Source of the DNA: Candidatus Nitrososphaera evergladensis SR1
GTDB taxonomy: Archaea > Thermoproteota > Nitrososphaeria > Nitrososphaerales > Nitrososphaeraceae
Assembly (NCBI RefSeq): GCF_000730285.1
Contig: NZ_CP007174.1
Location: 1,736,001 to 1,800,000 of the forward strand
Length of the DNA stretch: 64,000 nucleotides
Direction: 5' to 3'
Shown piece after piece: positions 1 to 64,000 of the stretch. Below the pieces are notes generated by a model that was not told where the DNA came from, did no database searches, and saw only the letters and a program-made list of their open reading frames with translations. Both the position numbers and the translations under genes were made by a program. Position 1 is the stretch's first letter, and every line of letters begins with the position of its first letter.

Positions 1-7
1 AACTATT

Positions 8-175
8 TTACAAATTATGCGGCAGATTTTTTTTGAGCAAGTCTTGAGCATATTCGACCACGTGTGTAACAAGACGCGATTTCTTGAATAACCGCGATTG
101 CAGAAACATGATCACAAGCGACACAATGATACCACTTGCGATCTGAACAAGCAATTCAGTAACGGCATCGCCCAA
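8..175 (-). CDS. small single-span membrane protein, unknown
   Basis: A 55-codon frame starts with TTG at 175 and ends with TAA at 8-10. The product has one hydrophobic segment (about residues 9-25, rich in V, I and L), then a basic stretch (QSRLFKKSR) and an amphipathic tail. The frame stays open upstream into the end of the next gene, so the start could be further 5', but no ATG or GTG is seen there. It lies inside the integrated element and follows the gene at 219-551 on the same strand. No family is recognised; a membrane-anchored accessory protein is only a guess. Confidence 0.4.
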   Translation of the reverse strand: MGDAVTELLVQIASGIIVSLVIMFLQSRLFKKSRLVTHVVEYAQDLLKKNLPHNL

Positions 176-218
176 TATTCTAGAGATATCGAACGGCGGT
201 CTTAAACATTTTCTTTGA

Positions 219-551
219 CTATGATCTTGCGCCTACTCTATTTTTTCGACTGCTCTTTGGCTTGGGCTTTGGTTTGGCAATTATGCGATCAATCTCTCTA
301 AAACGTTTTACAGCAACTTCTAAGACTTCGATTGATTCATCTTGAGTTAGGCCCGCAGGCCTACTTTTTGCAGCTTCAAACAGAAGCAATGTCAAAAAGC
401 CGCCGATTACGAAATCGCGCTCGTTTGAAATCTTAAAGCCTTCTTTGGCGATTTGACTATCTGCAAACTCTACAAAATCTGGCACAAATTTGCTCTGTAA
501 TAGATCAGCCGTTTTCTCTAATCTGCCACGCAACTCGTAGTTCATACTCAT
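219..551 (-). CDS. hypothetical protein of the integrated element
   Basis: Predicted protein of 110 residues, helical, with a hydrophobic patch (IGGFLTLLLFEAAKS) and a very basic C-terminal tail (KPKPKPKSSRKNR). I place the start at the ATG at 551 because a purine-rich GAGGTG lies five bases before it; a start seven codons earlier is also open. It is the third or fourth gene on the minus strand behind the integrase, so it is probably element cargo. No family is recognised. The basic tail would suit nucleic-acid contact, but that is inference. Confidence 0.55.
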   Translation of the reverse strand: MSMNYELRGRLEKTADLLQSKFVPDFVEFADSQIAKEGFKISNERDFVIGGFLTLLLFEAAKSRPAGLTQDESIEVLEVAVKRFREIDRIIAKPKPKPKSSRKNRVGARS

Positions 552-690
552 GCACCTCTTTGTGAAATGCATTCACTTAAGCAACATTGCTGTTCTCGTC
601 AAGCGACTTGGCTATTTTGCCTTCTACTGCCACTTGGTAAGCTTGGGCAGTTTGAAATTTGTTCATAAAAGAAAGAAAAGATGACCCGCG

Positions 691-1278
691 CTAGCAGGTC
701 TTACTTTTACGCGCAGTGTTAGTTCGACCACATTTCGTGTTTCGAAGGTGGTTTTGCAAGCGTTGAGGGCTACGGTGCTGTATGCCGCAGACTTTGCACT
801 TACTGCGCCGGCCTTGCGGTGTCATCGCCTTCAATTTTCGGTAAAGTAGAATGACGGGCCTGATGTGTTTTCGAATGTGTCGGCGCGAGCCATAGACGCA
901 ATTTCGCACGTTGCCCATCAGGGTCTTTTTCTCGGCTTCTATTAATCGCACGCTGACTTTGCGGTATTCGTAGTGCTTGCCAAGCCACAGCGATTCGCCC
1001 GAGCCATGAAAACGCGCCGTGCCTTTATCATAGGTCGCCACAGGCACTTTTTTGATTAGACATTCTCGAATAAACTTACGGTCAATCGTAACGATTGTAC
1101 GATTCGTCTTGATCGCGTATGCGAGAATATCGTCATCACTTGCAGCCATGCCTAAACCCGCAACGTCTAGGCTATGTTCTATGTCGATGTTCGCACTTTT
1201 AGGCAGCCTCAAAACTAGCCTGCGAGTTACACACTCGTCGAGCAATAGCCTTTTACATGGTGTTTCTACCTTGATCAT
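691..1278 (-). CDS. DUF5615/PIN-like protein with C-terminal C2H2-type zinc finger
   Basis: Residues 9-80 resemble DUF5615 (Mut7-C/PIN-like) proteins: an LLLDE motif near the N-terminus, an acidic SDDDIL segment and TIVTIDRKF, which together could supply the acidic residues of a PIN-type metal site. The C-terminal 40 residues carry CKVC...H...C spacing like a zinc finger, within a very basic region. The ATG at 1278 overlaps the stop of the preceding gene (ATGA), so the two are translationally coupled; a longer frame to 1332 exists but is less likely. DUF5615 proteins are often toxin components or RNases, but activity here is inferred. Confidence 0.6.
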   Translation of the reverse strand: MIKVETPCKRLLLDECVTRRLVLRLPKSANIDIEHSLDVAGLGMAASDDDILAYAIKTNRTIVTIDRKFIRECLIKKVPVATYDKGTARFHGSGESLWLGKHYEYRKVSVRLIEAEKKTLMGNVRNCVYGSRRHIRKHIRPVILLYRKLKAMTPQGRRSKCKVCGIQHRSPQRLQNHLRNTKCGRTNTARKSKTC

Positions 1279-1544
1279 TGCTCGCACACCTGACCCTCGA
1301 TGACTTCGAATTGCTCGGCGCAGTCTTTGCAAAGTCTGCGAATCGTCGTATCGCTCTTGTCACCTTTCGTCTTGTGAGTCTGAAAGTCTTTAATGCCGCA
1401 CACGGTCTCGGTTTTGCCTGTCGAGTCTTCGCGCTGTGCGTAATGTACGACGCCGCCATAGACCACCCACACGCAAGTGCAAAAGCTAAGCCCTTCGTTC
1501 AAGTCGAACTCGATCGTAATGTCGTCGTCTTTATTTTCGCGCAT
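1275..1544 (-). CDS. small Cys-rich protein between integrase and PIN-like gene
   Basis: This 89-residue acidic protein has CTC near residue 22, a later TVCG and an RLCKDC pair, a pattern that suggests zinc binding. The ATG overlaps the integrase stop by one base (TAATG) and its own stop overlaps the next start (ATGA), so int, this gene and the PIN-like gene form a tightly coupled operon. That position would suit a partner or antitoxin of the PIN-like protein, but no antitoxin family is recognised. Confidence 0.6.
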   Translation of the reverse strand: MRENKDDDITIEFDLNEGLSFCTCVWVVYGGVVHYAQREDSTGKTETVCGIKDFQTHKTKGDKSDTTIRRLCKDCAEQFEVIEGQVCEQ

Positions 1545-2350
1545 TATGCAGCACCTACCTTTTCTTGTAGCTCATCAACCAGCTTGCGCACCTTCGCTGC
1601 ATTTACGGCAAAGTCTGGCCGGTAGTAGTGCCTTGCAAACACGCTCTTTGGCGTTCGCCCTTGTAGCAAGTCTACAAACTCGCTCTCAATGCCATTTTGC
1701 CTAAGCCAAGTGCCGAAAATCTTGCGGCCATAGTTTAATTGCATAGGGTGGTCTCGGCGCTTTAGATATGATCTAATTGCTTGGTAGCTGTCGCACGACT
1801 GCCTTGCAAGCTCTAGCATTTCAGTGTCTACGAGCGAGATGTACGCCTTTTTTGTTCGCCTGATAAACAGTTCTTTGAATTTGTAGTGCTCTAGAATGCC
1901 TTTGTCTTCGTCGTAATAGTCTTGCGCGCCTTGCTTTAGCAAGCCTGCAGCCTTGCAAACCTCATCGGCCCGCAAGCCAAGTACGGTCGCAAGAATGAAC
2001 GTGTTTGCTTGGTCTTTGGGCAGTATCTTGATTGTCTGCTTGATGTATTCGATCATTTCAGTTATGCTTTCTTTTTCGAAAAAGTCGAACTTGTCTTCGG
2101 TCTTGCGCCAGCGCAGGCCGTGCTGTTGAATTATCATGCGCCATTGCTGATAGACGCCGTTGTAACGAGCGAGGTGCGAAAGAGCACGCATACTCTGTCG
2201 CCTAACGTCTGCACTCACAGTCAGCAATTTGCCGGCTTCACCAGTCGTCAATACGTATTGGTACTTTTTGGCCGCAGCTAGAATGTATGTAACGTCTTTG
2301 TCGCTCGTCAAGGCTTTGCGCAAATAATCGTCGAACCCGTCTAATCTCAT
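1544..2350 (-). CDS. tyrosine recombinase (integrase) of an integrated element
   Basis: A 268-residue protein with the layout of archaeal tyrosine recombinases: an N-terminal helical core-binding region and a catalytic domain with an Arg in ATVLGLRADEV, a basic FIRRTKKAYI strand, and the C-terminal HYYRPDF box with the likely nucleophilic Tyr. The frame continues upstream to a GTG at 2416, but that part (reading GPAGFEPAT) is the tRNA 3' half read backwards, so I start at the ATG at 2350. The gene sits beside its attachment site, as is usual. It is not split by integration, unlike SSV-type integrases. Confidence 0.85.
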   Translation of the reverse strand: MRLDGFDDYLRKALTSDKDVTYILAAAKKYQYVLTTGEAGKLLTVSADVRRQSMRALSHLARYNGVYQQWRMIIQQHGLRWRKTEDKFDFFEKESITEMIEYIKQTIKILPKDQANTFILATVLGLRADEVCKAAGLLKQGAQDYYDEDKGILEHYKFKELFIRRTKKAYISLVDTEMLELARQSCDSYQAIRSYLKRRDHPMQLNYGRKIFGTWLRQNGIESEFVDLLQGRTPKSVFARHYYRPDFAVNAAKVRKLVDELQEKVGAA

Positions 2351-2370
2351 GTTACTCGTGCTTACAGAGC

Positions 2371-2415
2371 CTCGGGCGCTGGAGGTCGCTGGTTCGAATC
2401 CGGCCGGCCCCACCA
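2371..2415 (+). other. tRNA 3' half: attachment site (att) and right end of the integrated element
   Basis: The segment folds as the 3' half of a tRNA. It has an anticodon loop CTCGGGC (2371-2377, anticodon CGG, so Pro), a variable loop, a T arm with TTCGAAT (2388-2404), acceptor CGGCCCC (2405-2411), discriminator A, and CCA at 2413-2415. No matching D arm or 5' acceptor (GGGGCCG expected) lies upstream, and only the inner three anticodon-stem pairs can form. This is what integration into a tRNA leaves at the distal end. The intact tRNA should lie beyond the left edge of the window. The isotype is tentative. Confidence 0.75.
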
Positions 2416-2581
2416 CTTTCTCGGGGATATATACAGACCTGCAGATTTTCGTGCGTAAACAGAGGTATCCCTATTTTTACTCGCTGTCAATAAAAAGGGA
2501 ATCCCCCTCTTTGTGGTGAACTTTGTGCCACTTTTTCAGGGCACGCGAAACCCTTTTCTGACATACGCGGCTTAGTATGTC

Positions 2582-2944
2582 ATGGTAAAAGAAGAAGCCG
2601 ATCTTCGCCAGAAACTGAATATAGCCTCCGAGATAACACTCAGCGTCAAAGGAAGAAAATCAGGCAGGGATATCTCCCGGCCAGTCTGGTTTGTGCATGA
2701 AGGCAGCACTCTGTATCTGCTTCCAGTGCAGGGTTCGAACACCAACTGGTACAAGAACTTTCAAGCAGATCCAACGTTGAAGATTTCTGTAAATAATGGC
2801 TCAGAAACGACCGTCAAAGGCAAACCAATAACTGACAGTAGCAGGGTTGACGATGTCGTGAAGAAATTCAAGTCCAAGTATGGCGAAGGGGATGTGAAAA
2901 AGTATTATCCAAAAACAGATGTAGCCGTTGAAGTCCCGCTCTGA
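2582..2944 (+). CDS. deazaflavin (F420)-type nitroreductase-family protein
   Basis: The 120-residue length and the early VKGRKSGRDISRPVWF segment match the Ddn/PF04075 family of F420-dependent reductases, small split-barrel proteins that reduce quinones, nitro compounds or other acceptors. The following YLLPVQGSNTNWYKNF part is also typical. It is the first chromosomal gene outside the integrated element. Thaumarchaeota make F420, so the cofactor is plausible, but the substrate is unknown and the assignment rests on the short N-terminal motif and size. Confidence 0.7.
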   Translation: MVKEEADLRQKLNIASEITLSVKGRKSGRDISRPVWFVHEGSTLYLLPVQGSNTNWYKNFQADPTLKISVNNGSETTVKGKPITDSSRVDDVVKKFKSKYGEGDVKKYYPKTDVAVEVPL

Positions 2945-3093
2945 CAAACCTTCCTAGGAACTATCATCATGATGGGATGGCGACTTGATATTGAATATAA
3001 CAAACATGCTGGAAGCGGGAGAGCCGCGACGCCGTGTTACTGTGACTCAAGGGACGCCACATCAATAGAGAAATGTGTACTGTACTTCCAGAT

Positions 3094-3576
3094 TCATTCA
3101 TTTTGCATTGTTTTTTTCTTGTCGATAATTTCGTTGTTGATAAAATCCTCAAAGTCTGGATCGAACCAATTCCTTGGATCTATGTCCCTGTTCCAGTATT
3201 CCCTTATTGTTCCCTGCGCAAATGTGGTTCTCATCCACCGAAGCCAGCCGTTCCATTCGTTGTCGCTGAGCACCTTTCTCTGGCGCATGTGAAACGCATG
3301 GGAGCACATGTACAAAATGGCGTACGAAAACACCATTTCATCCGACTGGTTTGCCTTGTTCTCCTTATCAACCACCCTGCCGAGGGCCGGCTTGTGGACA
3401 AGCGTCTCGATTATCCCGTGCAGTTTGTCGTCCAGATCGTTTAGCACCTTTGTTTCAAGGTCTACTCGGAGGTTGCGTATTTCCCTTCTTGAATAATAGA
3501 GGGTTATGAAAAAAGTGGCCATTATTCCGACCGCCTCTCCAATCCCAAAGTATTCAGCTATGCCAAGTTCAGACAT
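3094..3576 (-). CDS. hypothetical membrane-anchored protein
   Basis: A 160-residue protein with one N-terminal membrane segment (about residues 12-30, GIGEAVGIMATFFITLYY), followed by a soluble, mostly helical part rich in Trp and charged residues (for example NEWNGWLRWMR). The layout of a short N-terminal anchor with a cytosolic body is common in small archaeal and proteobacterial proteins of unknown role. It stands alone on the minus strand between plus-strand genes. No family is recognised with confidence. Confidence 0.65.
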   Translation of the reverse strand: MSELGIAEYFGIGEAVGIMATFFITLYYSRREIRNLRVDLETKVLNDLDDKLHGIIETLVHKPALGRVVDKENKANQSDEMVFSYAILYMCSHAFHMRQRKVLSDNEWNGWLRWMRTTFAQGTIREYWNRDIDPRNWFDPDFEDFINNEIIDKKKTMQNE

Positions 3577-3765
3577 TGATCATAAACAACAGGAGAAACT
3601 TTAAAGACAATTTATCCTTTCATGAATAGATCTCCGGCCAGTCAAAACGGCGTGTTCCATCAACGGAAAGTCAGAAAAGCCCTGGATAAAGAGAAAGATG
3701 ATTCATTTAGATTCCATTAAGGTTATACCCTAGATAGCCGCTCTGCAATTGCAGCGGGACAAATA

Positions 3766-4794
3766 ATGAGGGTTGCTATGATTGCCATAGTGGTCAGCGC
3801 AGCCCTTGTAGCTTCGCTATTATTTGCCATGCCATACTTCTCGCTTGGTGCTCTAAAATCAGACGTGCCAGTTAGGATATTTGCGCTTGATCCAAGAAAG
3901 TACGGGGCCGGCACAGGTGATGATGGCGAACCCATAACCATGAACGCAGTAAAAGTGGACGACCTTAAACCAAATTCCTTTGTCTGGTTCTTGGACCCAT
4001 ATGGAAAGACGATGAAGACACTTCTCGCCAATAGTGCGGCTGGAAATAACAAGACTTCAATCACCTTGGACAGCAAGCAGATGGAGCAGTTTCAAAACCG
4101 CGATCCGTATGAATACTATATGCTCATCAGGCTCCCAGAGTGGCTCGGTGGCGGCAGCGGCTACCACGACGGTACTGGCAACGGCGGCAACGCATCTAGC
4201 AATGAAAACAACAACAGCAGCAGTGGCGTTGCCACACTGCGCGCGTACCACTCTATCTCGTTATCTGACAAGTGTACGGCCAAATACTTCCCGGACGAAG
4301 GAAGAACAAGGATAGAGAATCCTTGCGCTGGCGACATGTACCGGCCGTGGGACGGATTTGCCATTGCCGGCCCTGCTCATCAAGGGTTTGTGGGGATGGT
4401 GCCGTCAAAAGGTTACTATCCTGCACTTCAAATGCTTAGGCTATCTGTAGACGGTGGGGGATACGTTGTGGCTTTTAGACCAGACAATAATCCGCGCGGT
4501 GATGGAGTCCAGGGAGAAGGCAGGCTAATGTCTCCGGACGAACTTGCAGAGAGCAACACAAAGATGGTTTTGGCGGCAAGCCAGTATTCTGGCTTTGCGC
4601 TACCGTTTCCCGCAACCATGCCTCCAGATTACGTTCTGGGCTGGATAGAGCCTAATTATAACTCTGGCAGGCCCGCAATGTCACCGGGGCTGCCGGAGGC
4701 AGGAGACGTTAATCGATTGCCTCTTCAAGCGACATATATCTCGGCTGGAGGAAATCAGGCTACAACCACGATAGATGCATTTCCCCAAAAATAG
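3766..4794 (+). CDS. secreted or membrane-anchored hypothetical protein
   Basis: 342 residues with an N-terminal hydrophobic segment (residues 3-23) serving as signal or anchor, so the body is probably outside the membrane. About residues 125-160 form a Gly/Asn/Ser-rich insert encoded by AAC, AGC and GGC repeats. Later parts contain CTAKYFPDEGRTRIENPCAGD, with two Cys that could form a disulfide, and a Rieske-like context of DMYRPWDGFAIAGPAHQG. That region resembles the cluster-binding end of Rieske proteins only weakly, and the CxH pairs needed are not visible. Function unknown. Confidence 0.65.
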   Translation: MRVAMIAIVVSAALVASLLFAMPYFSLGALKSDVPVRIFALDPRKYGAGTGDDGEPITMNAVKVDDLKPNSFVWFLDPYGKTMKTLLANSAAGNNKTSITLDSKQMEQFQNRDPYEYYMLIRLPEWLGGGSGYHDGTGNGGNASSNENNNSSSGVATLRAYHSISLSDKCTAKYFPDEGRTRIENPCAGDMYRPWDGFAIAGPAHQGFVGMVPSKGYYPALQMLRLSVDGGGYVVAFRPDNNPRGDGVQGEGRLMSPDELAESNTKMVLAASQYSGFALPFPATMPPDYVLGWIEPNYNSGRPAMSPGLPEAGDVNRLPLQATYISAGGNQATTTIDAFPQK

Positions 4795-5113
4795 ATTTCA
4801 AGCAAAAACACCGCTCGCGGGGACCACAGCTGCATTTTCAATCTTGCGTTATTGTTACATTTTATGCTCCACAGAAATTATGGTTCAAAAAGGCCAGTGT
4901 CGTATGTCTAGACTTGAAGACGAGTAAAAAGGGAAAAGCAAGAGGGAGGGGTGCATACGCATATACCCTCTTCTACCACATATGTGATCTAGTACGCGCC
5001 GTTGTCCGAGTTCTTATTGCTACTGGGGGTTATGATATTGGAGAGGCACGACGCATCCACGATGCTGCAGTTCTTGACGATTCTTCAACAAGAGAATCTC
5101 CTAAGTGATATTT
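4795..5113. other. intergenic stretch without a supported gene
   Basis: A 64-codon frame at 4914-5108 starts with TTG and has a basic start (KTSKKGKARGRG), but has no recognisable domain or convincing upstream signals, so it is not called. Nothing else is seen here. Confidence 0.4.
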
Positions 5114-5335
5114 CTAAAGCTGCCTGATGACCTTTAATATCACGGTCTCGGATTTATTCTTGAGATACTCTATATGTCGATAGACCCGTTCGTAAGAGGA
5201 GACAATAAAGGAATTCTCATCTTTGGTCTCGTCGCGACAATATTTCCCATAGTGTTCGTCATTTTTGCAGTACTGCCGGACTTGCCGAGACTTTTGCGTT
5301 GAAACTTTTTTTACAGTCTCGCCCCAGCTGTACAC
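5114..5335 (-). CDS. possible small protein, unknown
   Basis: A 73-codon frame with a GTG start. The composition is protein-like: many charged residues, YCKNDEHYGKYC with two Cys, and a helical C-terminal half ending in ILKVIRQL. No family is recognised, no neighbour shares an operon with it, and no clear promoter is seen, so it may be a chance frame. Confidence 0.3.
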   Translation of the reverse strand: MYSWGETVKKVSTQKSRQVRQYCKNDEHYGKYCRDETKDENSFIVSSYERVYRHIEYLKNKSETVILKVIRQL

Positions 5336-5453
5336 TGTGTTTGCGCAGCAATGGCAACGTATATGCGCACAAATCCATTTGGGGTTTTATTTTGTGTAAT
5401 GGATTTCTTTTTGCATCATAAAGCAAGTTTACGCTATAACGCCAAGCAAGCCC

Positions 5454-5536
5454 AGCCGCTTGCCCGAAAAGCGGCTAGGGCACTTGGCACTTGTGTGTAT
5501 ATGAGTCAGGTCCGAATAGCCGGGCTCGCACCTGAC
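5454..5536 (+). ncRNA. two-hairpin structured element, copy 1
   Basis: A perfect 8-bp hairpin (AGCCGCTT at 5454-5461 with AAGCGGCT at 5469-5476) is followed by GGGCACTTGG and GCACTTG, then a second perfect stem (GTCAGGT at 5505-5511 with ACCTGAC at 5530-5536). The same order of hairpin, linker words and TCAGG...CCTGA stem recurs at 5684-5762. Strand is arbitrary. It could be a small RNA or part of a leader; no Rfam family is recognised. Confidence 0.4.
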
Positions 5537-5683
5537 AGAATATCATAGAAAAATTCAGCTATGATAACATTCTAACCAAATTAAGCATTATTTTTGCCCT
5601 TGATAGCACGAACGCGGAAGTGAAAAACCTTCAGACAGGGAGCAGAATCTGAGATTTTGACGTAACAGTAGCGATGCGAAAAA

Positions 5684-5762
5684 CCCCCGCCGCTTCGTTG
5701 GTTAAAGCGGCCGGGGCATTGGGGTTACGCACTTGCTCAGGCACGTTTGCTTGCGTGCCTGA
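5684..5762 (+). ncRNA. two-hairpin structured element, copy 2
   Basis: Diverged second copy of the element at 5454. Hairpin 1 pairs GCCGCTT (5689-5695) with AAGCGGC (5705-5711), extended by CCCC/GGGG around one bulged C. The words GGGGCATTGG and GCACTTG follow, then hairpin 2 pairs TCAGGCACG (5737-5745) with CGTGCCTGA (5754-5762) over an 8-base loop. Stem sequences differ from copy 1 in both arms together, which favours selection on structure. The rest of 5336-6083 holds no supported gene. Confidence 0.45.
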
Positions 5763-6044
5763 TAAAGGTATTATCATAATTGCATGTAATTATTGCTTTC
5801 TAACTTACATTATCGTAATTTGATGTACTATTTTGCACTATCAGCATGTTTTAGGTGATTTTTAATCTGGATGGCTCAAGCCACAAAGACATCTGAATTT
5901 TATGGCTCAGCTCCCAAGCCTGCGCCAGTAAAAGATGATAGCACTCTCCAAATCCTCCCCTGCTCAAGCATCACTTGTTATTGGTTTCAGCCCAAGGTCT
6001 GACATAGGAGAGCGCAAACAACAGTTTTTTGTTGTTGCTGGATT

Positions 6045-6054
6045 CTTAAATATA
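6045..6054 (+). promoter_or_regulatory. TATA box for the BMP-type gene, with nearby inverted repeat
   Basis: CTTAAATATA lies 30 bases before the ATG at 6084, the spacing expected for a leaderless archaeal mRNA. Just upstream, AACAACA and TGTTGTT (about 6017-6036) form a 7-bp inverted repeat that could be an operator. Confidence 0.5.
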
Positions 6055-6083
6055 TCTGCCTCAGAGAATTAGGCAGGCGGCTA

Positions 6084-7151
6084 ATGCCCAGATCGGCCAA
6101 AACCTACTCGGCAATAATTGGAATAGCAGCAGTAGCGGCTGTCACTGCAATCGTTTTCGTCATGCCGATGATTCCTGCGTTATCGCAACAATCCCATTTA
6201 CAACAAAAATCATCGCTAAAGGTAGCCGTCGTAACTGATGCTTTGTTCAGCGACATGGGCTGGGGAGAATCTTCCCTGAACGCGGCTAAACAAATAGAGC
6301 GCAAGTATGGCTTTGACGTTGCAATGCAAGACAACGTCGAAATACCGGACATCGAACTTACGCTGAAAAAATACGCGGACGCAGGGTACGACTTGATCAT
6401 TGCGCACGGCGTACAGTGGGGAGAGCCAGCATTGAGCGTCGGCAAGCAGTACCCAAACGTCAAGATAGTAGTTTTTACTGGACTTGTTAAATCAGAAAAT
6501 GTAGCCTCAATATTTCCCATGCAGCAGGAGGGCTCTTTTTTGCTTGGAGCAATCGCAGGCATGATGACAAAGACCAATGTCATAGGCTACGTAGGGGGAG
6601 AAGAATACCCAAACGTAATCAATATTTTTGAAGGGTACAAGCAAGGCGCCAAAACGGTAAGCCCAGACATCCAGGTTATCGGAACGTACCTCAATGATTG
6701 GGACAATCCAGCCAAAGGCAAAGAAGCCGCCACATCCATAATCAGGCAAAAAGCAGACTTTGTGTTTCATGTCGCAGATACTTCAGGCCAAGGAGTGATA
6801 CAAGCTGCCAAAGACGGCGGAGTATATGCCCTTGGCGCGGTGCAAGACCAGAATTCGCTGGCACCAAACACCGTGCTTTCGTCCTTTATACTTGATGTAG
6901 ACAAGGCATACGATCAGGCAGTCGATTCTGTTATGAAAGGCACGTTCAAGGGTGAAATACACAAAGCAGGAATTGAAACCGGGAAAGGAGCGCCGGGGGA
7001 CGGCATAGTCTATCTGGCGCCGTTTCATGGATTGAAAGATAAAGTGCCCGAAAACGTGAATGCAAGATTGAAGCAATTGCTTGCAGACATACTTGAAAAA
7101 AGGCTGGCTGTCCCAGAAAGGCTCGAAGAAAGTGTTTCTATAACAAGCTAG
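6084..7151 (+). CDS. BMP/PnrA-family substrate-binding lipoprotein-like protein
   Basis: 355 residues: an N-terminal hydrophobic export/anchor segment (about 9-34), then a periplasmic-binding fold of the BMP (Med/PnrA) family, whose members bind nucleosides or related ligands for ABC import. Visible family features are KVAVVTDA, the DLIIAHGVQWGEPA strand, GSFLLGAIAGMMTKT, and VFHVADTSGQGVIQAAKDGG. No lipobox Cys is seen, so anchoring is probably by the N-terminal helix. No permease or ATPase gene is adjacent; the next gene is a sensor kinase, so the protein may act as an external ligand sensor for it. That partnership is inferred. Confidence 0.8.
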   Translation: MPRSAKTYSAIIGIAAVAAVTAIVFVMPMIPALSQQSHLQQKSSLKVAVVTDALFSDMGWGESSLNAAKQIERKYGFDVAMQDNVEIPDIELTLKKYADAGYDLIIAHGVQWGEPALSVGKQYPNVKIVVFTGLVKSENVASIFPMQQEGSFLLGAIAGMMTKTNVIGYVGGEEYPNVINIFEGYKQGAKTVSPDIQVIGTYLNDWDNPAKGKEAATSIIRQKADFVFHVADTSGQGVIQAAKDGGVYALGAVQDQNSLAPNTVLSSFILDVDKAYDQAVDSVMKGTFKGEIHKAGIETGKGAPGDGIVYLAPFHGLKDKVPENVNARLKQLLADILEKRLAVPERLEESVSITS

Positions 7152-7325
7152 AGAAAAATTGCACAGGGCTTTTTGTTACGATATATAGCATGTACGGTCA
7201 AATCCGCTTCGCTGAAGAATAGCGGCGATTGAGAACAGAGAGCATGTCATACATGCGCAGCTTTTTAGAATCTGTAATAGAACACTTTGCAGCGAACCTT
7301 ATGTATTTGAGGTAGCCTAACGAAC

Positions 7326-9254
7326 ATGGCCTTGAATAAAATATTTTCAAGGAAAAACGTATTTTTGGTTGTTCTGATTGTTGTTGTTGCCTTTTCCCTC
7401 TCTGCCTTGTCATATCAACAGTCATCGCATATTTCACAGCAGATAGAACAGATGTCTACCAGCGACATCAGGTCAAATGCAGACATTCAGACACACGACC
7501 TTGCAAACCTGGTTTCAAATGAAATAAGCCATGTTCAAAGCGTCTCGCAAATGCTTTCCAAGTCTCCGCCTATACAGGGCGGTGATTTTGAAAAAGCAAA
7601 AGAAACGCTCAACCAGGCAGAGGATTCCAGCGGCCGCATCGTCGACTTTTACATGTGGCTTGACAAGGACGGCAGGCTGGTATGGCTAAGCAAAATGAAC
7701 CAGACTGCCTACCAACAGTACAAGGACTTTGATCTCAGTTACAGGTTATACTTTATTCATCCAAGGGATACGCACGAGGTCTATTACAGCAGTGTAATCG
7801 ATTCTAACGACCGCATTCACAGGCTGTACATATCGTATCCGATATTGAAAGAAGAAGCAGGAGGGACAATACTAACGCCCGCCTCTCCCCCAGGTACATC
7901 AAGCTCCACCAGCGTTAATAGCAGCAGTGGCGAAAACAATGCCACGCAGGGACAATTTGAAGGGATAATCGTTGCGGGAATCAGGACGGACATTTTTGGC
8001 AAGCTGCTGGAAGGACAGATCTCGCCAAATCTCCAAAGCCAAGTGGGATTGCTGGACAATAGAGGGATCATCCTGTATTCCAACCATACAGAATACATGG
8101 GCAAAAACGTCTTTGGTTACAAGTTCCAGTCGTTCCTTGGCGGATTTGATGCAGAGACTGGAAGGGCGATGAATGAAGGGTTCAAAGCTGCGCTTGCAGG
8201 AAACTCGGGTTCAAGGGACATCGCCATGGGCGGTGACGGCAATAAGGCGACGTTTGTGTACAAGCCCATCATCTTGGACGGAAAACAGTTTGGAGCTCTT
8301 TACGTCATAGCCTCCCATGCACAGGCGTCCGATACTGCGGCGCTGGTCAACGCGCAAAAGAATCTTTCCACAGGCGTAATCGGAGTCATCGGGGCTTCGG
8401 CGCTGGGGATAATATTTGCAATTCTTTTATGGAACAAAAGACTGGAAGAAACCGTAAGTGCACGGACCGGCGAATTAAAGACCGCAAATGAGCAGCTAAA
8501 AGCTCATGACAAGATGCAGACAGAATTTGTCAATATTGCCGCTCACGAACTGAGGACGCCTGTTCAGCCTATTGTTGGGATGATTGACATGCTAAAGTAC
8601 AGGCTTGATAGCAACGGCAGCGGCAATGGCAAGAGCAGAGTAGAAGTGACAGAAGAACAACTCGCATTGATGGACAGAAACGCCAGGCGGCTTCAGAAAC
8701 TGTCTTCTGAGATTTTGGACGCCACGAGGATTGAAGCAGGCACGCTCAGGCTGGATATGGAAGTGATGGACATCAATGACAAGGTAAGAAGCGTGATTGC
8801 AGATGCCAAGAGCATGGTTCCTTCGGATCAAAGCATAGACATACAATTCAAGCCGGCCACAGATGATTCGGGCCGGCCCATTCCGCTGCTTGTCAAGGCC
8901 GACAAACTCAGGATATTTCAGGTAATTTCAAACCTTGTTAGAAACGCAATCAAGTTCTCAGCCGAAGGTGGTGTCATCACAATTACAACCGACAAGAGAG
9001 AAGATGGCTATGCAATAGTGTCAGTCAAAGACCAGGGAGCAGGGATAAGCGCGGAGGTGCTTCCAAGGCTGTTTACCAAGTTCTCAACGGACAGGGAAAG
9101 GGGAGGCACGGGCCTTGGCCTTTTCATTGCAAAAAACATCGTCGAAGCTCACGGTGGAAGGATATGGGCGGAGAACAACAAGGATAACAAAGACGGCGAA
9201 AGAGGCGCCACTTTTTCTTTTACTCTGCCGCTTGCTGCTACAAAGCCTTGTTAA
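7326..9254 (+). CDS. membrane sensor histidine kinase with extracytoplasmic Cache-like domain
   Basis: 642 residues. Membrane helices at about 11-29 and 348-368 bracket a 320-residue outside domain of Cache type, which contains a Ser/Asn/Gly-rich insert (about 189-207). A short coiled coil (about 370-400) leads to the HisKA domain with phospho-acceptor His407 in IAAHELRTP. The HATPase domain has the N box (NLVRNAIKFS), G1 (DQGAGIS) and G2 (GGTGLGLFI). It lies 174 bases after the BMP-type binding protein; a lone receiver gene follows convergently at 9363. Its outside domain and HisKA context closely resemble the kinase at 28580, so the two are paralogues. Ligand unknown. Confidence 0.9.
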   Translation: MALNKIFSRKNVFLVVLIVVVAFSLSALSYQQSSHISQQIEQMSTSDIRSNADIQTHDLANLVSNEISHVQSVSQMLSKSPPIQGGDFEKAKETLNQAEDSSGRIVDFYMWLDKDGRLVWLSKMNQTAYQQYKDFDLSYRLYFIHPRDTHEVYYSSVIDSNDRIHRLYISYPILKEEAGGTILTPASPPGTSSSTSVNSSSGENNATQGQFEGIIVAGIRTDIFGKLLEGQISPNLQSQVGLLDNRGIILYSNHTEYMGKNVFGYKFQSFLGGFDAETGRAMNEGFKAALAGNSGSRDIAMGGDGNKATFVYKPIILDGKQFGALYVIASHAQASDTAALVNAQKNLSTGVIGVIGASALGIIFAILLWNKRLEETVSARTGELKTANEQLKAHDKMQTEFVNIAAHELRTPVQPIVGMIDMLKYRLDSNGSGNGKSRVEVTEEQLALMDRNARRLQKLSSEILDATRIEAGTLRLDMEVMDINDKVRSVIADAKSMVPSDQSIDIQFKPATDDSGRPIPLLVKADKLRIFQVISNLVRNAIKFSAEGGVITITTDKREDGYAIVSVKDQGAGISAEVLPRLFTKFSTDRERGGTGLGLFIAKNIVEAHGGRIWAENNKDNKDGERGATFSFTLPLAATKPC

Positions 9255-9362
9255 TTTTGAAAAAGATTTTGGCAGATATGGCGAAAGTGGAACATTGTGT
9301 TTTTTGTAAATGCAACCAAGTTGCGTTATAGTATAAGGGGCGAAAGGTCAGATTTCTTGCAT

Positions 9363-9734
9363 CTAGTTCTTTTTGTGATACGTTTCCAAAGTCTTGGCCA
9401 AGCTCTCCGGGGAAAATGGCTTTCGGAATACCTTCATCACGCCTGCGTCTCTCATCAGTTTCTCGCTCTCTGGTGAAATATCCATGGCCGTAATGACAAA
9501 CACCGGCTTTCTTCTGAGGATCCCTTTGTACGCAAGAGCCCTTAAAGAATCAAAGCCATTGATTCCTGGCATCGACAAGTCCAAGAGAGCGACGTCGAAT
9601 GAACCCTCGCTGCTCATGGCTTTCAGGCCATCCTCTCCATTGTTGTATACTCTGCAAACTTCTCCCCTCTCTCTAAAATAGTCGGCAAGCGTTTCTGTAA
9701 TGTCGGGGTCATCATCGATTATCAGGATTTCCAA
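9363..9734 (-). CDS. single-domain response regulator (CheY-like receiver)
   Basis: 123 residues, a complete receiver domain and nothing else: acidic pocket D7-D9, phospho-acceptor Asp52 in LLDLSMPG, Thr82 in VITAMD, and Lys105 in FRKPF. With no output domain it must act by protein contact, as is common in thaumarchaeal two-component systems. It is transcribed towards the kinase at 7326, which is the likely but unproven partner. Confidence 0.9.
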   Translation of the reverse strand: MEILIIDDDPDITETLADYFRERGEVCRVYNNGEDGLKAMSSEGSFDVALLDLSMPGINGFDSLRALAYKGILRRKPVFVITAMDISPESEKLMRDAGVMKVFRKPFSPESLAKTLETYHKKN

Positions 9735-9817
9735 TTCCCTTGTTTCTTTTATACCGAGAACATAGCATTAAGTCTTGTTAATCTTTCGTCATTAGCTTTC
9801 TATTGTAGGTTTTGTCG

Positions 9818-9931
9818 ATGGCAAATACAAAAGTTGCTCTACTTTCGTTCTTTTTGATATTCCTTTTTCTATCTTCGCCTGTCCTCTCTATTGATGTGGC
9901 TAATTTGTCTTGCACTTCTCAATCATTATAG
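9818..9931 (+). CDS. candidate secreted micro-peptide
   Basis: A 37-codon frame from ATG to TAG reads like a signal peptide: MANTK, then a long L/F/I-rich core (residues 6-19), SSPVLS before a possible cleavage site, and a 13-residue tail with one Cys. It lies between the receiver gene and the RHH gene. A hydrophobic stretch with an N-terminal Lys and a small-residue cleavage motif is unlikely but not impossible by chance. No homologue is recognised. Confidence 0.35.
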   Translation: MANTKVALLSFFLIFLFLSSPVLSIDVANLSCTSQSL

Positions 9932-10000
9932 AAGAATTATATCGAGTGTTTTTTCATGCTTTGCAACAACTATAATAGTCATAGAGGGAGTTTGAGCTCT

Positions 10001-10519
10001 ATGTCGGAAAACGACAATGTTTCCATTACATTCCGCGTTGATTCGAGAAGAGTCGATCAGCTGCGCATAATCGCCGCTGAGCAGGGCATGAGCTTGAACC
10101 TTCTTGTGTCGCATATACTTTCAAGTTACTTGGAGTGGGAAAGCATTGCCCCAAAGGCGGGGCTGGCCATTGTCCAAAAAGAAGTAATAAAGGCGTTCGT
10201 CAACCAGATGGGTGACGACGAATTAAAAAAGACCGCAATAAAGGCCGCAGATAGTTTTTTGGAGACTCTTCTTCTAATGACTGGCAAAAAGGACGTGGAT
10301 TCCGTTCTCTTTGTACTTCGAAGTAAATTCAAGAGATCGGGATTCACCATAAGATCTTTTGAAGAAACCGATGGAAGGAAAATATTAGTTCAGCATGATA
10401 TGGGGAACAAAGTATCTATTTTCTTCAAGATGTATGTTGAAAGACTTATCAACAATGCAGGCAGTCCTGTTAAAATCGACACCACCGACAAGAGTCTGAT
10501 AATAGAGATTCCAAACTAG
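10001..10519 (+). CDS. ribbon-helix-helix-type DNA-binding protein with extra C-terminal domain
   Basis: 172 residues from the ATG at 10001; a frame to 9956 is open but reads poorly. Residues 7-45 (VSITFRVDSRRVDQLRIIAAEQGMSLNLLVSHIL) have the strand-helix-helix pattern of RHH regulators. The remaining 125 residues form a mixed helix/strand domain, unrecognised, probably for sensing or oligomerisation. The gene stands alone and may be autoregulated. RHH with a long C-terminal domain is frequent in soil thaumarchaea; targets are unknown. Confidence 0.65.
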   Translation: MSENDNVSITFRVDSRRVDQLRIIAAEQGMSLNLLVSHILSSYLEWESIAPKAGLAIVQKEVIKAFVNQMGDDELKKTAIKAADSFLETLLLMTGKKDVDSVLFVLRSKFKRSGFTIRSFEETDGRKILVQHDMGNKVSIFFKMYVERLINNAGSPVKIDTTDKSLIIEIPN

Positions 10520-10643
10520 AGTAAAAAATTGCTGCGATAATTTTTTTTACTCCACTATCATAGCGACATCGGGCGACAACGACGGCAAGCTATCTGCGAT
10601 CTCTTTCGTTATCCGCTCCTTCTGACTAAATCTGTAAAGCTAA

Positions 10644-10652
10644 CCTTTATTA
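10644..10652 (+). promoter_or_regulatory. TATA box of the OB-fold gene
   Basis: CCTTTATTA is centred 29 bases before the ATG at 10677, so the transcript is expected to be leaderless. Confidence 0.45.
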
Positions 10653-10676
10653 CGAGAATATTCTCATCCTTCTGGC

Positions 10677-10964
10677 ATGAAGATAAGCGAACTGAAGCCC
10701 GGTATGCGCAACGTCAGCGTCACCGCCAAGGTGGACTCTGTCGGCCAGCCAAGGACCGTGAACCTAAAGGCAGGCGGCACAAACACCGTGGCCGATGCCA
10801 TAATTTCTGACGACAGCGGCAGCATAAAGCTGTCCCTGTGGGGCGACGACATCAACAAGATTCAGGCTGGCGACAGGATATCTGTAGAAAACGGCTACAT
10901 CAACACGTTCAAGGGCGAAAACAGCATCAGCGTCGGCAAGTTTGGCAAGCTGACAAAAGCTTGA
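10677..10964 (+). CDS. single OB-fold ssDNA-binding protein (SSB/SOSS-B type)
   Basis: 95 residues that make one OB fold of the RPA/SsoSSB/SOSS-B kind: MKISELKPGMRNVSVTAKV start, DAIISDDSGSIKLSLWGDD core, then GDRISVENGYINTFKGENSISVG. These proteins bind single-stranded DNA in replication and repair. The acidic C-terminal tail of crenarchaeal SSB is missing, so it may work with other OB proteins. It is transcribed convergently with the PAC2 gene. The fold is clear; the exact role (general SSB or accessory) is inferred. Confidence 0.85.
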   Translation: MKISELKPGMRNVSVTAKVDSVGQPRTVNLKAGGTNTVADAIISDDSGSIKLSLWGDDINKIQAGDRISVENGYINTFKGENSISVGKFGKLTKA

Positions 10965-10968
10965 TCGG

Positions 10969-11766
10969 CTAGCTGATGTATCCCGTGTTGCGCGGCTTTT
11001 GAGGCTGCTGCTGTTGCTGGCCTTCTTGGGCCAGACCGCCTCTTCCAGCTGCCATCTGCTGTTCTATCGTTTGTATCAGCATCTCTGTGTCTTTTGCGCG
11101 TTTTTCAAGGTTTGACATGTCCACGTTGATGCCTATTATCGAAAGCAATGTCTCAAGCACCGCCTTGGACGCCTTGGCATCAACCACATAGCCGGATGTC
11201 TCGCCAAGCAGGCACGTGCCCTTTATGCCACGCAGTTTTGCTATCCCGATGACAAGGCCGTTCATGCCCGTGATGCTGCCGCTGTCCATGAGGGACACGC
11301 CATGCGATGCAAAATTCCCGACAAGGGAGGCATCCGTGGCAGTCCCAAAGACGCGGGGCTTATCCACAAAGACGCCCGTTATGTATGCGGCAAGGGTAAA
11401 CACCTGCTTTGCGCCAAACTGCGCGCCAAAGTCAAGTATGTGTTCTGCAAGCGCGTATTCAGAGTCAGGATCTGACGGTTGCGAGTCGCCTGTAAGAAGG
11501 AGCAGGCTAGTTTCTTTGCCCTGCCAGGAAAATATGCTGTTTTTCATGAGATCTGCCGTGCCGTCGGTGCGTATCATCACCTGCGGGGGAAAAGAGCTTG
11601 AATAGATATCCGCAAGGTGTGTCGCATGGAGCTCCTGTATGAGGTGGTCTATTGCCAGCTTGCCGACATAGCCCGAGCCGGGAAAGCCGCACACTAGGCG
11701 GGGCTCGGTCGCAAACTTGGGCATTTCCTTGGCAGAATATACAAACTGGATCTCGCCGGCAGGCAC
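10969..11766 (-). CDS. PAC2-family proteasome assembly chaperone
   Basis: 265 residues with PAC2 hallmarks: LVCGFPGSGYVGKLAIDHLI near the N-terminus, LLLLTGDSQPSDPDSEYALAE, FTLAAYITG, and GLVIGIAKLRGIKGTCLLGETSGY. Archaeal PbaA/PbaB proteins of this family bind proteasome subunits during assembly or act as their ATP-independent partners. The C-terminus adds a coiled region and a Gly/Gln-rich tail (residues about 245-262). Monocistronic as far as seen. Family assignment is strong, target subunit inferred. Confidence 0.88.
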   Translation of the reverse strand: MPAGEIQFVYSAKEMPKFATEPRLVCGFPGSGYVGKLAIDHLIQELHATHLADIYSSSFPPQVMIRTDGTADLMKNSIFSWQGKETSLLLLTGDSQPSDPDSEYALAEHILDFGAQFGAKQVFTLAAYITGVFVDKPRVFGTATDASLVGNFASHGVSLMDSGSITGMNGLVIGIAKLRGIKGTCLLGETSGYVVDAKASKAVLETLLSIIGINVDMSNLEKRAKDTEMLIQTIEQQMAAGRGGLAQEGQQQQQPQKPRNTGYIS

Positions 11767-11907
11767 TATGCTCTCTTGAGCGCCTCATGCTCTTTAAAGC
11801 CTTTCCTGCAGGCAAAAAAATCCACGCCAAGAAGTGTCTTCATCTGTTTTTCTTGAGCTCGTCGCTATCCTTTATGAATGGATAGTGGTCTTTTTCTGAA
11901 AAGACTG

Positions 11908-12459
11908 CTAGCTGTCGTCATCATGCAGGCTGGCGGCACTACTGCCATACATCTGGGCCAGCGCGGCATCAACCTGCCCTTCCGGCACGCCAAAAAAGGA
12001 AAACACCTCTGCCATGCTTGCCGCATAGTACTTTCTTTGCCCTGGTGCCGCGGAAGCGACATAGGCGTTTGAGGCTTCTTCAAGCAGCAGTCTTGCTTGC
12101 CTGTTCCACTCTGCGACATCGCCTGCCATGACAAGTGGGCCGAGCCTTGCAAAAGCCGCTATGATGCCTATCCTGTATTTTTGCAGCTGCACCTTGACAG
12201 GGTTCTTGTCGGCAAGTGACGGGGCGAGTGCGCATATCTTGCTCTGGTACTCGTCAAGGTTCTTGGCGATGCTGAACGTCTCGCCGAGCGCCGGCACGCT
12301 TTTTCTAGCCGCCCTTGCGTCGACGGACACGCCCTCTTCAATGACGCCCAAAAGCGGCAGGAGCACAAAGTCTGGAGAGGTTATGCCGTCGCCGGCAAGA
12401 AATTTTCTGCACTTTGCGGCAGAAATGTGCGCAACTATTGCGGCAAGAATTGTCATCAT
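11908..12459 (-). CDS. conserved-looking helical protein, unknown
   Basis: 183 residues, almost entirely helical, Ala-rich, with no membrane span. Coding character is good (high G+C third positions like its neighbours). The chosen ATG at 12459 follows a short gap from the membrane gene at 12507. No motif or catalytic pattern stands out, and the acidic DDDS tail is the only obvious feature. It is on the same strand as the membrane protein upstream and may be cotranscribed with it. Confidence 0.65.
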   Translation of the reverse strand: MMTILAAIVAHISAAKCRKFLAGDGITSPDFVLLPLLGVIEEGVSVDARAARKSVPALGETFSIAKNLDEYQSKICALAPSLADKNPVKVQLQKYRIGIIAAFARLGPLVMAGDVAEWNRQARLLLEEASNAYVASAAPGQRKYYAASMAEVFSFFGVPEGQVDAALAQMYGSSAASLHDDDS

Positions 12460-12506
12460 GCGCGTGCATGTGGCGCGCGTCGGGAGTATAAATTGTATAA
12501 TAATGA

Positions 12507-13334
12507 TTAGATTAACCCTGCAGCGGTTTGTTCTTTTACCGACAGCGTCTTGGCACCTTTCAGCCTAGAGTACGTATTGAGCATGGCTCCTGCAAAGCAG
12601 AGGTATGAAAGGCAGTAGAGCAGATCCCACTCTGCTCCCTCTGCAGATCTGTCTTGCAGTGCTACATAGCCAAAACCCGTGTCTGCCACTGCAATGGAAA
12701 TGAGCGCCGCAACAAGCATGATGATCGAAAACTTGTCGATGAGGGCCGACCTGTAACCGACCACGATGACTGCTGCAGGCACGATGAGCGCGCCGTCAAG
12801 AAGAGGGTAGGCTACGCTTATTGCAAGCACGACAGGATCGTTGTTGTTGCCTGCCGTACCAAAACCCATCGCGCTTTCGACTATTTGTATCAAGAACAAG
12901 TTCAGAAACAGCGCCTCGACTGTTACCGCCCCGACAAGCAGGACCATCCTGGTTTCCTGAGTTCTTGCGGCAAGCGTCCTGTACAGCGAAAACACCACGT
13001 ATGCGGCAAATCCGTATCCTGCCAGGTACAAAAGGTCGGCCGCCGACGGGTACGGGTCAATATCGAGCACAAAGAGCATGTAACTCCATGCCAGCTCTGC
13101 GGCAAGCCATGAAAACAGCGCGGCCGCAAGAAAGCCCACGAGCCTCTTTCCGGCCGGAACCTTTTGGGCCCTGACGGCAAAAACCGACGAACCTGCCGCC
13201 GCTATTGCCGTGGCGTTTATGCTCATGTCCCTTGCAAGGTCGCTTTTGTCACCTGCAAGCGCTATGCTTGCAGCTATGGCCGCCATTGCAGCCGTAATCG
13301 CGGCAAGCGTGAGCCCATGCGCTTTTTGCAACAA
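12507..13334 (-). CDS. integral membrane protein, about eight spans, sensor-type membrane domain
   Basis: 275 residues with about eight hydrophobic helices. The YPSAADLLYLAGYG and AVADTGFGY motifs in loop-helix contexts resemble the stand-alone membrane module placed before GGDEF or kinase domains in many bacterial and archaeal sensors. Here there is no output domain, only a short cytosolic tail. It may be a sensor subunit that works with a separate kinase or regulator. That role is inference from motif similarity alone. Confidence 0.65.
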   Translation of the reverse strand: MLQKAHGLTLAAITAAMAAIAASIALAGDKSDLARDMSINATAIAAAGSSVFAVRAQKVPAGKRLVGFLAAALFSWLAAELAWSYMLFVLDIDPYPSAADLLYLAGYGFAAYVVFSLYRTLAARTQETRMVLLVGAVTVEALFLNLFLIQIVESAMGFGTAGNNNDPVVLAISVAYPLLDGALIVPAAVIVVGYRSALIDKFSIIMLVAALISIAVADTGFGYVALQDRSAEGAEWDLLYCLSYLCFAGAMLNTYSRLKGAKTLSVKEQTAAGLI

Positions 13335-13435
13335 TGACAGTGTGCGTATGCCGGTTGCAAGGGCCGGTAAAAATACTACACTACTCTTGCCGCATAAAAG
13401 CCCAAGCCGGCCCGTCCGTGATCTAGGCTCTCCCT

Positions 13436-13720
13436 CTAGCGTCCATCTGGAATGGCTGTCTTCTTTTTTGTGTTGTCTGCAAAAAATTCTAAAAGGACCA
13501 TGGTGGCGCCTGCCTCGTCGGCTGTTAGGTTCACTAATTTATAGTCGTATGCGCCCAATATGAGTCGCCAGTCTTCAAGCGTCTGTTCCTTGGTTATCTT
13601 GGCACGTTGCCGCGCTACAAATCTTTGAAACGTCTTCGTAAATGCAATGTCAGTTTGGTATTTTTCAACGGCATGGGCTTCAATCAGCTTTTGGATCAGC
13701 CCATTCTCCACCCACAACAA
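13436..13720 (-). CDS. tandem paralogue family, member 1 (unknown small protein)
   Basis: 94 residues. Shares a clear pattern with the next two minus-strand genes: NGLIQKL near the N-terminus, AFTKTF, then W-R-x-I-L with a Tyr/Phe and LxxLTxDE, ending in an LLEFF helix. The family looks like a small all-helical domain. Each copy has its own intergenic space of about 170-230 bases, so each is probably transcribed separately. Function unknown; the W-R-x-I motif and E-E helix are the most conserved parts. Confidence 0.6.
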   Translation of the reverse strand: MLWVENGLIQKLIEAHAVEKYQTDIAFTKTFQRFVARQRAKITKEQTLEDWRLILGAYDYKLVNLTADEAGATMVLLEFFADNTKKKTAIPDGR

Positions 13721-13892
13721 TTGCCAATAATGGCGACTATTAGCACTCTATTAACCATATGCGGAGCAAAATCTAGATAAATTATCAAGAGTCTGTGCTT
13801 TAATGGGATTATGCATCATGCGTGAGGTTGCAAACGCAATACAATAACAATAATAATACGACACCCGCCGACCTGACTCCTATATACACGCG

Positions 13893-14147
13893 TCAATAGT
13901 TTTTTCTGCGGTGCACCGTAGAATAAATGAAAAGCGACAGGATGGCAGATATCTCTTCGCTTGACAGACCGGAAAGCGCCGGATGGTAGCTGGACATGAT
14001 TGACCGCCAGTTTTCAGTCGTCTTTGGGTTGTTCTCACATACGGCTCTGAACAACATCCTGCTAAATCCCGCGTTAAATGCGATGTTCTCCTTGCCCATT
14101 TGCACTGCGTGGACTTTTTGCAACTTGCTTACTAGGCCGTTGATCTG
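13893..14147 (-). CDS. tandem paralogue family, member 2 (unknown small protein)
   Basis: 84 residues from the ATG at 14147, chosen because MQINGLVSKL then aligns with the N-termini of the other two copies (NGLIQKL, NGLIDKL); a frame to 14195 is also open. It has NAGF in place of FTKTF, NWRSIMSSY, LSSEEISAILSLF and a basic HRRKNY tail. It is the most diverged copy. A TATA-like stretch upstream is not obvious. Confidence 0.6.
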   Translation of the reverse strand, partial: QINGLVSKLQKVHAVQMGKENIAFNAGFSRMLFRAVCENNPKTTENWRSIMSSYHPALSGLSSEEISAILSLFIYSTVHRRKNY

Positions 14148-14296
14148 CATGGCAATTATGGTGGTATATGTGCCATTAATAGGCAATGTGGTCAACTAAA
14201 TATCCCATAAACGCAAAGCAGACAGTATTATTGAGGTTAAACCTTATTTGAAAGCAAAAGTATGGCGGATTGCGCAAGCCGATTGGTCAAATACAT

Positions 14297-14306
14297 GGGG
14301 GGGGGG
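14297..14306 (+). repeat. run of ten G
   Basis: An uninterrupted G10 tract lies between paralogue 2 and paralogue 3. Such runs slip readily in replication and could vary in length between cells. Confidence 0.9.
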
Positions 14307-14377
14307 AAAGAAAAGGATGGAGAAAACCTGGCAGAAACAGGACGCCACTGTGTGTATATACTTGCGCGTGTCTGCTC

Positions 14378-14653
14378 CTAGCGCTCATCTACAATAGCCC
14401 GCTGGGCGTGGTTCAGGTAATAGTCTAGCAGCATCACGGTTGCTTCTATCTCCTCCGTTGTCAGGTTTGCCAGGGAAGATTCGAAATTTGCTAGGATCTC
14501 GCGCCAGCCTTGGATGGTGTCTATCTTTATAAAACTGCAAGATATGCTGCAAAGAAGATACCCGCCAAAGGAATTTGTAAAGGTAAGTTCGCCGTCGCGT
14601 TTTTCGGCTACTCGCGCTTTCAGCAATTTATCAATCAGTCCATTGACGAGCAT
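14378..14653 (-). CDS. tandem paralogue family, member 3 (unknown small protein)
   Basis: 91 residues beginning MLVNGLIDKL. Shared pattern with the two downstream copies: LTFTNSF, GWREILANF, LANLTTEEIEATVMLLDYYL. Two Cys at about 34 and 38 (LLCSISCSF) are not conserved in the others. The three copies in one orientation suggest repeated tandem duplication followed by quick divergence. No family is recognised. Confidence 0.6.
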   Translation of the reverse strand: MLVNGLIDKLLKARVAEKRDGELTFTNSFGGYLLCSISCSFIKIDTIQGWREILANFESSLANLTTEEIEATVMLLDYYLNHAQRAIVDER

Positions 14654-14950
14654 GAGGCATTACAATGTCTGACCCTATTAACGCCCTATGACCAAAACAC
14701 GTCCTATAAAACGAGCATTTTAACTAAGAAACCTGCTTTATATGCCGCGCTTGTTACATTAAATGAACCTAGTAGAATATCCCTGAATATTGTTCTTTGA
14801 TTGCTAGCCTGCTTATAAGCGCCTGGCCGCATCATCTGGATCGCGCCTGCAAGTGCTAAAATGTTTTTAGTACACGATAATCTTATTATTGACAAACTCC
14901 AAGAGATCCTAGGGGAGCTTGCAGCCCCTTGAATCCGTAAGGAACTGCGC

Positions 14951-15022
14951 CGGGGTCAGGCTCTGGCCGGTCCAGTCCGTTCCGTCTAATCAAAACGTCT
15001 GTTCCGACCCGTCCTGATCCCG
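14951..15022 (+). ncRNA. hairpin of the TCAGG/CCTGA group
   Basis: CGGGGTCAGG (14951-14960) pairs with CCTGATCCCG (15013-15022), ten pairs with one G-U, around a 52-base inner part. One of several intergenic hairpins that share a TCAGG...CCTGA core. Strand arbitrary; whether it is transcribed is unknown. Confidence 0.4.
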
Positions 15023-15117
15023 ATTGATTTTTCAATAATGCCTCGTGCTATGTGTTGCCCATTTATGCGTCGCGCCAAGATATATGCTGATATATTCTGC
15101 CGTTGTACAGGTATAAC

Positions 15118-15206
15118 TGCGGAGTAGGCCTTTCAGGGACGCCCTTTTGCCCTAAAGAAGCTCTTGGACGTTTCTTGTTGCATTTGACATGCTGGTCTAC
15201 TCCGCA
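15118..15206 (+). repeat. perfect 10-bp inverted repeat with 69-base spacer, inside a direct-repeat pair
   Basis: TGCGGAGTAG (15118-15127) pairs with CTACTCCGCA (15197-15206). Imperfect direct repeats sit outside it at 15084-15112 and 15267-15294, sharing ATGCTGATAT and ACAGGT. The unit could be a small mobile relic or a structured RNA. Confidence 0.45.
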
Positions 15207-15354
15207 CTTTTGGTTCTTTATTAAATGACTACGTTCAATCATGTGTGCGTGATTTAGGAAACATACATGCTGATATTCTATAACTTGCACAGGTGTTTGA
15301 TCAACTGGAAGCAGATTAGATCACGCTTAAAGTAAACGCGCTCGTAAAGATGCC

Positions 15355-15525
15355 ATGGAAATGAAATGTAGAGACGTCGGGTTTAACTGCGACTTTGTGG
15401 CAAAGGGTAACTCGGAGCAAGAAATCATGCAGCAAGCCGCAGCGCACGCACAAAGGGACCACGGCATGAAGCCAGAAGAAATCACCGAGGATTTACAAAA
15501 CAAAATCCGTGCAAACATTCACTAG
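15355..15525 (+). CDS. DUF1059-family small protein
   Basis: 56 residues, ATG to TAG. MKCRDVGFNCDFVAKGNSEQ followed by the helix with HAQRDHGMKPEE is the standard DUF1059 pattern: two Cys with six residues between them near the N-terminus, then an Ala/His helix ending in HG. The family is widespread in archaea and actinobacteria, with no known function; Cys and His could bind metal. A T-rich terminator follows immediately. Isolated from other genes. Confidence 0.85.
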   Translation: MEMKCRDVGFNCDFVAKGNSEQEIMQQAAAHAQRDHGMKPEEITEDLQNKIRANIH

Positions 15526-15528
15526 AGA

Positions 15529-15544
15529 TTTTTTTCCCTTTTTT
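15529..15544 (+). terminator. T-rich terminator after the DUF1059 gene
   Basis: Two T runs separated by CCC begin four bases after the stop codon, the usual archaeal termination signal. Confidence 0.5.
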
Positions 15545-15725
15545 GTAAGGAGCAAAAATCTCTGCGTATCTGTTAATTTCGCTTAGTTTTTGACGCTTTC
15601 TTTTATACGTCTGCAAGTTTTGGCAGATGTCGGTAGGGGCCTTTAGCGCATACGCTGCCATTTGCTATGTTGAAATGAATGCCGCAGTTTTTGATGGCTA
15701 ACACGGACAAATTCGATATCATATT

Positions 15726-15780
15726 GGTCAGGGAGCGCCAGATGGGCAAAATGAATTCCCACCATGGCCCCGCCCTGACC
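15726..15780 (+). ncRNA. hairpin of the TCAGG/CCTGA group
   Basis: GGTCAGGG (15726-15733) pairs perfectly with CCCTGACC (15773-15780) around 39 bases, with a possible inner TGGG/CCCA stem. GTTCG follows the stem, as in the hairpin at 16305. Confidence 0.4.
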
Positions 15781-15924
15781 GTTCGTCTGAGGCAATCTTG
15801 GCAGCTTCTTTGGCTTGCTTCGACTATGACATTATTGCCACATAATGAACTAAAACAGATTCGGATACTTTGAATTAAATTATTAAACAGTTATCGATAA
15901 TTGTGTGTATACGTGCAGACGGGC

Positions 15925-16068
15925 TTAGATAGCATGAGACTGTCTCTCTTTATCATGAATTCCGTGGGTACGTACCCTTTTGCCGCAGGTGGGACAGTAG
16001 ACCGTGTTGAGCGGTCTTAACACCTCGCATACGCTACAAAATGTGTTTGATGAATAATCGATCTTCAT
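15925..16068 (-). CDS. 47-residue zinc-ribbon protein
   Basis: ATG at 16068, TAA at 15925-15927. The product has CSVC (residues 11-14) and CPTC (25-28), a CxxC-x10-CxxC pair followed by GKRVRTH, so it should fold as a single rubredoxin/zinc-ribbon knuckle with a basic C-terminal side. Tiny zinc ribbons of this sort are numerous in Nitrososphaera and may bind nucleic acid or proteins. It is isolated; no family name is assigned. Confidence 0.7.
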   Translation of the reverse strand: MKIDYSSNTFCSVCEVLRPLNTVYCPTCGKRVRTHGIHDKERQSHAI

Positions 16069-16688
16069 CTGCCGTAATTTTCTTCACTCTAATTAAAATG
16101 AGATTTGCTTGAATCCCGATCTGTGTTATCATTTGTCATTTTTCTGATTCAGAACGTTATCTAAAGCCAACATTGTAATCTGTCTTACTGCTTTTTTCAG
16201 ATTTCTAACTTCATTCTATATTGCATTTTTATGATCATTTGCGTATGTGTCTTCCGATCGAACTTGTGGTGAAGGCATATGTAGCATTATGTGCCAATTC
16301 CACCAGATCAGGGCGACCAAGGCGGCAATGAACCACACCTTGACCAGTTATCCCTGATCTCGTTCGACCTAACTGTAGTGGGGTAAGATGCGCTCAGTAT
16401 CTGCATGAGTAATTAAAACAGTTAGGGGTACAGTGCAATCATTTCTGCATCAAAAACGTGGGTTCCCTTGCATCGATTCTTTTCTCTTATCATATTTCTT
16501 GTTGCTATTGTTGCAGCGGGCATCATCTGTCTGTTTTTTTTGCATCTGTTTGCTGTGTATACCTGATGGTTTTATGATAGGCAGATAATCCTAGTTTACT
16601 CTCAAATGTGGGCGGCCTCGTCGGACCCACCTATAATGCTCTTTGGCATCCGGCGGGGCCATATGTACAAAAAGAATATCAGACTAGA
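16069..16688. other. intergenic region holding one TCAGG/CCTGA hairpin
   Basis: No coding sequence is seen. The only structure is the perfect stem at 16305-16360; the rest is AT-rich. Confidence 0.5.
16305..16360 (+). ncRNA. hairpin of the TCAGG/CCTGA group
   Basis: AGATCAGGG (16305-16313) pairs perfectly with CCCTGATCT (16352-16360) around 38 bases. CGTTCG follows. Compared with the hairpin at 15726 both arms differ by compensating changes (GTC/GAC versus ATC/GAT). Confidence 0.4.
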
Positions 16689-16787
16689 CTATTCCATGTT
16701 TCTCTTCGAGCTTATCTTGTAAATAGCAAAGAGACTGCCAGCAATTGCCACCAGTATGCCTATGACCAAAAGATCTTGATTGCCCAT
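16689..16787 (-). CDS. 32-residue single-span membrane peptide
   Basis: MGNQ is followed by an 18-residue hydrophobic span and the basic end KISSKRNME. The frame is open much further upstream (to 17018), but that part has no protein character, so I choose the ATG at 16787. It looks like a regulatory or structural membrane micro-protein. A weak purine run precedes the start. Confidence 0.4.
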   Translation of the reverse strand: MGNQDLLVIGILVAIAGSLFAIYKISSKRNME

Positions 16788-17044
16788 TTGTCTTTCTCTA
16801 CGGCCGTAAAACTCGCAGTCCCAGAATATTAGATAATGAGGAATGGACTTAGTAGAGAATTTTACACGCGTATACAAATACGAGATGGCAGGTCGGGATG
16901 GCGCAATGAAATTCCACAATACGCGTATATGTGCACCTTTCAAGTGACACTGGACCTTTTGATCTGCCCGGTGTCTGGCGATTTTTTCAGCACAATATAA
17001 TGTCAAGCACGCTGGCATAATGATATGCGTGTGTATAGGAAAAG

Positions 17045-17118
17045 AGCCTTGGACGGGATTTGGACCCGTGACCTCTACCTTACCAAGGTAACGCTCTACC
17101 AGGCTGAGCTACCAAGGC
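17045..17118 (-). tRNA. tRNA-Thr (anticodon GGT)
   Basis: Full cloverleaf on the minus strand: acceptor GCCTTGG/CCAAGGC, D stem GCTC/GAGC, anticodon loop TTGGTAA, variable AGGTC, T arm ACGGG-TCCAAAT-CCCGT, and discriminator T, which is usual for archaeal tRNA-Thr. CCA is not encoded. No intron. Confidence 0.95.
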
Positions 17119-17205
17119 TCAACGTTCAAAAAACACGAGGGTTTGATTAAGGTATCGAAGATACCGCCAAGATTTAATTAGTGACAGAGCTTTTTTCGGC
17201 TGTGC

Positions 17206-17328
17206 GCGGGGGTTGTAGAGCCCGGCCAAATAGAAGAAAGATGCAGTCTTGGAGACGCGGGACTTAAGATCTCACAATGGGTTATCCCGTCCCTCAGGGG
17301 TCCGTGGGTTCAAATCCCACCCCCCGCA
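17206..17328 (+). tRNA. tRNA-Leu (anticodon TAA) with two candidate introns
   Basis: Acceptor GCGGGGG/CCCCCGC, long variable arm (CCCT/GGGG) and T arm GTGGG-TTCAAAT-CCCAC identify a class II Leu tRNA. Removing 17269-17283 (15 bases) restores the anticodon arm CGGGA-CTTAAGA-TCCCG, the canonical 37/38 intron position. The D region is still 23 bases too long; removing 17232-17254 gives a perfect GTA/TAC D stem (10-12 with 23-25). The first intron is certain in kind; the D-arm intron is a strong inference. CCA is not encoded. Confidence 0.85.
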
Positions 17329-17526
17329 CTTTTTTCATTGCTTCATGTTTGAACCCTTTCAAATCTAGGCTTAAAATTGTCCCACTTTGACGGACAAGAT
17401 TTTGCTTGTATATCAAAGATGCGCTAAAACGCTACTATCTGCCTGTATGTAAAATACAAAAAAAGTGAGAAGGTAAAGCGCGCTCTTCTTTTTACGCCAC
17501 TGTCTAATGCTGCCCGCCTTTGCTTG

Positions 17527-17787
17527 CTATGCGCTTTCTTCTTCTGACCTGGACGCATAGCCGCGCTTCTCAGAGCCGCCTTGGCTTCCCTCATTACTAC
17601 TGCCACCGCCGTGAGAAGCCTGGCCCCCTTCTCTTGCTACTCTTTCTCTTGTTTGTTCATCTGCAGCCTGCAGTCCTCTTTCCTCATGCGGCGCTTCTCC
17701 GCCAGCACGCGCTACCCTCTTTCTTGTTTGTGCGTCTGCAGAGGCCAAACCCCTCTTGCTGCCCCTGTCGCGTTCTGATGATGGCAT
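17527..17787 (-). CDS. KGG-repeat (GsiB-like) stress protein
   Basis: 86 residues from the ATG at 17787. Two copies of the RGL-x-A-x-D...R-x-VARxGG motif, followed by acidic, Gly/Ser-rich tails, match the hydrophilic KGG/GsiB repeat (PF10685), here with RAGG and REGG. Such proteins are disordered, very soluble and induced by desiccation or general stress in bacteria. No membrane or signal segment. It lies alone after tRNA-Leu. Stress function is by family analogy. Confidence 0.75.
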   Translation of the reverse strand: MPSSERDRGSKRGLASADAQTRKRVARAGGEAPHEERGLQAADEQTRERVAREGGQASHGGGSSNEGSQGGSEKRGYASRSEEESA

Positions 17788-17805
17788 GGTACGCTCCTCT
17801 TCCAC

Positions 17806-18435
17806 TTCATTTCTTTAATTAGTCACGGTACGAGATTAGCAGGAAATCTGCTTAAACAAGTTAGCGTGCAATTGCAGGTAAGAAAAAGAACAAAATTGTT
17901 GTCTGTTGTTTTTTACTTGTGTTACATTTCGTGATATGTGCAATGGGAATTTGCGCATGACGATCACAAAGGTTTTTGCCTTTTATGGTCTACTGCCAGT
18001 AGCGGCGCCGTTGCCAATCACAATTTGTTTTACACAAAAATCTGCATGTGATGCGATCAAGGGTCAGGGGTGGCTGGCGCAAATTGCAAGCCGTTGCTCA
18101 CAAACCAGCCCGAGCCTGACCCTGTAGTCTACTTCTGGTGTCGGTACATACGTGTATGTGTGCATGGTGTAGGGTGTCGCCGTCGTCTCTATGGCAGTAA
18201 CGATTATGCTAACTAATAGGCTGCATTATCGAATAAAAGATTCGCGATTACAATGAGCTATTATTATTGCACTGAGCTGCAATCATTCAATTTGATTTTG
18301 TCGCAGATTCCAAGTAGCACGTATGTATATTCCATATCTCCGCTCTCTTGTGCCTCTTGCTACTCATAGCACATCACAGTCAGAATCATGTAAACTAAAA
18401 AGAATGATGTGTAAACGGATTGACAAAAAAATCTC
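17806..18435. other. intergenic region with one TCAGG/CCTGA hairpin
   Basis: Plus-strand frames at 17906 and 18323 have no domain or promoter support. The notable structure is the hairpin at 18060-18123. Confidence 0.5.
18060..18123 (+). ncRNA. hairpin of the TCAGG/CCTGA group
   Basis: AGGGTCAGG (18060-18068) pairs perfectly with CCTGACCCT (18115-18123). Inside it, GGCTGG and CCAGCC form a second perfect stem, so the whole 64-base unit is a strong nested hairpin. Confidence 0.45.
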
Positions 18436-19035
18436 TTACAGGATCAGAACGGCAGCGCTTACTACCGTAGTCCATAAACCGTCTTTGTTGCCCTCTGCAG
18501 ACTGGGTGAAATTCTGCGTCTTGTAGATCTTGCCTGAAAGCTTCCACTGTTCCTCCTTCTGGTCCCACGTAAGGCTAGGGTCGTTGGGCAGCCCAAGCGT
18601 GGTGGCAAGCATCTCCATGGCCATGTCCTCTGCATAATCTCCGGCTTTTTGCGCAGTTTCGCCTGTTGAGTGGTGTTCTGACAGGTACCCGTACTGGCTG
18701 TCATCAGCAGGCATTGCAAGTCCGATCGATGCTGCAATCAACCGGTTTGGTTCGTTTGTGGCCGAGCGGGCCATGATTGTAAATACTATCTGGCCGGGAC
18801 GCAGGTGGGTTCTTCCTTCTTTTGTGCTGGTGATCTTGCAGTGAGGCGGCTTTATGCTAGAGACGGCGACCAGGTTGAGGTCGGCAATTTCGGCATCTCG
18901 TAATGCCAGCTCGAAACTTGTAAGATTGTCTTTGTGGATGCCCTTTCCTTTTGTAAAAAACATCATCTTTGGTACGTACAGCAGGGGACTGGCAACCGGC
19001 ATGTTGCTGCTTGATTCCATATCATAGTTTGACAA
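18436..19035 (-). CDS. pdaD: pyruvoyl-dependent arginine decarboxylase
   Basis: 199 residues matching archaeal PvlArgDC, which converts arginine to agmatine for polyamine synthesis and for agmatinyl modification of tRNA-Ile. The self-processing site is visible: AVSSIKPPHCK, with cleavage expected between Ser59 and Ser60 so that Ser60 becomes the pyruvoyl group. TKGKGIHKDNLTSFELAL and RPGQIVFTIMARSATNEPNRLIAASIG are typical flanking motifs. Length is slightly above the 165 of Methanocaldococcus owing to both ends. Monocistronic on this strand. In some crenarchaea arginine decarboxylase belongs instead to the AdoMetDC family; this one is the PvlArgDC type. Confidence 0.92.
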   Translation of the reverse strand: MSNYDMESSSNMPVASPLLYVPKMMFFTKGKGIHKDNLTSFELALRDAEIADLNLVAVSSIKPPHCKITSTKEGRTHLRPGQIVFTIMARSATNEPNRLIAASIGLAMPADDSQYGYLSEHHSTGETAQKAGDYAEDMAMEMLATTLGLPNDPSLTWDQKEEQWKLSGKIYKTQNFTQSAEGNKDGLWTTVVSAAVLIL

Positions 19036-19451
19036 AATGATCTAATTAGCGTGTATGCTATCCTCCTCTTCTTGCCTGTATATGCGCCGCGATTCAAGCC
19101 TGATCTGCCAAAATTGACAAAAAGTTTTTTTCCCCTGCAGGCTCGGCGAGATCCCTGCACCTTTGCAGATGCAGTTCCTCTCACCTGCCCTGCGAGGGTT
19201 TTCCATGCGCTAATAGTGGCATTTCGCAAGCCTAAACTTGCTTCGTGCCATTTTCGCACACGGTTAAAAGTCCTTCACAGTTATCATTTAAGAGAATTTC
19301 TGGCGGTTTTTAGTCGTCGTTTGTGCATTGGATTTTTGTGAAGTCATATACCGGCATGGGCAAATTGCGTACGCTTGTTTTCAAGCTCAAGTCTTTTAAG
19401 ATATCCGCGGGATAATACAAGCAGTAGAAGGAGGAGCAAAAGCGCACACAC
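19036..19451. other. intergenic region, nothing supported
   Basis: No gene, tRNA or strong repeat is seen. An AT-rich TTTTAAGATA (about 19396) could be the promoter of the zinc-finger gene at 19452, with a leader of some 25 bases. Confidence 0.4.
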
Positions 19452-19592
19452 ATGTCATCTGACGCTGCTGCTGACGTTACAAGTTGTCCGCAATGCGGGA
19501 TGGTATTTGATTCCGTGGAATCGCTTCGAGAACACCTCAAGAAAGAAGAAGAGCAGGCCGTTCTTCATACAAACGAAGACGCCGCAGCCTGA
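19452..19592 (+). CDS. 46-residue C2H2-type zinc-finger protein
   Basis: MSSDAAADVTS precedes CPQCGMVFDSVESLREHL: CxxC, a hydrophobic core and a His twelve residues later. The second ligand may be the later His in VLHTNE. The acidic tail ends in DAAA. Small C2H2-like fingers of this kind recur in the window (see 56189 and 59751). Likely a DNA-, RNA- or protein-binding module; no specific role can be read. Confidence 0.75.
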   Translation: MSSDAAADVTSCPQCGMVFDSVESLREHLKKEEEQAVLHTNEDAAA

Positions 19593-19697
19593 TATTGATT
19601 CCAAGTATTTCAAAAAAGCTAATTAATATAGAAAGAAAGGATTCACTTGACTCCATCCCGTACCATGAACATGCTGCAGTCCCTGCGTTGCAAGTCT

Positions 19698-19707
19698 TTT
19701 AAATATA
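19698..19707 (+). promoter_or_regulatory. TATA box for the gene at 19768
   Basis: TTTAAATATA. It overlaps a possible upstream TTG start at 19708, which argues that translation begins later, at 19768. Confidence 0.4.
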
Positions 19708-19767
19708 TTGGAACAGGCATTAACGGCAGCATTTGTTATACATCATTTTGACCAATGTACATACTTG

Positions 19768-20103
19768 ATGGCATATGTGTATCACAGCATAGATGAGATA
19801 ATTAGAGCGGCGATTGTGAGCAAAAACATAATTGAATTTAGCTACCATAACCACGACAGGATCGCAGAACCCCATGTTTATGGAATACATAACGGCAGAA
19901 AGCAGCTGCTGGTATACCAAATAGGAGGCCAAAGTTCTTCTGGCAACATTCCCGGGTGGCGTCGGGTGAATGTCGATGAGATGACTTCGGCTAGGATTAC
20001 CACGCAAACATTTGCTGGACCGCGGCATTATCCGTCTGGCCAACATGGCAGTTTTGACGAGATTTTGGCTGTCGTGACGTATAGGGATGAAATAGCCGAG
20101 TAA
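19768..20103 (+). CDS. WYL-like domain protein
   Basis: 111 residues: SIDEIIRAAIVSKNIIEFSYHNHDRIAEPHVYGIH...LLVYQIGG...PGWRRVNVDEM resembles the stand-alone WYL-type/SH3-like sensor fold (I-x-F-x-Y, then EPH..G, then W-R-x-x-x-x-D). Such proteins lack a DNA-binding part and may bind nucleotides or ligands. The start at the ATG at 19768 fits the TATA box at 19698. The function is unknown and the family link is by motif only. Confidence 0.6.
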   Translation: MAYVYHSIDEIIRAAIVSKNIIEFSYHNHDRIAEPHVYGIHNGRKQLLVYQIGGQSSSGNIPGWRRVNVDEMTSARITTQTFAGPRHYPSGQHGSFDEILAVVTYRDEIAE

Positions 20104-20126
20104 TATTAGAAACGCTTTAGGTGCCA

Positions 20127-20288
20127 CTACTCTACCTTTCTTGTGCCCTTTCGCTTTTTCTGATCCGTCTCGGCTGCCTCTGGAACTGGCGTATTGCCTG
20201 CCTTCCTTACAGGCCTTGCCTCCTCATCTAGCTCTAGGTCCTTGGCCTCTTCGGTCCCAATCCCGCCTTCATTCACATCTTTGCTCAT
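20127..20288 (-). CDS. 53-residue charged protein, unknown
   Basis: MSKDVNEGG, an acidic middle (EEAKDLELDEEA) and a basic end (QKKRKGTRK). It is low in hydrophobic residues, so probably disordered. Codon use and the ATG start are consistent with a real gene, but no family is known. Confidence 0.45.
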   Translation of the reverse strand: MSKDVNEGGIGTEEAKDLELDEEARPVRKAGNTPVPEAAETDQKKRKGTRKVE

Positions 20289-20509
20289 GCCGGTAAACTC
20301 CACTTGATGATATTTATCACATTGGGATCAGAGCTTTGTGCGTATTTCTCTTGCGTATATATGTCTGTGCGTGTGTGTTTCCAGCGGACTACAAATACAA
20401 GCGTAGTTGTAGACGATGCTGTTAGTCCTTTTGTGTACGCAATGCTTTTCAAAATAAATAGGACTCCCTCATGGCGCTCGTACAAAATATTTTTTCTCTG
20501 TATGTCGTG

Positions 20510-20842
20510 TTACCTTCCCAGCGACACTCCGGCCACCTTTAGTTGCTTCATGACATACTCTACGTTGGCTGCGGTGATGCTTCCAATAGTAGTTGAGGTT
20601 TCGCCTGTTCTGCCCCGCGACCTTATCATTGAATTTATCAGCTGCGATATCATCTCTGAATCATAAAAGGCTCCGGTTTCAGCCAAAAGCTCTGCCACTT
20701 TGGCCGCGTCGGTAGCTCCGCTTATCTTGCCCGACGTTATGAGGCTGCCGAATTTCTGGACCGACTCGTACACGCCGACGTTGTATGCTATGAACGCGAT
20801 CTTTTCTGCTGGCAAGATGTCGTCCATTCCTGAAGAACTCAT
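20510..20842 (-). CDS. hypothetical helical protein
   Basis: 110 residues from the ATG at 20842 (seven more codons are open upstream). Mostly helical and rich in Ala, Ser and Gly; contains ITSGKISGATDAAKVAELLAETGAFYDSEMISQLINSMIRSRGR. The pattern of short helices separated by Gly/Ser suggests a small globular domain. No homologous family is recognised. It lies divergent to wecB. Confidence 0.6.
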   Translation of the reverse strand: MSSSGMDDILPAEKIAFIAYNVGVYESVQKFGSLITSGKISGATDAAKVAELLAETGAFYDSEMISQLINSMIRSRGRTGETSTTIGSITAANVEYVMKQLKVAGVSLGR

Positions 20843-21034
20843 TTGCAGCCTTTTTTCACGCAATCGGGATAATAGGGCTTTTTCTTTGTGGCCTGCAAAA
20901 CCAGCTTTTGACCTTATTCTTTATTGTGCAGAGATGGTAAAGGGATTGTCACTCTGCTGCAAGCCCTCTGTTATCCTAGGCGATTTGGTGACAAATAATA
21001 ATACTGCTTCTGACTATCTTTTTCCTGAAATAGA

Positions 21035-22156
21035 TTGAAAATAGCATCTATCGTGGGGGCCCGTCCCAATTTTATCAAGCTGGCCCCGGTCCACAAGGCG
21101 CTTTCCAAGAACCCTGAAATCGAGCACACGATTATCCACACCGGCCAGCACTATGACTTTGAGATGTCGGAGATATTTTTCAAAGAGTTCAAGCTTCCAA
21201 AACCAGACATCAACCTGCAAGTGGGCTCCGGCACTCCTGGATATCAAACAGGGGAGATGATAAAGAGGATCGAAAAAGAGCTACTGCGCTCAAGTTTTGA
21301 TCTGGTACTGGTCTACGGCGACACCAACTCTACGCTGGCAGGGGCGCTGGCCGCTGTTGGATCAAGAACAAGGCTGGCCCATGTTGAATCGGGACTACGA
21401 AGCTTTGACAAGCGTATGCCTGAAGAAACAAACAGGGTCCTGACAGACCACATCAGCGATTATTTGTTTGCATCAACGCGTATGGCAGTAGGCAACCTGC
21501 GCAAAGAATCAGTCCAGGGCCGCATAATCTACAGCGGCGACTTGTCGGTGGAAATTGTTGATGAAGCGGTCAAGGCGGGCGCCAAGTCAGACGTCCTTGA
21601 CAGGTTATCCTTGGAGTACAAGTCGTACGTCCTTTTGACAATCCACAGGGTGGAAAACACTACCGCATCGCCGCATAACCTGGCCACAATAATCAAGGCG
21701 ATAGAGGCGCTCAAGGACACGACAATAGTGTTTCCGATACACCCACGTACGCTACAAGCCATCAAGGACAGTCACCAGCTTGCTGCTATTTCGCGCTGTC
21801 AAAATCTAAAGCTGATAAAGCCTCTTGGATACGTCGACTTTGTCAGGCTGGCGCACGACGCAAGCAAGATAGTCACTGATTCAGGCGGCGTCCAAAAGGA
21901 AGCTTTCCTTTTGAAGGTTCCCTGCATCACTGTCCGCCAAAACACTGAATGGGTCGAAACAGTCAGCCTGGGGTGGAACAAACTTGTAGGCAGCAGCGAT
22001 GCACGGGCGATAGCCGAGGCAGTCCAGAAATGGATGCCCGCAAGAAAAAAACCCCAAGCCGTATTTGGGCAGGGCAAAACCTCTGCAATTGTTAGAGACA
22101 GGATTGTGTCCATGCTACTGCAAGATCAAGAAAAACCAGAACGTCGCAAGCCTTGA
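21035..22156 (+). CDS. wecB: UDP-N-acetylglucosamine 2-epimerase (non-hydrolysing)
   Basis: 373 residues of the WecB family, which interconverts UDP-GlcNAc and UDP-ManNAc for surface glycans. Visible motifs are GARPNFIK at the N-terminus, HTGQHYD, VYGDTNSTLAGALAA, HVESGLRSFD, PEETNRVLTDH, and the C-terminal SGGVQKEAF nucleotide-binding segment. A TGA at 21026 closes the frame upstream and the only start before the conserved N-terminus is the TTG at 21035. It converges with a methyltransferase-glycosyltransferase operon, so it probably supplies a sugar for the same glycan. Confidence 0.93.
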   Translation: MKIASIVGARPNFIKLAPVHKALSKNPEIEHTIIHTGQHYDFEMSEIFFKEFKLPKPDINLQVGSGTPGYQTGEMIKRIEKELLRSSFDLVLVYGDTNSTLAGALAAVGSRTRLAHVESGLRSFDKRMPEETNRVLTDHISDYLFASTRMAVGNLRKESVQGRIIYSGDLSVEIVDEAVKAGAKSDVLDRLSLEYKSYVLLTIHRVENTTASPHNLATIIKAIEALKDTTIVFPIHPRTLQAIKDSHQLAAISRCQNLKLIKPLGYVDFVRLAHDASKIVTDSGGVQKEAFLLKVPCITVRQNTEWVETVSLGWNKLVGSSDARAIAEAVQKWMPARKKPQAVFGQGKTSAIVRDRIVSMLLQDQEKPERRKP

Positions 22157-22181
22157 TTCTTCTGAGAAAAGCCACCTCTCA

Positions 22182-23015
22182 TCATTTTTGCTCTTGTGCT
22201 TTTTTGCAAATGATGAGCTCAGTTGACGGTCCCTTGTCAGTCACCGACAAAAGCAGGCATTCTATGGGGTATGTTGCGGCGCCTACTGCAAATCCCATTG
22301 ACTCGCCCTGGCTGACAAGCCTTGTAAGCACCCTCCAGCAACGCTTTCTCATCTTTGAATCCGAGTTGACAGGGGCGTTCATCAGAACAAACATGGGCGT
22401 TCGCTCGATTATCTGAAACCCCGTATCTTCAAGCAGCCTTTCGATATGCTCTTTTGACCTGTTTACCTGAAACTCGGCTCTTGACAAGTTGGAATGCACA
22501 AAGTTTTCCGACAGGACAAAGATCCCTGCCGGCTCCAGAAGGGAGTAAATGTTCTGTATCGCCCGCTTGTACTTTTCATCGTTGGTGATGTGGAAAAGCA
22601 CGTCAAACGCAGATATGATGTTGTACGTTTTCTTGCCAAACATTTCCAGCACGTTGCTCTCGCCAATGTCTGCAACGTAAAACTGCGAATCGGGGTATTT
22701 CTTTTTCATTCTTTCAACTGCGACGGCAGTGATGTCAACTCCGTCAACTGCCGCCGCCTTGCCTTGATACAATTTCTTCCAGAAATCAATGTAAAAGCCA
22801 GTCCCGACTCCGATGTCTAGTATCTTTGTGGTTCTGCCAAGGTGGCGATGATAATCATAATCAAGCTTGCCTAGCGTTTTGAGCAAGACGTGCCTGCGGA
22901 CCCTGTACATCCATCTGTTGTAGTTCTTGCCAAGAGACGAAAAACCCACGCCGGAAAGGTCGAAATTCTTTGCAAGCCTCTCTTCCCAGTATCCCCTTGT
23001 CTCTGAGTTTTTCAT
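22182..23015 (-). CDS. SAM-dependent methyltransferase of the glycan cluster
   Basis: 277 residues from the ATG at 23015, which overlaps the stop of the upstream glycosyltransferase (ATGA); a longer frame to 23165 has no protein character. It has class I methyltransferase motifs: ILDIGVGTGFYIDFW (motif I), VDGVDITAVAVERMK (post I), and SAFDVLFHITNDEKY with ALLEPAG-like SLLEPAGIFVLSE. It probably methylates a sugar or lipid-linked glycan made by the neighbouring enzymes. Substrate unproven. Confidence 0.85.
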   Translation of the reverse strand: MKNSETRGYWEERLAKNFDLSGVGFSSLGKNYNRWMYRVRRHVLLKTLGKLDYDYHRHLGRTTKILDIGVGTGFYIDFWKKLYQGKAAAVDGVDITAVAVERMKKKYPDSQFYVADIGESNVLEMFGKKTYNIISAFDVLFHITNDEKYKRAIQNIYSLLEPAGIFVLSENFVHSNLSRAEFQVNRSKEHIERLLEDTGFQIIERTPMFVLMNAPVNSDSKMRKRCWRVLTRLVSQGESMGFAVGAATYPIECLLLSVTDKGPSTELIICKKAQEQK

Positions 23016-24022
23016 ACCTGCTGCAGCCTCCTCCTTGCGCCCCTGCTGTTCTCTAGCAGGCCGTGATAGATGTCGACAAACCTTGACGCGACGTTGTGCG
23101 GATCGTGCTCTGGCGGCAGCCGGGTGTGTATGTTTGCCTGGTAGTCTATTACTTTCAAGCCGCACGCAAGGGCTTCAAGCGCGGTCTTGCTCAGGTTTTC
23201 CAAGACCTTGCCGTTTACGTATCTTATATCGACATACGCCCCGTATTTTCTCAGAAAAGCCGGCATGTCCTGGTATTTGATTGGGTCCTTTGTCCTGTCA
23301 TACACCTCCAATTCGTAAGGCAGCCTGGTTTTTTCAAAATGCTGCATAACCAGCTGCAAATCGGCAGTCTCGGTGTTGAATGTGAGGGCTTTTGTACTAT
23401 TATTATCATCATTCTGGCCTGTGCTCTTGCCCGCAGAAGAGGTTTTCATGGCAGGCCGAAAGTGATCCACGTCTACTGGATTTGAAACGTACACCAATGA
23501 AGGAGGCGCGCGTTCCAGAAGGTCGGGAGTCGCTACGACAACCAAGTCAGCCATTTTCTGCGCTTGCGGATTTGTGTTCCTGTTCCTTATCCTTCTTGCC
23601 GTATAGATTGCCGCAACGGCAATGTCAGAAGCAATCGACCTGTGCGGAAGGTTGTATTTCTTCTTCAATCCCCGGATGTCCGTTCCGTGGTAATGGAGGA
23701 CGATGATTCTTGAATTGCCAAACCTCTTGCGCAGGATGGGGACCATCTCGGCTCTGCTGTGGACGTGAATTACGTCTGCTTTTTCCGCCTTTTTCAGGCA
23801 CGTTTCGGTGAACTCTTCCGGTCTGGCAATGACGTCGACAATATTACTGTCATCATCATCGCCACCACCACTATTGTTGCCGCCGCTGTAAAAGTCATAG
23901 ATTCCAAACTTGTCTGCATTGCTTGTTATCACGACTTTGGACTGGCACCCTTGTATTCTCTGGTATTTTGCCAGGACGCAGGCCACGCCTGCCTGGTCCC
24001 AGACGTGCAGTATGTTCAACAT
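23012..24022 (-). CDS. glycosyltransferase, GT4-like
   Basis: 336 residues. The first half has a Rossmann-like N-domain (ILHVWDQAGVACVLAKYQR), VIHVHSRAEM and IIVLHYHGTDIRG, as in GT-B enzymes; the C-half has YVSNPVDVDHFRP and the donor-site segment NLSKTALEALACGLKVI. An acidic Gly/Asn/Asp insert (about 47-58) and an Asn-rich stretch (about 205-213) are encoded by trinucleotide repeats. It is the second gene of the operon after the other glycosyltransferase. Donor and acceptor are unknown. Confidence 0.85.
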   Translation of the reverse strand: MLNILHVWDQAGVACVLAKYQRIQGCQSKVVITSNADKFGIYDFYSGGNNSGGGDDDDSNIVDVIARPEEFTETCLKKAEKADVIHVHSRAEMVPILRKRFGNSRIIVLHYHGTDIRGLKKKYNLPHRSIASDIAVAAIYTARRIRNRNTNPQAQKMADLVVVATPDLLERAPPSLVYVSNPVDVDHFRPAMKTSSAGKSTGQNDDNNSTKALTFNTETADLQLVMQHFEKTRLPYELEVYDRTKDPIKYQDMPAFLRKYGAYVDIRYVNGKVLENLSKTALEALACGLKVIDYQANIHTRLPPEHDPHNVASRFVDIYHGLLENSRGARRRLQQV

Positions 24023-24106
24023 TTTTTTACGACCCTGATCGCCTTTGCCGCAAGCAAGACTCTCCTATCATATTATTATCAACACACGCGTACATACGCA
24101 TACCAG

Positions 24107-25333
24107 CTAGCTCAGTTGGTAGGCCCTCAGTATTTCGGGCTCGAAATTCTCCCATACCAAGTTGCTGTGCGCAAATTCGTACGTCTTGACCCTCTTTTTG
24201 TATAGCTCTTCCATGTTTTCGTCGTAGTATTCCAGCTGCGACGCCAGGTCCTTGTAGTCGTCAAAAGTCGTGCAGTTTCCTTGAAATGTTTCAATCACCG
24301 TGTCAAATGACGAAGTGCACATTACATGAAGGCCCGCATGGGCATATTCATAGACCTTGTTTGGATTGACAAAGTAATGAGACCAGTGCCGCTTCCACGG
24401 CAATAGTCCTATCGAATGGTTTGACATTTCCTTGAACATTTCTTTCCTCGAGAGAAAGCCTGCAAATTCAACCCTTGAGGAAGGATCGGTAGTTGTTCCC
24501 TGCCAGCCGAGTATTGTCAAGGTTCCTGTGTTTTTGTTGCTGCTTGAGCTATCATTGTTGAACAAGTCGTATAGGCCATCCATGTTGCGGTTGGGCAGCC
24601 TCCTGCTGCCATTGCTCTGGCCGTCGCTTCCGGAATAGACGGAGGACAGCCTGTCAAGGTACCTGGGTTTCTCCAGATCGCTGGTCTCTTGTTTTGTCGG
24701 ATAGTTCGGTACAACGACAATCCTTGAACTGCTGCCGCTTCCAGAAGCAAGCCTGAGCTCTTTTGCGATTCTGTTTGAAACAGTGATAGTGGCTGCCGAT
24801 GAATCTAGCACCTCCTTTTCCCACTTTGCCCACAAGCCAGTCGTACGGCGGTTTACGGCGCTCCTCTTGGTTCGCGCCGCCATGGACATGATGGAATGCA
24901 CCAAGCTACCGCCGCTGCTTGCATTGCTGACGTATTGCTGCGCCTCTTGTTGTTGTACTGCCTCTTCCATTTCGCTTAGGAGGAGGGAATGCTTTGACCA
25001 TGACTCGTGGTCATCGTATACAAAACGCTCTCCCAGGTCCTGCACAAGCTTTGCCGAAAAGAGGTTGTGGGCGTGGACCATGTCCGGCCTGACTTGTTTG
25101 ATGACCTTGGCAAGCTGGTTCCTTACCGAATGCCAGTAGTATGGCATTCCGCAGAGCGCCTTTGCCGTCCAGTTTATCTCGTATGCCTGGCTGAATACTT
25201 TTGTCGCATCATATCCGTCAGCGATTTTTTTTCCTGCAAAAAATACTTCGTAACCTTGCTTTGACGAGGTTAGTGCAGATTTTTCAACCCGCCAATCCGG
25301 CAGGCCGTCGTGAGAAAGGTGCAGTATCCTCAT
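24107..25333 (-). CDS. glycosyltransferase, GT4-like
   Basis: 408 residues. GT-B features: ILHLSHDGLPDWRVEKSA, MVHAHNLFSAKLV, VYDDHES, TVSNRIAKEL, VVPNYPTK, LGWQG and the C-terminal VNPNKVYEYAHAGLHVM donor-binding helix. Ser/Asn-rich linkers lie near 134-140 and 255-265. First gene of a three-gene minus-strand operon with the GT at 23012 and the methyltransferase. It probably builds a surface polysaccharide or S-layer glycan. Confidence 0.87.
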   Translation of the reverse strand: MRILHLSHDGLPDWRVEKSALTSSKQGYEVFFAGKKIADGYDATKVFSQAYEINWTAKALCGMPYYWHSVRNQLAKVIKQVRPDMVHAHNLFSAKLVQDLGERFVYDDHESWSKHSLLLSEMEEAVQQQEAQQYVSNASSGGSLVHSIMSMAARTKRSAVNRRTTGLWAKWEKEVLDSSAATITVSNRIAKELRLASGSGSSSRIVVVPNYPTKQETSDLEKPRYLDRLSSVYSGSDGQSNGSRRLPNRNMDGLYDLFNNDSSSSNKNTGTLTILGWQGTTTDPSSRVEFAGFLSRKEMFKEMSNHSIGLLPWKRHWSHYFVNPNKVYEYAHAGLHVMCTSSFDTVIETFQGNCTTFDDYKDLASQLEYYDENMEELYKKRVKTYEFAHSNLVWENFEPEILRAYQLS

Positions 25334-25415
25334 ATGCTGTGTGTTTACCCGCTATAGGTAGCGATCTAAATCTAAAATGAGTTTCACAGGCAATCCGTTT
25401 GCGGCCCGAAACTCT

Positions 25416-25805
25416 TTAAAGTAATTGCATTTTGCCCTCGCCCCCTTTCAGGAGGTTTTTCTCTCTTTTCCACCTGACCTGCCACCTGCCAATTTCATCC
25501 ATAATGGATTGAAGCTCTCTTGCACTGTCTGAAAGCTTGTATTCAATCTTTGGCGGCCTTTTGTAGATCTTTTTGACCACTAGGCTCTCGTGTTCCAGCT
25601 CTTTCAGGCGCTCTGACAGTACCGTGCTGCTGATTCCTTCAAGGGCGCGCTTTAGGTCGTCAAAACGCGCCGCTTCTCTTGCACTGATGTTTTCAAGGAT
25701 CAAAAGGGCCCATTTTTTGCCAAGCACCCTTGCGATGCCTGTGGCGCCTGCAAATCCGCCGCTGCTTTTGTCAAGGACGATGCTCATGTGTACTCTGCGC
25801 TCCAT
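25416..25805 (-). CDS. HxlR-family winged-helix regulator
   Basis: 129 residues from the ATG at 25805 (an ATG at 25787 is an alternative). The GKKWALLILENIS segment, FDDLKRALEGISSTVLSERLKELE recognition region and wing IEYKLSDSARELQSIMDEIGRW are typical of HxlR regulators, which often sense oxidative or electrophilic signals. No Cys lies in the first helix. It overlaps the SHOCT gene by 35 bases and is the last gene of a five-gene operon, which it may control. Targets inferred. Confidence 0.88.
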   Translation of the reverse strand: MERRVHMSIVLDKSSGGFAGATGIARVLGKKWALLILENISAREAARFDDLKRALEGISSTVLSERLKELEHESLVVKKIYKRPPKIEYKLSDSARELQSIMDEIGRWQVRWKREKNLLKGGEGKMQLL

Positions 25806-26178
25806 CTTGCCCTCGCAAATCGCACAGCATCTGCTCAAACTGCTCTTTTGTGATCTCGCCCCTTGCGTACCTCTCCCTGACAATCGACACCGCGTCTGCT
25901 CCCTGCTGCCGTGGGTAGTAGTAATAATAGCCTCCCCATCCCCTCCTCCAGGGCCAGAGCAGCCACCTTGCTATCCACAGGCCTGCAAATATCAGGAAAA
26001 TGCCGCCGAGCCAGCCAAAGTGGAACGGAAAGAATGGGTAATAAAAGGCTCCCGGCGGCCGTGGGACAAGGTAGGAGTATATCGCAATCGATGCTATTGT
26101 CATTACCACTGCCGCTATCACTCCTATTATGCTCCAGCCTGCAATCTGCCTGATGCGATTTGGTCCTTGGTAGCTCAT
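25771..26178 (-). CDS. SHOCT-domain membrane protein
   Basis: 135 residues: two membrane helices (about 13-35 and 53-72), an aromatic stretch PWRRGWGGYYYYYPRQQG, and a C-terminal SHOCT helix pair (DAVSIVRERYARGEITKEQFEQML). SHOCT segments are oligomerisation tails. Its ATG overlaps the stop of the upstream membrane protein (ATGA), and its end overlaps the HxlR gene. Role unknown; the operon suggests a membrane stress or envelope function. Confidence 0.8.
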   Translation of the reverse strand: MSYQGPNRIRQIAGWSIIGVIAAVVMTIASIAIYSYLVPRPPGAFYYPFFPFHFGWLGGIFLIFAGLWIARWLLWPWRRGWGGYYYYYPRQQGADAVSIVRERYARGEITKEQFEQMLCDLRGQDGAQSTHEHRP

Positions 26179-26630
26179 GCCATCCTCTCCTCCTGCTGCT
26201 TTGACCTATTGTGTACAAACGCCAGTACTGCAAGTGCCACAACGGAAATGGTTATCAGAATCGTCCCCACCACTATATGGCCGTTATGTGAAAGCCCAAA
26301 CCCGATGCCGGAAGCCATGTGAATCTCGTGCGGTGCTGACTTGTAAAAGAGGCCTACTCCGATTACCGCCCCTGCTACAAGCAGATATTTCATCGGCACG
26401 CCAGCCCTGGCTGCGACTGCGACTACTGCGACAAGCCCAAGTCCGTAAAGAGCGTCTGCAAAAGGAGTCAGAGTCGCCAAGCCCGATTCTATACTGATGA
26501 CACCTCCCAGAACCAGCCCTATGCTGATGACCCCAAGCGCAAATCCTGTCAGGTGGATAGCAAGACCAGCTGCTATCCCGTACCTGGGCGCACCGGGTAC
26601 AACGTTACTACTACTGCGTTGCTCTGGCAA
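26175..26630 (-). CDS. polytopic membrane protein, unknown
   Basis: 151 residues with four hydrophobic helices, Gly-rich, short loops and a polar C-terminus (HNRSKQQEERMA). The segment HEIHMASGIGFGLSHNGH has several His that could bind metal. It overlaps the SRPBCC gene by 20 bases at its start and the SHOCT gene at its end. No family is recognised. Confidence 0.7.
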   Translation of the reverse strand: MPEQRSSSNVVPGAPRYGIAAGLAIHLTGFALGVISIGLVLGGVISIESGLATLTPFADALYGLGLVAVVAVAARAGVPMKYLLVAGAVIGVGLFYKSAPHEIHMASGIGFGLSHNGHIVVGTILITISVVALAVLAFVHNRSKQQEERMA

Positions 26631-27030
26631 TCCTCTCTAGCGCCTCCTCTGTCCCCTTGGCGATGTTGTTTTTCACGTTGCCCCTGAACAGCACAGGGAC
26701 TCCGGGCACCTCAATGTCCCAAGAGATGTCTATCTTTGTCGCCGTGCCTCCGTCAAGAGGGGTCAGCGTGACCGTCCTTTTGCCCGTCATGACGCCTTCT
26801 CTCATGATCACCTCTACTGACCTCTTGGGGTTCAGCATCACGGTCTGCTTTCCGTGCGAGTTCCTAAAGCCCACCGTCACCTCTCTTTCGATTACGTTGC
26901 CGTTTGTACTGATGTTTCTGACGGAATTGAGCCCTGGGTAGTACTTTGGCTCGCTGTCAACGTCTGCAATTATTTCCCACACCCTGTCAAGGGGCGCCTG
27001 CACTTTGCGGCTGGCGTTTATTGTCGTCAT
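26611..27030 (-). CDS. SRPBCC (START/polyketide-cyclase-like) protein
   Basis: 139 residues from the ATG at 27030, where TTINASRKVQAPLDRVWEIIADVDSEPKYYPGL matches the N-terminal strand and helix of the SRPBCC fold; the C-terminal helix NIAKGTEEALERIA is typical too. These proteins hold a hydrophobic ligand in a central cavity. It belongs to the HxlR operon, between two membrane proteins, so a lipid ligand is possible but unproven. Confidence 0.82.
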   Translation of the reverse strand: MTTINASRKVQAPLDRVWEIIADVDSEPKYYPGLNSVRNISTNGNVIEREVTVGFRNSHGKQTVMLNPKRSVEVIMREGVMTGKRTVTLTPLDGGTATKIDISWDIEVPGVPVLFRGNVKNNIAKGTEEALERIARATQ

Positions 27031-27041
27031 GGCGCAATATG

Positions 27042-27437
27042 TCACCTCGCAGCAGTCGCCGCCGATGGTGATGACGGCGGCATCGCCCTCGCACTCTTTA
27101 TGCCCTTTGCAATGCCAAGCCCGAGTATCCCAAGCCCATAGATCACTCCCAGAATTGGGCCGGGAACTACGATGAAGGCAAAGAACCCCGTCGCTATCGT
27201 GGCAGGTATGATGACTGCGATGCCGCTTGCGGCAAGCAGTCCTGCCATCAAAACCGACCTCTGGTTCCAGCCCACTATAAATGCCGCTGCGGCCAATGGG
27301 ATGGTCATCGTGCCAATCAGCGCCACGTTTCTCAATACTGCCTCAACTGCCAGCAGGCCGCCCAAGGTGTTGGTCAGGGCCAGTGCAAAAGTAGCCGCCG
27401 CCAGTATCAATCCGATTACAAGTCTTGCGTTTGCCAT
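27042..27437 (-). CDS. polytopic membrane protein, unknown
   Basis: 131 residues from the second ATG (27437); four hydrophobic helices, Ala/Gly/Ile-rich, with a Ser/Pro/Ala C-terminal tail. First gene of the five-gene minus-strand operon ending in the HxlR gene. It resembles small DUF-type membrane proteins, without a recognisable family. Confidence 0.65.
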   Translation of the reverse strand: MANARLVIGLILAAATFALALTNTLGGLLAVEAVLRNVALIGTMTIPLAAAAFIVGWNQRSVLMAGLLAASGIAVIIPATIATGFFAFIVVPGPILGVIYGLGILGLGIAKGIKSARAMPPSSPSAATAAR

Positions 27438-27680
27438 AAACAAACATGCATGGGAATTATTTTAACGGTTGTCAACCAAAGACACGTAACTTAGTTACCA
27501 CACCCTTAATCTACTTCCGCCAAAAAGCCCTTTTAGTAAGATTGAGCTACAATAGTGGTGCTATATTAATGATGGTCATGCCGCTTCTTCTTGCTGATGG
27601 CAAAAAATTTGCTAATTCTGTTAACAATAATCCTGTATTGACCGCTACTACTATCGCCAAATCCGGAAAACCTGGTTAAA

Positions 27681-27980
27681 TTGGTTCACGAATACCGCGA
27701 CAGGATCTACATCCGCAAAGACATCATGCTGAAACTGTCAGAATACGGCGAGCTTAACCAGAGCAAACTGATGAGCTACTGCGGGCTTAACAACGTCAAG
27801 CACAGGGTAATAATCGACGACATGGTGGAAAAAGGTCTGCTGACAAGGTTTGAAGAATTGTGGGGCAACAAGACGATAATAAAGTACAAGCTGTCAGAAA
27901 AGGGCAGGGCAATATTGAATGAGATATTGGAGCCGTACGAGGCCCTGTTTCCAAGGGAGAGCGGTGGCAAGTCACAATGA
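27681..27980 (+). CDS. small winged-helix DNA-binding protein
   Basis: 99 residues. The TTG at 27681 directly follows an in-frame stop and gives YRDRIYIRKDIMLKLSEYGELNQSKLMSYCGLNNVKHRVIIDDMVEKGLL, an archaeal one-wing helix-turn-helix of the type found in many Nitrososphaera regulators; KYKLSEKGRAILNEI is the wing and last helix. An ATG start 15 codons in would cut helix 1. Upstream of a membrane-protein gene and a kinase. Confidence 0.78.
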   Translation: MVHEYRDRIYIRKDIMLKLSEYGELNQSKLMSYCGLNNVKHRVIIDDMVEKGLLTRFEELWGNKTIIKYKLSEKGRAILNEILEPYEALFPRESGGKSQ

Positions 27981-28032
27981 CAGGTAACTTTGTTACCAGC
28001 ATTTTTTATAACGCAATGGGGGCATGTAGCTC

Positions 28033-28473
28033 GTGACGGCACCGCCGGGCAGGGACGATGAATCTCGTGACAGCCCATTTCGGATAATGGACGAGATAAT
28101 CTACCAGCTGAACAAGACCAAAAGGATGTTCATCATGATGATAATCACCATCATCGTGATAGTGCCGGTGTCAATCGTCGCCATATTTGCCACGTTCGGT
28201 CCCATTGGGGGCAGAGGAGGCGGGTGGTGGTGGCATGATGGCGTTGGCGGCGGCCCGCCAACCTTTAGCCCTGCGTTTGATGCGGTGCGCCTGTTAATAA
28301 CCGTGGTCGTCCTTGTGTGGCTGGTGCTTGGCATAAGGCAGTGGTTCATACTGTCAAAGTGGACCAAGAAATACGAGACCTACAAGGAGCTTCAGAAAAA
28401 GATCGAAGACAAGCTGGACTTTGAAAAGGATGATGACGAAGAAAGGGAAGAAGGCAGAGACAATAACAGATAG
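28033..28473 (+). CDS. two-span membrane protein, unknown
   Basis: 146 residues (GTG start); an ATG at 28087 that begins MDEIIYQLNKTKR is an equally good start. Two membrane helices (about 32-54 and 84-104) flank an outside loop GGRGGGWWWHDGVGGG, and the acidic C-terminus (DDDEEREEGRDNN) is cytosolic and coiled. It is 52 bases after the wHTH gene, so probably in one transcript. No family recognised. Confidence 0.6.
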   Translation: MTAPPGRDDESRDSPFRIMDEIIYQLNKTKRMFIMMIITIIVIVPVSIVAIFATFGPIGGRGGGWWWHDGVGGGPPTFSPAFDAVRLLITVVVLVWLVLGIRQWFILSKWTKKYETYKELQKKIEDKLDFEKDDDEEREEGRDNNR

Positions 28474-28545
28474 CTATAGCAGCTTCTCTGCTGCTCCAAT
28501 TCCCGGCTACGCAGCCGTTGGCGGCGGCAAAACTAGCTAATAAGG

Positions 28546-28554
28546 TATAAAAAC
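28546..28554 (+). promoter_or_regulatory. TATA box of the sensor kinase at 28580
   Basis: TATAAAAAC is centred about 31 bases before the GTG at 28580, consistent with a leaderless transcript and supporting that GTG. Confidence 0.55.
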
Positions 28555-28579
28555 CAAAGACGCATTCTTACGCAAAGAA

Positions 28580-30403
28580 GTGACCCTGCAGGGTAAGCGT
28601 GACTCAATTTTTGCAAGCGCGCGGACCGGATTTGCCATAATAGTTGCGATAATTGTCATGTCCTATGGCCTGTTCTTTTACCTAGAGACGTCTGCCGAAT
28701 TTCAGATCCGCGGCATACAGTTTGAGCGCAGCAAGGACAACCAGGTGGTCATTACGGAAGGCATCGCCAACCGTCTAGAGTCGTCCGTGGAACTTGCGAC
28801 TACAAAATTCCGGGTCATGGCGTCTGAGATTGAAGAGATCGGCGACTCTGCGCAGCTGTCTGCGCGACTTGATCAGATAGAGTCGCTGTACGTGGACAGG
28901 CTGCATAGCGGCCTTGCGGCCATGCTTGACAAGGACGGGGCCATCGTCTGGCTTGGCGGTGGCGGTAATAATAATGGCAGCGGCAAATCCGGCTACTATG
29001 GGTGGAACGTGGGGAACAACCTTTCGCAGTACTCATGGGTTCAAAAGACAAAGGATGCGCTTGCGCCCGTCTTTACGGGCGAGCACGCGCCTGGCAATAA
29101 TAATATCGATCTTTTGGTGATGACCCATCCGCTTGTGCAACACGGCCAGTACCGGGGCCAGCTTGTCCAGTTCCTGCCCGCCGGCCCAGTCGCGCAAGAT
29201 GTGGGGCAGAATCTCCCGGAGGCGCAGGCCTTGAGCGTGCTTGACCTTGACGGAAAATTTGTCCTAAGCTCCGACGAGTCGCTGCTGCATCAGCAGTTCT
29301 TCTCATCGGAGCAGGGTCTCAATACCGTTGGCGGCGAAAGCGAGGATCTAAGAAACGCAGTGGACGCAGGATTGCGAGGAGACACGAATCCGCAGCGGGT
29401 GCTGTACAGAGTCGACGGCGAGGAGATGCTGACGGTGGGCGTGCCCGTGACTGAGGGCGCCGCCGCCAGTAACAACGCTCCTGTCTATTACCTGCTGGTG
29501 ACCACGCCGGTATCGTTTTTTTACAAAGAGATAAACCAGGTGCTTGTCGCGCAGAGGCTCCAGGCGTTTTCCATACTTGCCGGCACGTCAGTGTCTGTCA
29601 TCATACTGGCAGTTTTTGTAAACCGCGCCGCCAGCCTTGACAGGGAGGTGCGCAGGCGCACAAGCGAGCTGCAGGCGTCAAACACGCTCATAACGCAGCA
29701 GAAAAAAGAGCTGGAAAAGGCAAACGAGGACCTGAAGCAGCTGGACAGGATGAAGGACGAGTTCCTCAACATCGCCGCGCATGAGCTTCGCACGCCCATC
29801 ACTCCGATACTGATGGCGGCAGAAGAGCTTGAGGACGAGCTGGGCAAGCGCTCTGACGTGCGCATGATAGCAAGAAACGCCAAGAAGCTCCAGCGGCTGG
29901 TGCAGAACGTGCTTGACCTTGCAAGGATAGAGAACAACACCTTCAAGCTGGCAAAAGAGCCGGCAAACCTAGGCGAGGTGGTGTACGCCACGGTGGAGGA
30001 TTACCGCGCCCAGCTGGAGGACAAGGCCGGGTCTGCAATAGTTTATGACATGACAGACGTGCCGATGAACCTGGACAAGACTAGGATCATGCAGGTCCTT
30101 TCAAACCTTCTGGGCAATGCGATAAAGTTCACAAAGCAGGGCACGGTGACAGTCAGCGTTACAAAGGATGCCGCCGCTGGCAAAGTCACCGTCGCAGTCA
30201 GGGACACTGGCAAGGGGATTGATCCTGAAATAATGCCCCGGCTGTTCCAAAAGTTTGCGACCAAGTCGGATAGCGGCACCGGCCTTGGCCTGTACATATC
30301 AAAGAGCATCGTAGAAGCGCATGGCGGCACCATGTGGGCTGAAAACAACGCAGACGGTGCAGGCGGCGCGACGTTCTACTTTACGCTTCCGCTGGCACAA
30401 TAA
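28580..30403 (+). CDS. membrane sensor histidine kinase with Cache-like domain
   Basis: 607 residues. Membrane helices at about 16-35 and 328-348 enclose a Cache-like outside domain, with a Gly/Asn-rich insert at 126-136. A coiled coil (352-392) precedes HisKA with His401 in NIAAHELRTPITP; the ATPase part has NLLGNAIKFT, DTGKGIDPE and SGTGLGLYISKSIVEAHGG. It is paralogous to the kinase at 7326: same layout and near-identical H and G2 boxes. No response regulator is adjacent. The GTG start is supported by the TATA box at 28546. The ligand is unknown. Confidence 0.9.
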   Translation: MTLQGKRDSIFASARTGFAIIVAIIVMSYGLFFYLETSAEFQIRGIQFERSKDNQVVITEGIANRLESSVELATTKFRVMASEIEEIGDSAQLSARLDQIESLYVDRLHSGLAAMLDKDGAIVWLGGGGNNNGSGKSGYYGWNVGNNLSQYSWVQKTKDALAPVFTGEHAPGNNNIDLLVMTHPLVQHGQYRGQLVQFLPAGPVAQDVGQNLPEAQALSVLDLDGKFVLSSDESLLHQQFFSSEQGLNTVGGESEDLRNAVDAGLRGDTNPQRVLYRVDGEEMLTVGVPVTEGAAASNNAPVYYLLVTTPVSFFYKEINQVLVAQRLQAFSILAGTSVSVIILAVFVNRAASLDREVRRRTSELQASNTLITQQKKELEKANEDLKQLDRMKDEFLNIAAHELRTPITPILMAAEELEDELGKRSDVRMIARNAKKLQRLVQNVLDLARIENNTFKLAKEPANLGEVVYATVEDYRAQLEDKAGSAIVYDMTDVPMNLDKTRIMQVLSNLLGNAIKFTKQGTVTVSVTKDAAAGKVTVAVRDTGKGIDPEIMPRLFQKFATKSDSGTGLGLYISKSIVEAHGGTMWAENNADGAGGATFYFTLPLAQ

Positions 30404-30449
30404 CGCATATGCACACAATCACGCGTGCGCGCAAAATAACATATGCTTT

Positions 30450-30647
30450 TTAGTTCATCGGTTTGCACTGGTTGCGGTCTTTGTGCTCGTGGTAATGGGC
30501 CTGGCAAAAGTCGTTTCCGCACTCGTAGCAGTGCCAGCCGGAGAGGGTGTAGCAGACGACGCACTTGCCTATTGGCTTGTTATAGTCATAATCCTTTCTT
30601 GAGCTCTTTGGCGTCTGCTGCTTTTGGGGTTTCTGTGGTGGCCTCAT
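30450..30647 (-). CDS. AN1-like zinc-finger protein
   Basis: 65 residues: CVVC, then WHCYECGNDFCQAHYHEHKDRNQC. The arrangement of C, C, C-x-x-C, C and H pairs resembles the AN1 or B-box two-zinc finger found in archaeal and eukaryotic ubiquitin-linked stress proteins. Basic N-terminal tail (RPPQKPQKQQTPKSS). Role unknown. Converges with the kinase. Confidence 0.75.
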   Translation of the reverse strand: MRPPQKPQKQQTPKSSRKDYDYNKPIGKCVVCYTLSGWHCYECGNDFCQAHYHEHKDRNQCKPMN

Positions 30648-30825
30648 GTCTGCTCAAAGTTTTGGGGTTTTGGCGCGTGGAAAATGCATTGGCTAGGGAA
30701 CCTCAAAAGTACTTGCCTTTATGCAAGCCTCGACGTACAACAGGCTCAATTCACCCTACCATTATTTAAGGATGATGTATCAGGAACACACTCGCTCTTG
30801 CGATGGCAGGAAAAAATCCGTCCGA

Positions 30826-31017
30826 CTATCCACCACAGCCCTTGCCAAACAACGTGCGGTGTTTTTCCGCAAGGGATGCTATGCCGTGGTAGATGTCCTC
30901 CAGTTGATCTGCCGAAAGGTTCATCTTTCTTATGGCTTGGACATTTACTCCAAGCGTTCCGAGTTTGTCGTAGGCATCTGCAATCCTTTCCTTTTTGTCA
31001 GATAGGTGGCGGGCCAT
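30826..31017 (-). CDS. small helical protein, unknown
   Basis: 63 residues, all helical, charged, no Cys except near the C-terminus (KGCGG). Codon use matches the neighbours. The ATG at 31017 has no obvious upstream purine run. No family is recognised. Confidence 0.45.
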   Translation of the reverse strand: MARHLSDKKERIADAYDKLGTLGVNVQAIRKMNLSADQLEDIYHGIASLAEKHRTLFGKGCGG

Positions 31018-31165
31018 GTCGTTAGCTCAACTCTGATCACGTGGCTCTGCAATGGTGCATTCTTGCACGCAGGCAGAACGATGAAATTTTTTGCAGGCAG
31101 TCCTTCTTGTCATAAGGTGGCACTTGTGTATCGAGCACCACCATAGCCGCTGCTTGTTGATTGTG

Positions 31166-31978
31166 CTATGCGAGTGCATGTGTATGCCCTGACTTGGAAT
31201 ATACGATAAAGGGCTGGTCCGTTATGACATGGTCGTGCGCAAGCACTATGTTTGTAAAGTCCTTGCTGGCTTGGTCGGCGCTGTAAGCGCAAAGAAAAGA
31301 CCTGCTCCGTCCATTGTTGCTGCCCGCTGCTGTCCCCCTGCGCACGTAGCGGCTCTGCGTCGCTTGGTCTTTTGATGGATGGTAGTAGTAATGATGCTTG
31401 CAAAACACCAGATTGCAATAGGTCCGGCCGCCCGCAGTTATGTTGCCGTCTCTGTCATACTTGATTATCGCTGATCCAAAGCCGTCCGTTGCTGTGGTAG
31501 TAGTGGTATTATTATTTATCAGCCTGCCGGCGTTTACCGGCTTGAAAAATGAGTCCAGTATCTCTTGCTTGCTGCTATAGTTATTGTGGATAAAGACCGC
31601 ATAGCCGTTTCGCAAGTTGCGGACGAACCTTAGCGCCTCAAGCTTGTGGGCTTGGCGGATTATTTCTATCGTCGAAAGGGAATGGTCAAGGTGCGGGAGG
31701 CTCCTTAGCAGGTTCGCCCTGATCTCGTGCATGAACACCTCTGATCCGTATCCAAATGTCTGGCTTATTGCCTTGGATACCAGATCATACCTTGTCAGCA
31801 CTATGTGCCTTGGGAGCCTGTATATTACCGACAGGTGGTTGATGAGGAGGCCGGCGCACGACTCTCCGAGGAGCTCAAATGCCCTGATTATGGCGTCATA
31901 CACCAAGTCGCTAACCATTGCGCGGGGCTTGTATCCTGCATCCAGCAGAGACTCGTGGATTCTGTCCATCTCGACCAT
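31166..31978 (-). CDS. hypothetical protein with a NitrOD5-like helical domain
   Basis: 270 residues. The first 85 (DLVYDAIIRAFELLGESCAGLLINHLSVIYRL...FGYGSEVFMHEIRANLL) resemble an all-helical domain common in thaumarchaeal sensor proteins, known as NitrOD5; I recognise the pattern LGES...HL...FG.G but not the exact family. A second part (about 110-150) with GYAVFIHNNYSSKQE could be a regulatory domain, and an Asn/Thr repeat (153-164) separates it from the rest. Possibly a one-component signalling protein; no DNA-binding motif is visible. Confidence 0.55.
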   Translation of the reverse strand: MVEMDRIHESLLDAGYKPRAMVSDLVYDAIIRAFELLGESCAGLLINHLSVIYRLPRHIVLTRYDLVSKAISQTFGYGSEVFMHEIRANLLRSLPHLDHSLSTIEIIRQAHKLEALRFVRNLRNGYAVFIHNNYSSKQEILDSFFKPVNAGRLINNNTTTTTATDGFGSAIIKYDRDGNITAGGRTYCNLVFCKHHYYYHPSKDQATQSRYVRRGTAAGSNNGRSRSFLCAYSADQASKDFTNIVLAHDHVITDQPFIVYSKSGHTHALA

Positions 31979-32076
31979 ATGCGTACTTTCTCCAGTAGAG
32001 TCACACCTCGTATATGGTAAAAAGTGCCTGTTTGTTCACCTGTACGAGCTTGTTCGTGTGCATATTATGTGCAAGA

Positions 32077-32085
32077 TTTATTTAT
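32077..32085 (+). promoter_or_regulatory. TATA box of purU
   Basis: TTTATTTAT is centred 29 bases before the ATG at 32110, again leaderless spacing. Confidence 0.45.
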
Positions 32086-32109
32086 CATGTCAAGACGCTA
32101 CTGTCTTGA

Positions 32110-33021
32110 ATGGTTGCCGCCTCTTCTTCTTCCGCTGCAGGAAACAAGACGATAATCGAAGTCACGGTAGTCGGGAAGGACCGCAAGGGTGTGGTGGCCG
32201 ACATCACCAACTTTATCTTCCAGAACGGCGGCAACATCGAGAAGATAAACCAGAACGTGGTGCGCGGCCTCTTTGGGATGCAGCTGGAAGCATCATTTGC
32301 GCGGGCCAAGAGAAAGGAGCTTGACGACGGCCTCAAGGACCTTGCCAAGAGGCTCCAGATGGAAATCAAGGTCCATTACCAGGAACCTGACAGGCTGAGA
32401 AACGTGGCAATCCTTGTCAGCAAGGAGCCTCACTGCATCAACAGGATACTTGCGGGCCGCAAAAAGGGCGAGATAAAGGCCAACCTTGCGGTCGTGATTG
32501 GAAGCGAGCCATCGCTCAAGCCGGTCGCCGACGAGGCCGGGATCCCGTTCCATTCTGTATCCCACACAGACCAGGCAGAGGCGGAGCGAAACATCCTTGA
32601 CCTCATCGAAAAATACAACGTCGACCTGATAGTGCTTGCGCGCTACATGCGCATCCTCACGCCAAACTTTGTCTGGCGCTACCCAAACCGCATAATCAAC
32701 ATACACCCGTCGCTTTTGCCGGCTTTCCCCGGCGCCTACGCGTACGTCCAGGCGTACGAGAGGGGCGCCAAGATAGTGGGGTGCACGGCGCATTTTGTCA
32801 CAGAAGACCTAGACCAGGGTCCGATAATCTGCCAAGAATCATTCAAGGTGTCAGACAGCGACACGCTGGAGACCATACGGAAAAAGGGCCGGGAGCTGGA
32901 GGCAGCGACGCTCTTTGAGGCAGTCAGGCTGTACCTTGAGGACCGCCTTGAGGTGTACTGGGGCAAGGTCCTCGTACACAAGTCGCCCAAAGGCAAGGCA
33001 ACAACGACGACAAGTTCTTAA
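32110..33021 (+). CDS. purU: formyltetrahydrofolate deformylase
   Basis: 303 residues: N-terminal ACT domain (about 15-88) that senses a metabolite such as glycine or methionine in bacterial PurU, then a formyl-transferase fold with catalytic Asn197, His199 (NIHPSLLPAF) and Asp235 (EDLDQGP). It hydrolyses 10-formyl-THF to THF and formate. In purine-making cells it can supply formate for PurP/PurT-type steps. It is 30 bases before the creatininase-family gene and is read in the same direction, so the two may be cotranscribed. Identity strong; physiological role inferred. Confidence 0.9.
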   Translation: MVAASSSSAAGNKTIIEVTVVGKDRKGVVADITNFIFQNGGNIEKINQNVVRGLFGMQLEASFARAKRKELDDGLKDLAKRLQMEIKVHYQEPDRLRNVAILVSKEPHCINRILAGRKKGEIKANLAVVIGSEPSLKPVADEAGIPFHSVSHTDQAEAERNILDLIEKYNVDLIVLARYMRILTPNFVWRYPNRIINIHPSLLPAFPGAYAYVQAYERGAKIVGCTAHFVTEDLDQGPIICQESFKVSDSDTLETIRKKGRELEAATLFEAVRLYLEDRLEVYWGKVLVHKSPKGKATTTTSS

Positions 33022-33051
33022 CGCCGGCATAGTGCTTTTAGCTAAATACAC

Positions 33052-33768
33052 ATGTCCTCTGTCTTTGGCATGAGCGACCCTGAATTCTGGAGCGCGCTCA
33101 AAAAGACTAAAAGGGCGATAATCCCGATCGGCTCGATGGAGCAGCACGGCCCCCACCTGCCCGTGTCGACCGACGCCCTCATTGCAGAGCACGTCTCAAA
33201 GCTGGTCGCGCAAAAGGTAGGCGCATTTGTGCTTCCTGCCATAGCCTACGGCGTCTCGTTTGAGCACGATCCAATGTTTCATGTCTCGCTGCGCAACTCT
33301 ACCCTGTCTGCGCTCGTGTGCGACGCCTGCGCGGCCCTTGCCAGCCACGGCGTCAAGGAGATTATTGTGATAAACGGTCATCACGGCAACATTGGCGCGC
33401 TGCAGTACATCGCCCAGGACCTTGCCGGCAGGATTTCAAACGACGTTTCCGTTCATGTGTTGCATTACTGGCACCAGATGAAAAACGACGAGCTGGGCCA
33501 CGCCGGCGAGGTAGAGACATCCCTTGTGCTTGCCATCGCGCCAGAGCTGGTAAAGATGGAAAAGGCGCAGGCAGGCGCAAAAAATCCGACTGCAAAGTCA
33601 AAGGCCGCCTACGCAAGCATAACAAACTCGCCCGGCTCGTTTGTAAAAATAACTGGCAACGGCGTATGGGGCGACCCCAAGAAGGCGTCTGCGGAAATGG
33701 GCCAGCGCCTGCTAAAGGAAATAGTTGCCGGCCTTGCCAAGACGATTTCCGAGCTTGGCGACGATTAA
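33052..33768 (+). CDS. creatininase-family amidohydrolase
   Basis: 238 residues. Metal ligands are visible: Glu30, His32 and Asp41 in the MEQHGPHLPVSTD segment, His110-His111 in NGHHGN, and Glu153 in HAGEVETS. Archaeal members include ArfB (MJ0116), the formamide hydrolase of riboflavin/F420 synthesis, which is the best guess in an F420-using archaeon; mycofactocin and creatinine enzymes are alternatives. Its position beside purU, another formyl hydrolase, agrees with ArfB but does not prove it. Confidence 0.8.
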   Translation: MSSVFGMSDPEFWSALKKTKRAIIPIGSMEQHGPHLPVSTDALIAEHVSKLVAQKVGAFVLPAIAYGVSFEHDPMFHVSLRNSTLSALVCDACAALASHGVKEIIVINGHHGNIGALQYIAQDLAGRISNDVSVHVLHYWHQMKNDELGHAGEVETSLVLAIAPELVKMEKAQAGAKNPTAKSKAAYASITNSPGSFVKITGNGVWGDPKKASAEMGQRLLKEIVAGLAKTISELGDD

Positions 33769-33780
33769 ACGCGTGCGAAT

Positions 33781-33790
33781 TTTAATATAT
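33781..33790 (+). promoter_or_regulatory. TATA box of the Sm-like gene
   Basis: TTTAATATAT ends 32 bases before the ATG at 33823, so only a short leader is expected. Confidence 0.4.
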
Positions 33791-33822
33791 GGCATTTAGG
33801 CGCCTTACTCTAGGTAAATCGC

Positions 33823-34053
33823 ATGTCCGTTGATATGGCAGTTAAGGTTCTCGACGAGAGCCTTGGAAAAGTTGTGCTTATCAAGTTGAAAGGTGGCAAG
33901 GTCATCAGGGGAAACCTCCACGGGTTTGACCAGCACATGAACCTGTTGCTTGAAGATTCCGTGGAAATCCTTGAGGAAGGCAAGTCAAATGACCTTGGAA
34001 CTATTGTCGTAAGGGGCGACAACGTGGTCATCATTTCTCCTCCTCCAAAGTAA
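33823..34053 (+). CDS. Sm-like archaeal protein (SmAP/LSm)
   Basis: 76 residues, a single Sm domain: Sm1 with [23 protein letters not shown] and Sm2 [14 protein letters not shown]. Archaeal Sm proteins form heptameric rings that bind U-rich RNA. It is followed after 16 bases by eL37, a pairing conserved in many archaea and in the eukaryotic LSm/L37 context, so they form one operon. Confidence 0.95.
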
Positions 34054-34069
34054 AAGGTGAAAGAAGAAA

Positions 34070-34240
34070 ATGACGAAAGGCACAACTTCGATGGGTAATT
34101 TTACCCGCAAAAAGACTCACATACGCTGCAGAAGGTGCGGCCACAACTCGTACCACAAGCGCCACAAGCGCTGCTCAAAGTGCGGCTACCCTGAAGCTAC
34201 GATGCGCAAATACACCTGGATAAAGCGCCAGGTGCTCTAG
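34070..34240 (+). CDS. rpl37e: ribosomal protein eL37
   Basis: 56 residues, ATG to [26 protein letters not shown] is the usual eL37 start. The zinc finger is CRRCG...CSKCG, followed by a basic end ([12 protein letters not shown]). A protein of the large ribosomal subunit that binds 23S rRNA. The gene overlaps no other and immediately follows the Sm gene. Confidence 0.95.
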
Positions 34241-34288
34241 CAAAACTTTTTCTGCAAGCTCTTACACACTGGTTTGTAGGAGAACTTT

Positions 34289-34894
34289 ATGTCGGGCGAG
34301 CTAGCCGTCATTGCAGGCTCTTCTGTGGCAGGCGCCATTTCAGCCGCCCTTATTGACAGGGCGGCCGCAGCAGCAAGGGCGAAAAAACCCAGGAACGACA
34401 AGCAACAGCCGCAGGAGGAAAAAAGGACTGCAAGCAATGCCAAGGCAGAACTTGCTTCTCTTGCATTTGAAAAAACGCTGGCCGCCGAGGCGATAACCCG
34501 CGTCTACGAAGCCGCACAGGATGGCAGAATAGACCACCTTGAGCGCGACCGCCTGCTTGTAAAATACAAGCACGATCTTGACGCTCTCAACGAAAGAATA
34601 GCGACTCTAAAGCCTGTGGCAGAATACGCTGAACTTGCCGACATGCGCAACAACCTTGCGTCGCTCCTTGAGAACAAGATATCTGCCCTTGACCAGAAAC
34701 TTGCAGAAATGTCAAAGGCAGGCGCGGCACCGGTAGTAATAGAGCGCGTGCAGGTGATGCCCATACCGGAAAAGGTTCGCGACGACTCTGAAAAGAAGCA
34801 GTTCAAGGCGGAGGAAAAGAGCATCGAGCAGCTGCAAAAGGAGATTGTGCAGGCGCTGACGCGCCTTGAGCAGGTCGAGCTTGACAAGGACTAG
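34289..34894 (+). CDS. coiled-coil protein, unknown
   Basis: 201 residues: a short hydrophobic, Ala/Gly-rich N-terminus (about 5-24), a basic linker, then long helices with heptad-like spacing (about 52-130) and a charged C-terminal helix (EEKSIEQLQKEIVQALTRLEQVE). The shape suggests a membrane-tethered coiled-coil. It follows the Sm-eL37 pair on the same strand, 48 bases after it. Not recognised as CdvB or another named family. Confidence 0.65.
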   Translation: MSGELAVIAGSSVAGAISAALIDRAAAAARAKKPRNDKQQPQEEKRTASNAKAELASLAFEKTLAAEAITRVYEAAQDGRIDHLERDRLLVKYKHDLDALNERIATLKPVAEYAELADMRNNLASLLENKISALDQKLAEMSKAGAAPVVIERVQVMPIPEKVRDDSEKKQFKAEEKSIEQLQKEIVQALTRLEQVELDKD

Positions 34895-34902
34895 CTGACT
34901 AA

Positions 34903-34911
34903 CTAAAATAA
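34903..34911 (+). promoter_or_regulatory. TATA box of the asparagine-synthetase-like gene
   Basis: AAATAAATA is about 30 bases before the ATG at 34939, which favours that start over the one at 34921. Confidence 0.4.
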
Positions 34912-34938
34912 ATAAGGACGATGTTATTTTTTCATGCA

Positions 34939-36156
34939 ATGCCTGCCGCTGTCGACTATGATGCAATAGCAAATATTCTAACGCTGCGCTACAATCCTCG
35001 CAGGTCCCCTCCCAAAAGGCCACTTGCCGCATCAGACTTTGCGCCTTCCAAGGTCGATGACAACGTAGAATCGCAGATACTGAAAATCATCGAAAGCGAC
35101 CTTGCACGCATCAAGGAAAAGCGCGTCTCTGTGCTTTTGAGCGGCGGCGTGGATTCTGTCCTCACTCTTGCCGTGCTGAGAAAATTCCGGCCTGACATCA
35201 ACGTCTCGTGCGTCAGCATGGGGTTTGGAGAAGATGACGACGAGGTGTCGGCGGCACGAAATATTGCAGAAGCCTATGGCTGCGACTTTTGTGCACTTGT
35301 TTTGGACGATGTTTTGAGCGGCCTGCCGAGGCTGATAAAAATCGCAAGGGAGCCGCGGTGGAATCTCTATCAAGCATATGCGTTTGAGGCGTGCAAAGAA
35401 AAGACGATATTTTCTGGCGACGGAGGCGACGAGCTGTTCGCCGGCTATACTTTCCGGTACCAAAAGTACCTCTCGCTTTTTTCGCAGAAAAAAAATGGGT
35501 GGAAAGAAAAGGCAAAGCTCTACGTGTCGTGCCATGAGCGGGACTGGGTGCCGGATCAGGAAAAGGTCTTTGGGCCAAAGGTCAGGTTCTCATGGGACAA
35601 GATCTATGGACTTGTAAAGCGCTATTTCAGCAACAACGGGCTTGACCCGCTCGATCAGGTGTTCCTTGCAGACTGGAACGGCAAATTGCTGTTTGACTGG
35701 CTGCCTGCCAACCTGGCGTTTTCCAAAGCATTTGAAATCAAGATTCAATCGCTTTTTCTTTCAGACCGTATGACAAAATTTGCCACGCACCTGCCCTGGC
35801 GCATAAAATACGACCAAGATTCTGCCACGGGCAAGCTGCCCCTGCGCGCCATACTAAAGGGTGAGCGCCTGCGGGTGGAGCCTGTCAAGAAGGGCTTTTC
35901 TGCAAACGCTGTATCGCTGTGGAAAAAGAGGGGGCAAGAGATCGTAAAACAGTACGTCAACAACAGCGGGGATTCCGAAACAGTCAGGGCCGGTGTCATA
36001 AATGGCGACTGGGTTCAAAAAACAACTGAAAAGCTGCTGCAGGCACAAGAGGAGCCAGACATACGCTATGTCAACAAGATGCTGGCTGTGCTTGCGCTTG
36101 AGGTGTGGTGGCGGCTCTTTGTCAGCAAGACCCTGAAGGGAAACGAGAAGCTCTAG
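34939..36156 (+). CDS. asparagine-synthetase-like ATP pyrophosphatase without a glutaminase domain
   Basis: 405 residues. The N-terminal YDAIANILTLRYNP linker is that of AsnB, yet the whole N-terminal Ntn glutaminase domain (normally about 200 residues with a catalytic Cys2) is absent. The PP-loop SGGVDS is at about 68-73 and the adenylation core follows (SGDGGDELFAGY). Such proteins use ammonia directly or act in amide formation on other substrates. The next gene is a family 2 glycosyltransferase, which suggests glycan or sugar amidation; this is inference. Confidence 0.8.
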   Translation: MPAAVDYDAIANILTLRYNPRRSPPKRPLAASDFAPSKVDDNVESQILKIIESDLARIKEKRVSVLLSGGVDSVLTLAVLRKFRPDINVSCVSMGFGEDDDEVSAARNIAEAYGCDFCALVLDDVLSGLPRLIKIAREPRWNLYQAYAFEACKEKTIFSGDGGDELFAGYTFRYQKYLSLFSQKKNGWKEKAKLYVSCHERDWVPDQEKVFGPKVRFSWDKIYGLVKRYFSNNGLDPLDQVFLADWNGKLLFDWLPANLAFSKAFEIKIQSLFLSDRMTKFATHLPWRIKYDQDSATGKLPLRAILKGERLRVEPVKKGFSANAVSLWKKRGQEIVKQYVNNSGDSETVRAGVINGDWVQKTTEKLLQAQEEPDIRYVNKMLAVLALEVWWRLFVSKTLKGNEKL

Positions 36157-36178
36157 CCGACAGGAATTTATTCCAACC

Positions 36179-37039
36179 TTGTCTAATCTCACATGCGTCT
36201 TGAGTTCTTATTTTGTGATAGTGACGTGCAGAAACTCTGAGAACAACATCGAGGAGGCGCTGCTCTCGCTTCGGGCCCAGACAGTTCCGCCTTCTTATGT
36301 CATTGTAATAGACGACGGCTCAAGAGACCGGACTGCTGACATATTGCGGCAGCTGCAGTCGGGCTGGCCTTCTCTGCACATAATCACAAACCCGGATCTT
36401 GGCTACAACATAGCAAGGGTGGTGAGCAACTGGAACAAGGCCATTCAGTATACAAGAGATCACCGCCTGCCTCGTACAGACTACCACATGATAAGCACGG
36501 ACGACACTGTCTACGAGCGCGACTATGCTGAAAAAATGATGCGCCACATGGACGCGGACGGCAAGATCGCAATTGCATCGGGCAACTATGAAGACAAACC
36601 CGCCATTGCCCCGCATGGTGGCGGCAGGTTTGTCCGAACAGAGTTTTTCGACAAGCACCACGGCCTGTACCCTGAAAAGATGGGCTACGAGTCGCTCGTG
36701 CTCTACTCTGCGACTCGGCACGGCTACACCTTCCAGGTGTTCGACGATGCGAGGTTTGAGCACACGCGCCCGCTTGGTAAGAACCACCACTTTTACGAGT
36801 TTGGCGCAAGCATGAGGACGCTTGGCTACCACCCGCTTTTTGCGCTAGGCAGGTTCTTTCTGTATTTTGCAAGCGGAAAACCGACAGGCCGGCTTGGCGC
36901 AATATACATGCTCTACTACTATTTGTCGTACAAGCCAAAAGAAACGGGCTATGACAGCATGCATGACAGCGAAATAAGGCGGTACATACGCAACTACCAG
37001 TTTACGCGCATAAAGAAAAAGCTTGGCGTCCCTGGCTAG
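36179..37039 (+). CDS. family 2 glycosyltransferase
   Basis: 286 residues (TTG start at 36179; another TTG at 36200 is equally possible, since no ATG precedes the conserved part). GT-A features: FVIVTCRNSENNIEEALLSLRAQT, DDGSRDRTADIL, and the metal-binding ISTDDTVYERDYAE. A C-terminal segment (AIYMLYYYLSYKP) may touch the membrane. It follows the AsnB-like gene by 22 bases. The product is unknown. Confidence 0.82.
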   Translation: MSNLTCVLSSYFVIVTCRNSENNIEEALLSLRAQTVPPSYVIVIDDGSRDRTADILRQLQSGWPSLHIITNPDLGYNIARVVSNWNKAIQYTRDHRLPRTDYHMISTDDTVYERDYAEKMMRHMDADGKIAIASGNYEDKPAIAPHGGGRFVRTEFFDKHHGLYPEKMGYESLVLYSATRHGYTFQVFDDARFEHTRPLGKNHHFYEFGASMRTLGYHPLFALGRFFLYFASGKPTGRLGAIYMLYYYLSYKPKETGYDSMHDSEIRRYIRNYQFTRIKKKLGVPG

Positions 37040-37497
37040 GAAGATGAAGAGGAGGATGGCGGAGCCTCGCGCTTTAGGATGTCCTCAATATAGTGGCTCA
37101 TCAGTGCGTCCTTCTTTTGCCTCTTTAGTACGCCTTCTAGGAATTCCTTGACCTGCCGCGTTTCTTCAGGCGTCGCCTTGCCTTCTATCAGGCGGATCTC
37201 GTACATCATTATCCATGCCCATACCCAGTTCTCCTTGAGCAATGCTTCATTTTCTACCGAGTACTGGTTCCTCCTGTGCCAGTAGCCTATGGCAACGGCG
37301 GCTGGCACATAAATCGCGACAAATATGATAGCCCATGTCCCCATGCTTGGGAACACTGTCTTTAGCACATCAAAGCGCTCTATCCCAAGAGTATAGGTAG
37401 TGATTACAAACTGCAGAAACGCCATCGTAAAGACAAGATAGATGCTGTGGCCGTTTCTGAAATCCAGCCAGCGCCTCTGGAAAAATTTGGCGTTCAT
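37036..37497 (-). CDS. two-span membrane protein, unknown
   Basis: 153 residues: membrane helices at about 18-36 and 52-72, then a soluble helical half with a C-terminal Ser run (PPSSSSSS). The N-terminus carries charged residues (FFQRRWLDFRNGHS). Convergent with the glycosyltransferase (overlap of four bases) and divergent from folD. No family is known to me. Confidence 0.6.
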   Translation of the reverse strand: MNAKFFQRRWLDFRNGHSIYLVFTMAFLQFVITTYTLGIERFDVLKTVFPSMGTWAIIFVAIYVPAAVAIGYWHRRNQYSVENEALLKENWVWAWIMMYEIRLIEGKATPEETRQVKEFLEGVLKRQKKDALMSHYIEDILKREAPPSSSSSS

Positions 37498-37601
37498 TAT
37501 TGACTCCTTCTAACTTGGCAATTCTTCTTAATTTAGTTTGCCATTTTTCTTGCAAAGAATCGGAAAAGCAAAATAGCGCCCGGCCTTTTCTCTGTCTCTG
37601 C

Positions 37602-38456
37602 TTGGTAGCTCAGATAATAAGCGGGCTTACTGTCGCTCAGGACGTCAAAGAGCGCGTGAAAAAGGCGGTCGAGGAGCTAAAGACTTCAGGAATCATCCCA
37701 TGCCTTGCGACCGTGCTCGTGGGCGACGACCCCGCTTCCGCGACGTACGTCAACAGCAAGCAAAAGACCGCAAAGGAGCTTGGCATCGCTACCCGAGACC
37801 ACCGCCTTGCCGCGACCTTCAAGCAGCATGAGCTTCTTGAACTCGTACAGCTCTTGAACAACGACCCTGAGGTGCATGGCATTCTCGTACAATTGCCTTT
37901 GCCAAAGCACATTGACGAGTTTGCGATAATAAACACCATCAGCCCGCTAAAGGACGTAGACGGGCTGACCCCGTACAGCGCCGGGATGCTCCAGAACGGC
38001 ATGGCGCTGCTAAAGCCCTGCACTCCCTCCGGCGTGATGGAGCTTCTCGATTATTACAAGATAGCACTTGAGGGAAAGGACGTCGTTATAATCAACAGGA
38101 GCAACCTCGTGGGCAAGCCGCTTGTGTTCATGCTCCTTGAGCGCAACGCCACCGTGACCGTCTGCCACTCTAAAACCAGGGATCTGCCGGCGCGCCTGAG
38201 GCAGGCCGACATCATCATAACTGCGGTTGGAAACCGCGAGCGCTTTACTCTGAAAGCAGACATGGTCAAGGAAGGCGCGGTTGTGATAGACGTTGCGACA
38301 AGCAGGATAAACGGAAAACTTGCCGGCGACGCTGACTTTGAAGCTGTAAAGCAAAAGGCGTCATGGATAACCCCCGTCCCCGGAGGCGTGGGCCCGATGA
38401 CGATAGCGATGCTCATGAAAAACACCGTGACTGCGGCATCGATCTTGCGAGGATGA
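37602..38456 (+). CDS. folD: bifunctional methylenetetrahydrofolate dehydrogenase/cyclohydrolase
   Basis: 284 residues from the TTG at 37602, which begins VAQIISG as in FolD (A-x-I-I-D-G); the frame to 37500 has no protein character and would overshoot the usual 280-290 residues. Catalytic Tyr49 and Lys53 (YVNSKQK), DVDG, PCTPSG and GRSN-like NRSNLVGKPLV are visible. It oxidises methylene-THF to 10-formyl-THF. It overlaps or abuts the 5-FCL gene, so the two form a folate operon. Confidence 0.93.
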   Translation: MVAQIISGLTVAQDVKERVKKAVEELKTSGIIPCLATVLVGDDPASATYVNSKQKTAKELGIATRDHRLAATFKQHELLELVQLLNNDPEVHGILVQLPLPKHIDEFAIINTISPLKDVDGLTPYSAGMLQNGMALLKPCTPSGVMELLDYYKIALEGKDVVIINRSNLVGKPLVFMLLERNATVTVCHSKTRDLPARLRQADIIITAVGNRERFTLKADMVKEGAVVIDVATSRINGKLAGDADFEAVKQKASWITPVPGGVGPMTIAMLMKNTVTAASILRG

Positions 38457-38508
38457 CGTCTGGCTGAACGACACGCGTAAAGAAAAACAAAGGATCCGCC
38501 GCGCGGCA

Positions 38509-39027
38509 TTGGCAAGGCGCGACGCCCTTGCGCCCTTGGATATAGAGCAGCAGAGCGTTCTGGTGCAGGAAAGCGTGGCTCAGAGCAAGGAATTTGAGCA
38601 GGCGCAGGTCATTGGCGCCTATTATCCAAAGGGCTCCGAAGTCCGCACTGCGCTTTTGATAGGCATTGCAAAGGATCAGGGCAAAAAAGTGGCGCTTCCA
38701 AGGACCGAGGGAAGCGACATGCGCTTTTATGAGTATGAGCCGGCAGACAAGCTTGTTCAGGGCAATTTTGGCATAATGGAGCCGGCGCCAAAAAGGCTTG
38801 TACAACACATAGACCTGGTGCTTGTACCCGGCGTGGCGTTTGACCGCAAGGGGTGCAGGATAGGCTATGGCAAGGGCTATTACGACCGGTTCATCTCGGA
38901 GGGCAGGTCGTCATTTTCTATGGGGCTTGCCTACTCTATCCAGATCGTAAACGAAGGGCTCCCAAGCGGAAGGCTTGACAGAAAGCTGGACGCGCTTGCC
39001 ACAGAAAACGGTATAATGTACTTTTAG
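38509..39027 (+). CDS. 5-formyltetrahydrofolate cyclo-ligase family protein
   Basis: 172 residues from the TTG at 38509. The frame is open further upstream and reads KEKQRIRRAALARRDAL, the usual 5-FCL N-terminal helix, back to about 38464, where only a CTG could serve as start; the true start may therefore be a non-AUG codon overlapping the end of folD. Core motifs: GAYYPKGSEVRT, LPRTEGSDMRFYEY, DLVLVPGVAFDRKGCRIGYGKGYYDR. Salvages 5-formyl-THF. It ends tail to tail with purD (four-base overlap). Confidence 0.85.
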   Translation: MARRDALAPLDIEQQSVLVQESVAQSKEFEQAQVIGAYYPKGSEVRTALLIGIAKDQGKKVALPRTEGSDMRFYEYEPADKLVQGNFGIMEPAPKRLVQHIDLVLVPGVAFDRKGCRIGYGKGYYDRFISEGRSSFSMGLAYSIQIVNEGLPSGRLDRKLDALATENGIMYF

Positions 39028-40319
39028 GGGCGCGCCCTTCTTGCAATGTCGGTCCTGTAATAGTGTCCGTTTTCGCCCCAGCGTATCTTTCTGACCGCTG
39101 AATACGCGTTTTCTATTGCGCACCTTGCGTCCTTGCCTGTAGCCGTGACGCCAAGGACCCTGCCCCCGTTTGTCACTATCCTGCCCTGCGCGTCCTTGGC
39201 AGTGCCGGCGTGGAAAACCGTGGTGTCAGGGCCAAAGTCGCCAAGGCCTTCTATGACTTCGCCTTTCTTGTAGGCTCCCGGATATCCGCGGGAGGCCATG
39301 ATGACGCACACGGCCGTCCTGTCGTGCCACTCTATCGGCGGCATCGAGCCAAGCCTGCCGTCCACCGCCGCGTCAATGTATTCATAGAGGTCTGATTTCA
39401 TGCGCATCATTATGGGCTGGCACTCGGGGTCGCCCATGCGCGTGTTGAACTCTAGCACGTACGGCTCGCCTGTCTTTTCGTCGACCATGATTCCTGCGTA
39501 CAAAAAGCCGGTAAACGGTGTGCCCCTTGCATTCATCTCTTTTAGCACGGGCTCCATTACCCGCTTTACTATCTTTTCATGCAACGCCTTGTCGACTACT
39601 GGCGCAGGCGAGTACGCGCCCATGCCTCCGGTGTTTGGGCCCCTGTCGCCGTCAAACACCCGTTTGTGGTCCTGGCTTGAGGCAAGCGGCATGATTGTCT
39701 TGCCGTCGCACAGCGCAATGAAGGACGCTTCTTCGCCTACAAGCCTCTCCTCGATTACGACCTTGCCGCCGGCAGCTCCAAACTCTTTTGCGATCATTAT
39801 CTTGTCTACCGCCTCGATTGCCTGCTGGGTGCTGTCGCACATAATGACGCCCTTGCCTGCCGCAAGGCCGTCTGCCTTGACTACCAGCGGCTTGTTTTGT
39901 CCTGCGATATAGTCCTTGGCCTTTTGCGCATCGGAAAACGTCGCAAACGCCGCGGTGGGGATTCCTGCCTTTTGCATGAACTCCTTGGCAAACACCTTGC
40001 TTGTCTCAAGCATTGCAGCCTGCTTTTTGGGGCCGAAAAGCCGCAGGCCCTCCTTTGCAAAGGCGTCTGCGATGCCAAGCGAAAGCGACTCTTCCGGCCC
40101 TACAACTGCCAGACAATCTCCTTTGTCCTGCCTTTTTGCAAACTCTACCAATTTTTCGATCTCGTTCTGCTTGATGTCGACGTTTTCAAAAGTACCGCCA
40201 TTTCCCGGCGCAAAATACACCTTTTTCACCCTGGGGCTCTGGGCAAGCTTCCACCCAAGCGCGTGCTCCCTTCCACCGGAGCCTATCACGATGACAGTAG
40301 TTGTTGCAGCTGCAGGCAC
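39024..40319 (-). CDS. purD: phosphoribosylamine-glycine ligase (GAR synthetase)
   Basis: 431 residues from the GTG at 40319, which gives VPAAATTTVIVIGSGGREHALGWKL; the open frame to 40430 overlaps the SWIM gene and is not protein-like. PurD features: GSGGREHAL, the ATP-grasp segment VKADGLAAGKGV, and EFNTRMGDPE at the metal site. Second step of purine synthesis, ligating glycine to phosphoribosylamine. It completes the purine/folate group with purU and folD. Confidence 0.93.
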   Translation of the reverse strand: MPAAATTTVIVIGSGGREHALGWKLAQSPRVKKVYFAPGNGGTFENVDIKQNEIEKLVEFAKRQDKGDCLAVVGPEESLSLGIADAFAKEGLRLFGPKKQAAMLETSKVFAKEFMQKAGIPTAAFATFSDAQKAKDYIAGQNKPLVVKADGLAAGKGVIMCDSTQQAIEAVDKIMIAKEFGAAGGKVVIEERLVGEEASFIALCDGKTIMPLASSQDHKRVFDGDRGPNTGGMGAYSPAPVVDKALHEKIVKRVMEPVLKEMNARGTPFTGFLYAGIMVDEKTGEPYVLEFNTRMGDPECQPIMMRMKSDLYEYIDAAVDGRLGSMPPIEWHDRTAVCVIMASRGYPGAYKKGEVIEGLGDFGPDTTVFHAGTAKDAQGRIVTNGGRVLGVTATGKDARCAIENAYSAVRKIRWGENGHYYRTDIARRARP

Positions 40320-40353
40320 AGCCCGGGTAACTGGGACTGGATGTAATAAATGA

Positions 40354-40662
40354 TTAGCGCAACAGCTGGCTGGCGCTGTCCTGTACAAGCGCCTGCAGAA
40401 AGGCAGTGTATTCGTCGTCAGAGAATTCAAAGGCTACAAACTTTTCATCCAGCATCGCCTTGTGCACGCTCTTTAGGTGGTAGCACGGCTCGCCCTTTGT
40501 AAGCGAGGAAAAGTAAAAGTCCTTGCAGGAGCAAAAGCCCAGCTCCGGGTCGGTCCAGTACTCGCTGTCCCTGCCCACCACAATCCACAGCGTGCGGCCG
40601 CTTGGCGCAAACCTGAGCATCTTGACACTTCCCGACTCTACCGCGCTGTCGATCCTTGACAT
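40354..40662 (-). CDS. SWIM zinc-finger protein
   Basis: 102 residues from the ATG at 40662; the longer frame to 40947 is not protein-like. The C-x-C-x(n)-C-x-H ligands are FCSCKDFYFSSLTKGEPCYH, the SWIM pattern. A single SWIM finger occurs in archaeal proteins that accompany recombination (Shu2-like) or act as small nucleic-acid binders. Just upstream of purD on the same strand, with 34 bases between them, so possibly cotranscribed. Confidence 0.8.
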   Translation of the reverse strand: MSRIDSAVESGSVKMLRFAPSGRTLWIVVGRDSEYWTDPELGFCSCKDFYFSSLTKGEPCYHLKSVHKAMLDEKFVAFEFSDDEYTAFLQALVQDSASQLLR

Positions 40663-40712
40663 TTCCTCTCTCGTGCAGTTTATGTGCGAGTTGAGATATA
40701 AAATATATCGAC

Positions 40713-41477
40713 GTGAAGGTTCGACCGCTCCACCCGCATGCAGCGCTCCTGGCAGAGGACGAAGCCAGGCGCTATGTCGTAGTGTCAGACCTGCACATCG
40801 GCCTTGAGGCAGAGCTTGGCGCAAGGGGCATAACGGTGCAATCAAGCCTGATGCGCGAGATGCAGGAGGAGCTGTTGTCGATTTTGTCAAAGGAAAAGGC
40901 TGACGGCCTGATACTCCTTGGCGACATAAAAAACACGGTGGGCGCAATCAGCAAGCAGGAATGGGACGACATACCTGCGTTTTTCAAGAGCCTGTCGTCT
41001 GCTGCGGATGTCTACCTTGTGCCTGGAAACCACGACAGCAACATCCGGCACCTTGTCCCTGACAGCGTCAACGTTGCGGCAAGCAAGGGCATGGCAATTG
41101 GCGACACGCTTTTTGTGCACGGCCACAGTATGCCGTCTGAGACGCGCTCGCACGTGCGCAGGATTGTCATGGGGCACGTCCATCCAGTGTTTTTGAAAAA
41201 GGGGAGCGTGGTGAGCGGCGAGCGGGTCTGGATATCAATCCAGGCAAAAAAAGAGGCGCTATTTCCTTCAGAGCAGGGAGCCATCGACATTGTTGTTGTT
41301 CCAAGTTTTAACAAGTACCTCTATTCGTCAGGCGAGCGAGGATACCACCACCGCAAGTCTGTCTCACCAATAACGTCGCGCATAATGGACGCCAATGCGG
41401 TTGAGAGGTGCATGGTGATAACGCTGGACGGCTCTATCGTGGGCGATGACGAGTCAATGCTTGCAAGCGTGCTCTAG
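40713..41477 (+). CDS. archaeal metallophosphoesterase (MJ0037-like)
   Basis: 254 residues (GTG start at 40713). Metal-site motifs in order: VVSDLHIG (Asp26, His28), LLGDIKN, VPGNHD, VHGHS and MGHVHP, as in the calcineurin-like archaeal phosphoesterases often found beside DNA repair genes. Its target is unknown. Divergent from the SWIM gene and convergent with carB. Confidence 0.88.
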   Translation: MKVRPLHPHAALLAEDEARRYVVVSDLHIGLEAELGARGITVQSSLMREMQEELLSILSKEKADGLILLGDIKNTVGAISKQEWDDIPAFFKSLSSAADVYLVPGNHDSNIRHLVPDSVNVAASKGMAIGDTLFVHGHSMPSETRSHVRRIVMGHVHPVFLKKGSVVSGERVWISIQAKKEALFPSEQGAIDIVVVPSFNKYLYSSGERGYHHRKSVSPITSRIMDANAVERCMVITLDGSIVGDDESMLASVL

Positions 41478-44400
41478 GACAGTTTTGCGTAATTGCCAAG
41501 AGGCCCAAGCGTCGGCGTGTTTGAGCGCAGCCACTGGAGCGTCTTGATGAACGAGCTGGCAGACTCTACCGTCGTGAGCACTGGCACACCCATCTCTACT
41601 GCCTTTCTGCGAATCAGGTATTCGTCCTGCAGCATGCCGACGTACTTTTCAAGCGTTGAGGTAGCCGGTATGTTGATGATAAAGTCCAGTTTTCTTTCGT
41701 AGAGCATGTCTGCGATGTTGGGCTTGCGGTTTGGCTCGCTTATCTTGTGCACAAGCTCGACGTCTTTGACGTTGTTGTGCTCCATAAACTCGGCCGTGTG
41801 CTCTGTCGCAAGGATCTTGTAGTTCATGGACGCAAGCATCGATATCAAGGGCAAGAGTTTTTCCTTGTTCTTTTGCCCGCCGATGGTTATCAGCACCGAG
41901 CCTGAAAGCGGGAGCGAATACCCTGCCGCCATGTACGCCTTTGACAGCGCGTCGTAGAACGTGTTGCCAAAGCACGCGACTTCGCCTGTCGACTGCATCT
42001 CTACTCCTAGGACAATGTCAGAGCCTTCAAGCTGCATGAACGAGAACTGCGGGACCTTTACTCCAAAGCCAGGAGCTTTGAGCCACAGGTCTTTTGCCTT
42101 TGCCGGCAGCGGCCTGCCAAGCATCGCCTTTGCGGCAAGGTTGATGAGGTTTACGCCGGCAAACTTGGACACAAACGGCATCGAGCGCGACGCCCTCACG
42201 TTTGCCTCTATGACAAGCACCTGCTCGTCCTTGACGAGGTACTGGATGTTCAGCGGCCCCTTGACGTTTAGCGCCCTGCCTATCTTGACTGAATAATCTG
42301 TTATGGTTTCCATGATGTGCCTGTCAAGCCTCCACGGCGGTATGCTCATCATGGCGTCGCCAGAGTGCACGCCTGCGTTGTCAATGTGCTCGATTATTGC
42401 GCCGATGAGCACGTCCTTGCCGTCTGCGACTGCGTCGACTTCGACTTCTGCCGCGTCCTGCAGGAACTTGCTGATGACAACAGGATGCTCGGGGTTGACG
42501 TTTGTGGCGTCGGTCAAAAAGCGTTCCAATTGTTGTTCGGCCCACACCACCTTCATGGCCGCGCCGGAAAGCACGTACGACGGCCTGACAAGGACAGGAT
42601 AGCCAACGGTCTCGGCAAACTCTTTGGCCTCTGCAAGGTGGGTAAACTGCCTCCATGCCGGCTGCTTTATGCCAAGCGTATCGAGAAGCTGGCCGAACTT
42701 GGCGCGGTCCTCTGCCCTGTCAACGTCTTCGCTGCTCGTGCCGACTATCTTTATGCCGTTCTTTGCCAGCTTTGGGGTCAGGTTGTTTGCAGTCTGGCCT
42801 CCGACGCACGTTACGATGCCTGTTGGGTGCTCCTTGTCGCAGATGTCAAGCACGCGCTCTAGCGTCAGCTCTTCAAAGTACAGCCTGTCGCAGATGTCAT
42901 AGTCTGTCGACACTGTTTCGGGGTTGCAGTTGATGACCGATATCTCTTTGACGCCGTTTTCTTTTAGGCCCCATACCATGTTGACCGTTCCCCAGTCAAA
43001 CTCGACGCTGCTTCCGATCCTGTACGGGCCGGCGCCGAGGACTACCATTCTGCTGCTACTACTGCTATTGTTGCTGCTCTTTTTTACGTCCTTGACTATT
43101 ACGTCGTCTTCTCTTCCGCCATAGGTGAGGTAGAGGTAGTTGGTCTTGGCAGGCCACTCTGCGGCAAGCGTGTCTATCTGCTTGACTACCGGCTTTATGT
43201 CAAATTTTTCGCGCATTGCGCGCACCTGCATCTCGTCTGTGCCAAGGCACCTGCCGATCTGCTTGTCTGAGAAGCCAATCTTTTTGGCGTCCCTGACCAT
43301 GTCGCCGTCAAAGCTGCCTGCCTTTTTCAGCTTCTCCTCCATGTCGACGATGTTCTTTATCTTTTTCAGAAACCACGGGTCTATTGCCGACAGCTGGTAG
43401 ATGCGCTCGATGCTCATTCCTGCCTTCATGGCCCGAACGACGTTGTAGATTATCTCGTCGCTTGGCTGCAAGAGAGATTGCTCGATGCGCTCGATGTCCT
43501 CTTCCTTCTGCGCGTCGTTTCCGTTTGCCACAAGGCCGTCCTTGCCGGTGGCAGACATCCTGATGGCCTTTTGCAGGACTTCTTCAAAGTTGCGGCCAAT
43601 CGCCATCACCTCGCCGACTGACTTCATGGCGCTCCCAAGCTTGCGCTTGACAAGCTCAAACTTGCTGAAATCCCACCGGGGCATCTTTAGAACGCAATAG
43701 TCAAGCGAAGGCTCAAAGCACGCCGTAGTCACCTTGGTTATCCTGTTGAGCAGCTCTGGCAGTGAATAGCCTAGGCCGATTTTTGCCGCCATGTACGCAA
43801 GCGGGTAGCCGGTGGCCTTGCTTGCAAGCGCCGACGACCTTGAAAGCCTGGCGTTTATCTCTATGGCAGTATATTGCTCTGACGTCGGGTCAAGGGCGAA
43901 CTGGATGTTGCACTCGCCGACAATTCCGCAATAGCCTGTCGCGCGGATGGCCGCAGAGCGCAGCATGTGGTATTCATAGTTGTTGAGCGTCTGCGACGGC
44001 GCAATCACGATGTTGTCGCCAGTGTGAACGCGCATTGCAAGCACGTTTTCCATGTTGCAGACGATGACGCTGTTTCCGTGGTAGTCGCGCATCACCTCGT
44101 ACTCGACCTGCTTCCAGTGGCCCACGTACTTTTCGATGAGCACCTGGTGCACCATGCTGAGGTTCAGCCCGCGCTGCGCAATCTCTTGCAGCTCAAGCTC
44201 GTTGTACGCGACCCCGCCTCCGCGCCCTCCAAGCGTGTATGCGACCCTGATTATGACAGGGTATTCAAGTTCCTTTGCCGCCTTTAGCGCGTCCGGGATG
44301 GAGTTGACTGCGTAGCTCTTGAGCACCGGGACGTCGCTTTTCACCATCGCGTCCTTGAACATCTGCCTGTCTTCGGTGACCTCGATACCTTTTATCTGGG

Positions 44401-44563
44401 TGCCAAGCACGCGCATCCCGTACTTTTCAAGTATTCCCCGCTCGTGCAGGGCAACCCCGCAGTTGAGCGCAGTCTGGCCGCCAAACCCAAGCATTATCGA
44501 GTCGGGCTTTTCCTCCTTTATCACCTGCTCGACGTACTGCGTGTTTATCGGGACGGGATACAC
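41474..44563 (-). CDS. carB: carbamoyl-phosphate synthase large chain, 5' end broken
   Basis: 1029 residues in the open frame from a GTG at 44563. Both ATP-grasp halves, the oligomerisation region and the C-terminal allosteric domain are recognisable (NNYEYHML and INARLSRSS in the first half; ECNIQFALDP; VLGAGPYRIGSSVEFDWG starts the second half; MGS-like end with INIPATSTLEK). The N-terminal 63 or so residues are encoded further upstream but out of frame: FDYSGSQ... continues to 44677, then a 22-base insertion, then ...SIKKVLVLGSGAIKIGEAGE in another frame to about 44771. See findings. A Ser/Asn-rich insert lies just before the second half. Confidence 0.9.
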   Translation of the reverse strand: MYPVPINTQYVEQVIKEEKPDSIMLGFGGQTALNCGVALHERGILEKYGMRVLGTQIKGIEVTEDRQMFKDAMVKSDVPVLKSYAVNSIPDALKAAKELEYPVIIRVAYTLGGRGGGVAYNELELQEIAQRGLNLSMVHQVLIEKYVGHWKQVEYEVMRDYHGNSVIVCNMENVLAMRVHTGDNIVIAPSQTLNNYEYHMLRSAAIRATGYCGIVGECNIQFALDPTSEQYTAIEINARLSRSSALASKATGYPLAYMAAKIGLGYSLPELLNRITKVTTACFEPSLDYCVLKMPRWDFSKFELVKRKLGSAMKSVGEVMAIGRNFEEVLQKAIRMSATGKDGLVANGNDAQKEEDIERIEQSLLQPSDEIIYNVVRAMKAGMSIERIYQLSAIDPWFLKKIKNIVDMEEKLKKAGSFDGDMVRDAKKIGFSDKQIGRCLGTDEMQVRAMREKFDIKPVVKQIDTLAAEWPAKTNYLYLTYGGREDDVIVKDVKKSSNNSSSSSRMVVLGAGPYRIGSSVEFDWGTVNMVWGLKENGVKEISVINCNPETVSTDYDICDRLYFEELTLERVLDICDKEHPTGIVTCVGGQTANNLTPKLAKNGIKIVGTSSEDVDRAEDRAKFGQLLDTLGIKQPAWRQFTHLAEAKEFAETVGYPVLVRPSYVLSGAAMKVVWAEQQLERFLTDATNVNPEHPVVISKFLQDAAEVEVDAVADGKDVLIGAIIEHIDNAGVHSGDAMMSIPPWRLDRHIMETITDYSVKIGRALNVKGPLNIQYLVKDEQVLVIEANVRASRSMPFVSKFAGVNLINLAAKAMLGRPLPAKAKDLWLKAPGFGVKVPQFSFMQLEGSDIVLGVEMQSTGEVACFGNTFYDALSKAYMAAGYSLPLSGSVLITIGGQKNKEKLLPLISMLASMNYKILATEHTAEFMEHNNVKDVELVHKISEPNRKPNIADMLYERKLDFIINIPATSTLEKYVGMLQDEYLIRRKAVEMGVPVLTTVESASSFIKTLQWLRSNTPTLGPLGNYAKLS

Positions 44564-44677
44564 CTTGTCTGCAAAGCGCGTGTCAGTCTGTATCGTGGCG
44601 ATGTTGGGGTTTATGAGTACGCTTTTGACCCCTTCCTCTGCCAGGGCTTTGAGGCATTGAGAACCGGAGTAGTCAAA

Positions 44678-44699
44678 TTTGCGGCCAGTTTTACTGGCT
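44678..44699 (-). other. 22-base insertion with a hairpin that breaks carB
   Basis: Read on the minus strand it lies exactly between the codons GAA and TTT of the conserved GEAGE-FDYSG region. It contains GCCAGT-AAA-ACTGGC, a perfect six-pair hairpin, and in the upstream frame gives a stop (TAA) after two codons. Because of repeated A bases the boundaries can shift by up to two bases. Could be an error, a mutation or a recoding/processing element. Confidence 0.75.
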
Positions 44700-44760
44700 T
44701 TCGCCTGCTTCTCCGATTTTTATTGCCCCACTTCCAAGCACGAGGACTTTTTTTATCGAC

Positions 44761-45972
44761 TCATCTCTTGGCGACTTTTCTCCCCTCCTTTTTTCTTGTT
44801 GTTTTCTTCTTCTTTTCCGCAGTTACTTTTTTCTTTGGTTTTTCTCTTGCCTTGACGCCGTCCGTGATTCTGCCGCCGGCGTCGATTATCTGCTTGAACC
44901 TGTCAAACACGAACATGCAGTCGTAGGGCCCCGGCGACGCCTCGGGGTGGAACTGCACGGCTATCACCGGCTTGCTTGAATGCTCTATTCCTTCCACCGT
45001 GTCGTCGTCGGCGTTTGCAAACCACACCTTGAATCCCGTGCCGTCTAGGCTCTCTGGATCGATGCCATAGCCGTGGTTCTGGCTCGTGACGTATGACTGC
45101 ATGTTGCGCAGGTCCACGCAGGGCTTGTTCTGGCCCCTGTGGCCAAACTTTAGTTTGTAAGTGTCAGCGCCACCTGCAAGCGCAAGGATCTGATTGCCAA
45201 GGCATATCCCAAGCGTTGGAGTTGACGTTTTTATCAGTTTCGTTGCCGTCTTTATCGTGCTTGTACAGACCTTGGGGTCGCCCGGCCCGTTGCTAATGAC
45301 AACTCCTTTTGGGTCGTACGACATTATCTGTTCGTACGGAGCATCCCACGGCATACGCACTACGCGGAAGCCGGTGCGGATTATGTTGCGGATGATGCTG
45401 TATTTCGTGCCGGTGTCAAGGAGCACGACGCACGGCCTGTCCTTGTCGCCGTACTCTTGCGGCTTGGATGTCGATACCTCTGGCATAAAGTTGAGGCCCT
45501 CGTATTTTGCGCCTGACACGAGTTTTCTCATCCTTGCGTCATCCACCGGCCCCTTGTCAGACACCGCTATTGCGCCCATCATGACGCCGTGCACGCGCAG
45601 CTTTTTTGTAAGCTCGCGCGTGTCGATTCCGTAAATGCCGGGTATCTTTTGCTCGTACAGCCACTGGTCAAGCGTCTTGACGCAGCTCCAGTGGCTTGCA
45701 ACGTCTGATAAATCGTGAATCAGCAGCGCCTTGACCTGTATCCTGTCAGACTCGAAGAACTTTGGAAGCCCGTATTCGTCCTTGACATCAAAGCTAGGCA
45801 CGCCATAGTTGCCTACAAGGGGATAAGTCATGCAGAGGATCTGCCCCCTGTACGACGGGTCTGTCAGGGTTTCCGTGTAGCCGACCATCCCTGTGTTGAA
45901 AACGACTTCGCCTGCTATCTCTGACGGATAGCCAAAACCAATCCCGGAAAAAACAATGCCGTCTTCAAGCAT
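44761..45972 (-). CDS. carA: carbamoyl-phosphate synthase small chain
   Basis: 403 residues. The N-terminal CarA domain (LEDGIVFSGIGFG...GEVVFNTGMVGYTETLTDPSY) precedes a class I glutaminase with Cys257 (GICLGNQ), His342 and Glu344 (FHPEASPGP). It supplies ammonia from glutamine to CarB for arginine and pyrimidine synthesis. The C-terminus has a very basic Lys/Arg tail (about 372-403) not usual for CarA, and the region overlaps the sequence that would encode the carB N-terminus. It is followed by carB on the same strand. Confidence 0.95.
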   Translation of the reverse strand: MLEDGIVFSGIGFGYPSEIAGEVVFNTGMVGYTETLTDPSYRGQILCMTYPLVGNYGVPSFDVKDEYGLPKFFESDRIQVKALLIHDLSDVASHWSCVKTLDQWLYEQKIPGIYGIDTRELTKKLRVHGVMMGAIAVSDKGPVDDARMRKLVSGAKYEGLNFMPEVSTSKPQEYGDKDRPCVVLLDTGTKYSIIRNIIRTGFRVVRMPWDAPYEQIMSYDPKGVVISNGPGDPKVCTSTIKTATKLIKTSTPTLGICLGNQILALAGGADTYKLKFGHRGQNKPCVDLRNMQSYVTSQNHGYGIDPESLDGTGFKVWFANADDDTVEGIEHSSKPVIAVQFHPEASPGPYDCMFVFDRFKQIIDAGGRITDGVKAREKPKKKVTAEKKKKTTRKKEGRKVAKR

Positions 45973-46149
45973 CAGTTTGGCTGCATAGCCCGTGTAGGTC
46001 TGTTGAAGTGTCGGAATTTTTTGACCCTCACCAACTGTTTAGATATGGAAATTTAAGTTTTGCTTTGGTCGACTGCGCTTCAGCTACCTGCGCGCACAAT
46101 GGCAAAGGTAATATTGCATCACTGCTAACGTTCTGGTAGTAATTATCGC

Positions 46150-46527
46150 ATGACAACAACCTGCTCTATATGTGGCTCGCGCTTTGCAGAAAAAAAATGC
46201 TATTTTTGCCAGAGCAAGATCTGCACTTCCTGCATGGTCCCGACAGACGTTACCGGGAGTGCAATCACGGTAAAGTGCGTGGCGTGCGACCGCAAGGGCA
46301 TCAACAAGATCAGCCTCGCCGCGGTGCTCAAGCGCAACAAGTTCCTCCTCGGCGTCATCTTCGGGTACTGGATGTTTGCGATATTCCCGCTGCCGTTCCT
46401 GCAGCTGGGCGGCTACGAGGCAACCGCCATAGTCCTCCAGCCTGTGCTATTTGCGACTGCAATCCTGACGATACCGTTTGTATTCATGATAATTGCCTGG
46501 CAAAAGCGGGCGCCAAAGGAAAACTAG
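46150..46527 (+). CDS. zinc-finger protein with two membrane spans
   Basis: 125 residues. The N-terminal half has CSIC, CYFC, CTSC and CVAC pairs, which should form a two-zinc cross-brace of B-box/RING-like type; helices at about 64-83 and 92-116 are membrane spans. Zinc-finger plus membrane anchor is found in a group of archaeal proteins of unknown role. Convergent with leuB. Confidence 0.7.
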   Translation: MTTTCSICGSRFAEKKCYFCQSKICTSCMVPTDVTGSAITVKCVACDRKGINKISLAAVLKRNKFLLGVIFGYWMFAIFPLPFLQLGGYEATAIVLQPVLFATAILTIPFVFMIIAWQKRAPKEN

Positions 46528-46532
46528 TACAA

Positions 46533-47561
46533 CTAGGAAAACATCTCTTTTGCCACGAGATCCGTAAACTCTGTGGTGGACAGCCTGCCTCCAATGTCTT
46601 TGGTCTTTTTGCCCTGCTTTAGCAGGCTGACTATGGCCTCCTCTATGCGGGCGCCCTGCTCTGCCGCTTTTTTGTCCTTGTGCCTGTCGGCGAGCCATTC
46701 AAGCATCATCTTGGCGGAAAGCAGGATCGACGACGGATTTGCGGCGTTTCTGCCGGCTATGTCAAACGCCGCGCCGTGAACCGGCTCAAAGAGCGCAAAG
46801 CCTTCGCCAATGTTTGCCGCCGGGCCCATGCCAAGGCCGCCTACAACCTGCGCGGCCTCGTCAGACAAAATGTCGCCAAAGAGGTTTGTGGTGACTATTA
46901 CGTCGAATTGTTCCGGGTTGCGGATGAGGTTCATCGATGCCGCATCGACATAGAGCTCGCCGTATTGTATCTTGGGGTACTTTTTGGCGACTTCTCTGCA
47001 CACCGACGCAAAGAGCCCGTCGCCCTTGCGCATCACGTTTGCCTTGTGCACCGCCACTACTTTTCGCTTGTTGTCGCGCATCATTGCCGTCTTGAACGCG
47101 TACTCGGCAATCCTCCTTGACGCCTTTTCCGACGTGATCCTTAGCGCAACTACAGTGCCCGGGTCGGCGTTGAACTCCCATCCAAGGTAGACGTCCTCCG
47201 TGTTCTCCCTCACCATGACCATGTCTACTTTTGGAGAAAGAGCCGGGATGTTCGGGTACGACTTGGCCGGTCTGACGTTCGCATAAAGGTCAAACATGCG
47301 CCTCAGAACGATGATGACGTCAGCCGCGCTTTCGCCCACCGGCCCTTTCAGGCACGCCTGCGAGTTCTTGATGGTGTCGACCGAAAACTCTGGAAGGGCC
47401 TTTCCGTGTTTGGCAAGGGCCGCGTCGCCTGCCTCGACCTCGTTTATTTTGAATTTTGTCGAAGTATTGTCGCTTATTGTTTCGAGGATCTTTTTAGCGG
47501 CCGCTGTCTGCTCGGGTCCTATTCCGTCCCCTCTGATGAGCGAAATGACGTACCTTGCCAA
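46533..47561 (-). CDS. leuB: 3-isopropylmalate dehydrogenase-type beta-decarboxylating dehydrogenase
   Basis: 342 residues. Family features: IRGDGIGPE, RENTEDVYLGWEF (substrate and divalent-metal site), KRKVVAVHKANVMRKGDGLF, NLFGDILSDEAAQVVGGLGM and the adenosine-binding GEGFALFEPVHGAAFDIAGRN. The set LeuB/IDH/homoisocitrate cannot be separated by eye, but the operon with ilvBN and leuA points to leucine synthesis. Confidence 0.9.
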   Translation of the reverse strand: MARYVISLIRGDGIGPEQTAAAKKILETISDNTSTKFKINEVEAGDAALAKHGKALPEFSVDTIKNSQACLKGPVGESAADVIIVLRRMFDLYANVRPAKSYPNIPALSPKVDMVMVRENTEDVYLGWEFNADPGTVVALRITSEKASRRIAEYAFKTAMMRDNKRKVVAVHKANVMRKGDGLFASVCREVAKKYPKIQYGELYVDAASMNLIRNPEQFDVIVTTNLFGDILSDEAAQVVGGLGMGPAANIGEGFALFEPVHGAAFDIAGRNAANPSSILLSAKMMLEWLADRHKDKKAAEQGARIEEAIVSLLKQGKKTKDIGGRLSTTEFTDLVAKEMFS

Positions 47562-47594
47562 CTATCTATCTTCCTGAGTAAGTGGATGCTTATA

Positions 47595-49106
47595 TTAGCT
47601 CTTGGAATAGAGCACCTTTTTCAGGAGCACCTTGTTGATTGCGTCCATCAACGCCTCTACCGATGCGACGACGATGTCCTCGTTGGCCTTTCTTGCAGAG
47701 ACGATGTTGCCGTTCTTGTCTTCCACCTTGACTGACACTTCTGCAAGAGCGTCCGAGCCTCCGGAAATGGAATCGAGCCTGTACTCGCGTATCTTGATGC
47801 TTGCCACGTCTGAGGCTATCTTTTGGATTGCCTTGAGGGCCGCGTCCACCGGGCCGACGCCTGTGTCAGAGGCGAGGAGGTCCTTGCCTTCAGCGTTGAG
47901 CCTGACGACTGCTGTCGGGATGATGTTCATGCCTGTGAGGATGTGAAAGTCATAGAGCTTGAAGCGCTCCTCAAACTGCGAGTTGTGCATCACCTCTCCT
48001 GCTATCGTGAGCAATTCTGACGTCGTTATTGCCTTGCCCTTGTCTGCAATGTCCTTTTGCTTCTCTACAATTGCGTGCAACTGCTCCTCAGTCGGGTTTA
48101 TGCCAAACTCTTCAAGCATTGCCCTTATGCCGTGCGCGCCGGCGTGCTTGCCTGCCTGTAGCCAGCGCTTTCTTCCCACAAGTTCGGGGCTTATGGGCTC
48201 GTAGGTGAGCGGGTTGTTGAGGACGCCGTGGGTGTGGATGCCAGACTCGTGGCCAAAGGCGTTTTCGCCGATGATTGCCTTGTTTGGCTGGACAATGATT
48301 CCCATCGTGTTAGAGACGAACTTGGAAGTCTCGTAGAGCAACTGCGTGTTGATGTTGTGCTTTTTTTGATAGAGGCACTGGAGCGCCATCACGAATTCTT
48401 CAAGCGACGCGTTGCCTGCACGCTCGCCAAGGCCGTTTATCGTGACGTGCGCGCACACCGCGCCTGCGTTGATGCCTGCTATCGAGTTTGCCACTGCAAG
48501 CCCAAAGTCGTCATGGCAGTGCATACTTATTGGCAACCTCGTCGCCTCCTTGACTTCCCTGACAAGCTCGGTGATGTCTTGAGGCTTTGCATAACCTACG
48601 GTGTCGGGTATGTCGACCCTGTCGGCCCCTGCCTGCGCCACCGCGCTGAACACCTTTATCAAAAACGCCCTGTCGGACCTCGTGGCGTCCTCTGCTGAAA
48701 ACTCTACCCTGAGGCCGTGCTTTTTGGCGTACTCGACTGCGTGCACCGCCCTTTCAAGCACTTGATCGCGAGTCATCTTGAGCTTGTACTGCATGTGGAT
48801 GTCAGAAGTCGCAATAAACGTATGCACGTACTTCAAGTCGCACTTTATGGCGGCGTCAATGTCGGCGTCAACTGCGCGCGCAAGGCCGCAGACTTCTGCC
48901 TTTAGCCCAGAGTTTGCTATCGTCTTGACGGCGTACATCTCGCCTGTCGACACCACTGGAAATCCCGCCTCGATTGCGTCTACTCCTAGCTCATCAAGTT
49001 TTTGTGCAATGTGCACCTTTTGCTCCGGAGTCACCGTCACGCCCGGCGACTGTTCTCCGTCACGGAGGGTGGTGTCAAAAATCCTTACCTTTTCTTCGCC
49101 GCTCAA
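47595..49106 (-). CDS. leuA: 2-isopropylmalate synthase (or close relative)
   Basis: 503 residues: catalytic TIM barrel with FDTTLRDGEQSPG (residues 10-22), the metal-binding SMHCHDDFGLAVAN and a C-terminal regulatory domain (about 385-500). It condenses 2-oxoisovalerate with acetyl-CoA; citramalate synthase (CimA) has the same layout and is the main alternative. The start is a TTG at 49106 that overlaps the ilvN stop (TTGA), so translation is coupled. leuB follows 33 bases later. Confidence 0.9.
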   Translation of the reverse strand: MSGEEKVRIFDTTLRDGEQSPGVTVTPEQKVHIAQKLDELGVDAIEAGFPVVSTGEMYAVKTIANSGLKAEVCGLARAVDADIDAAIKCDLKYVHTFIATSDIHMQYKLKMTRDQVLERAVHAVEYAKKHGLRVEFSAEDATRSDRAFLIKVFSAVAQAGADRVDIPDTVGYAKPQDITELVREVKEATRLPISMHCHDDFGLAVANSIAGINAGAVCAHVTINGLGERAGNASLEEFVMALQCLYQKKHNINTQLLYETSKFVSNTMGIIVQPNKAIIGENAFGHESGIHTHGVLNNPLTYEPISPELVGRKRWLQAGKHAGAHGIRAMLEEFGINPTEEQLHAIVEKQKDIADKGKAITTSELLTIAGEVMHNSQFEERFKLYDFHILTGMNIIPTAVVRLNAEGKDLLASDTGVGPVDAALKAIQKIASDVASIKIREYRLDSISGGSDALAEVSVKVEDKNGNIVSARKANEDIVVASVEALMDAINKVLLKKVLYSKS

Positions 49107-49606
49107 AGTTCAACTCCTCTTGGCAACGCCGATACGCCTGTCCTTGCCAACTGTGTTATGCCATATTGATCAACCAGATTCTTAAAGGCATCTATCTTGT
49201 CGGGTGTGCCCGTTATCTCGACGGTTATAGTCTCCTTGCCGATGTCAAGTATGTTGCCCCGAAAGATGTTGGCATAGTTCATTATCTCGCTTCTTGTCGT
49301 TGGATCGACTGCCTTCATCTTTATCAGCGCAAGCTCGCGGTACACAGTCTTGTCTGTGTCAAGCACCTTGACTTCGACTACGTCTATCAGCTTTCTCAAC
49401 TGCTTTACAAGCTGGTCAAGCGTCTTTTCGTCGCTGCTGGTTGTTATCGTCATCCGTGAAAGGTCCTGCTGCTCTGTCGTGCCTACGGTTATCGATTCGA
49501 TGTTAAAGTTGCGCGCCCTGAAAAGGTTCGTCACACGAAAGAGCACGCCGGGTTTGTTCTCAACTATAGCCGACACGATGTAGAGCTCGTTATTGCTGTT
49601 CTCCAT
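49103..49606 (-). CDS. ilvN: acetolactate synthase small (regulatory) subunit
   Basis: 167 residues. ACT domain (YIVSAIVENKPGVLFRVTNLFRARNFNIESITVGTTEQQDLSRMTI) plus the C-terminal ACT-like half, as in IlvN/IlvH, which mediates valine feedback. It starts 11 bases after ilvB ends and overlaps leuA by four bases. Confidence 0.93.
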   Translation of the reverse strand: MENSNNELYIVSAIVENKPGVLFRVTNLFRARNFNIESITVGTTEQQDLSRMTITTSSDEKTLDQLVKQLRKLIDVVEVKVLDTDKTVYRELALIKMKAVDPTTRSEIMNYANIFRGNILDIGKETITVEITGTPDKIDAFKNLVDQYGITQLARTGVSALPRGVEL

Positions 49607-49617
49607 CTCTCTTCTCT

Positions 49618-51306
49618 CTAGCCTCCTGTTATCATGTCCTTGAGGCTTGACCCTGGCGCCACGAACGGGTACACATCCTCGTCTGGGTCAATCGGAATGT
49701 CAATCACAGTTGCAACGTCGCTCTTTATCGCAGTCTTTATCGCCTTTTCAAGCTCTGCCATCGACTGGGCGCGAATCCCCTGCGCGCCGTACGCCTCGGC
49801 CACCTTGACATAGTCAGGGCACTGGTGCTGGTGCACGCCGCTGTACCTGCGGTTGTAGAAAGTGCGCTGCCACTGCGCCACCATGCCGAGCATGTAGTTG
49901 TTCATGAGGAAGACTATGACGGGCAACTTTTCAATCACCGACACCGCAAGCGAGTTTTCAGTCATGTTAAACGAGCCGTCGCCGGCAATGTCTACCACCG
50001 GCACTTCGGGCCTTGCCGCCTTGGCCCCTATCGATGCTGGAAATCCAAAGCCCATTGTGCCAAGCCCGGTCGAGCTAAAGAACGTGCCGGGGGCTATCAC
50101 GTCAAAGTGGAGCGAGGCCCACATCTGGCACTGGCCCACCTCCGTGGTCACAATCGACTGCGCCGGCAAGAGCTCGCGCAATTTCTTGAGTGACTTTTTG
50201 GCCGTTATCTCGCGGGGGTAGTCCTTGAGGCTCTCTGCAAAATACTGTACAAGCTCCTGCTTGCGCCGAAGCCACGGGTTCTCCGGGTCCTTCTTTGTCA
50301 CCTTTTTCGCAAGCAGCTTGACCAGCGTGCGCAATGACGATTTTACATCTCCCACTATTGCAACGTCTACTGACTTGTTCTTGCCTATCTCTGCAGGGTC
50401 GATGTCCATGTGGATGATGCTCATGCCCTTGCCAAACTCGTCAAAGCGGCCCACCGACCTGTCGGAGAACCTGGAGCCGACCGCGATTATGCAGTCGGCC
50501 TCGATGATTATCTTGTTGGCCTCTGCATGGCCGTGCATGCCTATCGGACCCATTGCAAGCGGGTGGTTCTCGGGGAACGCACCCTTGCCCTTGAACGTAG
50601 TCACTACGGGTATCATGAGAAGTTCTGCAAGCGCCTGGAGCTCGGCAAACGCGCCTGACAATATGACGCCCCCGCCGGCCAAGATGATTGGGCGCTCGGC
50701 CTTCAAGATGAGCTCCACCGCTTTTCCAATATCTGAAAGGTCGGCATCTATCACGGGGTTGTAGCCCCTCACCTTGATGAGGTCAGGAAACCTCATGTCT
50801 GCGCTCTGCTGTTGCACGTCTTTTGGAATGTCGATAAGCACGGGGCCGGGCCTTCCGCTCTCAGCAATGTAGAATGACTTTTTCACGACTTCTGGAATCT
50901 CGCCGGGCGTCCTTGGCTGGAACGAGTATTTCGTGCAGGGGTTTGCAATGCCGATGATGTCGGTTTCCTGAAAGGCGTCCTTGCCTATCATTGGCAAAGA
51001 AACCTGCCCTGTCACTGCGACCATTGGTATGGAATCTGCATGGGCGGTGGCAAGGCCGGTGATAATGTTGGTGGCACCCGGGCCAGAGGTGGCAAAGCAC
51101 ACGCCGGATTTCCTCTTTATCCTGGCATAGCCGTCGGCCATGTGCGCGGCAGACTGCTCGTGCCTCACAAGTATGTGGCGGAGGTTAGCGCCAACGAGCG
51201 CGTCGTATATCGGGAGGTTTGCTCCGCCGGGAAGTCCAAAGACTACATCTACGCCCTCCTTCTCAAGGGCATGGATCAACGCTTTTGCGCCGGTCATTTC
51301 AACCAT
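49618..51306 (-). CDS. ilvB: acetolactate synthase large subunit
   Basis: 562 residues, a ThDP enzyme. The catalytic Glu50 lies in LVRHEQSAAHMADGYAR; the ThDP/Mg motif is DIAGDGSFNMTENSLAV; the FAD-binding middle domain and the quinone-like cavity helix are in place. It makes acetolactate or acetohydroxybutyrate, first step of valine/leucine/isoleucine synthesis. First gene of ilvB-ilvN-leuA-leuB. Confidence 0.95.
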   Translation of the reverse strand: MVEMTGAKALIHALEKEGVDVVFGLPGGANLPIYDALVGANLRHILVRHEQSAAHMADGYARIKRKSGVCFATSGPGATNIITGLATAHADSIPMVAVTGQVSLPMIGKDAFQETDIIGIANPCTKYSFQPRTPGEIPEVVKKSFYIAESGRPGPVLIDIPKDVQQQSADMRFPDLIKVRGYNPVIDADLSDIGKAVELILKAERPIILAGGGVILSGAFAELQALAELLMIPVVTTFKGKGAFPENHPLAMGPIGMHGHAEANKIIIEADCIIAVGSRFSDRSVGRFDEFGKGMSIIHMDIDPAEIGKNKSVDVAIVGDVKSSLRTLVKLLAKKVTKKDPENPWLRRKQELVQYFAESLKDYPREITAKKSLKKLRELLPAQSIVTTEVGQCQMWASLHFDVIAPGTFFSSTGLGTMGFGFPASIGAKAARPEVPVVDIAGDGSFNMTENSLAVSVIEKLPVIVFLMNNYMLGMVAQWQRTFYNRRYSGVHQHQCPDYVKVAEAYGAQGIRAQSMAELEKAIKTAIKSDVATVIDIPIDPDEDVYPFVAPGSSLKDMITGG

Positions 51307-51458
51307 TTTTTACATTGTCACCATGATTCTTCAAGACAAACGCCCGCTGGTCAGCAGAGATTTGTCTAGGCAAGTAGCAACAGGACCAGAATCTTAACCT
51401 TGTGCCTAGAACTTTCGCTGCCTGTGTGGGGCATCCAGAACAGATTGCAGTGATATAA

Positions 51459-51467
51459 TTTATAAAG
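51459..51467 (+). promoter_or_regulatory. TATA box of the gene at 51505
   Basis: TTTATAAAG is about 42 bases before the GTG at 51505; transcription would start near 51489, giving a very short leader, and excluding the start at 51472. Confidence 0.5.
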
Positions 51468-51504
51468 TTTTGTGCTATACCTGTCAGCGAACATTATATT
51501 GTCC

Positions 51505-51915
51505 GTGACGGATTCTACTAAAATCAGGGACCTGATTTACAAATATTTCCAGATAGCCAAGAGCAAGGAGATCGAGCATATACCCGCCTTTTTTGCAGAA
51601 CGATTCACAAAGTTTGGCGACTCGCCACCGTACGACCTGCGCGACGCTGACAGGGCGCTCATGCTGGAGCAGCTACAGTTTGCAAGCATCTCTGACTATG
51701 ATTTCAAGATAAACGACCTAAAGATCGAAATAGTGGCGGGCGAAGTCGCAATCGCGACGTTTGCGTTAGAGAGCACCGGCATCATTGTCGACGACTATAG
51801 TTTCCGCGGGACTGCAATCAACAACAAGTCCCGCGTCACAATCATGTTTCAAAAGGACAAAAAGAAAGAAGAGTGGAAGATGCTCCACCAGCACTTTTCC
51901 AGAATGCCTAGCTAG
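51505..51915 (+). CDS. SnoaL-like/NTF2-fold protein
   Basis: 136 residues from the GTG at 51505 (a TTG at 51499 is nearby), which suits the promoter. DSTKIRDLIYKYFQIAKSKEIEHIPAFFAERFTKFGD..., with a conical beta fold ending in WKMLHQHFSRMP, is the SnoaL/DUF4440-type pattern (helix-helix then strands with His). A small ligand-binding or isomerase-like protein; unknown substrate. Converges tail to tail with the aldolase gene (no overlap). Confidence 0.78.
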   Translation: MTDSTKIRDLIYKYFQIAKSKEIEHIPAFFAERFTKFGDSPPYDLRDADRALMLEQLQFASISDYDFKINDLKIEIVAGEVAIATFALESTGIIVDDYSFRGTAINNKSRVTIMFQKDKKKEEWKMLHQHFSRMPS

Positions 51916-52761
51916 TCAATCAAAGTCGGCAGATCTGCTTATTGCCTTGACTATTTTCTGCGGCTCTTTTGCCTTGGACTTTTCGCGCTCGCGCAGGAAC
52001 ACGTCATAAGCCTCCTTGACGTCTGCCTTGCCGTGCACGATTGCCTTGACTGCCTTTACCATGGCAACGGGGTAATCAGACTGCCAGATGTTTCTGCCCA
52101 TGTCGACTCCTGACGCGCCATGGGTGACCGAGTCGTGAGCAAGCTTTAGCGCGTCCATCTCAGGCAGCTTTTTGCCTCCTGCCACCACTAGCGGGACGGG
52201 GCACGCCTCGACGACTTTCTCAAAGTTGTCGCAATAGTACGTTTTTACAACATGCGCGCCTAGCTCTGCCGCGACCCTGCACGCAAGGCCCAGGTAGCGG
52301 GCGTCGCGGCCCATCTCTTTTCCCACCGCGGTGACCGCAAGGACAGGGATGCCGTACTTTTCTCCCTCGTCGACGAGCTTGCCAAGGCTTGCCAGTGTCT
52401 GGTGCTCGTACTTGCTTCCGACAAATATTGAAAGCGCAAGACACGACACGTTAAGCTTGATTGCTTCCTCGATGGAAGTCGTTATCGTCTCCTTTGACAG
52501 GTCCTCGCCGATGATGCTCGTCCCGCCAGAGACGCGAAGCACTATTGGTATGTCTCGCTCTGCAGGAACACAGTTGCGCAAAATCCCCCGGGTAAGCATG
52601 AGAGAATCAGCGTACGGGAGAAGTGGGGCTATGGTCTCGGCAGCATTTTCCAGGCGCTCCGTGGGGCCAAGGAAGTAGCCGTGGTCGACTGCAAGCATGA
52701 GGCAGCGGCCGTCTTGAGGGCGAATTATCTTTGAAAGGCGGTTTTTCATTCCCCAGTCCAT
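51916..52761 (-). CDS. LsrF-like class I aldolase (DhnA family)
   Basis: 281 residues. Very close in pattern to LsrF (3-hydroxy-5-phosphonooxypentane-2,4-dione thiolase): start DWGMKNRLSKII, AVDHGYFLGPTERLE, LMLTRGILR, GSKYEHQ, AVTAVGKEMGRDARY, Schiff-base Lys173 in VVKTYY, and GASGVDMGRNIWQSDYPVAM. Other DhnA-family enzymes (archaeal FBP aldolase, ADH synthase) share the barrel but not these segments so well. No other lsr genes are near; a zinc dehydrogenase lies directly upstream. The in vivo substrate is therefore unknown. Confidence 0.87.
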   Translation of the reverse strand: MDWGMKNRLSKIIRPQDGRCLMLAVDHGYFLGPTERLENAAETIAPLLPYADSLMLTRGILRNCVPAERDIPIVLRVSGGTSIIGEDLSKETITTSIEEAIKLNVSCLALSIFVGSKYEHQTLASLGKLVDEGEKYGIPVLAVTAVGKEMGRDARYLGLACRVAAELGAHVVKTYYCDNFEKVVEACPVPLVVAGGKKLPEMDALKLAHDSVTHGASGVDMGRNIWQSDYPVAMVKAVKAIVHGKADVKEAYDVFLREREKSKAKEPQKIVKAISRSADFD

Positions 52762-52794
52762 TTGTTATCGGCGGGAAATGGCTGTTTTTATTAT

Positions 52795-53841
52795 TTATAT
52801 ATTGTTCCCCGTGGTCACGATGACCTTCATCGCGTCCTTGGCTTCGTGCGCGCACTTTATCGCCTCAGACGCGTCGCTGATGTCAAAGCGGTGCGTAATG
52901 AGCGACGCGATTTCGATGCGCTTTTCTGCTATCAGTTTTATCGCCTGGTTTGTCTCGACTTCTGACGCTGCATAGCTTGGTATAAGCGAGTGCTCGTTAG
53001 AGTACAGTTTGCTCATGTCGTACGACACTGCCGAGCCCTTGGAAGGCACGCCAAACAGCATTATCTTGCCCGCCCGCCTCGTCATGTCAAACGACTGCAA
53101 CAGCGCCTTGGTGCTTCCTGTCGCCACGACTGCAATGTCGACCCCGCGTCCCCCTGTCTGCTCTTTGATCTTCTGGGCAAAGTCGGGAGTTGAAATGGAA
53201 TTGAATGTCTCTACTCCGTACTTTTTCCTGGCAAAGTCAAGCCTGAAATCATTGATGTCAGATACAAACACCCTGCCTGCGCCAAACGCCTTTGCAAGGA
53301 TGACATGCATCAGCCCTGCAGGGCCGGCGCCAAGCACCGCAATGTCGTCGCCGCGCTGGAAATTGCACTTGTTCCATGCCCTGATGCAGCATGCCAATGG
53401 CTCGACAAGCGACGCCTCGTCAAACGTCATGCCTGCGGGCAGTTTTATCAGGCCGCCCCTTGACACGTTCCACTCGGGCACAATGAACTGCTCTGCAAGG
53501 CCGCAGGGTGCAATGTTGCTTTTCTGGTACTCGGGGCACATCGTATAATCGCCGTGCAGGCAGTAATGACAAGAGTAGCATGGCACGTGGTGGTGTATGA
53601 ACACGCGGTCGCCGGGCGCAAAGCCCTTGGCGTTCTTGCCGACTGCGACTACCTCGCCGGCCGGCTCATGACCCAGCCTGCCAGACGACATGCCGTACTC
53701 CCCGTAAACCTTCTCCAAGTCAGAGCCGCAGAGGCCGCAGGCGCGCATGCGCACAAGTACGTCGCCCTCGCTTGCCATCTCTGGAGCCTTTATCTCGTCG
53801 ACTGAAACAGCGCTGTGGCCCTTGACAAAAACCGCCTTCAT
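52795..53841 (-). CDS. zinc-dependent medium-chain dehydrogenase
   Basis: 348 residues: catalytic-zinc Cys37 (GLCGSD) and HEPAGEVV, structural zinc C-x-x-C-x-x-C (CYSCHYCLHGDYTMC), Rossmann VLGAGPAGLMH. The closest groups are threonine, sorbitol and sugar-alcohol dehydrogenases. It precedes the LsrF-like aldolase by 33 bases on the same strand, so they form an operon and may act on one sugar-phosphate or related polyol pathway. Substrate not determined. Confidence 0.88.
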   Translation of the reverse strand: MKAVFVKGHSAVSVDEIKAPEMASEGDVLVRMRACGLCGSDLEKVYGEYGMSSGRLGHEPAGEVVAVGKNAKGFAPGDRVFIHHHVPCYSCHYCLHGDYTMCPEYQKSNIAPCGLAEQFIVPEWNVSRGGLIKLPAGMTFDEASLVEPLACCIRAWNKCNFQRGDDIAVLGAGPAGLMHVILAKAFGAGRVFVSDINDFRLDFARKKYGVETFNSISTPDFAQKIKEQTGGRGVDIAVVATGSTKALLQSFDMTRRAGKIMLFGVPSKGSAVSYDMSKLYSNEHSLIPSYAASEVETNQAIKLIAEKRIEIASLITHRFDISDASEAIKCAHEAKDAMKVIVTTGNNI

Positions 53842-53973
53842 GCCTTTTGGGGATATGCTTGCGGTCTATAAATAGCGTTTGAATGAATCGGCGCGTCTTT
53901 TTTTGCGTGTAAAATCATGTACAACGTTTCTTATGGCAAGCAAGAACAATCTTTTATCGAGAAAGAAAAAAAG

Positions 53974-55722
53974 TTAGGAGAGAGGATCGATCTCTCTTAT
54001 TGTAAAGTCCGAGTACGCCATAGTTCCGTATTCGTGCCTTGCGTAGACGGTAAGCATGGGCTCTTTTGATTCACTGCTGCTGTTTATGAAAGAGTGTATG
54101 AGTGGCAGCGCAGGGTTTACGCCTGACCTGCACGCGCCGTGGCCATTGCCAAAGTTCTTGCCGCTGTCAACAAACTCTGTCACCTTTTGCCAGTTGCCTC
54201 CGTTTGCTCCTCCCGTTGTGTCGCGGTACAGCTCCAGCTTCACCTTGGTGTTGTCGTCCATGTTGCGAAGGACGTACTTGAAGCCCACCCAGGTGTTCTT
54301 TGGAAGGTCGCCAGAAGGCCTTTCGCCTGCTGCGCCAGCATAGCCGTTGTCCAGGTGGTGTGCAGTCTCTTTTTCAAAAGACCATTCGCCGTTGATGTTT
54401 ACGAGGCCGCCGTAACCACGGTCATCGCATAGGTTTGACTCTTCGTTGCCGTTTGTGCCATGGTTTGTACGGGCAAACACCTGGAGGCCAGAGTAGTCAA
54501 CGGTCCTTGTTTCACTGATCCTCTTGATGTACATCGTTATTTCCAGGTTCTCTGACCATTCCCTTTCCTTGGCAGGGTCATGCACGTACATCCGTACAAA
54601 GTCTCCAGATGCTGTCAGCGTGCCCTTGCCGTCGATGGCGTACCTTCCTTCCCCGTGTGCTGCATCGAACCACTTGTCGTCAGGGTCTATCGCGTTTCCA
54701 ATAGTTCTGGCGTGCCCGTTGTCCCAGCTTGAAGACCATTCCATTCCGCCGGCTGCGGTTGGATTGATCTTTGTAATGCCAAACCTGTCCTTGGTCGGTG
54801 TGGGGCCTGGGCCTGGTGGTGTTGTCGGTGGCGACGGCGTATCCGCCGGCTTTTGGGAAACCTTTACTGAAATGGTAAATACCTGCTGGTTTCCTGCATT
54901 GTCAGTTGCGCGTGCAGCTATTTCGTGGTTTCCAACTGCCAGTGTACGAGAATTAGTCCACGTTGACCAGTCACCCGGGGAGGCAGGCGACGCAGGCTGG
55001 TACGCATTATTGTCGGTTCTGACTTCGACCAGCTTTACCCCGCTGGTAGAATCAGATGCCTTGCCCATGATGTTGACCGTTGCAGTGGTGGCGGTGGAAG
55101 ACGACGTGACTATCTCGCTCCTGTCTGCCGGCTGGTCTATGGTTACAAAGGGCCTGATCGTGTCCTGCGTACCGCCTGAAACATATCCGTACACCTTGAT
55201 TTCCGTGATGGATGCCCAGTTGTTTTCTGTGTTGCCATTCACCGTAATCCTGACGAACCTTGCGCTGACGTCTGCAAAGTTGTATCTCTGAAGGCTGGCT
55301 GTCGTGCCCGAGCTTTTGGCAGAATAGTCTTGGATGTAGGTCCTGCCGTCAGGAGAATGCGATATTACAAATGTGTTCTGCCTCGTGTCTCCCTTGTACC
55401 AGGCAATGTCTACATAGCAGACGTTTACAATCCCTCCCAGGTCCATTGATATCCAGGAGCCTTTGCCAAGGTTTGACCATCTTGTACCAAGCTTGCCGTC
55501 AATGGTGTTTTTTGGCACGTTCCCGTCATTTCCTGATGCAGACACTTTTGTCACCTGCAACGCCACGCAGGCCGGGGCTGCGCTTGCGTAAGGAATCGCC
55601 CCTGCGGCTGCCGGCAGAGAGAGCACCAGCATCGCGCCTACACTTAAAAAAACAAGTCGCTTGCTGATGCCTCCTCTGTCCGGCATTTTCATTAGGTGGT
55701 TCACCGTTGCTGAGATTCGCAT
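53974..55722 (-). CDS. secreted discoidin-domain glycan-binding protein
   Basis: 582 residues. Signal segment about 20-46 (with an upstream basic region), then an F5/8 type C discoidin domain (about 58-180; ends TEIKVYGYVSGG), an Ig-like domain (about 192-292), a Pro-rich linker (PPTTPPGPGPTPT) and a C-terminal concanavalin-like fold (about 315-575) with FARTNHGTNGNEESNLCDDRG. This is the make-up of a cell-surface carbohydrate-binding or polysaccharide-modifying protein. No catalytic residues can be assigned. Monocistronic. Confidence 0.78.
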   Translation of the reverse strand: MRISATVNHLMKMPDRGGISKRLVFLSVGAMLVLSLPAAAGAIPYASAAPACVALQVTKVSASGNDGNVPKNTIDGKLGTRWSNLGKGSWISMDLGGIVNVCYVDIAWYKGDTRQNTFVISHSPDGRTYIQDYSAKSSGTTASLQRYNFADVSARFVRITVNGNTENNWASITEIKVYGYVSGGTQDTIRPFVTIDQPADRSEIVTSSSTATTATVNIMGKASDSTSGVKLVEVRTDNNAYQPASPASPGDWSTWTNSRTLAVGNHEIAARATDNAGNQQVFTISVKVSQKPADTPSPPTTPPGPGPTPTKDRFGITKINPTAAGGMEWSSSWDNGHARTIGNAIDPDDKWFDAAHGEGRYAIDGKGTLTASGDFVRMYVHDPAKEREWSENLEITMYIKRISETRTVDYSGLQVFARTNHGTNGNEESNLCDDRGYGGLVNINGEWSFEKETAHHLDNGYAGAAGERPSGDLPKNTWVGFKYVLRNMDDNTKVKLELYRDTTGGANGGNWQKVTEFVDSGKNFGNGHGACRSGVNPALPLIHSFINSSSESKEPMLTVYARHEYGTMAYSDFTIREIDPLS

Positions 55723-56188
55723 GGTGGTGTGACGGCTGACAGTAGATTATTCATTAATAACATTAGGTAAGCAACTTCTATGAGTTTCTTATAAGGAATA
55801 TTAGTAATGACAATATTCGTTTTAAGTAATACGTTAAATTTCACAATTTTGCTAAACCTGCATAACTGCATTGCTGTTTTCATGCTGTTATTGGTTTTGC
55901 TTGTCCACTCGGCACACGGAGTGAACTATGCCAAGTGATGGTCTTTGTTATCGATGTCTATGGCCGTTACAAAGCACTCTTGCCGCCTCAAAAAATGCGA
56001 AACTAAAGTAGTAGCAGGATCAGGAAGAACTGGGATGCAACTGATGATGCACCGCCCGAATTTTACCTTTCTGAACTGGAATTGTCTTCGAGTGCTGACT
56101 CTGGCAACGACAGTTGCCGCATAAGAAAATAAAAGGTTGCTGAATGCAATGAGTCTATATCATTGCAATTGACCTCGTTTGAGATTTT
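55723..56188. other. intergenic region upstream of the secreted-protein gene
   Basis: AT-rich, with TATA-like stretches near 55740-55800 on the minus strand suited to the secreted-protein gene. Nothing else is supported. Confidence 0.4.
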
Positions 56189-56305
56189 TTATCGTGTTGA
56201 CGTGGCGTGCATCTTTACCCTGTGATCTTCAAGCTCTGCCTCTGTCTTGAACTTGTCGCCGCAGACTGTGCACTTGAACTTTTTTCCAAATGACGGGAAC
56301 TTCAT
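56189..56305 (-). CDS. 38-residue C2H2 zinc-finger protein
   Basis: MKFPSFGKKFKCTVCGDKFK is a classical finger start; the helix ends DHRVKMH. Spacing is C-x2-C-x12-H-x4-H, a standard C2H2 finger with a basic N-terminus. The upstream open frame (to 56416) is not protein-like. Likely nucleic-acid or protein binding. Confidence 0.7.
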   Translation of the reverse strand: MKFPSFGKKFKCTVCGDKFKTEAELEDHRVKMHATSTR

Positions 56306-56412
56306 CTTAGCTAAGAATATTGTTCTTATGATATTTACGAGGTTCGATTGGGGAAGAGGTATGTGCATGTTTGTACGGTTATGCAGAGTATGTACAGCTT
56401 GAACCTGGAGAA

Positions 56413-56595
56413 TCAAACGTACCCGTCTTGACTTTTTGTGATGAGGTAGAGCATTGCCTTTAAGAGCTCTCTTGCTTGCTCATCGCTTAGGAATTTCAAA
56501 AACTCTGGATCCACTCCAAGCTCGATCAGCTTACGGCGGTCATACTCTTTGTCTTCCTTTTTTGTCAGGACCTTTGTTGAGGTGCCTTCTTTCAT
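56413..56595 (-). CDS. small helical protein, unknown
   Basis: 60 residues: a basic N-terminus, then IELGVDPEFLKFLSDEQARELLKAMLYLI, two helices of an amphipathic kind. Upstream of the C2H2 gene by 107 bases. No family known. Confidence 0.5.
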   Translation of the reverse strand: MKEGTSTKVLTKKEDKEYDRRKLIELGVDPEFLKFLSDEQARELLKAMLYLITKSQDGYV

Positions 56596-56855
56596 TTTAT
56601 TGGCAGTATTGTCTCATCGCTCTCTTAATATATATCTAAAGGATTCGATGAATTAAATAATCATCAAGGTATTTACTGTATGCCCAAAAAAGCACGAAAT
56701 GAGCAATATGTTGCATTTTTGCCTGATCTCGCAAACAAGCAATTGACAGGGGGTCGCCTTTTTCATGGCCTGAAAAACTTTCGTGCACGACTTGTAGGAT
56801 GTTGAATAGTAACTGTTAAATAGAAAAAAACCAAAGTTGCCTCTGTTCACAAAAC

Positions 56856-57260
56856 ATGCTCCTTCCCTCAGAGATCGAAGCAAAGTCGCTCATTCCTGCA
56901 GTGAGGGCGATCCTTGCCAAGAAACTGATAAAAGAGTATTCACTCAAGGAGGAAGACGTCGCCAGGGTGCTTGGCATCACGCAGGCTGCGGTGAGCAACT
57001 ATGTCAGGGGAACAAGGGGCGACATCGAACTCATCTCAAAACTGGAAGGCATCCGCGAGGTGATGCGCATGATCGACGACATTGCACGCGAACTTTCTAC
57101 CAACAAGGCGTACACCCCTAGCACCCTTGCAAAGTTCGTCGGCCTGACAAACTACATGCGCTATTCGCTCCTCATATGCGACGTGCACCACAGCATCGAG
57201 TCGAACATTGACGAGACCGTTTGCGAGCAGTGCAGGGGCACACTCATTCGCGAGCAATAG
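56856..57260 (+). CDS. Xre-type helix-turn-helix regulator
   Basis: 134 residues: HTH about 26-62 (EYSLKEEDVARVLGITQAAVSNYVRGTRGDIELIS), then a helical C-domain with DVHHSIESNIDETVCEQCRGTL, where Cys (CEQC) and His could bind a metal or heme-like ligand. It matches archaeal predicted transcription regulators of the COG2522 kind. The mRNA is probably short-leadered. Targets unknown. Confidence 0.82.
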   Translation: MLLPSEIEAKSLIPAVRAILAKKLIKEYSLKEEDVARVLGITQAAVSNYVRGTRGDIELISKLEGIREVMRMIDDIARELSTNKAYTPSTLAKFVGLTNYMRYSLLICDVHHSIESNIDETVCEQCRGTLIREQ

Positions 57261-57314
57261 CAATCGCTTCTGACAAAAATTAATATACAGTCCCTAGTGA
57301 TTTTTGATTCAATC

Positions 57315-57533
57315 ATGGAACGGATCAACGGCGAAACAATCGCAGGTGCCGCCCTGGCGCTTCTTGGAGCGCTTTTCATGTTTGCCGCGCAGATGAACAC
57401 GACGTGGGCTGCTGCAGTACCTGCAGCTCTTGTCCTCATTGCTGTCGGCATCGCACTCGTCGTGCTTGGCAGGTACACCACGAAGAAATCAAACCGCTCT
57501 CATCCTCACACAGAGGAACATTCGCACCACTAA
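57315..57533 (+). CDS. small two-span membrane protein
   Basis: 72 residues from the ATG at 57315 (a TTG at 57297 is also open). Two hydrophobic helices with a short turn (about 8-27 and 32-52), then a His/Ser-rich tail (SHPHTEEHSHH) that could bind metal. 54 bases downstream of the Xre gene, so possibly controlled with it. No family. Confidence 0.6.
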   Translation: MERINGETIAGAALALLGALFMFAAQMNTTWAAAVPAALVLIAVGIALVVLGRYTTKKSNRSHPHTEEHSHH

Positions 57534-57593
57534 AAACCAGCAGTCAACCGGCAACGCTTAAAATGATGTCGACCTGTTGGTTTATTATCCCAT

Positions 57594-58424
57594 ATGCCTC
57601 CTGCCCAAGACGAAGACCTTGTGAGCGCCTACGCCAACACTGAAAAGACGTTTTTTGAGCTTGCAAGCGAGCAGCGCCTTTCGATTCTCTTCAGGCTGAA
57701 CGAGAAAAAGGCCAAGATATCGCAGCTTGCCAAGGACCTTAACATAACCATGCAGGAAGCCCACAGAAACGTCAACCGCCTTCAGGATGCCGGCCTGATA
57801 GAGAAAGACCCTGAGGGCATATTCTCGCTCACGACCTTTGGCAACACGATAATCAAGCAGATCCCGACGTTTAACTACCTGTCAAAGCACAAGGAGTATT
57901 TCTCCGAGCACATCCTCGGCGAGCTCCCGTTCAAGTTCATCATGCGGCTTGGCGCGCTGGACCAGTGCGAGTTTATCAAGGGCGTGGTCGCAATACTTGA
58001 GCGCTGGAAAGACATCTACCGAGAGTCTGATGAATACATCTATGAAATAGTGCCGCAGGTGCCTATCGACCTTATCGAGCCGGCGCTCAGCAGGGTCAAG
58101 GAAAAAGGAGTGAAGTACAGTTACGTGCTTCCAAAGAACGTCATCATTCCAAAGGGGAGAAAAGACCTTTTGAAAAAACTGGGTCACAGCGAGCTTTTGA
58201 CCAAGGGCGCAATAGAGCGCAGGATGGTCGACAGGGTGCAGGTTGCGGTTATCCTGAACGAAAAGCAGGCCGCCGTGATGTTTCCCACACAAAAAGGGGA
58301 GACTGACATGAACATGATATTTTTCAGCACCGACCCGCTTTTTCACGAGTGGTGCCTAGACTATTTCAGGTATAGATGGTACGGCTCGGACATATTCGAT
58401 GAAAGCCACCTGAAAGAGATCTAG
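57594..58424 (+). CDS. archaeal wHTH regulator with a FilR1-like C-terminal domain
   Basis: 276 residues: ArsR-like wHTH (about 15-85; KISQLAKDLNITMQEAHRNVNRLQDAGLIEKD) then a 190-residue domain (IPTFNYLSKHKEYFSEHILGELP onward) of the kind seen in archaeal FilR1-type transcription regulators. These act as single-component regulators. The ligand and targets are unknown. Starts with ATG 60 bases after the small membrane protein. Confidence 0.82.
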   Translation: MPPAQDEDLVSAYANTEKTFFELASEQRLSILFRLNEKKAKISQLAKDLNITMQEAHRNVNRLQDAGLIEKDPEGIFSLTTFGNTIIKQIPTFNYLSKHKEYFSEHILGELPFKFIMRLGALDQCEFIKGVVAILERWKDIYRESDEYIYEIVPQVPIDLIEPALSRVKEKGVKYSYVLPKNVIIPKGRKDLLKKLGHSELLTKGAIERRMVDRVQVAVILNEKQAAVMFPTQKGETDMNMIFFSTDPLFHEWCLDYFRYRWYGSDIFDESHLKEI

Positions 58425-58448
58425 GCGCCAGCAACCCAATGACCCTTA

Positions 58449-59072
58449 TTAATTTTTCTTTACGACGCGGAACCCAAGGTGCGTCACACGTGGGGACTCT
58501 ATTACCCTGGTTCTTTCCAGCTCAATGTGTCCTGTGTCGATATTGTCGAACATCCTCCTACCGCCGCCGAGCAGTACGGGCACTAAGTGAACCTGTATTT
58601 CGTCAAGCAGCCCTGCTTTTAAGTACTGCTGGATGATGTTTGCGCCACCTAATACCAGGACATTTTTGTCGCCGGCGGCTTCTTGCGCTTGCCGCAGAGC
58701 GCTTTCAATGCCGTCGGTGACAAAGGCAAATGTCGTGCCCCCTTGTTTGACCAGCTTTTCTTGCGCATTGTGCGTGACTACGAACACCGGCATGTGAAAA
58801 GGAGGGTTGTCGCCCCAATACCTTTCCCCAAGGTCAAACATTCGTCTGCCCATAACAAATGCTCCTGAAGTGTTGAATGATTCTTCAAGAATCTCGGCGT
58901 CGCGGCTCGTCTTGCCGCCGGCAAGACCGTGGAGTTTGCGCCAGCTCGCCAGATCGTATAACCATTCGTGGAGCCGTTCGCCGCCATCGCCCAGGGGCCG
59001 CTCGACATCGTCATTTGGCCCGGCAATAAATCCGTCCATCGACATTGACATGCCCGCAGCAACTTTTCCCAC
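58449..59072 (-). CDS. dihydrofolate-reductase-family protein (RibD C-terminal type)
   Basis: 207 residues: MSMSMDGFIAGPNDDVERPLG, FVMGRRMFDLGERYWG, VFVVTHNAQEKLVKQGGTTFAFVTDG and VLGGANIIQQYLKAGLLDEIQVHLVPVLLGGGRRMFD are typical of the RibD/DHFR-like family. Probably a NADPH-dependent reductase; true thymidylate-linked DHFR is unlikely, since Nitrososphaera make folate in another way. Converges with the regulator at 57594. Confidence 0.87.
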   Translation of the reverse strand: MGKVAAGMSMSMDGFIAGPNDDVERPLGDGGERLHEWLYDLASWRKLHGLAGGKTSRDAEILEESFNTSGAFVMGRRMFDLGERYWGDNPPFHMPVFVVTHNAQEKLVKQGGTTFAFVTDGIESALRQAQEAAGDKNVLVLGGANIIQQYLKAGLLDEIQVHLVPVLLGGGRRMFDNIDTGHIELERTRVIESPRVTHLGFRVVKKN

Positions 59073-59088
59073 TATTTTTCATCTCTAG

Positions 59089-59469
59089 TCATTTTTTCAT
59101 TTTATTATTGTTGTACGCAACTGCAGCACGAATGAGATCCTTCAAGGCAGACTCGTTAATGCCATCGCCTTCGTGAAAATCGATTGCCCTTGTCGCCTTT
59201 GCTTCAAAGCCTGCATTGAACAATTTGTGCGGATCTTCCAAGGAGGCGCCCTTGAAAAAGTTAATCTTGATGTGATCCTTGAAAGCTCCTGCTGCACAAA
59301 CAAGCCCGTTATCGTGAGTCCAGACTGCAGTATTCCACTTCCATTCTTCTTTAAGGCTTGGATCCGCTTCATGGACAAGCTTGCGCAGCTTTGCCAACAT
59401 TTCACCGCGCCAATCGGCCATGTCTGCAATTTGTTTATCAATCAGTTTTGATGGATTATTCTTGTTCAT
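59089..59469 (-). CDS. DUF1801-family protein
   Basis: 126 residues from the ATG at 59469. The DUF1801 hallmark is EEWKWNTAVWTHDNGLVCAAGAFKDHIKINFFKGASL, with a further ALKDLIRAAVAYNNN end helix. A small alpha/beta protein of unknown activity; the DHFR-like gene starts 17 bases after its end, so the two are probably cotranscribed. The upstream frame to 59526 is not protein-like. Confidence 0.85.
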   Translation of the reverse strand: MNKNNPSKLIDKQIADMADWRGEMLAKLRKLVHEADPSLKEEWKWNTAVWTHDNGLVCAAGAFKDHIKINFFKGASLEDPHKLFNAGFEAKATRAIDFHEGDGINESALKDLIRAAVAYNNNKMKK

Positions 59470-59750
59470 AGTTGCCCTATGCCAGATAATATAAAAGGCA
59501 TTCCGCCCCAAGGGGTGGCTTGTCAATCAGAAAAAGGATCGCCGGCGATGTTTGCCAGGCAAGGGCAAAACAAGACGGAAATATGCGACGCAATATCCAG
59601 AAAGCATCATAATCGAGCTAGGATTTTTTTTGTTGCATGACAACCATCGGAAAAAAGCCATTTTGACACTGCGTTAATTATTATCTTGTACTATATGCTG
59701 TGCACCAGCCGCATGTTTTTAGTCATTAACAACTAGCGTGCCGCGCACGA

Positions 59751-60224
59751 CTAGATTCCGGTCGCCCCCTTGTGCACGTCTGCACGATGGGTTTGAAGAC
59801 TGTCGGCGTCATCAAATTTTTCTGCACACATGTCGCAGCTATATTGGGTGTCGTGCGGCAGGCCCTCCTTTGAAGGCGTAATGGCAATATTTTCTTCCAA
59901 AGGCTTTGTCGCTTCATAATGGATTACCTGCTTTTTGAATGGAATCTTTAGCTCTGATTCTGCCTTGCCGCTTACAAGCTCTGAATTAGGCTCGCCTTTT
60001 AAAATTTCATAGCCGTGCTTGAGCTGCTCTCTGCTCAAGGCAAGCTTGACAACGGCCGACTTTTCTGTTGTCTGGACATCCAATATGGCATCAAGTGGGA
60101 TCCGGTACTCTTCGTCAACTGTGAGCCCTTTCTTGAAAGTCGTAAAATATTCCGTGTCTACCCTAGTTACCCTGCCTGCACTCTTTTTGTCTGACGTGTA
60201 GACTTTGGCGTTCCCAAGCTCCAT
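59751..60224 (-). CDS. PRC-barrel-like protein with C-terminal zinc finger
   Basis: 157 residues: first 75 read as a PRC-barrel-like beta fold (GNAKVYTSDKKSAGRVTRVDTEYFTTFKKGLTVDEEYRIPLDAI), then a linker with IHYEATKPLEENIAI, and a C2H2-like finger CDMCAEKFDDADSLQTHRADVH. Fusion of a PRC-type domain and one zinc finger is unusual. The function is unknown; it may attach to other proteins or to RNA. Confidence 0.7.
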   Translation of the reverse strand: MELGNAKVYTSDKKSAGRVTRVDTEYFTTFKKGLTVDEEYRIPLDAILDVQTTEKSAVVKLALSREQLKHGYEILKGEPNSELVSGKAESELKIPFKKQVIHYEATKPLEENIAITPSKEGLPHDTQYSCDMCAEKFDDADSLQTHRADVHKGATGI

Positions 60225-60432
60225 ATTCCATTGACGCGTACATGCCTATAATGACTTTACAGAATCGCTTTTTTCTTGCCACAATTGGTTTGTTTTTGTA
60301 AATAATCCTGAAAAGGTGCTTTCAAAAACGCTTGAGGCGATTTGTTGTCGTTAATAATATTTTGTCCGCTGCTACCTCGCCGTTTGCCGCCTTTGACCGG
60401 ATGTTATATGCTAGAGATCATAAAAAGTACTT

Positions 60433-61836
60433 GTGGCACAGGAAAGGTCCAAAAATATCGTCGAGAAATTCGATCTGATTGTGGTAGGAAGCGGCGCAGG
60501 GCTGGACGTGGCTAACGCCGCTGCGCAGTCTAGGCTCAAAGTTGCCCTAGTTGAAAAAAGCAAGATGGGTGGAACTTGCTTGAACAGGGGCTGCATACCG
60601 TCCAAGCTTCTGATACACAGCGCAGATGTTGCCCAGACTATTCGCACCGCGGAGCAATTTGGTATAAGGGTGGAAAAATTTTCAGTAGACTTTGAGAAAA
60701 TAATCAGGCGAACAAACGGCATAATCGACTCTGAATCTGACGGGATACGAAGTGCACTTTCTGAAATAGATAATCCGCGGCTATTCCCGGTGGAGTGCCG
60801 GTTTGTTGGGAAAAAAGAGATCTTGGTAGGACAAGACCATATCATCACTGCTGAAAGAATCCTCTTGGCATCCGGTACGAGACCTATGATTCCCAAAATA
60901 GCGGGGCTGGAAAAAGGCGTGTACATCACAAGCGACGAGGCGCTTCGCCTGGAAAAGCAGCCGCGCGTTCTTACTATTATAGGCGGTGGATACATTGCGG
61001 CTGAACTGGCGCACTTTTTTGGCTCGCTTGGCACAAAGATAAACATAATCCAGAAAAGTGACATGTTGTTGACCCGAGAGGACGAGGAGGTGTCGCACAA
61101 GTTCACCGAGATACTTTCAAAAAAGTACAATGTGTATCTTGGTTTTGATACACAGCTCATAACTAGAAGAAATGATAAGATCATAGTCTCGGCAAAAAGA
61201 AGCAAGACAGGGGAAGACATAGAGATTGAATCTGACCAGCTTTTGCTGGCTACAGGCAGGGTTCCGAATTCAGACACGCTCGCACTGGATCTTGCGGGAG
61301 TTGGAACCGACAGCAGAGGCTACATAATAGTCGACGAATTCCTTGAAACGAACGTAAAGGGCATTTTTGCCCTTGGTGACGCAGTAGGCAAGTACCAATT
61401 TAGGCACAGCGCAAACCTGGAAGCGCAGTATGCGTTTAACAACATTATTTCCCATCCTGACAAAAAGATTCCTGTCAATTATACTGCGATGCCGCATGCG
61501 ATTTTTAGCTCACCCCAAGTCGCAGCCGCTGGCTACACCGAGCAGGAACTGCGAGAAAAAGGGGCAAAATATTCAAAGTCGGTTTATCCGTACGCGCAGA
61601 CTGCAATGGGCGAAGCTATTGAGGACAACGATGGTTTTGTTAAGTTCCTTGTAGACAAAAATGACGGGAAAATTCTTGGATGCCACATTCTTGGCACAGA
61701 CGCGTCGATCCTCATACATGAGGTACTTGTTTCAATGAGGGCAGGCAGCGGAACCATAGGGGACATACAAAGGACCGTCCACATCCACCCAGCTTTGTCA
61801 GAAGTCGTCTCTAGAGCCGCCGATGCCATCGGATAA
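60433..61836 (+). CDS. FAD-dependent disulfide oxidoreductase (mycothione/dihydrolipoyl reductase type)
   Basis: 467 residues (GTG start at 60433). FAD fold with GSGAG, redox pair GGTCLNRGCIPSK, NAD fold GGGYIAAELAHFFGSLG, central ALGDAVG and C-terminal active-site HIHPALSEVV. The segment FRHSANLEAQYAFNNI is nearer to mycothione reductase than to lipoamide dehydrogenase, but the substrate cannot be fixed. Low-molecular-weight thiols in Thaumarchaeota are not well known, so a disulfide such as CoA or an unknown thiol is possible. Confidence 0.88.
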   Translation: MAQERSKNIVEKFDLIVVGSGAGLDVANAAAQSRLKVALVEKSKMGGTCLNRGCIPSKLLIHSADVAQTIRTAEQFGIRVEKFSVDFEKIIRRTNGIIDSESDGIRSALSEIDNPRLFPVECRFVGKKEILVGQDHIITAERILLASGTRPMIPKIAGLEKGVYITSDEALRLEKQPRVLTIIGGGYIAAELAHFFGSLGTKINIIQKSDMLLTREDEEVSHKFTEILSKKYNVYLGFDTQLITRRNDKIIVSAKRSKTGEDIEIESDQLLLATGRVPNSDTLALDLAGVGTDSRGYIIVDEFLETNVKGIFALGDAVGKYQFRHSANLEAQYAFNNIISHPDKKIPVNYTAMPHAIFSSPQVAAAGYTEQELREKGAKYSKSVYPYAQTAMGEAIEDNDGFVKFLVDKNDGKILGCHILGTDASILIHEVLVSMRAGSGTIGDIQRTVHIHPALSEVVSRAADAIG

Positions 61837-61937
61837 TGTATAGCTTTTCACAATCAGCCCTAGCCGGGCGGCAAAAAGATTATTGTGTGTGATGGGCCAG
61901 CATAACGTAACCAATTGATTGATGATGATTATTACCG

Positions 61938-62351
61938 TTATTTCATCCAGTCGATAGGTATGTCCTGGTACATGCCGTTTGGCAGGATGCGGCGTATCGA
62001 TATTGGGAGCGCCTTTTTCTCGACTTCAAGCATCGCAAGCGCAATGGATGTGTTTGCACCGTCTGGCTTTATCAGAGGCGGCGCACCCAGTGACAGCTGC
62101 AGCGCGCGGGCTCCAGTTATCCTTGCGCGCTCAAACCTTGTGAGCCACGGCAGACCAATGAGGATCTTGTTTCCTTGCGCCGGGACTTCTTTCAGCTCGT
62201 ACTCTTGCTCTGAATAAGTCACCACCTCGTCGGCTGGGCGGTTCGACTTCTTGGTCTCCTCTACTTCCTCTTCCGCGCCCTTTTTACCCTTGGTCTTGGA
62301 CACGGCAGACTTGCGTGCGGCAGGTTTTTTTGTAAAGCGCTTGATTACCAA
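61938..62351 (-). CDS. rpoK: RNA polymerase subunit K (Rpb6/omega homologue)
   Basis: 137 residues (TTG start at 62351). The conserved core is LTRFERARITGARALQLSLGAPPLIK...ALAMLEVEKKALPISIRRILPNG, the RpoK/Rpb6 fold. The extra N-terminal 50 residues are basic and acidic low-complexity, as in other Thaumarchaeota. It helps to hold the polymerase clamp. Divergent from the cyclophilin-like gene at 62484. Confidence 0.93.
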   Translation of the reverse strand: MVIKRFTKKPAARKSAVSKTKGKKGAEEEVEETKKSNRPADEVVTYSEQEYELKEVPAQGNKILIGLPWLTRFERARITGARALQLSLGAPPLIKPDGANTSIALAMLEVEKKALPISIRRILPNGMYQDIPIDWMK

Positions 62352-62483
62352 GAATGTATGGAAAAGTTGGTTGCTATCTAATTAAATGTTGCGAATTTTT
62401 CAAGATGCTTTTTTGCGGTTTTCCAGAAACATTTTCATTACATCGACGCTTTTTCAGTCGATGTGCAGGCTACTGGTGGTTCA

Positions 62484-62846
62484 GTGTCAAGGGTCCGGCT
62501 GGTGGCAGAAGTTGCGGGCAAGGGCTCTGCAGAATGCGAGCTGGTGCGACACCTTGCGCCGCTGACCACGAGCGCGCTGCTGAAGGGTCTGCCTGTGCAG
62601 GACAGAGTGCACAGGCTTGAGGACAAGTTCGTCTACATCGAAACCGGCCTTGTCATTGGCGCGGAAAAGGCAAAGACGCAGTTTAAGCGTGGCGACCTTG
62701 CGTTTCTGCCGTCAAACGGCGCCATCTGCTTTATCATAAAGGACTGCACGACGCAGGCAATGAACGCAATAGGCAAAATAGTGAACAATATGGAAATTGT
62801 CGAAGACGTGCAGACAGGCGACGTTATAGCCGTAAAAAAGTTATAG
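62484..62846 (+). CDS. cyclophilin-like protein (TM1367/DUF369 type)
   Basis: 120 residues from the GTG at 62484 (another GTG at 62463 is possible). VRLVAEVAGKGSAECELVRHLAPLTTSALLKGLP, then FVYIETGLVIGAEKAKTQFKRGDLAFLPSNGAICFII and a beta end. These are the archaeal members of the cyclophilin-like barrel family, in which the proline-isomerase residues are missing. Role unknown. Converges tail to tail with eS25 (ends at 62846 and 62850). Confidence 0.78.
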   Translation: MSRVRLVAEVAGKGSAECELVRHLAPLTTSALLKGLPVQDRVHRLEDKFVYIETGLVIGAEKAKTQFKRGDLAFLPSNGAICFIIKDCTTQAMNAIGKIVNNMEIVEDVQTGDVIAVKKL

Positions 62847-62849
62847 CTG

Positions 62850-63167
62850 CTACTTGACCTTCGCGTAGACCCTGTGGCCGCTGTACCCGCCGACCTTCTT
62901 GACTACTCCCTTGGCTTCAAGCGTCTTGACAAGCGAATTTGCCACCGAGATCTTGACTCCTGCAGCCTTGGCAACCGACTGGACAGTGATCGCCTTCATG
63001 CCCTGGATGGCCTTCATGCCCTGGTTCTCGTCAATGGTTACCGCAAGCCTTTGCTTTTGCTGCGGCTTTTTCTTCTCTTCCTTTGCTGCCGGCTTTATCT
63101 CGCCTGCAGGCCCAACTGCCGTTCCCTTGTCCTGCTTTGCCGCCGGCTTGTTCTTGTTTCCGCCCAT
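62850..63167 (-). CDS. rps25e: ribosomal protein eS25
   Basis: 105 residues from the ATG at 63167 (MGGNKNKP); the upstream frame to 63248 is not protein-like. The last 45 residues (ITVQSVAKAAGVKISVANSLVKTLEAKGVVKKVGGYSGHRVYAKV) are the eS25 winged helix. The N-terminal part is Lys/Ala-rich and disordered. A small-subunit protein. Divergent from the DNA ligase. Confidence 0.93.
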   Translation of the reverse strand: MGGNKNKPAAKQDKGTAVGPAGEIKPAAKEEKKKPQQKQRLAVTIDENQGMKAIQGMKAITVQSVAKAAGVKISVANSLVKTLEAKGVVKKVGGYSGHRVYAKVK

Positions 63168-63257
63168 ATCGTAATCTCTCTGGCTTGTTATCGATTTCCC
63201 CTTTAATATATTCATATTCAAAGAAACCTTAAAACGGGAACCGTCCAAGCTCTAGCC

Positions 63258-64000
63258 GTGGATTTCCAGCCTCTGGTAGAGACGTTTGGCAAGATGGAGG
63301 AGACGTCCAGCAGGCTGGCCCTTACCGATCACTTGGTTGCACTGTTGAAAGAGACGCCGGCGGACCTGATAGACAAGGTGACGTACCTCATACAGGGCAA
63401 ATTATATCCAGACTATGAAGGCATAGAGATGGGCCTTGCAGAGCGCATGGCGCTCCGGGCAATAGCAAGCTCGTCAAGCAGGAGCATGTCCGAAGTTGAA
63501 GCGATTTACCGTAAGAAAGGCGACATTGGAGACGCCGCACGCGAGGCGATGGAGTCAAAGGGCCAGTCGACGCTGTTTTCAGAGCAGATGACGGTAGAGC
63601 GCGTCTATTGCACTTTTGATAAGATTGCCAAGACGACTGGCCCCGGGTCGCAGGAAACGAAACTGCGCCTTGTCGCAAGCCTGCTCAACGACTCTACGCC
63701 GGACGAGGGGCGCTACATCATGAAGTTTGTCATGGGAGCGCTCAGGCTTGGCATAGCAGATTACACTGTGCTTGACGCGCTTGCCATTGCGTTTACCGGC
63801 GACAAGGCAAACAGAAAAGTTCTGGAGAACGCCTACAACGTTTCAAGCGACCTTGGCACGGTTGCAAAGCTGCTTGCGACAAAAGGTCTTGCCGCAGTCA
63901 AGGCGGTGCAGATAACCCTGTTCAAGCCCATCAGGCCGATGCTTGCCGAGCGCGTTTCCACCGCTGAAGAGGCGATGGAGCGCATGGACAGCCGCGCGGC
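63258..64000 (+). CDS. lig: ATP-dependent DNA ligase, 5' part (cut by window end)
   Basis: First 247 codons from the GTG at 63258. The N-terminal DNA-binding domain of archaeal/eukaryotic ligase I is clear (MEETSSRLALTDHLVALLKETP, DYEGIEMGLAERMALRAIASSS, KLRLVASLLNDSTPDEGRYIMKFVMGALRLGIAD). The frame runs off the window just past PIRPMLAERV, before the adenylation Lys motif. Joins Okazaki fragments and repairs nicks. Start choice is by similarity; an ATG 12 codons on would cut the first helix. Confidence 0.93.
   Translation, partial: MDFQPLVETFGKMEETSSRLALTDHLVALLKETPADLIDKVTYLIQGKLYPDYEGIEMGLAERMALRAIASSSSRSMSEVEAIYRKKGDIGDAAREAMESKGQSTLFSEQMTVERVYCTFDKIAKTTGPGSQETKLRLVASLLNDSTPDEGRYIMKFVMGALRLGIADYTVLDALAIAFTGDKANRKVLENAYNVSSDLGTVAKLLATKGLAAVKAVQITLFKPIRPMLAERVSTAEEAMERMDSRA

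Follow-up and report, generated by a model that had tools for sequence, protein, structure and literature searches.

Several archaeal lineages carry tRNA genes with more than one bulge-helix-bulge (BHB) intron. In the Thermoproteales, tRNAs have two or three such introns, with D-arm sites that include 20/21, 22/23 and 25/26, and the splicing endonuclease EndA is heteromeric (PMC4090602). Caldiarchaeum subterraneum possesses a multi-intron tRNA-Leu(UAA) as well as D-arm introns (PMC3293823). For the Thaumarchaeota, the tRNAscan-SE 2.0 survey counts 107 non-canonical introns and describes the training of a dedicated thaumarchaeal BHB model, with several introns per gene being handled (PMC8450103). 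Heteromeric EndA has been reported for both Thaumarchaeota and Crenarchaeota and tied to non-canonical introns (PMC4090602, PMC4033280).

The tRNA-Leu(UAA) gene of Candidatus Nitrososphaera evergladensis SR1 resembles each of these systems. It shares with the Thermoproteales multiple BHB introns, one of them in the D arm, and a heteromeric EndA predicted from the genome, and with Caldiarchaeum subterraneum the isoacceptor and the multiple introns. Like the surveyed thaumarchaeal introns, it belongs to the same phylum and contains short BHB introns outside 37/38, and no essential difference was found. Its D-arm site, 23/24, is not among the example sites of the Thermoproteales review (PMC4090602), where comparison is subject to the ambiguous numbering of the class II D loop. 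The gene is of a known kind, with an ordinary splicing signal, and is common to most ammonia-oxidising archaea examined; what stands out is the clade-wide stability of the D-arm intron, along with an order of splicing that may be enforced.

A tRNA-Leu(UAA) gene with two introns

The gene lies at 17206-17328 on the forward strand of the window, the whole 64-kb stretch that was analysed, which covers positions 1,736,001-1,800,000 of the 2.95-Mb single-contig genome (Table 1). The acceptor stem pairs GCGGGGG (17206-17212) with CCCCCGC (17321-17327), A73 is at 17328 and the T arm occupies 17304-17320. The anticodon stem is formed by CGGGA (17258-17262) and UCCCG (17285-17289), and excision of intron 2 leaves a 7-nt anticodon loop, CUUAAGA. 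Excision of intron 1 creates the D stem GUA (17215-17217)/UAC. With both introns out, an 85-nt class II tRNA is obtained in which every stem is intact and which has the features of a tRNA-Leu: UAA, a long variable arm, a 3-bp D stem, A73 and an intact T arm. These data bear out a preliminary description of the locus as tRNA-Leu(TAA) with two introns, one at a non-canonical D-arm site. Its identity is confirmed by the anticodon UAA and the class II cloverleaf after splicing, the proposed 15-base excision does mend the anticodon arm, and the proposed 23-base excision, which gives the GTA/TAC D stem, has exact boundaries that are picked by BHB geometry.

Table 1. Coordinates of the tRNA-Leu(UAA) gene and its upstream element (window positions).
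Feature	Positions	Strand	Description	Basis
Exon 1	17206..17231	+	acceptor 5' strand, positions 8-23	length-for-length alignment with paralogue Leu(CAA) (L035) and relatives
Intron 1	17232..17254	+	23 nt, position 23/24, D arm	BHB and relatives
Exon 2	17255..17268	+	positions 24-37, anticodon UAA 17265-17267	D and anticodon stems restored
Intron 2	17269..17283	+	15 nt, canonical position 37/38	BHB
Exon 3	17284..17328	+	from position 38 through the discriminator base A73; variable arm long; no encoded CCA	
Probable TATA box ATTTAATTA	17172..17180	+	26-34 nt upstream of the Leu gene; putative function	

Sequence of the gene, exons in capitals: GCGGGGGTTGTAGAGCCCGGCCAAAT agaagaaagatgcagtcttggag ACGCGGGACTTAAG atctcacaatgggtt ATCCCGTCCCTCAGGGGTCCGTGGGTTCAAATCCCACCCCCCGCA

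A gapped pattern combining the D loop and the anticodon of Leu(UAA) gave this gene as its sole match in the genome. The pattern needs both motifs intact and tolerates gaps of up to 39 nt, because of which longer introns and diverged genes are missed. ARAGORN with introns allowed made no call at 17206-17328 and Rfam at the gathering threshold missed the gene, as is expected for a D-arm insertion. At a relaxed threshold, Rfam returned weak matches alone (Plastid-ycf2 and a tmRNA T-arm fragment), which were rejected. In practical terms, ARAGORN and the Rfam tRNA model overlook the one Leu(UAA) gene that the search of this genome recovered. The TATA-like element upstream is present with the same letters and the same spacing in a congener (5' flank of L107). 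On the reverse strand, an intact and intron-free tRNA-Thr(GGU) gene (17044-17118) is divergent to the Leu gene, 87 bases away.

Splicing motifs at the two junction pairs

At the D-arm intron, exon CCAA (17226-17229) and intron UUGG (17249-17252) form four Watson-Crick pairs, flanked by bulges of 3 nt each, AU^A (17230-17232) and AG^A (17253-17255), where the caret marks the cut. Cuts between the second and third bases of each bulge take out exactly 17232-17254. The outer helix would consist of G17225-C17256 and of CCCG/CGGG with one bulged G. The inner helix is longer in other lineages; the SR1 genome has only 2 bp of it, which makes the motif a weak or relaxed version of a strict BHB. At 37/38, the helix CUUA (17263-17266)/UGGG (17278-17281) includes two G-U pairs, the bulges are AG^A (17267-17269) and UU^A (17282-17284), the outer helix is the anticodon stem and the cut geometry is that of the D-arm intron. 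D-arm splicing had been expected to require a non-standard motif. This view was mistaken, since each junction pair has the standard archaeal BHB core (3-nt bulge, 4-bp helix, 3-nt bulge), with the D-arm site cut as at 37/38 and only its inner helix weak.

An enumeration over the tRNA genes of this genome, allowing one or two introns with a 4-bp BHB core, gave exactly 23/24 (23 nt) plus 37/38 (15 nt) as the top-scoring solution for the Leu(UAA) gene. When 17230-17256 was shuffled, 0.6% of trials had a 23-nt excision that yielded a D stem of 3 bp together with a BHB helix of 4 bp, and comparison of homologous sequences removes chance as the source of the D-arm layout. In the Leu(CAA) paralogue of the same genome, position 8 is separated from the anticodon loop by the same number of bases, with no insert. 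BHB folds were not seen by plain RNA folding of the precursor, whose minimum-energy fold is another structure (-44.5 versus about -28 kcal/mol for partial BHB folds). Plain minimum-energy folds are poor predictors of tRNA precursors.

The D-arm intron in relatives

Of 400 genomes from the class, 306 contained a match to the gapped pattern and 94 had none; in the family, 58 of 70 genomes matched. Among the matches listed, 122 genes, including that of SR1 and picked partly for diversity, were extracted and spliced; the frequencies given here refer to these 122 genes. A D-region insert of at least 13 nt was present in 101 of the 122. Of these 101, 85 (85/122 overall) share the homologous layout and a central helix of 4 bp, and in three further genes, which carry UUGG or GUGG, three of the four pairs form. 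The remaining 13 inserts have a different layout (families f9, f12, f18 and one other); those of f9, f12 and f18, which do not have the UUGG layout, were left out of the count for this intron. All parsed members of the family of SR1 contain the D-arm intron, and the motif occurs, among the matches listed, in genomes named Nitrososphaera, Nitrosocosmicus, Nitrosopumilus, Nitrosarchaeum, Nitrosopelagicus and Nitrosopolaris and in one Cenarchaeum-labelled genome. The preliminary description had called such an arrangement notable for a thaumarchaeon. Its frequency among these relatives, together with the many non-canonical thaumarchaeal introns already published (PMC8450103), speaks against this.

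Across the 85 relatives, the central helix is paired at all four positions (TCAA/TTGA once), the intron measures 13-27 nt and the exon span is always 27 nt. The D-stem pairs vary by lineage and are always complementary (GTA/TAC, ATC/GAT, GTC/GAC, GCC/GGC, GCT/AGC, GTT/AAC and others), a covariation across the intron that nothing but removal of the intron would lead one to expect. Outside the Nitrososphaeraceae, the inner hairpin changes in sequence and keeps its pairing (mean 4.6 bp versus 0.7 bp in shuffled sequences). The outer helix CCYG/CRGG is paired in nearly all intron-bearing relatives, and many relatives with no intron show the pairing too, since each strand belongs to the conserved sequence of the tRNA itself; as it does not discriminate, it was dropped as separate evidence for a BHB.

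The predicted cut gives a 3-bp D stem in 85/85 relatives. Shifted excisions give one in at most 6/85, except for a shift of +1 (50/85), which reflects a tie between the A residues at both junctions. This tie bears on the alternative that excision occurs one base over, at 24/25 (17233-17255), where the mature RNA would be identical and the D stem alone cannot separate the two cuts. The BHB geometry nevertheless gives 23/24, where, just as at 37/38, the cut follows the second base of the bulge, and the 35 of 85 relatives with no tie support the same site, which leaves 24/25 a slim chance.

In two genomes of one genus (L158 and L159, f2/g18), both introns are precisely absent and the 5' flanks match those of the intron-bearing L156. 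In several f4 genomes, the D-arm intron alone is absent and the 37/38 intron is kept. These relatives serve as natural spliced versions of the gene. They also bear on the still slimmer chance that splicing takes out the 37/38 intron alone and that the mature tRNA retains the 23 bases in an enlarged D arm. Conservation of the 3' end of the region (UUGGAGAC) might favour such retention, but pairing with CCAA in the BHB accounts for the conserved UUGG, the insert is otherwise free in sequence and variable in length, intron-free relatives and insert-free paralogues exist, and the unspliced gene forms a D stem in just 3-6 of 85 relatives. That the locus is a decayed pseudogene with a D-arm insertion, tRNA-Leu(UAA) being supplied by another gene, has next to no likelihood: standard finders do miss it, yet all spliced stems are intact, the promoter-like element is conserved, as are the exons among members of the family, and the pattern search of the genome turned up a single Leu(UAA) gene.

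The joint absence in L158 and L159 hints at loss through a copy of spliced RNA or through gene conversion, and these intron-free alleles provide material for asking how tRNA introns get lost. Because its position and BHB layout are common to the named ammonia-oxidiser genera, the D-arm intron is most likely old, being present in the ancestor of ammonia-oxidising archaea and later lost in some lineages, a state deduced from this distribution. A common origin with the Caldiarchaeum-type case is not supported, because the sampled deeper families f9, f12 and f18 differ in layout (no UUGG at the 3' end). Thermoproteales introns are described as rapidly gained and transposed (PMC4090602); in contrast, the SR1-type D-arm intron is positionally stable, keeping to one site throughout a whole archaeal clade even as the sequence inside it turns over freely. 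Our literature search, in which coverage of key papers was incomplete, found no description of this conserved intron, and we make no claim to a first report. In the tRNA-Leu(UAA) genes of L055-L058 (family f12), a different insert is located near 25-29 and flanked by GCGCG direct repeats, representing a separate non-canonical intron.

Splicing enzymes and predicted processing

The catalytic residues of archaeal EndA are well established. The SR1 genome encodes a catalytic EndA subunit of 187 aa (L100; nearest chains 3p1z_B and 3ajv_B), in which the GPGIDHAP segment is kept with its His, and a second EndA paralogue of 215 aa (L101). Alignment of the latter to 1a79 showed that it has neither the catalytic His nor the VRK motif, and it would fit the expected structural subunit. 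Judging from the genes alone, the enzyme would be heteromeric (alpha-beta), with a catalytic alpha subunit and a beta subunit devoid of catalytic residues. An RtcB gene is also present (L172).

We consider it almost certain that this is a functional and apparently sole tRNA-Leu(UAA) locus from which two BHB introns, at 23/24 and 37/38, are excised to give an 85-nt class II tRNA. The transcript would carry both introns, heteromeric EndA would cleave each 3-nt bulge between its second and third bases, and the exon halves would be joined, probably by RtcB, into mature tRNA-Leu(UAA). Expression of the gene, actual excision and the role of RtcB are what we infer from the DNA.

More tentatively, the D-arm intron could be ancestral in ammonia-oxidising archaea and the two introns removed in an obligatory order, a combined proposal that we regard as possible and rather doubtful. 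The D-arm outer helix (CCYG 16-18/CRGG 27-30) and the anticodon stem would contest the same strand, and the precursor would alternate between two folds that exclude each other, which suggests stepwise removal. Since covariation in the D-arm outer helix is not discriminating, ordered splicing is put forward as hypothetical.

Simple enumeration also gave apparent non-canonical introns in other tRNA genes of this genome, namely Asn(GUU) (L027; near 27/28 or in the D arm, 31-33 nt), Lys(CUU) (L021; near 42/43, 22 nt) and Arg(CCG) (L038; near 29/30, 25 nt). Two near-duplicate tRNA-like genes of 95-96 nt (L031 and L034) gave no clean anticodon/intron solution and are possibly multi-intron or decayed. 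Finally, a 138-nt tRNA-Trp(CCA)-like gene (L032) needs two introns, one of which is apparently in the T arm.
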